In this document: piece after piece, positions 1 through 38,904 of the stretch | How positions within the stretch are numbered: the stretch's first letter is position 1 | Layout: each line of letters begins with the position of its first letter | DNA from: Chloroflexota bacterium | Lineage (GTDB): Bacteria > Chloroflexota > Anaerolineae > Anaerolineales > Villigracilaceae | Assembly (NCBI GenBank): GCA_021795965.1 | Contig: JAJYOU010000018.1 | Span: 1 to 38,904 of the forward strand | Length of the DNA stretch: 38,904 nucleotides | Direction of reading: 5' to 3' | Notes under the pieces: model-generated | Database searches by the model: none | Told to the model about the DNA's origin: nothing | The model's input: only the letters and a program-made list of their open reading frames with translations | Translations under genes and position numbers: made by a program

Positions 1-524
1 CCCGGGCTCTTAACGGCGAAAAAGCTGTGGATTACCTGCGTGAAAAAGGAATGGCTACGGCTGCCAAGCGCGCAGACCGGCTGGCTTCGAACGGCGTGGT
101 GGAATTGTATTCGCATGGTGCCGGTCGCGTGGGTGTGATGGTGGAAGTGAACTGCGAAACCGATTTTGTGGCTCGCGCGGAATCTTTCCGCCAGTTTGCG
201 CACGAGGTTGCCCTCCAGATCGCTGCCTCGGCTCCCAGGTATATCTCCGAAAAGGATATTCCCCAGGCTGAGCTGGAACACGAAGCACAGATCGCCAAGG
301 CGCGAGCGATGGAAGAAGGCAAGCCCGAAGCGGTTGCCGTCAAGATCGTCGAGGGGCGTCTCAACAAATTCAAGGACGAAGTCTGCCTTTTGCGCCAGGC
401 GTACATCCGCGATGAAACCATCAATATTGAAAATCTGCTCAACTCCACCATCGGCAGCACTGGCGAAAATATCGTCATCCGCCGTTTCCAGAGATGGGAA
501 CTTGGTGAAGGTTTGGGTGATTAA
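1..524 (+). CDS. tsf: Elongation factor Ts, 5'-truncated by window edge
   Basis: EF-Ts recycles EF-Tu by exchanging GDP for GTP in the cytosol. The reading frame is open from base 3, so the true start lies to the left and the missing part is most of the N-terminal UBA-like domain. The visible part holds the family hallmark with the VEVNCETDFVAR segment, followed by the short dimerisation-type core and a conserved end containing GENIVIRRF. The protein is of the short EF-Ts type common outside proteobacteria. It is followed by a strong terminator and then pyrH, the usual rpsB-tsf-pyrH-frr neighbourhood. Oddity: bases 1-24 are identical to 1268-1291 at the end of pyrH, and the matching peptide (RALNGEK) is read in the same frame, so the extreme left end may be an assembly artefact. 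Confidence 0.95.
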   Translation, partial: RALNGEKAVDYLREKGMATAAKRADRLASNGVVELYSHGAGRVGVMVEVNCETDFVARAESFRQFAHEVALQIAASAPRYISEKDIPQAELEHEAQIAKARAMEEGKPEAVAVKIVEGRLNKFKDEVCLLRQAYIRDETINIENLLNSTIGSTGENIVIRRFQRWELGEGLGD

Positions 525-531
525 TAAATAA

Positions 532-1311
<780 letters not shown>

Positions 1312-1322
1312 TCACGTAATCC

Positions 1323-1353
1323 AAGCCGCCTTCGAAATAGGCGGCTTTTTTTT
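1323..1353 (+). terminator. Rho-independent terminator after pyrH
   Basis: AAGCCGCC and GGCGGCTT form an eight-base-pair stem around a nine-base loop, followed by a run of T residues that starts inside the stem. It lies about a dozen bases after the pyrH stop. Confidence 0.9.
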
Positions 1354-1464
1354 AACGGCGGCACCCTTAGGGTGGAGAAGAATTGGAAGGGGGTTTCAAC
1401 CTGTGGCGTATTTTTCATTTTTAAGGTATCCTTGAGTTAGTTAAATTTATAACAGGAGGCCAAA

Positions 1465-2022
1465 GTGATTAAAGATCTTCTCAAGGACTGTGAGTCCCAC
1501 ATGCAAAAATCGATTCATGCCCTTCATGATGACTTGACAGCCATTCGAACGGGGCGTGCCAACCCCGCCCTGGTGGAAAAACTGCAGGTGGAGTATTACG
1601 GGTCTCCAACTTCACTGATGCAGCTGGCAACCATCAGCGTGCCGGAACCGCGCGCCCTAATGATCAAACCCTTCGACAAAACTTCCATTAAAGCGATTGA
1701 AAAAGCCATCCTGGCATCAGACCTGGGTCTGACACCCAACAATGACGGGATTGTGATCCGTTTGAACCTGCCAGCGCTGACGGAAGAACGCCGTCATGAA
1801 CTGGTCAAACGCGTCCACCATCGCGTGGAAGAAGCGCGAGTGGCGCTGCGCAACATCCGGCGTGACTCGATGAAGGATATGAAGGATTTTGAAAACGAGA
1901 AAATGATTTCCGAAGATGATCTGAGGAGCGGGGAGGAAGACCTGCAAAAATTAACAGATCACTTCATGCTTGAACTCGAGAGAATACAAGCCCTCAAAGA
2001 AAAGGAAATCATGGAAGTCTGA
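1465..2022 (+). CDS. frr: Ribosome recycling factor
   Basis: Ribosome recycling factor splits post-termination ribosomes together with EF-G in the cytosol. The 185-residue length is exactly the family norm. It shows the expected pattern: an N-terminal helix with TAIRTGRANPALVEKL, the VEYYGSPTSLMQLATI core, IKPFDKTSIKAIEKAI, and a long C-terminal helix with RNIRRDSMKD. The start is a GTG preceded by a strong AGGAGG eight bases upstream. It follows pyrH after that gene's terminator and leads directly into uppS with a 15-base gap, so frr, uppS and cdsA probably form one transcript. Confidence 0.97.
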   Translation: MIKDLLKDCESHMQKSIHALHDDLTAIRTGRANPALVEKLQVEYYGSPTSLMQLATISVPEPRALMIKPFDKTSIKAIEKAILASDLGLTPNNDGIVIRLNLPALTEERRHELVKRVHHRVEEARVALRNIRRDSMKDMKDFENEKMISEDDLRSGEEDLQKLTDHFMLELERIQALKEKEIMEV

Positions 2023-2037
2023 TCCTTTCCATTTGCC

Positions 2038-2784
2038 ATGACACTTAAAGCCCCGGTCGCTCCTTCTTCCACGGTTCCGCAACACATTGCCATCATCATG
2101 GATGGGAATGGTCGTTGGGCTCGAAAGCGCGGACTGCCGCGCCTGGCAGGTCACAAGGCTGGCACAGAGAACCTGCGCCGAATCATCAAAGCCTGTGTTG
2201 AATTCGGCATCAAGTATCTGACAATTTATGCTTTTTCCACCGAAAATTGGGGCAGACCGCCCGAAGAAGTGGACGGTTTGATGCGCATCCTGGAGGATGT
2301 GATTGAACATGAATTGAAGGAGCTCGACCGGCAGGGCGTGCAAATTCATCACCTGGGTCAGCTCGACCGGTTATCCCCCAAGCTGCAAAAAGGGGTGCTC
2401 GAAGCGGTGGAACAGACCCGAAATAATGACCGCCTGGTCTTGAATGTTGCCCTCAATTACGGCGGGCGGGATGAGATCATCCACGCCTTCAGGCAGATGC
2501 TGGCAGATGGTGTCAAGCCGGAAGAGGTGACTGTTGAACTGGTGGGAAAATATCTCTACACCGTCGGAATCCCCGACCCCGACCTGATCATCCGCACTTC
2601 GGGCGAGCTGCGCATCAGCAATTTCATGATCTGGCAGGCTGCTTACGCGGAATGGTACGTGACCCCCACTTACTGGCCTGATTTCGGCAGGGAAGAACTG
2701 CGCAAAGCCCTGGATGAGTATGCCAGCCGGGACCGGCGTTTTGGCAAGGTGGATTCTTCGGAATATGGGGAAATTAATGGTTAG
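2038..2784 (+). CDS. uppS: Undecaprenyl diphosphate synthase (cis-prenyltransferase)
   Basis: This cis-prenyltransferase elongates farnesyl diphosphate with isopentenyl diphosphate to the C55 lipid carrier for cell-wall and glycan export. The 248-residue product carries all family regions: [13 protein letters not shown] with the catalytic aspartate, the [12 protein letters not shown] segment, [15 protein letters not shown], and the C-terminal [16 protein letters not shown] diphosphate-binding block followed by AYAEWYVT. Its 3' end overlaps the likely cdsA start by eight bases, which indicates translational coupling of the two lipid-carrier genes. Confidence 0.97.
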
Positions 2785-3583
2785 GAGATTTACGACCGGT
2801 TTTGGCTTGCTGGCGATAGGGTTCCCCGTGCTGTTTTTTGGCGGGATCCCTTTTTTGTTACTGGTATTATTTTTTTTAATGGCAGCCGGCTGGGAGTACG
2901 TTGAAATTTTCCGGCAGGCAGGCTGGCGCCCGGCGCGCTGGTTGATCATGGCTGGGCTGCTGGCGGTCTATCTCTCCCATTATTTTCAAATTCAAGATAA
3001 CAGCCTGCTGGTGACGATCAGCCTGCTGGCTTTGATGACCTGGCACACCGTGGATTACGAGCTGGGTGCCGATCAGGCTGCCGTGGATTTCGGCATCAGC
3101 CTGGGCGGGTGGGTCTACCTGGGTCTTTTGGGTGGATATATTTTCGATCTGCGCTCGCTGCCCAACGGCGGCTGGTGGATCCTGCTGGTTTTGCCCGTGG
3201 TCTGGATGGCGGATACGGGCGCTTACCTGGTGGGCAGCCGGATTGGCAGGCACAAGATGTCGCCGCGCCTGAGTCCCAAAAAATCCTGGGAGGGCTTCGC
3301 GGGCGGGGTGATTTTTGCCGTTCTGACCGGCGCTTTGCTGGCGTATGTCTACTCGACGCTTGGACCGCTGCATTTGCCGATCTGGATGGGCATGCTTTAC
3401 GGGCTGTTGGCGGGGCTGGTTTCACCGCTCGGCGACCTGGGCGAGAGCATGATCAAACGCTATGCCGGGCTCAAGGATTCGGGCAACCTCTTCCCGGGTC
3501 ACGGCGGCGCGCTGGACCGGATCGACTCTTGGCTGTGGGGCGCGGTGCTGGGCTATTATTTCATCCTCTGGTTTATCCATTAG
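2777..3583 (+). CDS. cdsA: Phosphatidate cytidylyltransferase
   Basis: CdsA makes CDP-diacylglycerol from phosphatidic acid and CTP, the branch point of phospholipid synthesis, in the cytoplasmic membrane. The protein is about 268 residues with several hydrophobic helices. It ends with the family signature: [12 protein letters not shown], then [22 protein letters not shown] and LDRIDS, which hold the metal-binding acidic residues. Two in-frame starts are possible (2765 and 2777); I prefer 2777 because GGGGA lies at a suitable distance. The dxr gene that often follows cdsA is absent here and is replaced by a tRNA. Confidence 0.94.
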
Positions 3584-3604
3584 GAAATTCCCCCTGCTTT
3601 TGAC

Positions 3605-3633
3605 TTGACACAGTTTCACCTTGAATTTATAAT
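3605..3633 (+). promoter_or_regulatory. Consensus sigma-70 promoter of tRNA-Asn
   Basis: A perfect TTGACA at 3605-3610 and a perfect TATAAT at 3628-3633 are separated by exactly 17 bases. The expected start of transcription is a few bases before the tRNA. Confidence 0.92.
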
Positions 3634-3644
3634 CTCGGACGCGT

Positions 3645-3716
3645 TCCCGGCTAGCTCAACGGCAGAGCGGGCGGCTGTTAACCGCTAGGTTCGAGGTTCG
3701 AATCCTCGGCTGGGAG
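3645..3716 (+). tRNA. tRNA-Asn (GTT)
   Basis: The sequence folds as a cloverleaf: acceptor arms TCCCGGC/GCTGGGA with one G-U pair, a D arm with AGCTCAACGGCAGAGC, an anticodon stem GCGG/CCGC around the loop CTGTTAA (anticodon GTT), and a T arm with GAGG-TTCGAAT-CCTC. The discriminator is G. CCA is not encoded, so it must be added after transcription. Confidence 0.96.
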
Positions 3717-3729
3717 CCTTTTTGAAGAC

Positions 3730-3760
3730 AAATGCCTTCGCAAAAAGCGAGGGCATTTTG
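3730..3760 (+). terminator. Terminator after tRNA-Asn
   Basis: AAATGCCTTCGC pairs with GCGAGGGCATTT (twelve base pairs, one G-U) around an A5 loop, followed by a broken T tract. It lies 13 bases after the tRNA. Confidence 0.85.
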
Positions 3761-3885
3761 ATTTTAAGGACAGGACGGACGGCGGGTGGAAGAGGTCTAT
3801 AATCAAAGCAGACTTCTCATGAAAAGAGGAAGCAAAAAGCACGATAAGACTTGAGCAGCATCCGCAGGGGTTCAGAAGTGGTTTC

Positions 3886-3925
3886 CGATCGGTTTTTTAC
3901 CAGGTCACCTGCGAAGGTTATAATT
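3886..3925 (+). repeat. Copy 1 of a 40-bp promoter module (pair with 5700-5739)
   Basis: This stretch matches 5700-5739 at 36 of 40 positions. It contains TTTACC (3896-3901) and TATAAT (3919-3924) 17 bases apart, so the repeat is itself a promoter. The spacer carries an ACCAGGT motif. The flanks of the two copies are not alike. The 3760-4176 gap otherwise holds no credible gene; the next gene starts about 250 bases downstream, leaving a long leader. Confidence 0.75.
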
Positions 3926-4176
3926 TGTCAGGTGAGACATTTTCGTCTCATAGCTTGGTCTGGGAGACAACCGAGGAACCTTCTGAATCACCATTTTTGT
4001 CAGGATTCAAGAATTTACAGAAAGAATGTTAAACCAGCCCGAACCAACCAGGTTTATTGAACCTGTTGAGTTTTTTGATCAATGTTTAAAATCATCGGTA
4101 TTCAGCCAATAAAAGGTTGATAATAACTGGGAATGAAACCAAAAATAAAATTAAAACCTGGTGACCGGGGAGTATT

Positions 4177-5682
4177 ATGGATCGAAAAGAAAAATCAGCA
4201 GTTATCGTAACTGTCGCAATTATTTTCCTGGTTTACATTGGGATTCTATCTTCCTGGATTCATGCTGGTTTGATCGGTCAGGCTGAAATCTCATCTTATT
4301 ATGATATGTTAAGCAGGGGATTCGCAAAGGGACAGCCAAGCCTTTTGGAAGCACCTTCTCAATCATTATTATCGCTTGCTGATCCGTATGATCCAATGCA
4401 AAATCATGGACTGAGATTGAATGATGTTTCCCTCTATAAGGGAAAATATTATTTATATTGGGGTCCGGTGCCGGCAGGTTTATTTTTAATTTTCCATTTA
4501 TTTACTTCGCAACCATTTTCTGATGCAATATTGGTCTGGTTTGCTCTCAGCGGATTGCTGATTAGTAATGTTGCCATCATTTTATGGATAAAACATCGAT
4601 TTTGGGATGAATTGCCAGGATGGTACGTCATTCTGAGTATATTAATCATCGGCTTGTCCAACCCAATACCCTGGCTGCTTGGCCGGCCGCTTGTTTATGA
4701 GGCTGCGATTGCAGGAGGTCAGTTTTTCCTGATGACCGGTATTTACTGGGCGTTGACTGGCTTGGAAGGACCTGTTCCCAATCGGTTGAGATTGTTTTTG
4801 GCAAGCTTGTTCTGGGCTTTTGCGATTGGCACCCGGTTTAGTTTGCTTTTTGCAGTGTTCTTCCTGGTAATATTTTGTTTATTTTTACTCTTTTACACCC
4901 AGGAACCAAATCCGAATAAGAATAATAGTTCAACCAAAGCTTTGGTCGCGCTATTAACTCCCCTGGTGGTAATGTTGGGATTGTTGGGATTATATAATTA
5001 TTTCAGATTTGGTTCTTTTTTTGAGTTTGGACTTCAATACCAATTATCAGTAACATATGTACACAAGATTTACGCGGAACACCTGGTGACATCAATCAAT
5101 TATTTGATTCCTTCATTTTATAATTATGTACTTTTACCATTTGGGGGATTAGCCAAAGGATACCCTTTTATTAAATTATTACCCGCAAATAATCCCGCGT
5201 ATCATGGACCTGCCTTCACATTTGAATCTTTGATTGGTTTTATCTGGAGCGCCCCTTTTGTAATATTTTCGCTCATTCCGATTGCTTTTGGCAGCATGCA
5301 AGCCTTGCGTCTTAGATCGTTCTCAAAAGGATTGATCTTGAACAGATTTAAAAATCCAGGCAGCAACAGAAAATCGGGATTAACATGGTTTCCTTTTTTA
5401 ATTGGGGGGACAGCAATTTTTGGCTTTCTCCCCTTGTTGTTTTATTTCTTTGGAACAATCCGTTTTCAAATGGATTTTATGCCTTCACTTCTCCTGCTAT
5501 CCATTTACGGATTGGGAACTGGATTAAGAGCATCTTCTTCCAAGCCTGTTACCAGGCGGATATTGGTGGTGAGTGCATTCTCACTGTCGATCCTATCAAT
5601 CTTGCTGGGCATTTTGTTGGGAATTAACAGCTCGTTTTTGCAATTATGCGCTTATGTTTCTTCCCAGGTATGTCATTATTAA
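4177..5682 (+). CDS. Multi-pass membrane protein, glycosyltransferase-C-like
   Basis: The 501-residue protein has roughly eleven hydrophobic segments spread over its length and a large extracytoplasmic stretch after the first helix with the acidic motif ADPYDP and a KYYLYWGP segment. This topology resembles GT-C enzymes, which use polyprenyl-phosphate sugars outside the membrane, but no family signature is certain, so the function is open. The gene is clearly AT-richer than uppS or cdsA and uses AT-ending codons, suggesting acquisition by transfer. It starts at the ATG at 4177 behind a weak GGGGAG. Promoter module copy 1 lies about 250 bases upstream and copy 2 lies just downstream before the next gene. 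Confidence 0.6.
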   Translation: MDRKEKSAVIVTVAIIFLVYIGILSSWIHAGLIGQAEISSYYDMLSRGFAKGQPSLLEAPSQSLLSLADPYDPMQNHGLRLNDVSLYKGKYYLYWGPVPAGLFLIFHLFTSQPFSDAILVWFALSGLLISNVAIILWIKHRFWDELPGWYVILSILIIGLSNPIPWLLGRPLVYEAAIAGGQFFLMTGIYWALTGLEGPVPNRLRLFLASLFWAFAIGTRFSLLFAVFFLVIFCLFLLFYTQEPNPNKNNSSTKALVALLTPLVVMLGLLGLYNYFRFGSFFEFGLQYQLSVTYVHKIYAEHLVTSINYLIPSFYNYVLLPFGGLAKGYPFIKLLPANNPAYHGPAFTFESLIGFIWSAPFVIFSLIPIAFGSMQALRLRSFSKGLILNRFKNPGSNRKSGLTWFPFLIGGTAIFGFLPLLFYFFGTIRFQMDFMPSLLLLSIYGLGTGLRASSSKPVTRRILVVSAFSLSILSILLGILLGINSSFLQLCAYVSSQVCHY

Positions 5683-5699
5683 CCGCGAGTTTTACAGTT

Positions 5700-5739
5700 C
5701 GATTGGTTTTTTACCAGGTGACCCGCAAAGGTTATAATT
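5700..5739 (+). repeat. Copy 2 of the 40-bp promoter module
   Basis: This copy is 36/40 identical to 3886-3925. It begins 17 bases after the stop of the membrane-protein gene and precedes the RCC1 lipoprotein gene. Confidence 0.75.
5710..5738 (+). promoter_or_regulatory. Promoter within repeat copy 2
   Basis: TTTACC (5710-5715) and TATAAT (5733-5738) are 17 bases apart. It would drive the RCC1-repeat lipoprotein gene with a leader of about 120 bases. Confidence 0.7.
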
Positions 5740-5866
5740 ATTTTTATGATTCTTTTTAATCTCCTGTTTTGATGATGTGATCTTTTTTGGAAGCAACTGC
5801 ATTATCCTTCTTTTTGAGTCCGGCATCTTTTCGCGGAAAAATGCGTATACTAAGCAGGTTCAAAGG

Positions 5867-7051
5867 ATGTCTGTGAGTAAATATTTCTGGATGAAAAATT
5901 TCGCTTTCAGCCTGGTGCTTGCGCTGCTGCTGAGCTCGTGTTCAGGCGGGTCAAACGCCATGAGCGCCCTGCCGCAGCCTTACGCCGGCGTCTCTGCCCG
6001 GGCGGATCACACCTGCGCGCAGACGGCGGTCGGTGCGATCAAATGCTGGGGCGGGAACGCGAACGGTGAACTGGGGAACGGCACGACAACCGGCAGCAAC
6101 GTGCCGGTGAATGTCAACGGACTTTCGAGCGGCATCCGCAGCTTTTCAACTGGTGTTGGGCATGCCTGTGCCCTGAATGCGGGCGGCGGCGTGCTGTGCT
6201 GGGGACTGAACGACTCCGGGCAGTTGGGCGACGGCTCGCAGACCAACCGGGCTGCCCCGGTCAATGCGAGCGCCTTGAGCGGAATTTCGCGCGGCATCAC
6301 TGCCGGGCGGGCTCATTCCTGCGCGCTGACGGCGCCGGGCGGCGTGGTTTGCTGGGGAGCGGGCGAGGCTGGTCAGCTTGGTAACGGACAGGATAAGAGC
6401 TCGCTCCAGCCTGTCGCGGTCAGCGGTCTTTCCGCCGCGGTGGCAGGTCTCTCGGCTGGCTGGGATTTCACCTGCGCGCTGACCGCTGCCGGCGGGGTGC
6501 TTTGCTGGGGCGACAACCGCTACGGTCAGCTTGGGAACGGCAGCACCACATCCAGCTCGAGCCCGGTGACCGTTTCCGGTCTCACGCCCGGGACGAGAGC
6601 CATCTCGGCAGGCGTGGATCACGCCTGCGCGCTGACCTCAGTGGGTGGAGTGGTCTGCTGGGGACGCAACCAGGATGGGCAGCTTGGCGACGGCACGACA
6701 ACGGACAGCGCAACCCCACGACCCGTGAACGGGCTGGGGAGCGGGGTCAAATTCATCAGCGCCGGCGGGGACCTGGACGCTTCCCATACCTGCGCCCTGA
6801 CGATCAGCGGCTCGGTCAAATGCTGGGGAAGCAACCAGTCAGGTCAGCTGGGCAACGGCGGAGGCGCCAACAGCAGTTCGCCGGTGGATGTGAGCGGCTT
6901 GTCGATGGGTGCGAGAGCCATCGCCGCGGGCGGCAGTCACAGCTGCGCCATCAATGCCACGGCGGAGCTGGTTTGCTGGGGGGATAACCGCAGCGGTCAG
7001 CTGGGCAACGGCAGCAGCAGCAACTCTTCCACACCAGTCAGCGTGCGCTAG
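5867..7051 (+). CDS. RCC1-repeat (seven-blade) lipoprotein
   Basis: The product has a lipoprotein signal (hydrophobic stretch ending in LLSSCSGG), so it is predicted to be anchored outside the cytoplasmic membrane. The rest is seven near-perfect RCC1-type repeats of about 50 residues, each with a CA...CWG...GQLG(N/D)G core: a seven-bladed beta-propeller. Each blade has two cysteines at fixed spacing, which suggests one disulfide per blade in an oxidising location. RCC1 propellers are protein-binding scaffolds; the ligand here is unknown. I chose the ATG at 5867; 5891 is an alternative and gives a more typical short signal, while the upstream in-frame ATG at 5777 would put about 35 extra residues before the signal. 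The gene is GC-rich, unlike the AT-rich one before it. It is followed by the DsrE gene with a 97-base gap. Confidence 0.85.
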   Translation: MSVSKYFWMKNFAFSLVLALLLSSCSGGSNAMSALPQPYAGVSARADHTCAQTAVGAIKCWGGNANGELGNGTTTGSNVPVNVNGLSSGIRSFSTGVGHACALNAGGGVLCWGLNDSGQLGDGSQTNRAAPVNASALSGISRGITAGRAHSCALTAPGGVVCWGAGEAGQLGNGQDKSSLQPVAVSGLSAAVAGLSAGWDFTCALTAAGGVLCWGDNRYGQLGNGSTTSSSSPVTVSGLTPGTRAISAGVDHACALTSVGGVVCWGRNQDGQLGDGTTTDSATPRPVNGLGSGVKFISAGGDLDASHTCALTISGSVKCWGSNQSGQLGNGGGANSSSPVDVSGLSMGARAIAAGGSHSCAINATAELVCWGDNRSGQLGNGSSSNSSTPVSVR

Positions 7052-7148
7052 TTTGGGGGGTTTCCGGCAAAGGGATGACCGGCAGGGCTAATGGCGCTGA
7101 TGTTGGGGTAGAATTGCCTGGACGAAAATCACAATAGGAGAAATGAGC

Positions 7149-7514
7149 ATGAGCGAAATTAAAGCCACTGAGTACCTGCTGATCATCAATGATGGCCCTT
7201 ACGGCAACGAGCGTCCATACAACGCGCTGCGCCTGGCGATGAACCTGGGCAAGCATGAGAGCAATCATGTCCGGATCTTTTTGATGGGGGATGGGGTTCA
7301 GTGCGCCAAAAAAGGACAGGATACACCGCAGGGCTATTACAACATCGAGCGCATGTTTACCTCCGTCCTGCGCGCCGGCGAAGTCGCCACCTGAGGGACC
7401 TGCCAGAAGGCTCGAGGTCTCGGGTCAGACGATTTGATGGAAAAAATCCAGGTCGGTTCGATGGAATTATTGACCAGGTGGACGATGGAAGCAGACAAGG
7501 TGATTGTTTTCTAA
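7149..7514 (+). CDS. DsrE-family protein with in-frame UGA (candidate selenoprotein)
   Basis: DsrE-fold proteins are small cytosolic sulfur-transfer or redox proteins. The frame from 7149 gives an N-terminal half with YLLIINDGPYGNERPYNALR, VRIFLMGDGVQCAKKGQ and GYYNIERM, all typical of the family, up to EVAT. A TGA then stands at 7392-7394, and the same frame continues without any shift as GTCQKARGLGSDDLMEKI and ends in EADKVIVF and TAA. Family members usually read CGTC at this place, so the TGA replaces the first cysteine of a CxxC motif (residue 82 of 121). A hairpin follows at once. Translation with selenocysteine gives a full-length protein; otherwise the gene is a nonsense-broken copy. 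I prefer 7149 over 7143 because AGGAG (7136-7140) is then eight bases away. Confidence 0.8.
7395..7426 (+). promoter_or_regulatory. Possible SECIS hairpin after the in-frame UGA
   Basis: Two alternative folds start right after the TGA. In one, GGGACCT pairs with AGGTCTC (7415-7421), topped by GCC/GGC around an AGAA loop. In the other, GACCTG (7397-7402) pairs with CGGGTC (7421-7426), with AGA/TCT inside and a ten-base apical loop containing GGCTCGAGG. The second resembles bacterial SECIS elements better, but the loop starts only about 13 bases after the UGA, which is close. This was judged by eye only. Confidence 0.4.
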
Positions 7515-8413
7515 AATGGGATAATGACGCCGGGTGAGGAGGATTCAGCGCCTTTTCGAAAGCCGGTTAACTGCATTAGACAGACTGGATGCGCGGAAAA
7601 ATTCCCGGTGCCTGGCCCGATCAAATTAAAAACTAATCAAAAATCCCCTTGAATACGACAGGTCCTGGCAATCTCATAAAAGCAAATTGCGTCGTCGAGC
7701 TTTGAAGATTTTTGGGCTGAAGCCCGCGCCTTGACGTTTTATCAGATGGCTGCAAATGCCCTCCAGGATCAGCATTGAGGGGTCAGGGAGCGGGGAAGGG
7801 TTCATTTAACTGATGACGTTTCTGAATTCCCTCAGGCAGCCCCAAAGACATCGCGGCAGGTGGTCGCATCTGATGATCCCGATAACTGCACGGGAAATAA
7901 TGGGGAAGGGCTGGCGACCGTTCGACCAACGTTGTTTGGTTGTGAGCGGCGATTTAGCACAGGTTGGAATGAGGGGAAGGGTGAGTTTTGGAATATTGGG
8001 TAAGGCAAGGTGCTTATATTTGCACGAGAAACAAAAGGGAATTCGCCCAGAATACACCGGTTTCTCGCACTACTCGGGCACAAAGCCACTTTTCCGATGT
8101 AAAATATTTTAATCAACCGGTGGAAAGCGGTTCGTGGTTACCCTTTAATTTCCATCGGTTTCGCAAAACCATACGATGTGGTGCATCCCAAACAGGCAGG
8201 GATGAAGTTTGTCCCTGGTCTGATTTAATGCCTTTGTGAACGCGGGCATTTCTGCCTGCGCCAGTACCGCAGGTATAGGTGAAAAACCCGGTGCGATAGT
8301 TGTACGCCGGGATTTGTCCAGTAAGAGCATCTGGAGGATATGCGGGGCTTGCTCGGCAACGGGCAGCCTACCGCGATGGTTGCTCATTGTTTTCTACTCA
8401 AGAAAGTCATATT
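7515..8413. other. 900-bp region without a convincing gene
   Basis: No open frame here has a credible start, ribosome site and protein-like composition. Two overlapping short frames at about 8145-8413, one on each strand, look somewhat protein-like (the minus one contains IAPGFSPIPAVLAQAEMP), so this may be the remnant of a decayed gene beside the acquired genes that follow. No terminator, repeat or RNA gene was recognised. Confidence 0.5.
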
Positions 8414-9646
8414 ATGGAATTCGATTTGAACAGGCTAACTCCTGACGAATTCGAAAAACTGGCTTTTTATTTGCTGGATGATATGGGTTTTAAGAATTTA
8501 GAGTGGAGAAAAGGGGGAGAAGGCGTTTCAGCCACCGATGGAGGGCGAGATTTAGCAGGAAAATATGCAAAAATGGAGCCTGATGATTCTATAGTGATTG
8601 AAAATTGGTGGGTTGAAGTGAAACATCGCTCTGATACACTAAAAAAAGCTACAGTCCAAAGTATCGTTCTCAATGCCACTGGTCGTAAAGAAGTTGACGT
8701 TTTTGCTATTTTTACAAACAATACTATTTCGAATTCGACACTGGATTGGGTCAAAGAATTTCAAGATACCCACGCAAAACCCAGAATAGTTATTTGGCAG
8801 AAACACGATGTTGAACGCATTTTGCGGAAATGTCCTCGAACTGTCGGTGCTTTTTTCCCAGAGTCTTTATCGCTTCCAGAAAAGTTGGAAAGCATACAAG
8901 AAAGGTTTTGGAATAACTTAAGTTATCCAACCATAAATGAAATCGAACACATTTGGGCAAACTTTCATTCCTTAACTTGGGATAGTGCCAAATTGCTACC
9001 TTTGATAGTTGCTGACACAGCGATAGATGGAGTTAATATCAGAAAATGGGGTATGGTAGCAGATGATGAGTTGATAGCAGAAACTTTAATACTTGGGCTT
9101 CTTAACTTTCCATTCTTAGCGATTCGGTATCAAAAACAGGGGCAAAAGTACACTGGCTTACAACAAGGGCTTGAATACTTGCTTCAAATCGCATTACTCC
9201 GCTTGGATTTAGATAAAGTGCTTGACTTGTTAGTTAATATGCATGAATATACAAGCAGCCCAACGCCTTTTCCTCCAGAGTTTAAAAATTTAGTGCTTAA
9301 TCCAATTGTTCACAATATTTACAATACTCTTTTGCGTTCTTGCACTCAAGATTGTGAAAGATTTGGGTCTGATTGGGCAATTAAAAAAGAACAAGGAGAA
9401 TCTTTTTATTTTCACAGATTTTCCAATAATTCGACCAAAGAAGATGACGACACAGAACCATTTGTGATTATCAGCACCAATACTAAAAAGTGTAAAATAG
9501 ATTTAGTCGCAATAGGTATAGATTGCCCTCTCACAGATGATGTAGACGAAAATCAAAACCTGATGGATGAAGCCGTTCTTAAAAAATTCCTCAGCCCTAT
9601 TCAAAGTGTAATAAAAAAGCGTGCCCAAAATATTCAATCATCCTAA
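8414..9646 (+). CDS. PD-(D/E)XK restriction-endonuclease-like protein
   Basis: The N-terminal ~110 residues form an Mrr/type-IV-like nuclease domain: a helical start (LTPDEFEKLAFYLLDDMGF), then DGGRD with Asp46, and WWVEVKHR with Glu68 and Lys70, the metal-binding D...ExK triad. A FAIFTNNTIS strand follows, as in Mrr-type domains. The remaining ~300 residues were not recognised and may recognise DNA or sense infection. The likely role is DNA cleavage in defence. I chose the ATG at 8414 because the catalytic domain starts right there, although no strong ribosome site precedes it; the frame is open further upstream but without protein-like sequence. The gene is strongly AT-rich compared with the housekeeping genes. 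It is the first of three same-strand genes separated by related attC-like blocks. Confidence 0.75.
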   Translation: MEFDLNRLTPDEFEKLAFYLLDDMGFKNLEWRKGGEGVSATDGGRDLAGKYAKMEPDDSIVIENWWVEVKHRSDTLKKATVQSIVLNATGRKEVDVFAIFTNNTISNSTLDWVKEFQDTHAKPRIVIWQKHDVERILRKCPRTVGAFFPESLSLPEKLESIQERFWNNLSYPTINEIEHIWANFHSLTWDSAKLLPLIVADTAIDGVNIRKWGMVADDELIAETLILGLLNFPFLAIRYQKQGQKYTGLQQGLEYLLQIALLRLDLDKVLDLLVNMHEYTSSPTPFPPEFKNLVLNPIVHNIYNTLLRSCTQDCERFGSDWAIKKEQGESFYFHRFSNNSTKEDDDTEPFVIISTNTKKCKIDLVAIGIDCPLTDDVDENQNLMDEAVLKKFLSPIQSVIKKRAQNIQSS

Positions 9647-9715
9647 AACTGCAACCCAACGCCACGTCCTCAGGATATGACCATGTCCTTTCGGGAAAAA
9701 TGATCGTCCCGCGAT

Positions 9716-9847
9716 CTTGATTGGGTGCACCGGACAAGTGCGAGCCGTGCCCGCACTTTCGGGGAAGCAGCTCCAATCGGCGGATTTGGCATCTGGTGGC
9801 TTTTTCTGCCAAGTCCCGCCCTTACCGGTAACACCTGCCAGTAGGTG
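9716..9847 (+). repeat. attC-like block A (after nuclease gene)
   Basis: The gap 9647-9872 is GC-rich between two AT-rich genes. Its right end (9811-9847) reads AAGTCCCGCCCTTACCGGTA followed by a GTAGGTG-type end, and aligns with the right ends of blocks B and C. The left part begins with GGGTGCACCGGAC. It is the most diverged of the three copies and lacks clean RYYYAAC/GTTRRRY ends. Confidence 0.5.
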
Positions 9848-9872
9848 ACTAAGTTCGGACCATAAAACTAAA

Positions 9873-10679
9873 ATGGCATCTATTCTAGCTTTTGACGATA
9901 CAGTTCTTCATACTATTTGCAATGTTTTGGCTGATACCGCCGAAGGATTAACAGGTAGTGAAATTGGACAACTCTTAAGAGAGAGTAATATTGGCGACCC
10001 ATTACCAGGAGTTACAAAAAGGGATAGGCTGTTTGAAGCATTAAATCAGAAACAGAAGCAAGACAGGTGTGCAAACAATGTTATAGCTTTTATTCACAAA
10101 GCCATGAGTCCTGTCCGCTATACACAAAAGCTTCACGTTTTTGAGAATCGCCGCTTTGAATTGAACAAGGTTTTAGCGTTTTCAGGATTAGTTTTGGGTG
10201 ACAATGGAAAGCTTCGAGAAATAACTACAGCCCAAACGCTATCAGAAGCACAAGAACGAGCGGGCAGGTTATACAAACAACTGCTCGACAGAAATACTCA
10301 TAGCGATATTTTGTTATTTTGTCGAGCAGAGTTGCTTCAAGATAATTATTTTCATGCCGTTTTTGAAGCAACAAAAAGTATTGCAGACAAAATTCGTGAG
10401 AAGTCTGGATTATCAAGCGATGGCGGAAAATTGGTAGATGAAGCATTTGGTGGCAAATTACCGCTACTTGCTTTTAATACCTTGCGAACCGAAACTGAGA
10501 GAAGTGAGCATGCTGGTTTCATGAATTTGCTAAAAGGCTTATTCGGCACTTTTAGAAATACGTTGGCACACGTTCCAAAAATCAAATGGAACATAAACGA
10601 GCAAGACGCAATAGATATGCTTACCTTTGCATCTTTTATACATCGCAAACTTGATAGTTGTGTTCGTACAAGAAAGTAG
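9873..10679 (+). CDS. HEPN-type protein, TIGR02391/Ymh-like, putative defence RNase
   Basis: The 268-residue protein has a helical N-terminal half and a C-terminal domain with TLSEAQERAGRLYKQL, a long central helix pair, and FRNTLAHVP near the end. Arg228 and His233 give the R-x4-H motif of HEPN domains, many of which are RNases in toxin-antitoxin and abortive-infection systems. The overall pattern resembles the TIGR02391 (Ymh/Abi-like) family. It is AT-rich like the nuclease gene before it and has no good ribosome site. It lies between attC-like blocks A and B on the same strand as its neighbours, as expected for a gene cassette. No partner antitoxin was seen next to it. Confidence 0.7.
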   Translation: MASILAFDDTVLHTICNVLADTAEGLTGSEIGQLLRESNIGDPLPGVTKRDRLFEALNQKQKQDRCANNVIAFIHKAMSPVRYTQKLHVFENRRFELNKVLAFSGLVLGDNGKLREITTAQTLSEAQERAGRLYKQLLDRNTHSDILLFCRAELLQDNYFHAVFEATKSIADKIREKSGLSSDGGKLVDEAFGGKLPLLAFNTLRTETERSEHAGFMNLLKGLFGTFRNTLAHVPKIKWNINEQDAIDMLTFASFIHRKLDSCVRTRK

Positions 10680-10890
10680 CCTACCTCCCCCACCCTCAGC
10701 ACCCTGACAATATCATCATCCGCCGGCTCCACGCACTGAATGGTCAATGCCGTAAACCTGTCCGAACGCATGTCTGAACTTCAGATTTTGCCACTTGATT
10801 TAAAAAACATGTTTGTTATAATCCTTTAACGGGGTTTGCCCCGCTAAAATGAGGTTTTCTGCACCTGAGGTAGTGTCCCGTTTTGACAGG

Positions 10891-10929
10891 GAGTCCACGC
10901 CCGCCCCACTGCCACGTAACCCGTTAGCC
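10891..10929 (+). repeat. attC-like block B, right end with GTTAGCC
   Basis: The stretch GAGTCCACGCCCGCCCC followed by ACTGCCACGTAACCCGTTAGCC ends in GTTAGCC (10923-10929), one base off the integron GTTRRRY core. It aligns with 12741-12782 and 9811-9847. The left end of this block was not clearly seen between 10680 and 10890; that part holds a small stem AACGGGG/CCCCGCT near 10829-10846. Confidence 0.6.
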
Positions 10930-10977
10930 TGCTCACTTTAATCACAGACGAAAAATCGAATTGGCGGTGGAGAAAAA

Positions 10978-12624
10978 ATGTCTCGGTTCACATCAAGTCT
11001 ACGTGTTCGAGTATCGCTGATAATCTTATTTGCCATCCTGCCTGCTCTCGCGATTTTCTACTTTACAAACCAGGAAGAACGCAACAGCGCAATCGATCAG
11101 GCAAAACAGGATACACTCGAAACTGCAGGAACCATCTCTTTGCAAGAGAAGGATTTCCTGGATAGTACACGCCAACTCCTCTTAGCGATCTCAGACTTTA
11201 ATGAAGTTAGAAATTATAACTCTGGCACATGCGGCACAATTCTCTCACATTTACTTATCCATTACAACCGATTTTCCAATTTTGGATTCGCTAACACCAA
11301 AGGTGATGTGGTTTGCAGTGCACTGCCTCTTACTGAAAGAGTGAACATAGCGGATCGTGAATACTTCAAAAAAGCTCTCCAAACCCAGGATTTTGCTATT
11401 GGTGAATATCAAATAGGGCGTATCACACATCGTCCCGCTATCAACTTCGGATACCCCGTCTATGGTGACGATGGCAAACTTACGGGCGTCATTTATGCGG
11501 CGTTAAACCTGGTTGAGGACAAGATCGCGTTCAAGATCCCGGAAGGTTCGATTTTGACAAAGATAGATAGTGACGGGATTGTACTACTCCGCATACCGGG
11601 TGGGGAGAACCTAATTGGAGGTCAAGCTCCAGAGACCTCAGTAGTGGCAGAAGCGCTCAAGGCACATGAAGGCGTTGTCGAAACCATGGGGTCAGACGGT
11701 CGCCCTTGGGTCTATGCCTTTGTTACAATCAAAAGCGATATCTATAAAAATGATCTCCATCTGATCCTGGCCCAACCGGAAGAAATCCTTTTAGCGAAAG
11801 CAAACCAGGTATTCAATCGCAACCTTTTGATTATGGCGGTTGTGGGTATATTTCTGCTCGTCAGCACCTGGTATGTCTTCGATCTCAGTTTCATGCGGCA
11901 GATTCAAGCTCTCCTTCACGTTACACAGCGTCTGACTGAAGGAGACTTGGAAGCGCGCTATCCAAAATTATCTTATGGCACTTCTGAAATTAATAACCTG
12001 GGAGATTCTTTCAACCAGATGGCAGTATCTCTTAGAGAGCGCGAGCGTGACCTTTTTCAAGCCTATGACACAACGATTGAAGGCTGGTCGCACGCGCTTG
12101 ATTTGCGTGACAAAGAGACCGAAGGTCACAGCACTCGTGTCACCGAACTAACCCTAAAACTTGCACGCTTGGCAGGAATGGGTGAATCAGAATTGGTGCA
12201 GGTGAAACACGGAGCGCTTTTGCACGACATCGGCAAGATGGGCGTGCCAGACAGGATTCTACTCAAACCAGATAAACTGACCGACGAAGAATGGGTTGCC
12301 ATGCGCAAGCATCCTCAATTCGCCTACGATATGCTTTCCCCAATCGCTTACTTGAAACCAGCGCTGGATATTCCCTATTGCCATCACGAAAAATGGGATG
12401 GGACAGGCTACCCGCGCGGTTTGAAGGGCGAACAAATTCCATTAGCGGCGCGTCTCTTTGCGATAGTAGATGTATGGGACGCCCTCCGCTCTGATCGCCC
12501 GTATCGTCAAGCCTGGACGAAGGAGAAAGTAATTGAACATATCAAATCGCTTTCTGGAACACACTTTGAGCCGAAGGTCGTGGAATTGTTTTGCCGGTTG
12601 ATCAGTGAAAACACGGATGAGTAA
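10978..12624 (+). CDS. Membrane sensor with Cache, HAMP and HD-GYP domains (c-di-GMP phosphodiesterase)
   Basis: HD-GYP enzymes hydrolyse cyclic di-GMP. The 548-residue protein starts with a transmembrane helix (residues ~10-28), followed by an extracytoplasmic dCache-like sensor domain (~30-275, with ADREYFKKALQT and YPVYGDDGKLTGVIYAAL), a second helix (~282-303), a HAMP linker, and a complete HD-GYP domain. Key residues are present: His416-Asp417 in LLHDIGKMG, HHEKWDGTGYPRGLKG with Gly477-Tyr478-Pro479, and DVWDALRSDRPYR. It should lower c-di-GMP in response to an external small molecule. A GGTGGAG site precedes the ATG. It is flanked by attC-like blocks B and C, an unusual place for a signalling enzyme. 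Confidence 0.9.
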   Translation: MSRFTSSLRVRVSLIILFAILPALAIFYFTNQEERNSAIDQAKQDTLETAGTISLQEKDFLDSTRQLLLAISDFNEVRNYNSGTCGTILSHLLIHYNRFSNFGFANTKGDVVCSALPLTERVNIADREYFKKALQTQDFAIGEYQIGRITHRPAINFGYPVYGDDGKLTGVIYAALNLVEDKIAFKIPEGSILTKIDSDGIVLLRIPGGENLIGGQAPETSVVAEALKAHEGVVETMGSDGRPWVYAFVTIKSDIYKNDLHLILAQPEEILLAKANQVFNRNLLIMAVVGIFLLVSTWYVFDLSFMRQIQALLHVTQRLTEGDLEARYPKLSYGTSEINNLGDSFNQMAVSLRERERDLFQAYDTTIEGWSHALDLRDKETEGHSTRVTELTLKLARLAGMGESELVQVKHGALLHDIGKMGVPDRILLKPDKLTDEEWVAMRKHPQFAYDMLSPIAYLKPALDIPYCHHEKWDGTGYPRGLKGEQIPLAARLFAIVDVWDALRSDRPYRQAWTKEKVIEHIKSLSGTHFEPKVVELFCRLISENTDE

Positions 12625-12636
12625 AATCTAAACGCG

Positions 12637-12782
12637 GGCTAACAAATTGTGCGGACGCTGGGGGCTGCCGCTTCGCGGCGTGCGGTACTTTCAGGTTTTT
12701 TCGCGTACGCGTGGCTTGGAGTTTTCTCTGCTTCCAAACAGAATCCACATCCCACCCTTGCCGGTACGCCTGTCCGTTGCTG
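12637..12782 (+). repeat. attC-like block C with GGCTAAC left end
   Basis: Thirteen bases after the sensor gene stop, GGCTAAC (12637-12643) matches the reverse complement of the GTTAGCC end of block B. The block contains a GCCGC-TTC-GCGGC hairpin (12667-12679), a CGCGTACGCG palindrome (12702-12711), a CTTGGA/TTCCAA stem (12715-12737), and a right end GAATCCACATCCCACCCTTG followed by CCGTTGCTG. About 146 bases, slightly over the usual attC size. The order of left core, hairpins and right core is that of an integron recombination site. Confidence 0.6.
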
Positions 12783-12866
12783 TTGCCATAGAAAATCCCC
12801 GATAAGCTTGGTGCCAACCCGATTACCTTAGCATGACTTCGAAGTAAAAACTGTGCATATTTCTAG

Positions 12867-12939
12867 CGGCTCCGACAGAGAAAGAAACCGCGATCTCAGC
12901 CTTGACAAGGCCGCATGTTAGCCGCCTCAACACGGGACC
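12867..12939 (-). pseudogene. Decayed tRNA-Asp copy
   Basis: Bases 12865-12958 align without gaps to 26096-26189, which holds the intact tRNA-Asp and about 19 bases of its upstream flank. Roughly 15 of 94 positions differ. The anticodon arm is nearly intact, but the T loop has lost TTCGAAC (the invariant TTC is gone) and the acceptor stem and D arm carry changes, so it cannot fold as a tRNA. Same orientation as the intact gene, 13.2 kb away. Confidence 0.88.
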
Positions 12940-12959
12940 AGTTTTTCGCGCGGTTAATC

Positions 12960-12992
12960 CTTCATCTAGACTTCATCTTTTCCGGCTACAAT
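12960..12992 (+). promoter_or_regulatory. Direct-repeat operator and -10 box of the response regulator gene
   Basis: CTTCATC occurs at 12960-12966 and again at 12971-12977, an 11-bp period typical of OmpR/PhoB-family tandem sites. Nine bases later comes TACAAT (12987-12992). The start codon is only seven bases after the -10, so the transcript is probably leaderless. The same arrangement recurs at 15094-15126. Confidence 0.75.
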
Positions 12993-12998
12993 AGCTTT

Positions 12999-13682
12999 AT
13001 GCGTATCTTGCTGATCGAAGACGAACGAAAAATCTCTGCCTATGTCAAACGCGGGTTGGAAGAATCGGGTTACGCAGTCGACCCGGTTTACACTGGACGC
13101 GAAGGCCTGGATTGGGCTGAATCTGCTCCTTATGATGTCATTATCCTTGATATTTTGCTGCCGGAAATGGATGGTCTGAGCGTCTGCCGGGAACTGCGCA
13201 AGCGTGGTGATCGCACACTCGTGCTTATGCTGACTGCCCGCGATACGGTGGACGACCGGGTCGCCGGTTTGGACGCCGGCGCGGATGATTATTTGGTCAA
13301 GCCTTTTGCCATCAAGGAACTCTATGCACGGCTGCGCGCGATTACCCGCCGCGCCGGCGAAGCGCCTAAATCGACGGTGATGGAATTCGCTGACCTGACG
13401 CTCGACACCCGCTCTCACCAGGTGCGGCGTGCTGGCAGGGTCATCGAGCTGGCTGCCAAAGAATATTCCGTCCTTGAATGCTTACTGCGCGAGCCAGAAC
13501 GGGTTCTGACCCGCACCCAGATTGCCGAGCACGTCTGGAATTACGACACTTACAACCAGTCCAACGTGGTGGATGTCTATATTCGCAATCTGCGGCGCAA
13601 GATTGATGATGCTTTTGAGCATAAAATCATTCATACTGTGCGTGGAGCGGGCTACCGCCTGTCACTGGATGAAATGGATTAA
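12999..13682 (+). CDS. OmpR/PhoB-family response regulator
   Basis: A two-domain transcription factor. The receiver domain (1-120) has the acidic pocket IEDERK, phosphoacceptor Asp51 in DILLPEMDG, Thr79 in LTAR, and Lys101 in DYLVKPF. The winged-helix DNA-binding domain (~130-225) shows the recognition region NQSNVVDVYIRNLRRKID and the end HTVRGAGYRL. Length 227 is usual. The ATG at 12999 starts the receiver directly; the frame is open upstream to 12915 but that part lies in the tRNA-like sequence. No ribosome site precedes it, consistent with a leaderless mRNA. It overlaps the kinase gene by 14 bases. Confidence 0.93.
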   Translation: MRILLIEDERKISAYVKRGLEESGYAVDPVYTGREGLDWAESAPYDVIILDILLPEMDGLSVCRELRKRGDRTLVLMLTARDTVDDRVAGLDAGADDYLVKPFAIKELYARLRAITRRAGEAPKSTVMEFADLTLDTRSHQVRRAGRVIELAAKEYSVLECLLREPERVLTRTQIAEHVWNYDTYNQSNVVDVYIRNLRRKIDDAFEHKIIHTVRGAGYRLSLDEMD

Positions 13683-15081
13683 GACGATCCGGATTCGCTT
13701 TGCGTTCTGGGCAACTGTCCTGATCCTGGCGATTCTGGCTGCATTTGGGGGTTTTGTTTATTTCAATCTAAGTTTCAGTCTGCAATCCGCACTGGATGAG
13801 ACTTTGGTTCTGAGTGCTTCCCAAACTGCAGCCACATTAAACGTCAATAATGGTCAGATCATTCCTGCAGAAGCCGCAGCCCCGGATGAAAACGGGACAC
13901 AAAGTTTTACTGAACAGGGTTTGACCCTGATTGTATTTACCCAAGACGGCACCGTGCTCCAGGCGTCGGGTCCGCTGCAATCCACTGAAATGACAATTCA
14001 TCCAGCCTCACCAGGTTCGAGGTCTGGCTCACCCAGCAACCAGGCTGAGTTTCGCACCATTTCGGTCAAAGGCAACGAAAACCTGACACGTGTCTATAGC
14101 CTGCCAGTGATGGATAATGGGAATGTCGCCGGTTATGTCCAGGCGATGCAAAGCCTGGGGAGTGTGCAGGACTCCCTGAATAGATTGTTAACCGCTCTGC
14201 TTTTGGGGGGTGGACTGCTGAGCCTGGTGGCTGGTCTTGCAGGATACTTCCTGGCTGCCCGCGCACTGGCTCCGATGGACAACATCACCCGCGCCGCCAG
14301 GCACATCTCGACCGACGACCTGTCTGCCAGGCTGAACCTGCCGGATACTGGCGATGAAGTCAGCCGGCTGGCGGCAACCTTTGATGATATGCTGGCTCGA
14401 ATCGAGAATGGATTCCAGCGTGAACATCAATTCACGGCCGATGCATCGCATGAACTGCGCACGCCTCTGGCGGCCATGCAGGCAATTCTATCGGTGGTAC
14501 GCGAGGGTCAACGTCCAGTGAATGAATATCGCCAGGCGCTGGATGACCTTTCGGAAGAAGCCGGACGGATGCAAGGGTTGGTGGAGGATCTGCTCAAGCT
14601 GGCGCGCGGCGAAAACGGGCTTAAGTTGCAGCTTGAGCAAGTGAATCTATCCATTCTACTTTCTGACGTGACTGATTCGCTGCGTCCGCTGGCTGCTGCC
14701 AAAAACCTGGCGCTGAATTGCAGCCTTGAACCAGGCTTGATGATATCCGGCGATACTGACCAATTGATCCGACTGTTCGTCAACCTGATCGATAACGCGA
14801 TCAAGTACACCGAAAAAGGTTCGATTACACTGACTGGCGGACAAACCGGACAAACCATCCGCATCCGAATTACTGACACAGGCATCGGCATCCCGCCTGG
14901 TTACCAGGCGCACATCTTTGAGCGCTTTTACCGGGTGGAAGCTTCCCGTTCCTCCGGCGGAGCGGGATTGGGCTTGGCAATTGCCCGGCAAATCGCCCAT
15001 GCCCACACTGGAGAAATAACGGTGGAGAGTCTGCCAGGTAAGGGGACGACCTTTATGGTAGAAGTCCCAAAGATGAAGTGA
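13669..15081 (+). CDS. Sensor histidine kinase, partner of the upstream regulator
   Basis: The 470-residue protein has a short cytoplasmic start, a first membrane helix (~11-33), an extracytoplasmic sensor region (~34-170) rich in polar residues, a second helix (~174-197), a HAMP domain, HisKA with the phosphorylated His261 in ADASHELRTPLA, and an HATPase domain with the N box LFVNLIDNAIKYTE, G1 DTGIGIPPG, and G2 GAGLGLAI. The architecture is that of CusS/PhoR-like kinases. The ATG at 13669 lies inside the regulator gene's end, so the pair is translationally coupled. The signal is unknown. Confidence 0.93.
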   Translation: MKWIKTIRIRFAFWATVLILAILAAFGGFVYFNLSFSLQSALDETLVLSASQTAATLNVNNGQIIPAEAAAPDENGTQSFTEQGLTLIVFTQDGTVLQASGPLQSTEMTIHPASPGSRSGSPSNQAEFRTISVKGNENLTRVYSLPVMDNGNVAGYVQAMQSLGSVQDSLNRLLTALLLGGGLLSLVAGLAGYFLAARALAPMDNITRAARHISTDDLSARLNLPDTGDEVSRLAATFDDMLARIENGFQREHQFTADASHELRTPLAAMQAILSVVREGQRPVNEYRQALDDLSEEAGRMQGLVEDLLKLARGENGLKLQLEQVNLSILLSDVTDSLRPLAAAKNLALNCSLEPGLMISGDTDQLIRLFVNLIDNAIKYTEKGSITLTGGQTGQTIRIRITDTGIGIPPGYQAHIFERFYRVEASRSSGGAGLGLAIARQIAHAHTGEITVESLPGKGTTFMVEVPKMK

Positions 15082-15093
15082 TTGATGATTTGA

Positions 15094-15126
15094 CTTCATT
15101 CGGACTTCATTTCCCTCTTTTAGAAT
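15094..15126 (+). promoter_or_regulatory. Second copy of the direct-repeat operator and -10 box
   Basis: CTTCATT at 15094-15100 and 15105-15111 (11-bp period) is followed nine bases later by TAGAAT (15121-15126). Repeat length, period and distance to the -10 equal those at 12960-12992. There is no -35 box, as expected for a promoter activated by an OmpR/PhoB-type regulator. Confidence 0.75.
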
Positions 15127-15173
15127 GAATGTATCAACGGTAAACGACCGTTGAATTCAAACAAGGAGTACAA

Positions 15174-15614
15174 ATGAAACTAAATCGATTTTTTGCCATG
15201 GCTGCGATTGCCTTGCTGGCTGTCGGCGCAATGGGTACCATTGCCAGCCGCTCATTCGCCCTGGGTTCACAAAACCCGGTCGCTGGGGTCTCAGTTCAGG
15301 CGCAAGCCTGCGCACAGGATCAGGCTGATGGCACTGAAGTAAAATCAGCCACTGATACCGACAGCGTTGATCTGCAATGCGGTGACCAAAACGCAGCCGA
15401 TGCCAGCGTTGGATCTACTGCCGATAAGGGCGGGCAGGCCGCTGTCAGCGCTGCAGCTAATGTCAGTCTTGGATCTGCCGCCTTGGGCGGGCTGGAAACA
15501 ACTGTCAGCACTGCTGCCGATACCGACAACGTGCAGGTTGAGGAACAGGTCGGAGATCAGAGTGGTCCGGATACCGGCGTCGAAGCCCCCGAAGCTGCCC
15601 CTGCCATCAAATAA
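15174..15614 (+). CDS. Small exported acidic protein, likely target of the two-component system
   Basis: The 146-residue product starts with a signal peptide (MKLNRFF, then a hydrophobic run to about residue 23, possible cleavage near SRSFA). The mature part is very acidic, rich in Ala, Asp, Gly and Val, and contains two cysteines and repeated V-S-x-A-A/T-A-D-T-D-like stretches (ATDTDSVDL, AADTDNVQV) after GGQ/GGL. No family was recognised. A clear ribosome site (AAGGAG) precedes the ATG. It follows the kinase gene after its own operator-promoter and ends in a strong terminator, so it is a single-gene unit. The Asp-rich segments could bind cations; this is inference. Confidence 0.75.
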   Translation: MKLNRFFAMAAIALLAVGAMGTIASRSFALGSQNPVAGVSVQAQACAQDQADGTEVKSATDTDSVDLQCGDQNAADASVGSTADKGGQAAVSAAANVSLGSAALGGLETTVSTAADTDNVQVEEQVGDQSGPDTGVEAPEAAPAIK

Positions 15615-15631
15615 TCTGTACCTTTACGACA

Positions 15632-15661
15632 GCGCCCCCGGAAAACCGGGGGCGCTTTTTT
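15632..15661 (+). terminator. Strong terminator after the exported acidic protein gene
   Basis: GCGCCCCCGG/CCGGGGGCGC forms a ten-base-pair stem with an AAAA loop, followed by six T residues. Confidence 0.93.
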
Positions 15662-15832
15662 GTTTTGGAGTGTCGGTGGAGATCACTTTTTGCCGGGGTA
15701 AATTCTCTTCGGGAGCAGCCTGATCCCGAGCGCAGCGGGATTTTTCCTGGCGCAAGGATGATCTTAACAGGTCACCAATCCTTTTCCTGGCATGGCTCAA
15801 ACAGGCTTTTGATCGAGGTTTGAGGCAGATTC

Positions 15833-16252
15833 CTATTTGGCTGCCTTGAGCCATTTGGGTGGGTAAATTCGCTGCCAGTTGCCGATCAGAAAAAGGAGGA
15901 AACCACCAAACTGGATGAGGCTGGCGCCAATCCCCAGCCAGGGGAACCCCACGTAAGCAGAAACGATCGAAACAATCATCCCCAGGTTGACCAGCACGAA
16001 TGCCGCCCAACTCCAGCGTTCGTCACCGCGCGGAGTGAGGCTGCCAAACCTGGGCAAAATCCAAAAGGCGACGCCCAGCGCAAGTTGGGTCAACCAGCCG
16101 ATGAACAGGAATTCGATGTGGTTGGGAAGCAACGCCCAAAGCTGGGGCGCAAAGGGGATGCCTTCGTTGGCAAGCAGCAGGGCGCCGGTGGTGAAGCCCA
16201 GGAGCAGGTAAATCAGCGCGGCGCGGATGAAAAAACGGGTTAATTTTGGCAT
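15833..16252 (-). CDS. Four-helix membrane protein 2 (paralogue of the preceding gene)
   Basis: The 139-residue protein has four predicted membrane helices. The start at 16252 is set by homology with the neighbouring gene: both begin MP, then a short polar stretch and a hydrophobic helix, and both contain an (I)GWLTQL segment in helix 2, with a histidine a few residues before it (His45 here), and an L(T/K)PRG-like loop. The ATG overlaps the upstream stop in TAATG, so translation is coupled. The helix 2 pattern recalls short pieces of heme-copper-oxidase or NnrS-like membrane proteins, but this is a weak resemblance. It is the last gene of the nar cluster; a role in NO or electron handling is only suggested by position. 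Confidence 0.7.
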   Translation of the reverse strand: MPKLTRFFIRAALIYLLLGFTTGALLLANEGIPFAPQLWALLPNHIEFLFIGWLTQLALGVAFWILPRFGSLTPRGDERWSWAAFVLVNLGMIVSIVSAYVGFPWLGIGASLIQFGGFLLFLIGNWQRIYPPKWLKAAK

Positions 16253-16656
16253 TACCTGCCTCGCACGCGTGTCCAAACACTGAAAACAAAGCCCACCCCA
16301 GCCAGTCCCTGCAGGATGGCGCTGGTGACGAGCATCCAACCGCCCAAAATGGAGGGGGAAATAGCCTGAAGCGGCTCGAAAATCACCCTCAGGAACAGGC
16401 CAGCATTGAGCGTAAGAAAAATCCCCCAGCCGAGCCACTCCGGACCGCGCGGTTCTGCTTTGCTGTAGACCGGGAACATCCAAAGCGCGATGCCGAAGAT
16501 CAACTGGGTCAGCCAGCCAATTGTCAGGAGGTGCAGAAAGACCGGGAAGAGGGCGGGAATGACCAGGCTGGGAATCTGCTGCCAGATGCCAGTCAGAAGA
16601 CCGAGGACGAGACAAATCAATGAAGCTTTGACAAACCAGCGGTTAATGGTCGGCAT
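16252..16656 (-). CDS. Four-helix membrane protein 1
   Basis: A 134-residue protein with four hydrophobic helices and clear similarity to the following gene in sequence and layout (MPTINRWFVKAS, HLLTIGWLTQLIFGIALWM, SKAEPRGPEW). His42 just before the GWLTQL segment might bind heme or a metal. It has an AAGGAA ribosome site. A 186-base gap separates it from the TDT transporter gene upstream; no terminator was seen there, so it may still belong to the nar transcript. The tandem pair probably arose by duplication and may form a heterodimer. Function unknown. Confidence 0.7.
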   Translation of the reverse strand: MPTINRWFVKASLICLVLGLLTGIWQQIPSLVIPALFPVFLHLLTIGWLTQLIFGIALWMFPVYSKAEPRGPEWLGWGIFLTLNAGLFLRVIFEPLQAISPSILGGWMLVTSAILQGLAGVGFVFSVWTRVRGR

Positions 16657-16842
16657 AAAAAATTTCCTTCCGCGCTGAGAGGGCGGTTGGTTTAATCCTG
16701 GAACAAACCCTGCGAGTTATTCCAGACCCTGGAAGATGGGTGGAAGGCAGACTTGAGGGAAGAATTTCCGGGTTATTAAGTTCTGCTGGTAGCTGCAACG
16801 CTGCGGCGAAACCGGCATCCGTTCCAGGGCAGCCTGCTGTTT

Positions 16843-17892
16843 TCAGGTTGAAACCGGGGTCAGTTTTCTGACCAGCTGAACTGCGAAACCGGTGAATGTC
16901 ACCAGCCAGGCAATTAATGCGAGGTAGATGAAATAACGCGGGATCTGCAAAAGGAAATCAAGCTGCAAGGCTTTGGCAAGCTGGAAGGTGCAGACCGTAT
17001 ACATGCCCATGGGGAAGACCAGGCTCCAATAGACCGGGTGGTAGGTGAGCGGGTAGTGCTTGTAAATGTGGCGCCAGGCGCCCAGGATTATGAGGAGCGG
17101 AATCCACCAGGTGCCGACAGCCCAAAAGAAAAGGGTGAAGCCTTTGAGGAAGGGGATCAGATCGGGCAGAAAAGGTGCACTGCCTTTGAGCAGCAGATTT
17201 GCCCCCGCCAGGGTGGTGATGGCAACTGCGCCCATATTGATCCAGTAGGGAGGCCCCATCTCATCGGCGCTGATTTTGAAAAACATGAAGCGATAGAGGA
17301 TGAGGGAAGTGATCAGGATGTAGAACATGCAGCCAAGCAGATAAAAGCCGAGCATGGCAAATGTGAACATTTCCTGCCAGGGTGCGAAACTGGAAACCAG
17401 GAACATACCCAGGACAACCACAGATTGTGTGGAAACGACAAACAGCATCCAGGCACCATTGATGCCCATGTCGAGGGTTGGTTTCTCTTCCTTGATGGTC
17501 AGGACGCTGAAGAGGGCATAAATCAGAATCAACCAGAGCAGCAAAGCGAGCAGCCAGAGAGCCATCCCCAGGACCTGGTTGGAAGCCAGCATCATAAACT
17601 GGACGCCCAGCACGTTCGTCCCGGCGACGAGGGTCAGGAAACCCACGCCAAGACGGTGATTGGAAAAATCAGCCAGGAGGCGTGCTGAATGGCGGAAAAT
17701 CCGGACGAGGGTGAAAAGCCAGAGAACCACGTAGAAAAACTGGTTGAGGTAGAACAACGGGTAAGCCAGGAAATCCATGGCCTGGAGATGGCAGGCAATC
17801 GAGATGATGCCTGTTGCCATGACGAGGGCAAAATAAGCGGGGAATAAATCACGGATGCCATCCTGGATGGCGCTGGCGGCTCTGCTCCACAT
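16843..17892 (-). CDS. TDT/SLAC1-family anion transporter linked to nar
   Basis: About 349 residues with ten predicted membrane helices. The opening FPAYFALVMATGIISIA is the typical start of the tellurite-resistance/dicarboxylate transporter (TDT) family, to which TehA, Mae1 and the plant SLAC1 nitrate/chloride channel belong. The gene starts directly after the narI stop and is probably co-transcribed. I prefer the ATG at 17892, eight bases after an AGGTGA, over the GTG at 17901 that touches the narI stop codon. No NarK-type nitrate/nitrite porter occurs in the cluster, so this protein is a candidate for nitrate uptake or nitrite export; that is inference from position and family. Confidence 0.8.
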   Translation of the reverse strand: MWSRAASAIQDGIRDLFPAYFALVMATGIISIACHLQAMDFLAYPLFYLNQFFYVVLWLFTLVRIFRHSARLLADFSNHRLGVGFLTLVAGTNVLGVQFMMLASNQVLGMALWLLALLLWLILIYALFSVLTIKEEKPTLDMGINGAWMLFVVSTQSVVVLGMFLVSSFAPWQEMFTFAMLGFYLLGCMFYILITSLILYRFMFFKISADEMGPPYWINMGAVAITTLAGANLLLKGSAPFLPDLIPFLKGFTLFFWAVGTWWIPLLIILGAWRHIYKHYPLTYHPVYWSLVFPMGMYTVCTFQLAKALQLDFLLQIPRYFIYLALIAWLVTFTGFAVQLVRKLTPVST

Positions 17893-17901
17893 GGAATTCA
17901 C

Positions 17902-18576
17902 CTAGCTGGCTTTTCGACGAGCCCAAATCACCAACTGGTAGCGTCGCCAGAGGTACGTAAGGGGGAAATTGATGATATGCACCAGGCGACTGTAAGGAAC
18001 CAGAGCAAACAGCAGGAAACCATTCAGGAAATGCAGCTTGGGTATCCACGGCAGGGCGGTGACGTACTTCGTCTGCGGCTGGAAGACGGAGAGCGAGCCG
18101 ACCCAGGGTGTAACGGTATGAATAAACCAGGTTGCACCCCAACGGTAGGAAAAGGCAATGGTCATCCCAAGGAAGACCTGCGTAAAGAGCAGAACCAGGA
18201 CGATCCAATCCATGGGTGTGGTGATGGCGCGAATTCTGCTGGATGACAGCCGGCGGTAAAGCAATGCAGCTGCCCCAACCAGCGCCATGATGCCCATGAC
18301 TTTTCCGGCAAGCTCCGCCAGGTAAAGAGTTTCGGGGGTGCTGTGGAGGGCGGCCATCACCCTGGGGAGGGTAAAGCCTCCCAGGTGGATCAGGAGGGTT
18401 GGGATGATGCCATAATGCCAGAGCGTGGACCCCCAAAACTGCAAATCAGTTTCGAGGAATTGCGAAGACAGGCTGGTTAAGGAAAACTGGTCGGTGCGGT
18501 AACGGTAAATAATGCCCACCACGCCCAGGATAACCGCCAGATAGGGAAAAACGATAAAGAGGATCGTCTCAAGCAT
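17902..18576 (-). CDS. narI: Respiratory nitrate reductase gamma subunit (cytochrome b)
   Basis: NarI is the membrane diheme cytochrome b that takes electrons from quinol on the outer side and passes them to NarH. The 224-residue protein has five hydrophobic helices. Candidate heme ligands are in WHYGIIPTLLIHLGG and in LHFLNGFLLFALVPYSRLVH, which match the spacing of the histidine pairs in E. coli NarI. Its start overlaps the end of narJ by eight bases. Confidence 0.93.
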   Translation of the reverse strand: MLETILFIVFPYLAVILGVVGIIYRYRTDQFSLTSLSSQFLETDLQFWGSTLWHYGIIPTLLIHLGGFTLPRVMAALHSTPETLYLAELAGKVMGIMALVGAAALLYRRLSSSRIRAITTPMDWIVLVLLFTQVFLGMTIAFSYRWGATWFIHTVTPWVGSLSVFQPQTKYVTALPWIPKLHFLNGFLLFALVPYSRLVHIINFPLTYLWRRYQLVIWARRKAS

Positions 18577-19123
18577 GTCTCATCTCCTCCTGAGGGATCT
18601 GAACCAGAACCAGATGCAGTGCTGAAAGCAGGTCAAAGTACGGATTTTCGGAATGCTGAGTGAAAGTGTGGAGCATTTTCTCCAGGGCTGGAACCAGCCC
18701 TTCGGCGAGCAGCGCCGAGCTAAAATCATCTTCCCGTTTGGCGCTGTCCAACCCCAGGAAACGCAGGATGACGGAGAGGTGATCGGGCAGCTCCAGCCCG
18801 GCAGAATAGCCGGAGAGATGATAAGCTTCATTTAATTGAGCCATAAAGGCACCGCGTTTATAGCTTTCGCCGAAAAGCTGGTAGCCGATGTATGGATAAC
18901 AGACTGGCTGCAAATCAAAGGTGATGGTGTACAGCTCCTGGATTTGTTCCAGCGAAAGCTTTTCCAGGCGGGCGGAGAAGCTTTCCAGCGAGCTGGCGGC
19001 GGCGGGATGAAGCGCCTGGATTTGCGCGAGGCATTCGAGAGCTTGGTGCGGGGTGTCAGGCGTGGGGTAGGCTAAAAGATCGGCGAAAAGGTTGGACAAA
19101 ACTCCAATGGAATCCTGGGGCAT
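18569..19123 (-). CDS. narJ: Nitrate reductase molybdenum cofactor assembly chaperone
   Basis: NarJ is a cytosolic TorD-like chaperone that holds NarGH until cofactor insertion and membrane docking. The 184-residue helical protein shows the family pattern: NLFADLLAYPTPDT at the start, then LQELYTITFDL-like (here IQELYTITFDLQPVCYPYIGYQLFGE), a GELPDHL-like motif (GLELPDHLSVILRFLG), and a C-terminal helix. It is placed between narH and narI, separated from narH by three bases, as in other nar operons. Confidence 0.93.
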   Translation of the reverse strand: MPQDSIGVLSNLFADLLAYPTPDTPHQALECLAQIQALHPAAASSLESFSARLEKLSLEQIQELYTITFDLQPVCYPYIGYQLFGESYKRGAFMAQLNEAYHLSGYSAGLELPDHLSVILRFLGLDSAKREDDFSSALLAEGLVPALEKMLHTFTQHSENPYFDLLSALHLVLVQIPQEEMRHA

Positions 19124-19126
19124 GGC

Positions 19127-20629
19127 TCACAACCCCCGGTGTGGAGCCTGGCGGCGACCAAACCCGGTCTCGGCTTTGTGCTGTTGAGGATCCTGCACCT
19201 GCTCGATGGCGCTTTCGCGTGAGGAGGGCGGGATGACGAAGCGCTGCTGGTGGGTGGGCAGCGAGGTCAGGCGGTAAATGGCTTCGGCATCCCCGGCGCT
19301 CATGCCGGCTTTGGTAAGGGCAGCCGCCGCCTCCTCGTTGGAAACATCTCCCACGGTTTCGGCGCGTTTATACAGACGAACGGCGATCATCCTCTGGTAA
19401 GCCTTGATCACCGGCGCGTCGTTGCCTGCTGAAAGCATGTGCGACATGAAGCGGACGGGCACGCGGGCGCTTTCGAGCGAACTGAAGAGATCGCTTTCCG
19501 TCCGTTGAGCGCCGCTTTCCTGGGTGGATGAAATCACTGGCAGGAGCGGCGGGACATAAAACAGCATGGGCAAGGTGCGAAATTCAGGGTGCAAGGGCAG
19601 GGCGAGCTCCCATTCCTTGACGTAGCGGTAAACCGGCGATTGCTGGGCTGCTTCGATCACACCGGCGGGGATGCCGCTCTCTTCCGCTGCGGCGATCACC
19701 TGCGGGTCGAAGGGGTCGAGGATCATTTCGCGCTGTCGCTGGACCAACTGTTCATCCGGCACTTCGACGGCGGTTTCAACCTGGTCAGCATCGTAGAGTA
19801 GAACACCCAGGTAGCGAATACGTCCGACACAGGAATGGAAGCAAGCCGGGGCTTGACCGGTCTCCAGCCGCGGGTAGCAGAGAATGCATTTTTCCGATTT
19901 TCCGGTGGACCAGTTGTAGTAAGTCTTCTTGTATGGGCAGCCTGAAACGCACATGCGCCAGCCGCGGCATTTATCCTGATTGACCAGGACGATGCCATCT
20001 TCGGCGCGCTTGTAGATTGCACCGGAGGGACAGGCAGCCACACAAGCCGCATTCAGGCAGTGATTGCAGATACGCGGCACGTAGAAGTAGAAAAGCTGCT
20101 CGATGGAAAAGAGCCGTCGTTTTTCTTCCTCGCTCATATTCTTCAAGAGAGGATCGTTGACGGCGTAGATGTTTGAACCGCCCAGGTCATCATCCCAATT
20201 GGGACCGGTTTCGATGTCAATCGGTTTGCCATCAATGCGGGAGATTGCCCGGGCGATGGGCTGGTCATCTCCAAGCGGAGAGTTGATCAAATCCTCATAT
20301 TTGTAGGTCCACGGCTCATAATATTCACTCATCGTGGGCATGGACGGGTTGGAGAACAAGTTGCCCAAAGCCTGCAGGCGGTTTTGAAGTTTTAAATTCA
20401 GCCTGGGTTCTTTCCCGGCATTTTTCAGTTCCCAGCCGCCGTTGTATTTTTCCTGGTCTTCCCAGAGGGTGGGAAAACCAACGCCCGGCTTGGTTTCGAC
20501 ATTGTTCCACCACATGTACTCAGCGCCCTGGCGATCAGTCCAGATATTTTTACAGGCAAGGCTGCAAGTGTGACAGCCGATGCACTTATCCAGGTGGAAA
20601 ACCATTGAGACTTGCGAACGGATTTTCAT
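19127..20629 (-). CDS. narH: Respiratory nitrate reductase beta subunit (iron-sulfur)
   Basis: NarH carries four iron-sulfur clusters that link NarI to NarG at the cytoplasmic face. The 500-residue protein has the first cysteine group CIGCHTCSLAC (Cys16, 19, 22, 26), a second group CNHCLNAACVAACP, a third group CRGWRMCVSGCPYKK with a tryptophan at the position that marks the [3Fe-4S] site, and a fourth CILCYPRLETGQAPAC. Length and order match E. coli NarH (about 510). AGGATG lies before the ATG. The C-terminus is slightly divergent and polar. Confidence 0.96.
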   Translation of the reverse strand: MKIRSQVSMVFHLDKCIGCHTCSLACKNIWTDRQGAEYMWWNNVETKPGVGFPTLWEDQEKYNGGWELKNAGKEPRLNLKLQNRLQALGNLFSNPSMPTMSEYYEPWTYKYEDLINSPLGDDQPIARAISRIDGKPIDIETGPNWDDDLGGSNIYAVNDPLLKNMSEEEKRRLFSIEQLFYFYVPRICNHCLNAACVAACPSGAIYKRAEDGIVLVNQDKCRGWRMCVSGCPYKKTYYNWSTGKSEKCILCYPRLETGQAPACFHSCVGRIRYLGVLLYDADQVETAVEVPDEQLVQRQREMILDPFDPQVIAAAEESGIPAGVIEAAQQSPVYRYVKEWELALPLHPEFRTLPMLFYVPPLLPVISSTQESGAQRTESDLFSSLESARVPVRFMSHMLSAGNDAPVIKAYQRMIAVRLYKRAETVGDVSNEEAAAALTKAGMSAGDAEAIYRLTSLPTHQQRFVIPPSSRESAIEQVQDPQQHKAETGFGRRQAPHRGL

Positions 20630-20666
20630 AATTTCATCCTGTTTTGATCAAGGTCTGCCAGTTTGG

Positions 20667-23600
20667 CTAAAATTGCGGAGCGCCGGGCAGTTTGCGGACC
20701 AAGATAAAGGTGTCACGGTTTTCGCCGGTGGGACCCCAATAGTTGAAGGCATAGGTAAACTGAGCATAGCCGCCCATCATCATGGAAGGTTTAAGGTGGA
20801 TGCGCGTGGGGCTGTTGTGACCTCCGGCGCGTTGGTTGCCGCGAATGGGCGATTTGGGCACGCTGATTGTCCGTTCCGGGGCGTGGTAGAGGTAGCACAA
20901 GCCGGAAGGGATGCGCGCACTGACAACGGCGCGAGTAATGATGACTCCGTGGTCATTGTAGGCTTCCACCCAGTCATTGTCCTGCACGTCGAGCGCCCTG
21001 GCATCCTGCTCGCTGAGCCAGAGCGGCTCAATGCCGCGTGAAAGGGTTAACATGCGGTCATTATCGTAGTAGGTGGAGTGAATGTGCCATTTGGCATGCG
21101 GAGTCAGGTAATTCAACTGGAGGGTTTTGCCTTCACGGATGCTTTTATCCAGGTCGCCAAAGTCGAGAGGGTCAGGGCGGGGTTTGAAAGTGGGCAGGTG
21201 CTCGCCGTGCGCGAGGAAGCCATCATGATCGAGGTAGAGGTGCTGACGCCCGGTGAGCGTGCGCCAGGGGATCAGGCGTTCCACATTCAGGGTGTAAGCC
21301 GAGTAAGCGCGTCCATTTGTGACAATGCCGGTCCAGAAGGGGCTGTTGAGCACGCGTCGCGGCTGCTGCACGAGGTCATTGAAAGTCACACGCGAATCGC
21401 GGGTGGGTTCTGCCAGGTCGGTCAGGTTCAGCCCGGTGTGTTCTTCTTCGGCTTTGAAAGCGCGGTAAGCCACTTCGCCGTTGGTTTCGGGAGCCAGGTG
21501 GAGGACGATATTGGCAGCGTCGCGGGCAAACTCCAGCGAGGGGTAACTCTCTCCGCCCCAGGAGACGGTGGGACGGCTTTCCAAAAGCTGTTGGTACAAA
21601 TCGTCCACCTGCCATGTAACGCCATGCATGCTCATCCCGGTTTTGCGAAGCGATGGACCCAGGGAGATGAAGCGCTGACCCAACTTGACATAATCGCGCT
21701 CGGTGATGACAAAATTGGGCATGGTCACGCCGGGGATGGGTTCACACTCGCCGCGCGCCCAATCGCGGATGTGCTCCTGCGCCATTTCAGCAGGCGTATC
21801 ATGCAGGAGGGGCTGAGCCACCAGGTCGGGGACAGGATCGGGCAGGTGAGTTTTCGCCAGGTCGCTGACTTTTGCGGCTAATATTTTGAAAATATCCCAG
21901 TCTGTTTTCGATTCCCAGGAGGGCGGAACTGCTGCCGAGAGCGGGTGGATATAGGAGTGCATATCGGTGGTGTTCAGATCGTCTTTTTCGTACCAAGTGG
22001 CGGTGGGCAGGACAATATCGGAATAAAGCGCCGATGTGTCCATGCGGAAGTTAAGATCCACCACCAGGTCGAGCTTGCCTTCGGGAGCATTTTCGCGCCA
22101 GTTGACTTCGTGGAAGGTATTTTTGTCCACTTCCTCAGAAATGATCTGATTGTGAGTGCCCAAATAGTGCTTGAAGAAATATTCCTGACCCTTGGCGCTG
22201 GCGCTGAGCGCATTGCCGCGCCAGATGAACCAGATGCGCGGCCAGTTTTCCGGCGCGTCAGGGTCCTGCACGGCAAATTTCAGTTGGCCGGATTTGAGCT
22301 GTTCCACCACCCACTGCCGAATCCCGGCTTCGGTTTTGGCGCCGGCAAGCCCGGCTTGTTTGACCAGTTCGAGCGAGCTGCGGTCAAACTGCGGGTAAAA
22401 TGGCAGCCAGCCCATGCGCACCGCGCGGATTTGTGCATCCAGCGTGTGTTCCTGGGTCATGCTGCGGTTGAGTTCACTTTCAGGGCGCGGAACGGGCTGG
22501 GGTGGAGCGAAGGTACGCTCGTAGCGCCACTGGTCGCTGTTGACGTAATGGAAGGAAGGCGAGTTCATCTGTCGCGGTGGTTTTTGCCAGTCTGTGGCAA
22601 AAGACATCGCCGCCCAGGGGACTGCCGGAGCCAGTTTTTCCTGCCCGACGTAATGATCCAAGCCCCCGCCGTTGCGACCGACACAACCGGTGAGCAGCAG
22701 GGTTCCGATGCAGGCGCGGTAAATCAGGTCGTTGTGATACCAGTGATTGACCCCTGAACCGATGATAATTGCGCACCTGCCGCCGGTTTTGGCTGCGGTG
22801 GTGGCCCATTCGCGTGCAAACTGGATGACGGTCTGCCGGTAAATGCCGGTGAAGCGTTCCTGCCAGGCAGGAGAATAAGAGAGGTCGGCGTTATCGTAAT
22901 CGTTGGGGTAATCGCCGTCCAATCCGCGCCCGACGCCGTACTGTGCCATGAGCAGGTCGTAAACCGTGGTAACGGGTACGCGGACGATTGTGCCGGGGTG
23001 ATCGAGGTCGATGGTTTCGATGTAGCGCACCGGGAGACTGCGTTGGAAAGCTTTACCCTCGGCAAATTCGGCAAACGAAACGGTCAGGCGCTCATCCGAG
23101 CCCGCGATGAAACTCAGCTGGGGGCGAATCTCGCTGCCGTCCAGGCCGTCTTTGGGTTCCAGGTTCCACTGACCTTTTTGCTGCTGCCAGCGGAAACCGA
23201 GGCTGCCCTGGGGCATGCGCGGCTGGTCGCTGAGTTCGTCCCAGACCAGGAACTTCCATTGAGCATTTTCCACAGCCTGAGTGCGGGCTACCTGCCCGGC
23301 GCGCAACAAGCGACCGGGCACATAAGCACCATTTGCCTGGTTGAGCACCACCAGGAAGGGCGAGTCGGTGTAGCGGCGCGCATAATCCAGAAAGTAGGGC
23401 GTTGGGTTTTGGTGGTGAAACTCATTCAGGATGACATGGCTGACCGCCATCCAGAAAGCGCCATCCTGCCCGGCATGCACGGGAACCCACCAATCGGCGT
23501 ACTTGGCGACCTGGTTGAAATCGGGCGAAAAGACCACCAACTTGGTTCCATTGTGACGCGCTTCAGCGGCAAAGTGCACGTCTGGAGTGCGCGTCATGCT

Positions 23601-24320
23601 CATGTTGGAGCCGACCGAAGCGATGAATTTAGCGTTGAACCAATCGGCGCTTTCGGCTACATCGGTTTGTTCGCCCCAGACCTCAGGGCTGGCAGGCGGC
23701 AGGTCGCTGTACCAGTCATAAAAACTCATGCTGACGCCGCCCAGCATTTGCAGGAAGCGGTTGCCCGCGGCATAACTGAGCATGGACATGGCAGGGATGG
23801 GTGAAAAACCTGTAATGCGATCTGGCCCATATTTTTTGATGGTGTAAACCGTGGAGGCGGCGATGATTTCCAGGACTTCATCCCAGGAGGAACGGCGGAA
23901 TCCGCCCTTGCCGCGCGCCTGATGGAAGGATTTCCGGGCTGCCGGGTCATCCATGATGCTGGTCCAGGCTTCGACCGGGTCAGAGTACCCGGCTTTGGCT
24001 GCACGCCATAAATCCATCAGTACGCCGCGCAGGTACGGGTACTTGACCCGCAGCGGGCTGTACTGGTACCAGGAGAAGGAAATACCGCGCTGACAGCCGC
24101 GCGGTTCGTAGGGCGGCAAACCGGGCTCCAGGCTGGGATAATCCAAAGCCTGCAGCTCCCAGGTGACGATGCCATCCTTGACGTAAATCATCCAGGAGCA
24201 ACCCCCGGTGCAATTGACTCCATGGGTGCTTCTGACTACTTTGTCATGCTGCCAGCGATTGCGATAAAACTCTTCCCATTGACGGGCTTGCGGGTTAGCG
24301 ATTTCTTGAATCCAACTCAC
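20667..24320 (-). CDS. narG: Respiratory nitrate reductase alpha subunit (molybdopterin)
   Basis: NarG reduces nitrate to nitrite at a bis-MGD molybdenum site facing the cytoplasm. It has [11 protein letters not shown] with the FS0 ligands His33, Cys37, Cys41 and Cys76 (in EPRGCQRG), the molybdenum-ligand Asp202 in [25 protein letters not shown], and the usual DMSO-reductase-family domains to the C-terminal barrel with YNDHGV. There is no Tat signal, so the enzyme is the cytoplasmic type. Length is about 1217 residues (E. coli 1247). I place the start at the GTG at 24320 because a perfect AGGAGG sits five bases before it; the ATG at 24353 has no ribosome site. Confidence 0.95.
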
Positions 24321-24325
24321 AGGTT

Positions 24326-24331
24326 CCTCCT
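24326..24331 (-). promoter_or_regulatory. Shine-Dalgarno site that decides the narG start
   Basis: AGGAGG on the minus strand lies five bases before the GTG at 24320 and inside the reading frame extension from the ATG at 24353. Confidence 0.8.
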
Positions 24332-24390
24332 TGTCTTTGGCACTGGCTTTCATTCAAAAAACAATCAAGTTTCCCGGGAAAAATAGTCGA

Positions 24391-24972
24391 TCAAGGTTTA
24401 TGCTGGGCTTTTTTGATGAGCGGCTTGCGGACACCCCGCAGGCGCCCGCGATAGATCACGCCAAGCAGCACTGCTACCGCAAAAGTACCTGCCAGGCTGA
24501 GACCAATGACCAACAATTCCAAATTGGACTCAGGCTGCCCGGCGGAGGCATCCAGGAAGGCGAGCAAATCGGCTTTTTCTTGTGTGATCAGGGGGGAATC
24601 CGTGTAAATCGGCTGCATCACCGGAGTGATATCCGGCTCAGTATTGGACAAAATACCTGAAAGTTCAACCTGGGTGTAACGCCTGGAAACATTGGTCAAG
24701 TTTGGTCCCAGCGCGCCGCCGCCAAGCAGTCCATTCTCATCAACGCTGTGACAGCCCATGCAGGGCGGTCCGTCATTTTGGAAGTGGGCAATGCCCATGA
24801 ACAAATTCCGCCCTTGTTCAACATTACCAGCTGCAGCCGAAGCTGGTTGGTTGGTTTTGTCATTTGCCGGGGAGATGCCGGGTGAGGAACCGCAGCCAAA
24901 CAGGAAAAATGCGAGTATGATCAAGTAGAGCGATCTGACAAGTCTATCGAAAAGATCATCTGGATTGGTCAT
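24391..24972 (-). CDS. Lipoprotein c-type cytochrome of the nitrate reductase cluster
   Basis: The 193-residue protein has an N-terminal hydrophobic segment ending in LFGCG (lipobox), one heme-binding CMGCH, a later methionine (PVMQPIY) as likely axial ligand, and a C-terminal membrane helix followed by a basic tail. It should be anchored on the outer face of the membrane and carry single electrons. It is the first gene of the nar cluster, 70 bases before narG, with AGGAG before the ATG. Monoheme cytochromes next to narGHJI are known from Thermus (NarC) and some other lineages, where they link quinol oxidation to other acceptors; this one is short and of different layout. Confidence 0.88.
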   Translation of the reverse strand: MTNPDDLFDRLVRSLYLIILAFFLFGCGSSPGISPANDKTNQPASAAAGNVEQGRNLFMGIAHFQNDGPPCMGCHSVDENGLLGGGALGPNLTNVSRRYTQVELSGILSNTEPDITPVMQPIYTDSPLITQEKADLLAFLDASAGQPESNLELLVIGLSLAGTFAVAVLLGVIYRGRLRGVRKPLIKKAQHKP

Positions 24973-25331
24973 GGATTGGCTAACTCCTGGTCAATTCGGT
25001 TATCTATTATTTATAATATCACGTACCAGACCTGATGATTCCTGCTTTTCGCTTGTGTAAAGTTCAGCGATTGAGAAGCTGCGGTCGTTCGTTGCACCGG
25101 CTTGTGCTGAATTTTGTTTTAATTATAGAATAAAGCTAATCTTTTTTGAAGATCTTCCGGCTGGAGACCAGGCGGTTAGGCTCTGGCAGGGTTTCCAGGT
25201 TGGGCGCCGGCACAAAGCTGCCAACCAGAAGGACGAATCGACCCGCACCGGTTGGACTGAACCATTCATTGACTCGTCCAGGCTGCCAGGTGAGAGCAAC
25301 AGGAAGGCTGCAAAAACAGAACTGAGAACCC
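24973..25331. other. Divergent intergenic region nar / methyltransferase
   Basis: No gene was recognised in these 359 bases. An AT-rich patch (25001-25020) just upstream of the cytochrome gene is the likely minus-strand promoter area, but no clean -35/-10 pair or FNR palindrome was found by eye. The CTTCAT direct repeat of the two-component system is also not present. Confidence 0.5.
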
Positions 25332-25919
25332 ATGCCCATTTTTGATCATTTCGATTTTCTTGCCCCACACTACGAAACCTTCATCTCAGCCAAAGACCCG
25401 CAGGAATTGTGGGCGATGGCAGATCTGCCTGTCAGCGGTGCACTGCTCGATGCAGGCGGCGGCACCGGGCGGGTGGCGCAGTTCATGAGCGGGAAAGCCA
25501 ATCCGGTTGTGGTGGCTGACCTGTCGCACAAAATGCTGGTCGAAGCCCGCCAGAAGGACGGCTTGCGGCTGGTTTGTTCGCAGAGCGAAAGACTGCCTTT
25601 TCCAGATGAAACTTTCGCGCGGATCATCATGGTGGATGCCTTTCATCACGTTTACAACCAGGCTGGAACTGCGCACGAACTCTGGCGGACGCTTGAACCA
25701 GGTGGCCGCCTGGTGATCGAAGAACCCGATGTACGCGTTTTCAGCATCAAACTACTAGCGCTGGGAGAAAAACTGGCGCTGATGCGCAGCCATTTTCTGA
25801 CACCGCCGCGGATCGCCGAATTGTTTCAATATCCCAATGCCCGCACCCGGGTGGAAACGGGGAAATTAACCGCCTGGGTCATCGTGGAAAAAATACATGT
25901 CGAAGGCAGCCAGGGGTGA
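25332..25919 (+). CDS. Class I SAM-dependent methyltransferase
   Basis: The 195-residue protein has the Rossmann-fold methyltransferase motif I (LLDAGGGTGR, residues ~39-48), an acidic motif II region (VVADLSHKML), and the FHHVYNQ and LEPGGRLVIEEPD motifs of the UbiE/COQ5-like Methyltransf_11 group. It should methylate a small molecule with S-adenosylmethionine in the cytosol. The substrate cannot be told; menaquinone synthesis is possible for this group, but the protein is shorter than typical MenG/UbiE (about 230-250). Confidence 0.85.
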   Translation: MPIFDHFDFLAPHYETFISAKDPQELWAMADLPVSGALLDAGGGTGRVAQFMSGKANPVVVADLSHKMLVEARQKDGLRLVCSQSERLPFPDETFARIIMVDAFHHVYNQAGTAHELWRTLEPGGRLVIEEPDVRVFSIKLLALGEKLALMRSHFLTPPRIAELFQYPNARTRVETGKLTAWVIVEKIHVEGSQG

Positions 25920-26038
25920 AACGAGGGGAACAGGGTCGACCTTGACGGCGGAAATGCCACCTGATTTTTGAGCATAATTTTGTGCCGGGCGGGAGTAGAT
26001 AAGCAGCGTCCTTTTCCTGGCGTCTTAAGACATTAAAA

Positions 26039-26077
26039 CAGAACTCCCGAGAGAATTGGGTTCTCTCAGGAGTTCTG
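26039..26077 (-). terminator. Terminator after tRNA-Asp
   Basis: Seventeen-base arms CAGAACTCC.GAGAGAA and TTCTCTC.GGAGTTCTG with one mismatch form a long stem around a GGG-type loop, followed on the minus strand by TTTTAATG. Confidence 0.88.
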
Positions 26078-26097
26078 TGCCGCCAGTTAAGCTGGAG

Positions 26098-26170
26098 CGG
26101 CCCCGACGGGGTTCGAACCCGCGATCTCGGCCTTGACAGGGCCGCATGTTAGCCGCTACACCACGGGACC
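26098..26170 (-). tRNA. tRNA-Asp (GTC)
   Basis: The minus strand reads GGTCCCG...CGGGGCC for the acceptor stem (one G-U), a D arm with GTAGCGGCTAACAT, an anticodon stem around the loop CTGTCAA (anticodon GTC), and a T arm with GCGGG-TTCGAAC-CCCGT. Discriminator G; CCA is not encoded. A decayed copy sits at 12867-12939. Confidence 0.96.
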
Positions 26171-26256
26171 AGTGTTTCGCGCGGGTAATAATATCATATT
26201 TTTGAAGATTGTGTTAATTCAATTTAAATTGGGAGGCAGGAGATGAGGTAAAAAAA

Positions 26257-26276
26257 GCACCGCAAATTTGCGGTGC
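26257..26276 (-). terminator. Terminator after the FmdB-like gene
   Basis: The perfect palindrome GCACCGCAAATTTGCGGTGC is followed on the minus strand by a run of T residues (26250-26256). It lies seven bases after the gene's stop. Confidence 0.9.
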
Positions 26277-26283
26277 CGGGTGA

Positions 26284-26643
26284 TCAGGAGTTTTCCTTGG
26301 AGGAGGTGGATTCGCTGCGGGCGGGTGGAGCAGCCGGCGGCGTTGTGGCGGCAGGGCTGGAGCCTGCGCTGGAAGCGCTTTCAGTCTCGCCGGATTGGGT
26401 CTTTTTTTCTGTCTTGACCGGTTCCTTGTTCTCAGACCTGGAGTGACTGCTGGCGCCGGATGAGGATTTGTTATCGGTGGCATACCAGCCGCTGCCCTTG
26501 AAGACGATCCCGGCGGGCGTGTACACTTTTTTCAGGCTGTTCTTGCTGCATTCCGGACAGCGCTTGAGGGGTTCATCGCTGAAAGATTGGTGTCGTTCAA
26601 ATTGTACGCCGCAGTTAGTGCAGCGGTAAATGTAAATAGGCAT
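26284..26643 (-). CDS. FmdB-family zinc-ribbon protein
   Basis: The 119-residue protein starts MPIYIYRCTNCGVQFE, with CTNC and CPEC forming a zinc ribbon, followed by VYTPAGIVFKGSGWYATD, the typical end of the FmdB/putative regulatory protein family. The remaining 60 residues are a low-complexity tail rich in Ser, Pro, Ala, Glu and Lys, probably disordered. The family is widespread and its role is unclear (regulation of amide use was proposed for the founding member). AAGGAG precedes the ATG, and a terminator follows, so it is a single-gene unit. Confidence 0.9.
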   Translation of the reverse strand: MPIYIYRCTNCGVQFERHQSFSDEPLKRCPECSKNSLKKVYTPAGIVFKGSGWYATDNKSSSGASSHSRSENKEPVKTEKKTQSGETESASSAGSSPAATTPPAAPPARSESTSSKENS

Positions 26644-26849
26644 TAAATTCTCCTTACTGAACGGGATGCATTATAGCCCCCTTCAATGGCAGTGGCAAGA
26701 TATTTGAATTTCCTGTTAAGACGCTTCTAATACTCCTTAAACGACCCGGGTTGAAAATGTTAAGGACAGTTTAATTTATGCGCTGATGGACTGGCTATAA
26801 TAATACTGTCAATAAAGATCATATTTATCTACTAAAAAGGAGATCGGAG

Positions 26850-27629
26850 ATGAAACGTACTCGCTTGTTATGGTTAGCGGCTGCAGCCGCGGTCTTATTT
26901 GCTTCCATTTCAGCTGGGGCAGCCTATGCCACCACCAGCTGTTTCGTCGATACGAACGCAGCGGCTGCCTGCTGGATGAAAGCGAACGGCCTGGCTTCAG
27001 GCAGTTATTTTTACCCGACTGCCGCCACCACCCGCCTCCAGGCGGCAGCCTGGCTGAAAAACCAGTCCCAGATCCCTCCCACTACCGGGATGATCACGGT
27101 CAGCGCGGGGTTCGCAAACTGGCGAACGATTTCTTCCACGGCTAACCTCCAGTTCAGCCGCTATGCGAACCTTACATACGTGACCAATCCAGTAACGGGA
27201 TTCGACTACCTGGGTATACAGCCGTCCATTCCAACCGTTCTATACGGCAGGAAATTATTTCTGCGGGGGGTGGAGATGTGTTATGCTGCATCGGCAAATG
27301 CAAATCTGACTTGGGCAGGTATCTATACCTACACTCAATCCAGCGGACCGGGCGCTGTCACCCAGCAGTTTTCTGACTCCACGATCCGAACAGATACTGC
27401 TTGCCGCTATTACGTCCTGAGCACCCCGGTGGCGCTCGGCGCGGATGATGGAGCTGATTTATATATCGGAGTTAACTGGACGACTGCCGGCACAAATTTT
27501 TCTCTTGGACGGACAACTTTCGTGTTTTCACCGAGCGCAACAAAAGCGCCTGCGCCGACTGGGGCAATCATCACCAACATGCAGGAGGGTGGTCCCCAAC
27601 CCAAGGAGTTAATCGCTCCGGTTCCGTAA
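26850..27629 (+). CDS. Secreted protein of unknown function
   Basis: The 259-residue protein has a clear signal peptide (MKRTR, a hydrophobic run, cleavage near AAYA). The mature part starts with TTSCFVDTNAAAACW and contains polar, Ser/Thr/Ala-rich beta-type sequence with four cysteines. It ends in a short proline-rich tail. No family was recognised. A strong AAGGAG site precedes the ATG, and a TATAAT at 26796-26801 without a good -35 may be its promoter. A terminator follows at once, so it is monocistronic. Confidence 0.75.
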   Translation: MKRTRLLWLAAAAAVLFASISAGAAYATTSCFVDTNAAAACWMKANGLASGSYFYPTAATTRLQAAAWLKNQSQIPPTTGMITVSAGFANWRTISSTANLQFSRYANLTYVTNPVTGFDYLGIQPSIPTVLYGRKLFLRGVEMCYAASANANLTWAGIYTYTQSSGPGAVTQQFSDSTIRTDTACRYYVLSTPVALGADDGADLYIGVNWTTAGTNFSLGRTTFVFSPSATKAPAPTGAIITNMQEGGPQPKELIAPVP

Positions 27630-27657
27630 ACCCCTGGGATGGGGTGAAATATGCAGT

Positions 27658-27684
27658 AGCCGCAGGAATTCCCTGCGGCTTTTT
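27658..27684 (+). terminator. Terminator after the secreted protein gene
   Basis: AGCCGCAGG/CCTGCGGCT forms a nine-base-pair stem around AATTC, followed by a TTTT tract. Confidence 0.9.
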
Positions 27685-27743
27685 GGTTTAAGAAGTCAAT
27701 CCTATCGGGGGAGTGGATTTTTGCGGGAAGTTGAACCAGGGAT

Positions 27744-27772
27744 TTGACTTATGCCAGCGAGGGATGTATAAT
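27744..27772 (+). promoter_or_regulatory. Near-consensus promoter reading into the repeat tract
   Basis: TTGACT (27744-27749) and TATAAT (27767-27772) are separated by 17 bases. No gene follows for 400 bases; the first downstream gene is the small hypothetical one at 28186. Confidence 0.75.
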
Positions 27773-27849
27773 AGAACAAATGTTTTATTCGTGATCAAGC
27801 GCGAGTCCTGTTTTGCGAGTGTGGCAATCTCATGCGGGCTAGGAAGATC

Positions 27850-28165
27850 AGATTGCTTCAGTCGCTTCGCTTCTTCGCAATGACAAAGGCGATATCCGGG
27901 AATGACAGCCGGGAGTAAACCAGATTGCTTCAGTCGCTGCGCTCCTTCGCACATCGTCCCGGGTATCATGCGGGAATGACAAAGAGGGTCGCTGTGCTCC
28001 TTCGCACAACGTCCCGGGTATCATGCGGGAATGACATTAGAGAGTCGCTGCGCTCCTTCGCACACCGTCCCGAGCATCATGCGGGAATGACAAAGGACAA
28101 TAAACCAGATTGCTTCTGTCGCTTCGCTCCATCGCAATGACATTAGAGAGTCATGCGGGAATGAC
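27850..28165. repeat. Tract of interspersed short repeats
   Basis: Two sequence units recur in a loose mosaic. TCATGCGGGAATGAC is found exactly at 27966, 28021, 28077 and 28151. GATTGCTTC(A/T)GTCGCT is found at 27851, 27923 and 28108. Between them stand variants of CGCTCCTTCGCA and CGTCCCGGGTA. Spacing is irregular (55, 56, 74), and the units form short inverted pairs, as in intergenic mosaic repeats. No protein is coded. Confidence 0.85.
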
Positions 28166-28185
28166 CCACCATGAAAGGAAGCACC

Positions 28186-28446
28186 ATGAAAAGCGGTATG
28201 TTGTGGTATGACAATGAACCCAATACGAGCCTGGATGAGAAAATTTCGCTGGCATCCGATTATTTCAGGAAAAAATACGGGCACACCCCGGATGTCTGCA
28301 TGGTCAACCCGCTCATGCTGGCGGGCAGCGCGCTGCAGGATGGGACGCTCTTTGCGGGGAAGATCCAGGTCCGAACGATGAAAACGATCATGCCTGGGCA
28401 TTTCTGGCTGGGAGTGGAGGACCAGGCTGTGCAGCCGCCTGCCTGA
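28186..28446 (+). CDS. Small conserved-looking hypothetical protein
   Basis: An 86-residue soluble protein: MKSGMLWYDNEP at the start, a helix with KISLASDYFRKKYG, a CMVNPLML segment, and an end without membrane helices. I chose the ATG at 28186 because AAAGGA lies seven to ten bases before it; the ATG at 28171 has no ribosome site. The codon use fits the GC-rich genes. No function is known. It stands directly after the repeat tract, which may have entered its leader. Confidence 0.65.
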   Translation: MKSGMLWYDNEPNTSLDEKISLASDYFRKKYGHTPDVCMVNPLMLAGSALQDGTLFAGKIQVRTMKTIMPGHFWLGVEDQAVQPPA

Positions 28447-28493
28447 TGGCTTGCCCCCATAAAAGCGGTTTAATTTTCCAGAACGGGGAATGC

Positions 28494-28862
28494 TCACTCG
28501 CTGCTGGCGACCACCAGCGCGATGGCATGTTCGCGGGTGTGGCTGAGGCTGATCGACCAGGTTTTTAGACCGAGTTCCTGAGCCAACGCCAGCGCCTTGC
28601 CGTGTAGAGTGAGGAGGGGCTCGCCCGAAGGGGCGCGCAGGATTTCAATATCTGTCCAGGCGATCAGACCCAGGCCAGTGCCGAGGGCTTTTGCGACCGC
28701 TTCCTTGGCTGCGAAACGGGCTGCGAGGGAGGGCGGGCTGCCGGCGAATAAATCCAGCTCGGCGGGAGTGTAGACGCGCGCAAGAAAGCGCTCGCCCTGC
28801 CGTTCGAGGGCAGCTTCCAGGCGCGAAACTTCCAGTAAATCAACACCACTTCTCAGGTTCAT
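28494..28862 (-). CDS. acpS: Holo-[acyl-carrier-protein] synthase
   Basis: AcpS transfers the phosphopantetheine arm from CoA to acyl carrier protein in the cytosol. The 122-residue product has the two family motifs: SGVDLLEVSR near the start with the metal-binding Asp8, and ARFAAKEAVAKALG with the catalytic glutamate, then W.ISLSHTREHAIALV at the end. The usual length is about 120-125. It stands alone, 123 bases downstream of the M16 gene pair on the same strand. Confidence 0.95.
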   Translation of the reverse strand: MNLRSGVDLLEVSRLEAALERQGERFLARVYTPAELDLFAGSPPSLAARFAAKEAVAKALGTGLGLIAWTDIEILRAPSGEPLLTLHGKALALAQELGLKTWSISLSHTREHAIALVVASSE

Positions 28863-28985
28863 AAAATGATTCTATCAGAAATTGCCCCTGCGGAGGTTGA
28901 AACCCGGCGTGCGGGGCAGTTCCATTTAAATTTAGCAGCTTCCAGGCAGACTAGCCCAAAAATAAAGCGGGAAATGAAAGGAATT

Positions 28986-30254
28986 TTACGGACCGCAGGT
29001 GGCGATGGCGAGGGCAGAGGGGTTGATGTACCTGCGGGCTGCCTCCACCACCATGGCGGGGGTGATCGCGCGGATCATGCCTTCATACTTGCGGTAATAG
29101 TCCAGCCCCAGGTCAAAGCGCTCGAGGTTGATCAGCGCAGCTGCGACCCCCGCGTTCGACTCGAGGGAGAGCGGAAGGCGTCCGACGAAATTATCCTGGC
29201 TGTCAGAGAGCTCCTCCTGGGTGACCCCATTTTCCGTGAACAATTTCAGCTCGCGGATGATCAGGTCGAGCGCCTTTTCCAGGTTGGAGGGGTTGACGCC
29301 GGCACTGACTTCCCAGCTGCCGGGACCCAGCCCGGCGCTCAGGTTGGATGAGGCGTAATAAGCCAGTCCGCTCCGTTCGCGCACCACGTCGCCGATGCGT
29401 CCCATCATGCCAAATTGACCCAGGATGGAGTTGCCGAGGGAGGCAGCCGGGTAATCGGGCGAACGGCGGCGGGGCCCGAGGACCCCCAGCAGCAGGTCAG
29501 ACTGGGATTTTCCCGCCAGGGGCACATGCTGGCGGACGGTTTCGCTGAGCGGCAGGAGCTCGGGCAGGGCAGGCGGGGCGGGCTGCAAGGGGTTGACCCA
29601 ATCGCCGAGGACCTCTTCCACCTGGTCCCTGACCCTGGCTGGATCGACCGCGCCCACAATCGCGAGGGTCATGCCGGCTGGTCCGAAGCAGCGCCGGTGG
29701 AAATCTGCCAGGTCGTCGCGCTGGATGGCGCGGATGGTTTTGGGATAACCGTCATCCGGGCGGGCGTAAGGGTGATCGCGGAAAAGCAGCTTGTCAAAGG
29801 TGATGGCTGCCATGTCGCCGGTGCTTTGCGCGCGCATCGCCAGCCCGGTCAGGAGCTGGCTGCGCAGTTTTTTGACCTCTGCCGGTGGAAAAACAGGCTG
29901 GCGCAGGCAGTCAGCCAACAGGTCAAAAATCAGGGGCAGGTCTTCCATCAGAGAGCGCGCGCTGAAGCTGGTGGTATGCGTCCCGGCTGAAAACCCGAGG
30001 ACGGCGCCGACAGATTCAAGCGAGTCAAAGATTTGCTCAAAGCTGCGGGTTTCTGTCCCGCGCATCAGGCTGCTGGTGGCAAAATCTGAAAGACCGAGCT
30101 TTTCGTCCGGGTCAAAGAGGCTGCCGACTGGCAGGTAGCCATGCAGGGTGACCGAGGGGCTGTTGAAATTAGAGCGCAGCAGAAGGGTGATGCCGTTGGG
30201 CAGCACGAAACGGGTAATGTCATCGGGTCCGGGCAGGGAATGGGTCTGGTTCAT
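28986..30254 (-). CDS. M16-family peptidase homologue lacking the zinc site
   Basis: The 422-residue protein has the M16 fold: a start with ITRFVLPNGITLLLRSNFNSPSV, a long central linker, and a C-terminal half with LGNSILGQFGMMGRIGDVVRERSGLAY, which is the substrate-binding R/Y region. The HxxEH zinc motif is replaced by the LSDFATSSLM stretch, so it is probably the non-catalytic partner of the protease encoded just upstream. The ATG overlaps that gene's stop in ATGA, which couples the two. Paired M16B proteins of this kind form heterodimers in other bacteria. Confidence 0.9.
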   Translation of the reverse strand: MNQTHSLPGPDDITRFVLPNGITLLLRSNFNSPSVTLHGYLPVGSLFDPDEKLGLSDFATSSLMRGTETRSFEQIFDSLESVGAVLGFSAGTHTTSFSARSLMEDLPLIFDLLADCLRQPVFPPAEVKKLRSQLLTGLAMRAQSTGDMAAITFDKLLFRDHPYARPDDGYPKTIRAIQRDDLADFHRRCFGPAGMTLAIVGAVDPARVRDQVEEVLGDWVNPLQPAPPALPELLPLSETVRQHVPLAGKSQSDLLLGVLGPRRRSPDYPAASLGNSILGQFGMMGRIGDVVRERSGLAYYASSNLSAGLGPGSWEVSAGVNPSNLEKALDLIIRELKLFTENGVTQEELSDSQDNFVGRLPLSLESNAGVAAALINLERFDLGLDYYRKYEGMIRAITPAMVVEAARRYINPSALAIATCGP

Positions 30255-31537
30255 TCAATTTCTCCGCCGCTGGGCAGGTAATTCCCGACCACACGGCTGG
30301 AAGTCTGGAAAGTGTTTTGAGCGGCGCGCTGGACGTCCGCCGGGCTGACCTGGCTCAACTTCTCGAGGTAGCCGCTGAACCAGGCATAGCTGGCAAACAT
30401 TTCAGCATATCCCAGCCAGAAAGCCTGGTTGGTGATATTTTCAGCGCCAAAAGCGAACATGGCGCGCGCCTGCTTGATGGCGCGGGCGATCTCATCCGGG
30501 TTGACCGGTTCATCCTGGAGGCGTTTGATCTCATCATCCAGGGCAGAGAGGGCGCGCTTAAGCGGGCGGGTGGGGTGCCCGGTCAGGGTGAAGCTGTAAA
30601 GGAAGGGGTCGATCGTGGCAGAAAAACCGCCGTGGACTCCGACCGCCAGCTCACGATCGACAATGGCGTGATATAGGCGCGAGGTCTTATTGGAAATGCC
30701 CCCGCCGCCAAACATGTTGAGATTGCTGGGTCCTGCCAGCAGGCTGTCGAGCACCGAAAGGGCGAAGAAGTCATCCGTGTTTGCGGCTGGAGCGTGGTAA
30801 CTAGCTTCGAGAAAGGCGGTTTCCCCGGGTCCCTCCACGTCCAGGCGGATTTCACCCGGCTGGGCGGGTTCGGGGCGCTCCAGGCGCGGGACGGCGGGCG
30901 CGGTGGGAATTGCGGAGTAGAGCGCCTGAATGCGCTCGAGCATGTCTGCGCAATCGAAATCTCCTGCCAGCGCCAGGACGGCGTTGTTCGGCTGGTAAAA
31001 AGCCTGGTAATGCTGGTAGAGCTGCTCGCGCGTCAGGGTCAGGAGATCAGCCATATCGCCGATGACCTCGTGATGGTAGGGGTGAACGCGGAAGGCTGCC
31101 TGTTGGATGGCTTCACTCAGCCTGAAAATCGGCTCGTTTTCGTTGCCCTCGCGCTCCGAGATGATCACGGTCCGTTCGGATTCGACCTCCTGCGGGTCGA
31201 AGAGGCTGTTGCGCATGCGGTCAGCTTCCAGGTTGAGCGCCAGGTCGATGGCTGGGGCGGGCATGGTTTCGAAATAGGTGGTCCAGTCCAGGAAAGTGAA
31301 GGCGTTCCATTGCCCGCCGGCGCGGGCGATGGCTTTGTCGAGCATGCTGGCAGGGAAGCGGGCTGTGCCCTTGAACTGCATGTGCTCGACCCAGTGCGAG
31401 AGACCGGTGGAGCCGCTCTTTTCATCCTTTGAGCCGACGCGGTACCAGATCCACTGGCTGATGAGCGGGGAAGTGTGAATTTCCTTGAGCGCCACCATCA
31501 AGCCGTTTTCGAGGGTGGTCAGCAGGCAGTCGCTCAT
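30251..31537 (-). CDS. M16-family zinc peptidase (catalytic)
   Basis: An inverzincin-type metallopeptidase of about 428 residues. The motif LSHWVEHMQFKG gives HxxEH, and the third zinc ligand lies in the LNLEADRM segment about 75 residues later. The start at 31537 overlaps the stop of the upstream gene in ATGA; an upstream TTG at 31582 is possible but less likely. It forms an operon with its inactive homologue and with the membrane-anchored protein before it. No signal peptide is visible, so the site of action is probably the cytosol. Confidence 0.92.
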   Translation of the reverse strand: MSDCLLTTLENGLMVALKEIHTSPLISQWIWYRVGSKDEKSGSTGLSHWVEHMQFKGTARFPASMLDKAIARAGGQWNAFTFLDWTTYFETMPAPAIDLALNLEADRMRNSLFDPQEVESERTVIISEREGNENEPIFRLSEAIQQAAFRVHPYHHEVIGDMADLLTLTREQLYQHYQAFYQPNNAVLALAGDFDCADMLERIQALYSAIPTAPAVPRLERPEPAQPGEIRLDVEGPGETAFLEASYHAPAANTDDFFALSVLDSLLAGPSNLNMFGGGGISNKTSRLYHAIVDRELAVGVHGGFSATIDPFLYSFTLTGHPTRPLKRALSALDDEIKRLQDEPVNPDEIARAIKQARAMFAFGAENITNQAFWLGYAEMFASYAWFSGYLEKLSQVSPADVQRAAQNTFQTSSRVVGNYLPSGGEIE

Positions 31538-32598
31538 GGCTGCTCCGCGTTGTTTGAATCCTGGGGGAAAAAGAGGGAACAAAGAAACTGGAAGGTTGGA
31601 CAGGGGGCAGGAGCGGAACTGCTGCCAGTTTGAGGCAGGAGGCTGCGCTGGAGCGGGTTGAGCGACTGCTGAAAAGCGAGGAGGGGCTGGTGCAGTCCGG
31701 TCTGATTGAGCGGGATGTCGAGCGGAATCTGGACATTAATCGGGACGGTGGTCTTGAGCGGAACGGTCAGGTTGAGGCGCACCGGCAGGTAAGTGCCGGC
31801 GGGCAGAATGATATCCGCCAGGCTGTCGATGGAGACGCCGCTGTTTTTGAGGCTGATATAAGCCCCGTTGATGGTCGTATCCTGGGTCAGGATGGCGACG
31901 GTTTCCTGCTGGATGGGAATGTTAAGATTGAGCGGCACATCCTGGACGAGCGGGACAGTGACGCGCAGGTGAGCCTGGTCGAGGCTGGCGAAATTTTCAA
32001 CCAGCCCGCCGAGGAGCTTGTCGCCGACCAGGTTTTTGAAGCTGGCAAGGTCGCGGCTGAGGAAAATCACTGCGACGATCAGGACGAGGTTGAGCAGGAG
32101 GGAAATCAGCGCGGCGAAATTCCAGAGAGAGGCGGAAGGCTTGACGGAGCTGCCGTCGGGCTGCGGCTTGAGCGGCGAGACCATGCGGCGGGTGCCGGTC
32201 CGAGCTGGATTGGCGCGCTTTCCCGAGAGGAAGGGCAGCCTCCAGGAACGGGACGGGGGTTTGGCGCTTCTTTCAGTCTCCCCGCGCGGCTGCCCGGGCG
32301 TGAATTTTGGGGGGCGATAATAACTGCGCGGCGAATCCTGCACGGCTGGGGCGGTTAAATCGGGCGTGGGCAAAGCAGACGCCTTTTCGGACCCGGCAGG
32401 CGGGGGTTCTGGGACATCAGCCGCAGGCGCAAAATCCGGTTCGACGGACGGCGGCAGAGGAGCTTCCTCCTCGAGGGAAGCCGGCGAAATATCCTTTTTC
32501 TGGAAAGAATCCTCTTCAAATGAAGAGCTGCTGTTGGCGGTCAGGCGTTCGAGGTATGCCGCGATCTCTTTGGCAGCGGGTTTTTCAGGTTTGTCCAT
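31534..32598 (-). CDS. Single-pass membrane protein with proline-rich cytoplasmic domain
   Basis: The 354-residue protein has an acidic, then proline- and serine-rich N-terminal half (about 1-160), one membrane helix (FAALISLLLNLVLIVAVIFL, ~165-187), and an extracytoplasmic C-terminal part made of beta-like repeats with alternate VPL/IPI phrases (VTVPLVQDVPLNLNIPI, TVPLKTTVPINVQIPLDIPL). Such alternating hydrophobic strands suggest a beta-sheet membrane-surface domain. No family was recognised. It is co-transcribed with the M16 pair (ATGA overlap), so a role in the same process is likely. Confidence 0.75.
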   Translation of the reverse strand: MDKPEKPAAKEIAAYLERLTANSSSSFEEDSFQKKDISPASLEEEAPLPPSVEPDFAPAADVPEPPPAGSEKASALPTPDLTAPAVQDSPRSYYRPPKFTPGQPRGETERSAKPPSRSWRLPFLSGKRANPARTGTRRMVSPLKPQPDGSSVKPSASLWNFAALISLLLNLVLIVAVIFLSRDLASFKNLVGDKLLGGLVENFASLDQAHLRVTVPLVQDVPLNLNIPIQQETVAILTQDTTINGAYISLKNSGVSIDSLADIILPAGTYLPVRLNLTVPLKTTVPINVQIPLDIPLNQTGLHQPLLAFQQSLNPLQRSLLPQTGSSSAPAPCPTFQFLCSLFFPQDSNNAEQP

Positions 32599-32703
32599 GA
32601 CTTTTCCTTGCGATAATAACGATATGAAGCATTTAATGTAAAATTAAATATAGCATAAAAATGGAACCCCGCCTTTGGCGGGAAGTGAAAAAATGGATTG
32701 CCC

Positions 32704-32732
32704 TTGAAATCGGTCAGCAGGTCGCATATAAT
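32704..32732 (+). promoter_or_regulatory. Promoter of the FAD/NADP oxidoreductase gene
   Basis: TTGAAA (32704-32709) and TATAAT (32727-32732) are 17 bases apart. The start codon follows 48 bases after the -10, with AGGAG in between. A GC-rich hairpin (CCCGCC-TTT-GGCGGG) lies just upstream. Confidence 0.85.
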
Positions 32733-32779
32733 CCTGACATTAAATATCTGAATAATGGAAAATAAACAGGAGCGGGAAA

Positions 32780-34105
32780 GTGGCTGAAAAAACTTATTAC
32801 ACTGCAGTTGTGGGCGCGGGACCAGCGGGATTGTTTGCTGCCAGGGAACTGGCGCGAAGCGGGGTGACGGTGGTTATTTTTAACCGGGATATCAAACCCG
32901 GCGGTTTGGCGGAATATGGCATTTACCCCGATAAATACGCCATGAAGGACGGTTTGCGCAACCAGTTCAATCAGGTGCTGGAAACGCCTGGCATCCGTTA
33001 TTTTGGCAACATATCGGTGGGCGCGCAGGCTGATTTGAGCCTGGACGACCTGCGCGAGCTGGGATTCCAGGCGATCCTGGTGACGGTGGGTGCGCAGGGC
33101 ACAAAATGGCTGGGACTGCCCGGGGAACACCTGAAGGGCGTCTATCACGCCAAGGATCTGGTCTACCACTACAACCAGCTGCCGCCCTTTACGGACAGGG
33201 AGTTTGTTTTCGGGAAGAAGGTGGCGGTGGTCGGCGCCGGCAATGTCATGCTGGATATCTCGCGCTTCCTGATCCAGAAGGTCAAGGTGGATGAAGTCTT
33301 TGCGGTTGTGCGGCGCGGACCGGCGGAAGTCAAGTTTGACAAAAAAGAGATGGAATACATCATCCATAATCTCGACCAGCGCGCGCTGGATGCTGAGATG
33401 GAACGGGTGGCAGATACGATGAAAGCCATCGGGCAGGATCCGGTGGCTGCGAAAGCCCAGATCCTGGAAGCCCTGCCACGGGCTCAACCATCCAATTCGA
33501 CCACCCGCTTTGGCTTCCAATTTTTAATGTCGCCGACGCGCATCCTGGGGGATGAGCATGTGAGCGGGTTGGAGCTGGAAGATAACAGCCTGGTGCTCAA
33601 GGATGGCGATGTAAAAGCGCGGGGATTGGGCAGCAGCCACACCCTCGACGTGGACGCGGTGGTCTTTGCGATTGGAGACCGGGTGGATGCCAGTTTTGGA
33701 CTACCGCTGGCGGGGAACGAGTTTGCGCGCAACCCGTCGCCGCGCTTTCCACAGGAAGGCATTTCTTTTGAGCCGTACGATCCGGTCAGCCAGGCACCCA
33801 TCCCGGGTGTTTTCGTGGCAGGCTGGGCGCGGCAAGCCAGCCATGGGCTGGTGGGTTACGCCCGCAAGGACGGCACCCTCGGCGCGCGGGCTGTGCTGGG
33901 TTACCTGCAAACCCTTGAAAAAATCGAACCCGATGATGAGGCGCTGACCAGGACCCTTAAGAAAACCGGTAAAGTGCTGGTCGACCAGAATGATCTCAGG
34001 AAACTGGATGAAATTGAAACAGAGGTTGCCCACCGCAGGGATTTACCTTCCTTTAAATTTGGGACAAATGAAGAAATGCTCGAAAAGATCATGTCGGTCG
34101 GCTGA
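32780..34105 (+). CDS. Ferredoxin-NADP reductase-like FAD oxidoreductase
   Basis: The 441-residue protein has an N-terminal FAD-binding motif (VVGAGPAGLFAARELA, ~10-25), GGLAEYGIYPDKY for the pyridine nucleotide/FAD region, a second dinucleotide motif VAVVGAGNVMLDISR for NAD(P)H, and an end AGWARQASHGLVGYARKDG that matches the adrenodoxin-reductase/FprA group and the small subunit of glutamate synthase. It should move electrons between NADPH and ferredoxin or an iron-sulfur partner in the cytosol. It starts at GTG 32780 with AGGAG ten bases upstream. It has no cysteine clusters, so it needs a separate electron partner, not found here. Confidence 0.85.
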   Translation: MAEKTYYTAVVGAGPAGLFAARELARSGVTVVIFNRDIKPGGLAEYGIYPDKYAMKDGLRNQFNQVLETPGIRYFGNISVGAQADLSLDDLRELGFQAILVTVGAQGTKWLGLPGEHLKGVYHAKDLVYHYNQLPPFTDREFVFGKKVAVVGAGNVMLDISRFLIQKVKVDEVFAVVRRGPAEVKFDKKEMEYIIHNLDQRALDAEMERVADTMKAIGQDPVAAKAQILEALPRAQPSNSTTRFGFQFLMSPTRILGDEHVSGLELEDNSLVLKDGDVKARGLGSSHTLDVDAVVFAIGDRVDASFGLPLAGNEFARNPSPRFPQEGISFEPYDPVSQAPIPGVFVAGWARQASHGLVGYARKDGTLGARAVLGYLQTLEKIEPDDEALTRTLKKTGKVLVDQNDLRKLDEIETEVAHRRDLPSFKFGTNEEMLEKIMSVG

Positions 34106-34216
34106 GCGGACCAGTCCGGTGAGCAACCCGTTTTGAAGAGTGGTTGAAATGGTAACTAATTGGACCTCCAAGCGTTAATTAAAGTACGCTGTATTTTTTC
34201 TCAAAAGGAGGATCCA

Positions 34217-34336
34217 ATGAATATGTTGATCAAGATTCTGGTGTTTGCGCTGGTCGCGTTGTTCGCCGCCCTGAGTTTGCTGCCGTTTTTCATGCACGTC
34301 TCGGAGGATGACTCCCTGGTGCAGTTTGAAGGCTGA
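34217..34336 (+). CDS. 39-residue single-helix membrane peptide
   Basis: A small open frame with a perfect AAAGGAGG six bases before the ATG encodes MNMLIKILVFALVALFAALS, more hydrophobic residues, then the acidic tail HVSEDDSLVQFEG. This is one membrane helix with the acidic end probably outside. Immediately after the stop comes a strong terminator. Ribosome site, spacing and terminator make it a real gene rather than a chance frame. Function unknown; small single-helix peptides often attach to larger membrane complexes. Confidence 0.75.
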   Translation: MNMLIKILVFALVALFAALSLLPFFMHVSEDDSLVQFEG

Positions 34337-34355
34337 TGCAATCCAACATTCAACA

Positions 34356-34381
34356 AAGAGCCGCAGATTTGCGGCTCTTTT
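34356..34381. terminator. Bidirectional terminator between the small peptide gene and purB
   Basis: AAAGAGCCGCA/TGCGGCTCTTT form an eleven-base-pair stem with a short GATT loop; A and T tracts on the two sides let it work on both strands. purB ends four bases from it. Confidence 0.92.
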
Positions 34382-34384
34382 TAT

Positions 34385-35764
34385 TTAACCATCGATCAAA
34401 TCCGCCAGGGCAAGTGTGCGGCGGGGGGCATCCCCCAGGTAGGCGCTGTAATCCAGCAGCCGGTCGATTTCTGCCATGGAGAGGTGGCGCAGCAGGAGGG
34501 GATCACTGACCAGGCTGGCGCGGAGCGGGTTGACCTGCCCAGCGCGGATGCTCTCCCAGGCTTGCATGGCGTGGGCGCGGATCAGTTCGTGCATTTCCTG
34601 GCGACCGGCGCCGGCTTTGACTGCCGCCATCAGCACGCGTTCGGTGGCGGCAAAAGTGCCGTAGGTTTCCAGGTTGCGGCTGAGGGCGTTTTCATCCACC
34701 CGCAGACCCTCCAGGATGACCTGCATGGTTTTAAGCATTTCATCGGCTGCCAGGAATGCCTCGGGCAGGATAATGCGGCGGTTGGCGGAATCGTCGAGGG
34801 TGCGCTCGAGCAGGGAATGGGCGGCGTTATCCCAGGCGACGCGCGGCAGCTGTGCCAGGTAGCGCCCGAGCGAGTCAATTTTCTCAGCGCGGATGGGGTT
34901 TCGTTTGAAGGGCATGGCGGAAGAGCCCACCTGTTCCCTGCCGAAAGGTTCGCTCAATTCCCCGATGGGGGGCGACTGGAGCAGGCGCAGGTCAAACGCC
35001 ATTTTGTAGAGGGAAGCTCCCAACCCGCTCAAGCCTGCCAGGATGAAATAATCCTGTTTGCGGGGATAGGTCTGGCTGGCGACGGGAAAAAATGGCAGGC
35101 TGAGCTTGCGGCTGAGCTGCAATTCAAAATTGGCGATTTCCTCCACGCCCAACAATTCGGCGTAGGAAGCGCTCGTGCCGACTGCACCCTTGAAACCTTT
35201 GCCGCAGATGTTCTGGCGCAGGTTCGCCAGGTTTTGGCGGTCATTCAACAGATCCTGGGCATACTGCGCCAGGCGGTAGCCGAGGGTGGAAGGTTCGGCA
35301 GGTTGAAGGTGGGTGAAGGCGATCAGGGGTGTGGAGGCATAGCGGCGCATCCAGCCTGCCAGCAGGCTGAGAAGCTTGTCGAGGCGCTGAAGGATCAGGT
35401 CCAAGCTCTGGCGCAGGCGCAGGGCATCCGCGTTATCTTCCACGTCCATCGAAGTGGCGCCGAGATGGATGATTCCAGCGCCAACGGGGCACTGTTCGGC
35501 AAAGGTTTTGACCTCTGCCATGAGATCATGCTGAATTTCGGCTTCGATTTCGAGCGCACGCGGCATGTCAATCTCGCGGCAGTGCGCCTTGAGGTCGGCA
35601 GCCTGTTCAGCTTGCACCAGCCCGTAAGTCACCTGGACCTCGGCGAGCGCCACCCAAATCTGGCGCCAAATCAGGCGCTTGTTTTTTTCCGACCAGGTGC
35701 GGCGCATTTCAGGGCTGCCGTAGCGCCAGGAAAAAGGGGACTGGTATATATTGTAATTTGTCAT
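34385..35764 (-). CDS. purB: Adenylosuccinate lyase
   Basis: PurB cleaves SAICAR and adenylosuccinate, releasing fumarate in purine synthesis. The 459-residue protein has the superfamily pattern: YGSPEMRRTWSEKNK at the start, GIIHLGATSMDVEDNADALRL with the catalytic histidine, THLQPAEPSTLGYRL, GTSASYAELLG, and the signature GSSAMPFKRNPI. Length and end are typical. An AGGATG ribosome site precedes the ATG. It is a single-gene unit with the shared terminator on its 3' side. Confidence 0.96.
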   Translation of the reverse strand: MTNYNIYQSPFSWRYGSPEMRRTWSEKNKRLIWRQIWVALAEVQVTYGLVQAEQAADLKAHCREIDMPRALEIEAEIQHDLMAEVKTFAEQCPVGAGIIHLGATSMDVEDNADALRLRQSLDLILQRLDKLLSLLAGWMRRYASTPLIAFTHLQPAEPSTLGYRLAQYAQDLLNDRQNLANLRQNICGKGFKGAVGTSASYAELLGVEEIANFELQLSRKLSLPFFPVASQTYPRKQDYFILAGLSGLGASLYKMAFDLRLLQSPPIGELSEPFGREQVGSSAMPFKRNPIRAEKIDSLGRYLAQLPRVAWDNAAHSLLERTLDDSANRRIILPEAFLAADEMLKTMQVILEGLRVDENALSRNLETYGTFAATERVLMAAVKAGAGRQEMHELIRAHAMQAWESIRAGQVNPLRASLVSDPLLLRHLSMAEIDRLLDYSAYLGDAPRRTLALADLIDG

Positions 35765-35927
35765 TTGATCATCCTGATTTAATGGATTTCCAATTAAACC
35801 AATTCGAAAAGCTGTATAATTATTTTATCATTTGGGACATTCCCATTGAACCATTCTACCTTTTTTCAGGCTCGTTGATCCAAGAGAAAGTTTGATTCTG
35901 AGTTGTTGATTCCAATCAGGCAGCCTA

Positions 35928-36479
35928 ATGAATTCCCCCTCATTTTCACAAGCAGAGTTTTACACCTTCAGTCATGTTATCCACGGGTTGGTTGATACTT
36001 CGCAAGAGAGGTTAAGTGATTTTCTTAACCGGAAATCTGAAAGCACAATCCAGGTCTATGACGTTCAGATCAGTCGAATACTAAGCATGGGAAAATCGGA
36101 GTTGCTAAAGAGCGACGAAGTCCGCCTTGAAAAGCAGTCCATTCTTTTTGCAAATCCGATCGAGCGGGATTTGAACGTCAAAAGTTTTTACCGGCGAATG
36201 GTGCGTCAGATTTTCCCGATCTTTGTTCTTTTACCGTATTATGAACTGGTCGGTTCAGTGCATCTGACCGAAAAGCTGGAAATACGGCGGGTACTGCTGT
36301 CACGTCCTGAAATGTTTATTCCTCTGACGGACGTCACCGCTACTTTTTCATTAAACCCGTCCGTGCAATTCAGGCGGAATACGATCGTTTTTAATAAAAA
36401 CCTGATGATCATGATTGGCAGTCAAATGCCGGTCGAAAAACCATCGGGCACAACCGAAGATGTCAATCAGAGTCGATAG
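35928..36479 (+). CDS. Hypothetical protein with two similar halves
   Basis: A 183-residue soluble protein of unknown function. The two halves look alike: each has G(L/S)V followed by a polar strand, a region (IQV.DV / IPL.DV), and (V.LEKQSILFANP / VQFRRNTIVFNKN). This suggests an internal duplication of a beta-rich domain of about 70-80 residues. No membrane segments, no signal peptide. The sequence has normal codon use. It precedes the dihydroorotate-dehydrogenase-like gene by 57 bases on the same strand and may be co-transcribed. Confidence 0.7.
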   Translation: MNSPSFSQAEFYTFSHVIHGLVDTSQERLSDFLNRKSESTIQVYDVQISRILSMGKSELLKSDEVRLEKQSILFANPIERDLNVKSFYRRMVRQIFPIFVLLPYYELVGSVHLTEKLEIRRVLLSRPEMFIPLTDVTATFSLNPSVQFRRNTIVFNKNLMIMIGSQMPVEKPSGTTEDVNQSR

Positions 36480-36536
36480 AGACCAAAAGGTTACCCAACC
36501 GCCAGTCCAATTTTCAGGGCTGGCGGAATTTTTCAG

Positions 36537-37295
36537 ATGAATAAAGAAGATTTGAACTTTCGGCTGCCTTTGATGAATGCAGCCGGAATGTTGGGTTTTG
36601 CTCCCGATCTGCGCCTGACTTTCCACGCCTTCCCGGAAAATGGGCTGGCAGGCTTGGGCGCATTCGTCACCAATCCCATCAGCCGCTACCCGCGCAGTGT
36701 GACGGCTGAGCCGGGAGTGCTGCGCTACCCGGGCGGGGCGCTGATCCATTCGGGGCTGCCCAACCCGGGCTTTTCGGCGGTGCTTAAAAAATATGCCCGG
36801 CGCTGGGCGGGCGCACCGCTGCCGGTCATCCCGCACCTGATGTCTGAGCAGCCGCTCGAAAGCGCGCGCATGGTGGCTGAGCTGGAAGGGCTGGAGAATG
36901 TGGCGGCGCTCGAGCTGGGTTTTCCGCCCAATGTGACGGATGCGACCGTCCTCGAGACGGTGGCGGCTTGCCTGGGCGAGCTGCCGCTGATCATCAACCT
37001 GCGTTTTGACTCGGTACTGAGTCTGGGAGCTGAAGCGATCCGGCTGGGCGCCGCGGCGCTCAGTTTCGCCCCGCCGGCGGGTGCGCTGCCCGCGCAGGCT
37101 GAAGGGCAGGAGTTTTCCACAGGCCGGCTCTATGGTCCGGCGTTTTTCCCGCAGGCGCTGAGCCTGGTGCTGGAAGCGGTCCGGCGCGGGCTGCCCGTGA
37201 TCGGCGGCTGCGGCATCTACAGCCAGGCGGATGCCTCTGCCATGCTGGCGGCAGGTGCGCTGCTGGTGCAGCTGGATACCGTGCTCTGGCTTTAG
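36537..37295 (+). CDS. Dihydroorotate-dehydrogenase-like TIM barrel with altered active site
   Basis: The 252-residue protein follows the PyrD fold: PLMNAAGMLGF near the start (family form P.MNA(S/A)G..G), GAFVTNPISRYPR, HSGLPNPG, and a C-terminal FMN-phosphate region with GRLYGPAFFPQAL and PVIGGCGIYSQADASAMLAAGA. However, the catalytic-base motif N-x-(S/C)-C-P-N is here ELGFPPN (126-132), and the lysine after the strand that follows is replaced in LIINLRF (151-157). So it probably binds FMN but does not oxidise dihydroorotate in the usual way. It is shorter than true PyrD (about 300). Confidence 0.75.
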   Translation: MNKEDLNFRLPLMNAAGMLGFAPDLRLTFHAFPENGLAGLGAFVTNPISRYPRSVTAEPGVLRYPGGALIHSGLPNPGFSAVLKKYARRWAGAPLPVIPHLMSEQPLESARMVAELEGLENVAALELGFPPNVTDATVLETVAACLGELPLIINLRFDSVLSLGAEAIRLGAAALSFAPPAGALPAQAEGQEFSTGRLYGPAFFPQALSLVLEAVRRGLPVIGGCGIYSQADASAMLAAGALLVQLDTVLWL

Positions 37296-37305
37296 CAGGA
37301 ATAAA

Positions 37306-37331
37306 AAAACCCCATCCGAAGATGGGGTTTT
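37306..37331. terminator. Bidirectional terminator between the PyrD-like gene and csp
   Basis: AAAACCCCATC/GATGGGGTTTT make an eleven-base-pair stem with a CGAA loop; T runs flank it on both strands. Confidence 0.93.
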
Positions 37332-37352
37332 GGGTGGACAGTCAGGCAGGAA

Positions 37353-37562
37353 TTAGATCGCCTTGACGTTGGCAGCCTGGAGACCCTTGGGGCCTTTTTC
37401 GACTGTGAATTCAACGCGTTGGCCTTCTTCGAGATTGCGATAACCATCGCCCTGGATAGCGGAGAAGTGGACGAAAACATCTGGGCCGCCTTCGCGGGAG
37501 ATGAAGCCGTAGCCCTTGCTACCATTGAACCACTTAACCGTACCAATTACACGTTCAGACAT
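37353..37562 (-). CDS. Cold-shock-domain RNA/DNA chaperone
   Basis: A CspA-type protein of 69 residues with the two RNP motifs KGYGFIS and VFVHFSAI, an aromatic surface, and the end [10 protein letters not shown]. These proteins bind single-stranded RNA and melt structures, often at low temperature. A strong AAGGAGG precedes the ATG. A good promoter lies 150 bases upstream, so the mRNA carries a long untranslated leader, as in many cold-shock genes. The gene is monocistronic, bounded by the terminator at 37306. Confidence 0.96.
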
Positions 37563-37705
37563 ATTTTTGCCTCCTTAAAAGCAAACGAACAAAAAGGGAG
37601 AAATTTGTGGTGCAGTATGTCTTCGGTGGGCGATATAAAAAGCGGCCAGGATGATGCATTGGCCGCAGTCTTGCTGTACAGAACGAAAACTACTTGCATC
37701 CTACG
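37563..37705 (-). other. Long 5' leader of the cold-shock gene
   Basis: Between the predicted transcription start and the ATG lie about 140 untranslated bases with a GC-rich, structured part (GCGGCCAATGCATCATCC-type) around 37640-37670. Such leaders often control cold-shock translation. No gene is coded there. Confidence 0.5.
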
Positions 37706-37711
37706 AATAAA

Positions 37712-37740
37712 AATATATCAGGGTTCCATTGAGAAGTCAA
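37712..37740 (-). promoter_or_regulatory. Promoter of the cold-shock gene
   Basis: On the minus strand TTGACT (37740-37735) and TATATT (37717-37712) are 17 bases apart. Confidence 0.85.
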
Positions 37741-37782
37741 GGTTTTTTTAAGAAAAACAGCGACAAATTTGGTTAAATCAAG

Positions 37783-38220
37783 CTATTTTTCCAACCAGAT
37801 GGTGACCGGACCGTCATTTTGGATTTCGACCAGCATATCGGCGCCAAAAACACCCTGCCCGGTTGGGATTCCGGCGCTGCGGAGCAGCCCCGCGAAATAT
37901 TCCACCAGCGGTCGGGCGAGGTCGGGCGCTGCGGCATCTGTAAAAGACGGTCTGCGTCCGCGCCGGGTATCGGCGTAAAGCGTGAACTGGGAGACAAGCA
38001 GCGCCGAGCCGCCCACATCCAACAGGGAAAGGTTCATCCTGCCCTGGTCATCTGAAAAAATGCGCAGGTGGATAATTTTATCGACCAGGAAGGCAGCCTG
38101 CTCCTGCCCGTCCCCGGGTGCGATCCCGAGCAGGATGACCAGCCCGCGTCCAATCGCGGCAGTCACGCTGCCCGCCACACTCACTTTGCCTGACGAAACC
38201 CGCTGCAGGAGTGCACGCAT
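37783..38220 (-). CDS. dtd: D-aminoacyl-tRNA deacylase
   Basis: Dtd removes D-amino acids wrongly attached to tRNA, a proofreading step in the cytosol. The 145-residue length is standard. The start [15 protein letters not shown], the SQFTLYAD motif with the family's S-Q-x-x-[11 protein letters not shown], and the C-terminal [10 protein letters not shown](Q)NDGPVT(I) are all family marks; the GP in NDGPVT is the cross-subunit Gly-cis-Pro motif. It stands downstream of no obvious operon partner and is read away from the acyltransferase gene. Confidence 0.96.
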
Positions 38221-38281
38221 AAATTTCTCTCAAATCCAGGTTATTAATGAAGGGCTGCCGCAAACTGAGGCAGAACGTGGA

Positions 38282-38290
38282 TGGTATAAT
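38282..38290 (+). promoter_or_regulatory. Extended -10 promoter before the acyltransferase gene
   Basis: TGGTATAAT is an extended -10 element. There is no good -35. It lies about 170 bases before the start of the acyltransferase gene; the 38221-38458 gap holds no gene. Confidence 0.45.
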
Positions 38291-38458
38291 CGCATCCAAG
38301 CCTGCCTGAGGGTAACGACAGGAACTGATTTTAACATCAGCCATTATAACCATAACCGCCCTGTTTGAGGTTTCGAACTGGAAGGTTAAACAACCTGTTC
38401 GAGAGCGTGATTCCAATTGAATGCCATGACTGACAAATCTGACGGGGTACTTACTTAA

Positions 38459-38904
38459 ATGAGTGAAAAATCAGCATACCGCGCAGACATTGATGGCTTG
38501 AGGGCGATCGCAGTCCTGGCGGTACTTTTTTACCACGCCCGGGTCGGTTTTTTCACGGGCGGGTTCATCGGGGTGGATGTATTCTTCGTCATTTCAGGCT
38601 ACCTGATCACGGGGCTGATCGTCAAAGATATAGCTGCCAACCAGTTTTCACTGGTGACTTTCTACGAGAGACGGATCCGCAGAATCTTCCCGGCATTTTT
38701 CGTGACGGTGACGATTGTCCTGCTGGCTGGAGCCTGGCTCTACAACCCCGAGACGTTCTATGACCTGGCGAACAGCGCCATGGCATCCACGCTCTCGGCG
38801 GCGAACATTTATTTTCTGAACATCTCGGGCTATTTCACCCCGGCGGCGATCCTGAAACCGCTGCTGCATACCTGGTCGCTCTCGGTGGAAGAGCAATTTT
38901 ACGT
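38459..38904 (+). CDS. Membrane acyltransferase 3 family (OafA/YrhL-like), cut by right edge
   Basis: The first 148 residues show the acyltransferase 3 pattern: YRADIDGLRAIAVLAVLFYHA with the conserved histidine at residue 26, GGFIGVDVFFVISGYLIT, FYERRIRRIFPAFF, and LLHTWSLSVEEQFY at the edge. These integral membrane enzymes transfer acetyl or similar groups to surface sugars or peptidoglycan. The rest of the gene (probably several hundred more residues, perhaps with a C-terminal SGNH domain) lies outside the window. The ATG at 38459 has only a weak ribosome site. Confidence 0.95.
   Translation, partial: MSEKSAYRADIDGLRAIAVLAVLFYHARVGFFTGGFIGVDVFFVISGYLITGLIVKDIAANQFSLVTFYERRIRRIFPAFFVTVTIVLLAGAWLYNPETFYDLANSAMASTLSAANIYFLNISGYFTPAAILKPLLHTWSLSVEEQFY

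Follow-up and report, generated by a model that had tools for sequence, protein, structure and literature searches.

Does the single in-frame TGA of a small gene in a Chloroflexota genome encode selenocysteine (Sec), or does it mark the end, or the decay, of this gene? The window analyzed here is the entire 38,904-nucleotide stretch of contig JAJYOU010000018.1, in which an ORF on the plus strand, at positions 7149–7514, encodes a protein of 121 amino acids when TGA is translated as Sec (U), and ends with TAA at 7512–7514. The sequence AGGAG (7136–7140, plus strand), recognized by eye as a ribosome-binding site, lies 8 nt 5' of the ATG at 7149. As the first-pass annotation of this DNA had it, the frame is broken only by the TGA at 7392–7394, codon 82, and then runs to the TAA. 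The resulting U-G-T-C motif occupies the CxxC site of a YchN-like protein of the DsrE family, with the second position of UxxC, residue 85, encoded by the Cys codon TGC at 7401–7403. We put at roughly 0.95 the probability that this is a YchN-like DsrE selenoprotein gene in which UGA is read as Sec; the codon and the hairpin that follows it were identified by conservation and covariation, from which we infer the insertion itself. Indeed, the same codon and the same hairpin are common to dozens of related bacteria, so that UGA is almost certainly read as Sec.

With Cys substituted for Sec, the product matches the Pfam DsrE model (PF02635) over residues 9–121 with 73.8 bits (E = 1.7e-20), above the cut-off of 22.7 bits, and family homology therefore extends over both sides of the TGA. 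The AlphaFold model of the product has a pLDDT of 94.4, and its best match in the PDB is E. coli YchN (1jx7; E = 1.4e-11, TM 0.88), also the closest PDB sequence by profile comparison (E = 4.5e-30), with CKTC aligned to UGTC. YchN, the nearest solved relative, thus carries CxxC in the same columns but has Cys where the window product has Sec. The fold is shared with the subunits of DsrEFH and TusBCD (2hy5, 2d1p); unlike these, the product scores far under the TusB, TusC and TusD cut-offs, missing those of all the curated models (31.2 bits for TusD, TIGR03012, against a cut-off of 89.25). No TusB/TusC-like gene was noticed beside the gene in the window, which was inspected without a model search.

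The part of the protein beyond codon 82 is conserved as well. In an alignment of 45 sequences, C85 and G90 are invariant and G83, A88, R89, W111 and A115 nearly so, with invariant residues found both N-terminal and C-terminal to codon 82; in the AlphaFold model, the segment past this codon completes the fold at high confidence. These observations bear on the alternative that UGA is a true stop, with a functional product of 81 residues and the remainder of the ORF untranslated. Because some termination occurs at Sec codons in bacteria, a certain amount of truncated protein is likely to be made, but the invariant and near-invariant residues downstream, and their contribution to the fold, make it very unlikely that the 81-residue fragment is the functional product.

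To assess conservation of the TGA itself, 301 genomes from the order to which the window belongs were searched for the protein; matches turned up in 55 of them, at 65 places. Fifty of these places were typed at the codon-82 column; the other 15 are partial or weak (below about 31 bits, except for one N-terminal fragment). TGA occupies the column in 41 copies from 37 of the 301 genomes, the window copy included, and Cys in nine copies from eight genomes of the same set; one of the TGA copies ends at a contig edge. A wider scan of genome contigs, overlapping with the 301-genome set, yielded at least 559 relatives. Among the best 80, which were kept, 39 have TGA, 35 have TGC or TGT, and six fall outside the typing pattern; none of these six contains a stop, and five have CxxC whereas one (L161) does not. 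The first-pass annotation held that homologues usually have Cys at this place and that U-GTC would be Sec in a CxxC-type motif, and it named relatives with TGA, and Cys/Sec exchange, in this column as checks. All of this is borne out by CKTC in E. coli YchN, the Cys copies in the relatives and the conserved TGA, together with the hairpin described below.

A nonsense mutation, an assembly error or gene decay would also leave an in-frame TGA and make the locus a DsrE pseudogene. Such loss or error does happen in this family: three of the 41 TGA copies (L024, L049, L060) contain extra stops and look decayed or misassembled. In the other 38, however, the TGA at codon 82 is the sole in-frame stop, and the relatives among them have 55–81% identity to the window protein; invariant residues flank the codon on both sides, and compensatory changes preserve the hairpin beyond it. 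We consider a pseudogene highly improbable.

Of the 39 TGA loci among the best 80 relatives, 36 are labeled as Chloroflexota groups (counting Aquidulcis as a member of Chloroflexota), two are from a Firmicutes bin and one is from a Pseudomonadota bin. Sec-DsrE genes with an intact hairpin in Pseudomonadota or Firmicutes bins (L110, L117, L120) could reflect misbinning or gene transfer. In a draw of 400 genomes from the phylum, every TGA copy among the matches listed belonged to the same family as the window, and no stop was seen in 25 homologues of at least 96 bits from outside the order. Copy number varies: G111 (L013/L045), G200 (L041/L048) and G205 (L019/L042) each harbor two intact Sec copies, the second of the two Sec-DsrE copies in G223 (L030/L060) is broken, and G121 (L046/L052) has one Sec and one Cys copy. 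Three other genomes of the window's genus, 98–100% complete, encode SelA and show no match to this DsrE protein; hence, the gene is patchy in its distribution. A weak DsrE paralogue in G175 (22.6 bits, one TGA) was rejected as a Sec candidate because its TGA precedes the start codon.

Beyond the UGA, at 7409–7426 on the plus strand, the transcript can form a bacterial SECIS hairpin that consists of a 6-bp stem (7409–7414/7421–7426) and the loop AGGUCU (7415–7420), and is delineated by pair counts, shuffles, the bSECIS limits and a covariance model. Measured from the UGA, the stem begins at 14 nt and the loop at 20 nt; thus, a conserved element exists where the first-pass annotation saw a hairpin, although not directly behind the codon as stated there. 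Across the 41 TGA copies, the five inner pairs are kept in 203 of 205 cells, compared with a mean of 126.1 (sd 5.5, maximum 141, n = 500) in a null model in which each codon was redrawn 500 times among its synonyms, weighted by usage in these genes. In 13 of the 41, the outermost bases do not pair. The nine Cys copies of the order keep only 0–3 of the five pairs. In the wider contig scan (best 80), all five pairs are present in 36 of the 39 TGA loci and four in the remaining three, and the 35 Cys loci keep 0–4 pairs, with a single locus at four. When both sets are merged into 62 distinct copies, 306 of 310 inner pairs are paired.

By the six-pair count, 93.9% of the cells are paired vs 86.5 in shuffles, 23 cells are changed on both sides vs 9.1, and the covariation score is 0.287 vs 0.155, values that none of the 500 shuffles reach in any of the three cases; sliding the partners by one column lowers pairing to 48–54%. 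Two of the five whole-structure measures, both-side-changed pairs (reached by 62 of 500 shuffles) and further pair types (205 of 500), are not set apart from the shuffles. The top covarying pair, columns 21–32, alternates between C-G (24) and U-A (14), and couples a synonymous change in an Ala codon (GCC/GCT) to GGG/GAG, that is, Gly or Glu, so here RNA pairing constrains the protein.

The limits of bSECIS elements, as given in the review PMC13188914, are a loop of 3–9 nt, a stem of 4–16 bp, a G within the first two loop positions, a UGA-to-loop distance of 16–37 nt and an energy of at most −7.5 kcal/mol. The window hairpin lies within those on geometry and loop sequence (loop 6 nt, stem 6 bp, AGGUCU, 20 nt to the loop). 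Sixty of the 62 distinct copies conform to the stem and G rules, and 51 of the 62 also to the energy limit when the hairpin is cut out; the 6-bp hairpin of the window, cut out alone, has −6.1 kcal/mol, short of −7.5. When the first 6, 9, 12 or 14 nt behind the UGA are masked, the conserved hairpin comes out as the most favorable structure (−8.8 to −9.0 kcal/mol), with an added A-U pair inside the loop. Unmasked, the 51 nt after the UGA favor a different stem (−16.4 kcal/mol), and the fold of a 61-nt segment of the window is not unusually stable (z = −1.18, with 25 of 200 shuffles as good). The free fold differs, yet the ribosome covers the first bases, so the conserved hairpin is compatible with decoding, although the difference calls for caution. 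Because folding of the window alone picks the other stem, the element is missed that way, and it was the comparison of relatives that settled the hairpin; the fold check proposed in the first-pass annotation thus succeeds, far above chance, across the relatives but not on the single sequence.

A covariance model trained on the relatives plus the window copy itself scores 62.4 bits at the window hairpin, against 10.3 bits for the runner-up in the window. Over the own genome, this model finds no clear second copy; the runner-up there (18.4 bits, E = 0.217), which is followed by three weaker hits, was rejected, lying, by eye, antisense to a response-regulator gene. Rfam gave no match in 7340–7520 even at E up to 5, and none at gathering scores around selA.

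The decoding machinery was sought in the same genomes. The own genome (G000, 62% complete) encodes SelA (E = 1.8e-126) and a tRNA-Sec with the anticodon TCA (66 bits); for SelB, this incomplete genome contains only elongation-factor-like matches below the cut-off and, for SelD, no match. The check for sel genes suggested in the first-pass annotation therefore comes out positive for SelA and tRNA-Sec, and in this 62%-complete assembly neither SelB nor SelD turned up. Among the 37 TGA genomes, SelA is present in 36, SelB in 31 and SelD in 35 (both above cut-off), and tRNA-Sec of at least 60 bits in 31, and not one of the 37 lacks all four factors. Among the seven Cys-only genomes, the corresponding counts are five, five, four and four, and two (G037, G273) are without all four. 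Given that SelA is common across the order (250 of 301 genomes), this co-occurrence is consistent with Sec decoding but weakly informative. SelD was detected above cut-off in 39 of the 44 genomes searched, and its own frame holds one TGA in 38 of the 39 (L180–L182 among the places noted), so that in those 38 genomes SelD itself looks like a selenoprotein.

An open frame through TGA does not, by itself, separate Sec from reading of UGA as Trp or Cys through an altered genetic code or by a suppressor tRNA. However, 17 of the 41 TGA copies terminate with TGA (the window copy with TAA), which means that TGA also works as a stop in those genomes, and the SECIS-type hairpin is present along with tRNA-Sec (TCA) and SelA. 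Recoding to a standard amino acid is therefore extremely unlikely, and Sec remains our reading of the codon.

How the Sec and Cys forms are related was examined in a 106-row tree (58 rows with Sec and 48 with Cys, U being written as C) that left out duplicates, rows with extra stops and rows of the order search shorter than 100 residues; the Cys set includes L161, which is without that Cys. In this tree, which is unrooted and built from few columns, one branch parts all Sec rows from all Cys rows, with support of 99/97 and recovery in 100% of 200 bootstrap trees. Since the wider family has Cys, the ancestor likely had Cys as well.

Selenoproteins of this kind are not without precedent. As far as the accessible portions of the sources go, DsrE-like UxxC selenoproteins have been in print since 2005 (PMC1088965, PMC1794560) and are already catalogued (PMC1088965, PMC1794560, PMC9312934), with reports from the Sargasso Sea in 2005, from Desulfovibrio vulgaris in 2006 and, as DsrE 1 and DsrE 2, from GOS in 2008 (PMC1088965, PMC1794560, PMC2398784, PMC9312934, PMC13188914). 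Thus, the first-pass view that Sec in a DsrE-type protein would be notable holds in part, and the window gene belongs, on this partial record, to an existing, little-studied family. By their published descriptions, in the parts consulted, these proteins and the window gene have in common PF02635, Sec as the first residue of UxxC and a bacterial SECIS; the former come from marine metagenomes and a deltaproteobacterium, whereas here we find a clade across one Chloroflexota order. Judged by titles and the openings of abstracts, no DsrE selenoprotein of this order was found in the literature, nor was a pairing of Sec-DsrE with an ArsR-type regulator and a flavoprotein resembling sulfide quinone reductase (SQR) found in the partially accessible literature that was searched. 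What is new, as far as that search reaches, is this member, the clade spanning the order together with its SECIS, and the neighborhood with its link to sulfide oxidation.

This neighborhood was surveyed at 62 Sec loci, 56 with enough upstream and 56 with enough downstream sequence. At 21 of 56 loci, the gene immediately upstream on the same strand belongs to the ArsR family, and at 12 of 56 the gene immediately downstream encodes an SQR-like flavoprotein; an SQR-like gene occurs anywhere in the stretch at 17 of 56, and both neighbors are present at nine loci. Looser counts, at any place or strand, give about 26 loci for ArsR and about 18 for the SQR-like gene. The one regulator that was typed as a representative passes the ArsR/SmtB model and not BigR. 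The one flavoprotein typed matches Pyr_redox_2 and the central domain of flavocytochrome-c sulfide dehydrogenase, and its best NCBIfam match is NF049943, the selenoprotein subtype of type III sulfide quinone reductase, at 239.8 bits; it differs from that subtype in falling below the 525-bit cut-off and in the lack of an in-frame stop among the NF049943 matches listed from 64 genomes (37 TGA, seven Cys-only and 20 without this DsrE). In these 64 genomes, matches at the level of the neighbor gene (215–259 bits, a band picked after viewing the table) occur in 12, all of them TGA genomes. Matches above the cut-off are spread over 16 genomes (eight TGA, six Cys-only and two without DsrE), and so the full type III enzyme appears independent of the Sec form.

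The window copy adjoins neither an ArsR nor an SQR-like gene. It sits between an RCC1-repeat gene directly upstream (5777–7051), with a lipoprotein-like start by eye, and an Mrr-like gene; at 8300–10679, a protein with an Mrr-type restriction endonuclease domain is followed by a Hypoth_Ymh protein, possibly a defense pair. Farther away, the minus strand at 16843–24353 encodes respiratory nitrate reductase alpha, beta and gamma, with delta assigned by position only, and a SLAC1-type anion channel comes after these genes. The sulfide quinone reductase model finds no match in the own genome (62% complete), and we hold the role proposed next less firmly for this reason.

In the mechanism that we envisage, SelB, bound to the hairpin (7409–7426), would bring in the Sec-tRNA-Sec that decodes UGA 7392, and translation would terminate at TAA 7512. 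Together with the Cys three residues later, Sec would make up a selenenyl-sulfide/persulfide site of the UxxC type, carried on the fold of a small sulfur carrier. Most probably, the protein would take up sulfane sulfur (persulfide or polysulfide) made by a sulfide-oxidizing flavoprotein and pass it on or reduce it, and the ArsR-type regulator would control the system in many relatives. Drawing on the family, the fold and gene neighbors that the window copy is without, we lean, by a narrow measure, toward such a role in sulfane-sulfur relay. A selenium-based persulfide relay is suggested by the Sec clade that spans the order and by how often its genes are paired with ArsR and SQR-like genes. 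More tentatively, and with somewhat less confidence than doubt, we propose for Anaerolineales a clade-specific, selenium-dependent persulfide relay. It would comprise a regulator of the ArsR type, a YchN-like carrier with UxxC and an SQR-like flavoprotein, and a single replacement of Cys by Sec would have made the transfer of sulfane sulfur faster; the window copy, which stands alone, might perform the same chemistry from another site in the genome.

Automatic annotation likely truncates this gene and its relatives at the TGA. The use of Sec in the DsrE fold would extend past the marine and deltaproteobacterial cases, as far as the accessible parts of the published reports describe them, and the family offers a clean case of one protein whose Sec form and Cys form part on a single branch. 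It also offers a connection of selenium with sulfide oxidation that can be tested, in an order that is widespread and for the most part uncultured.
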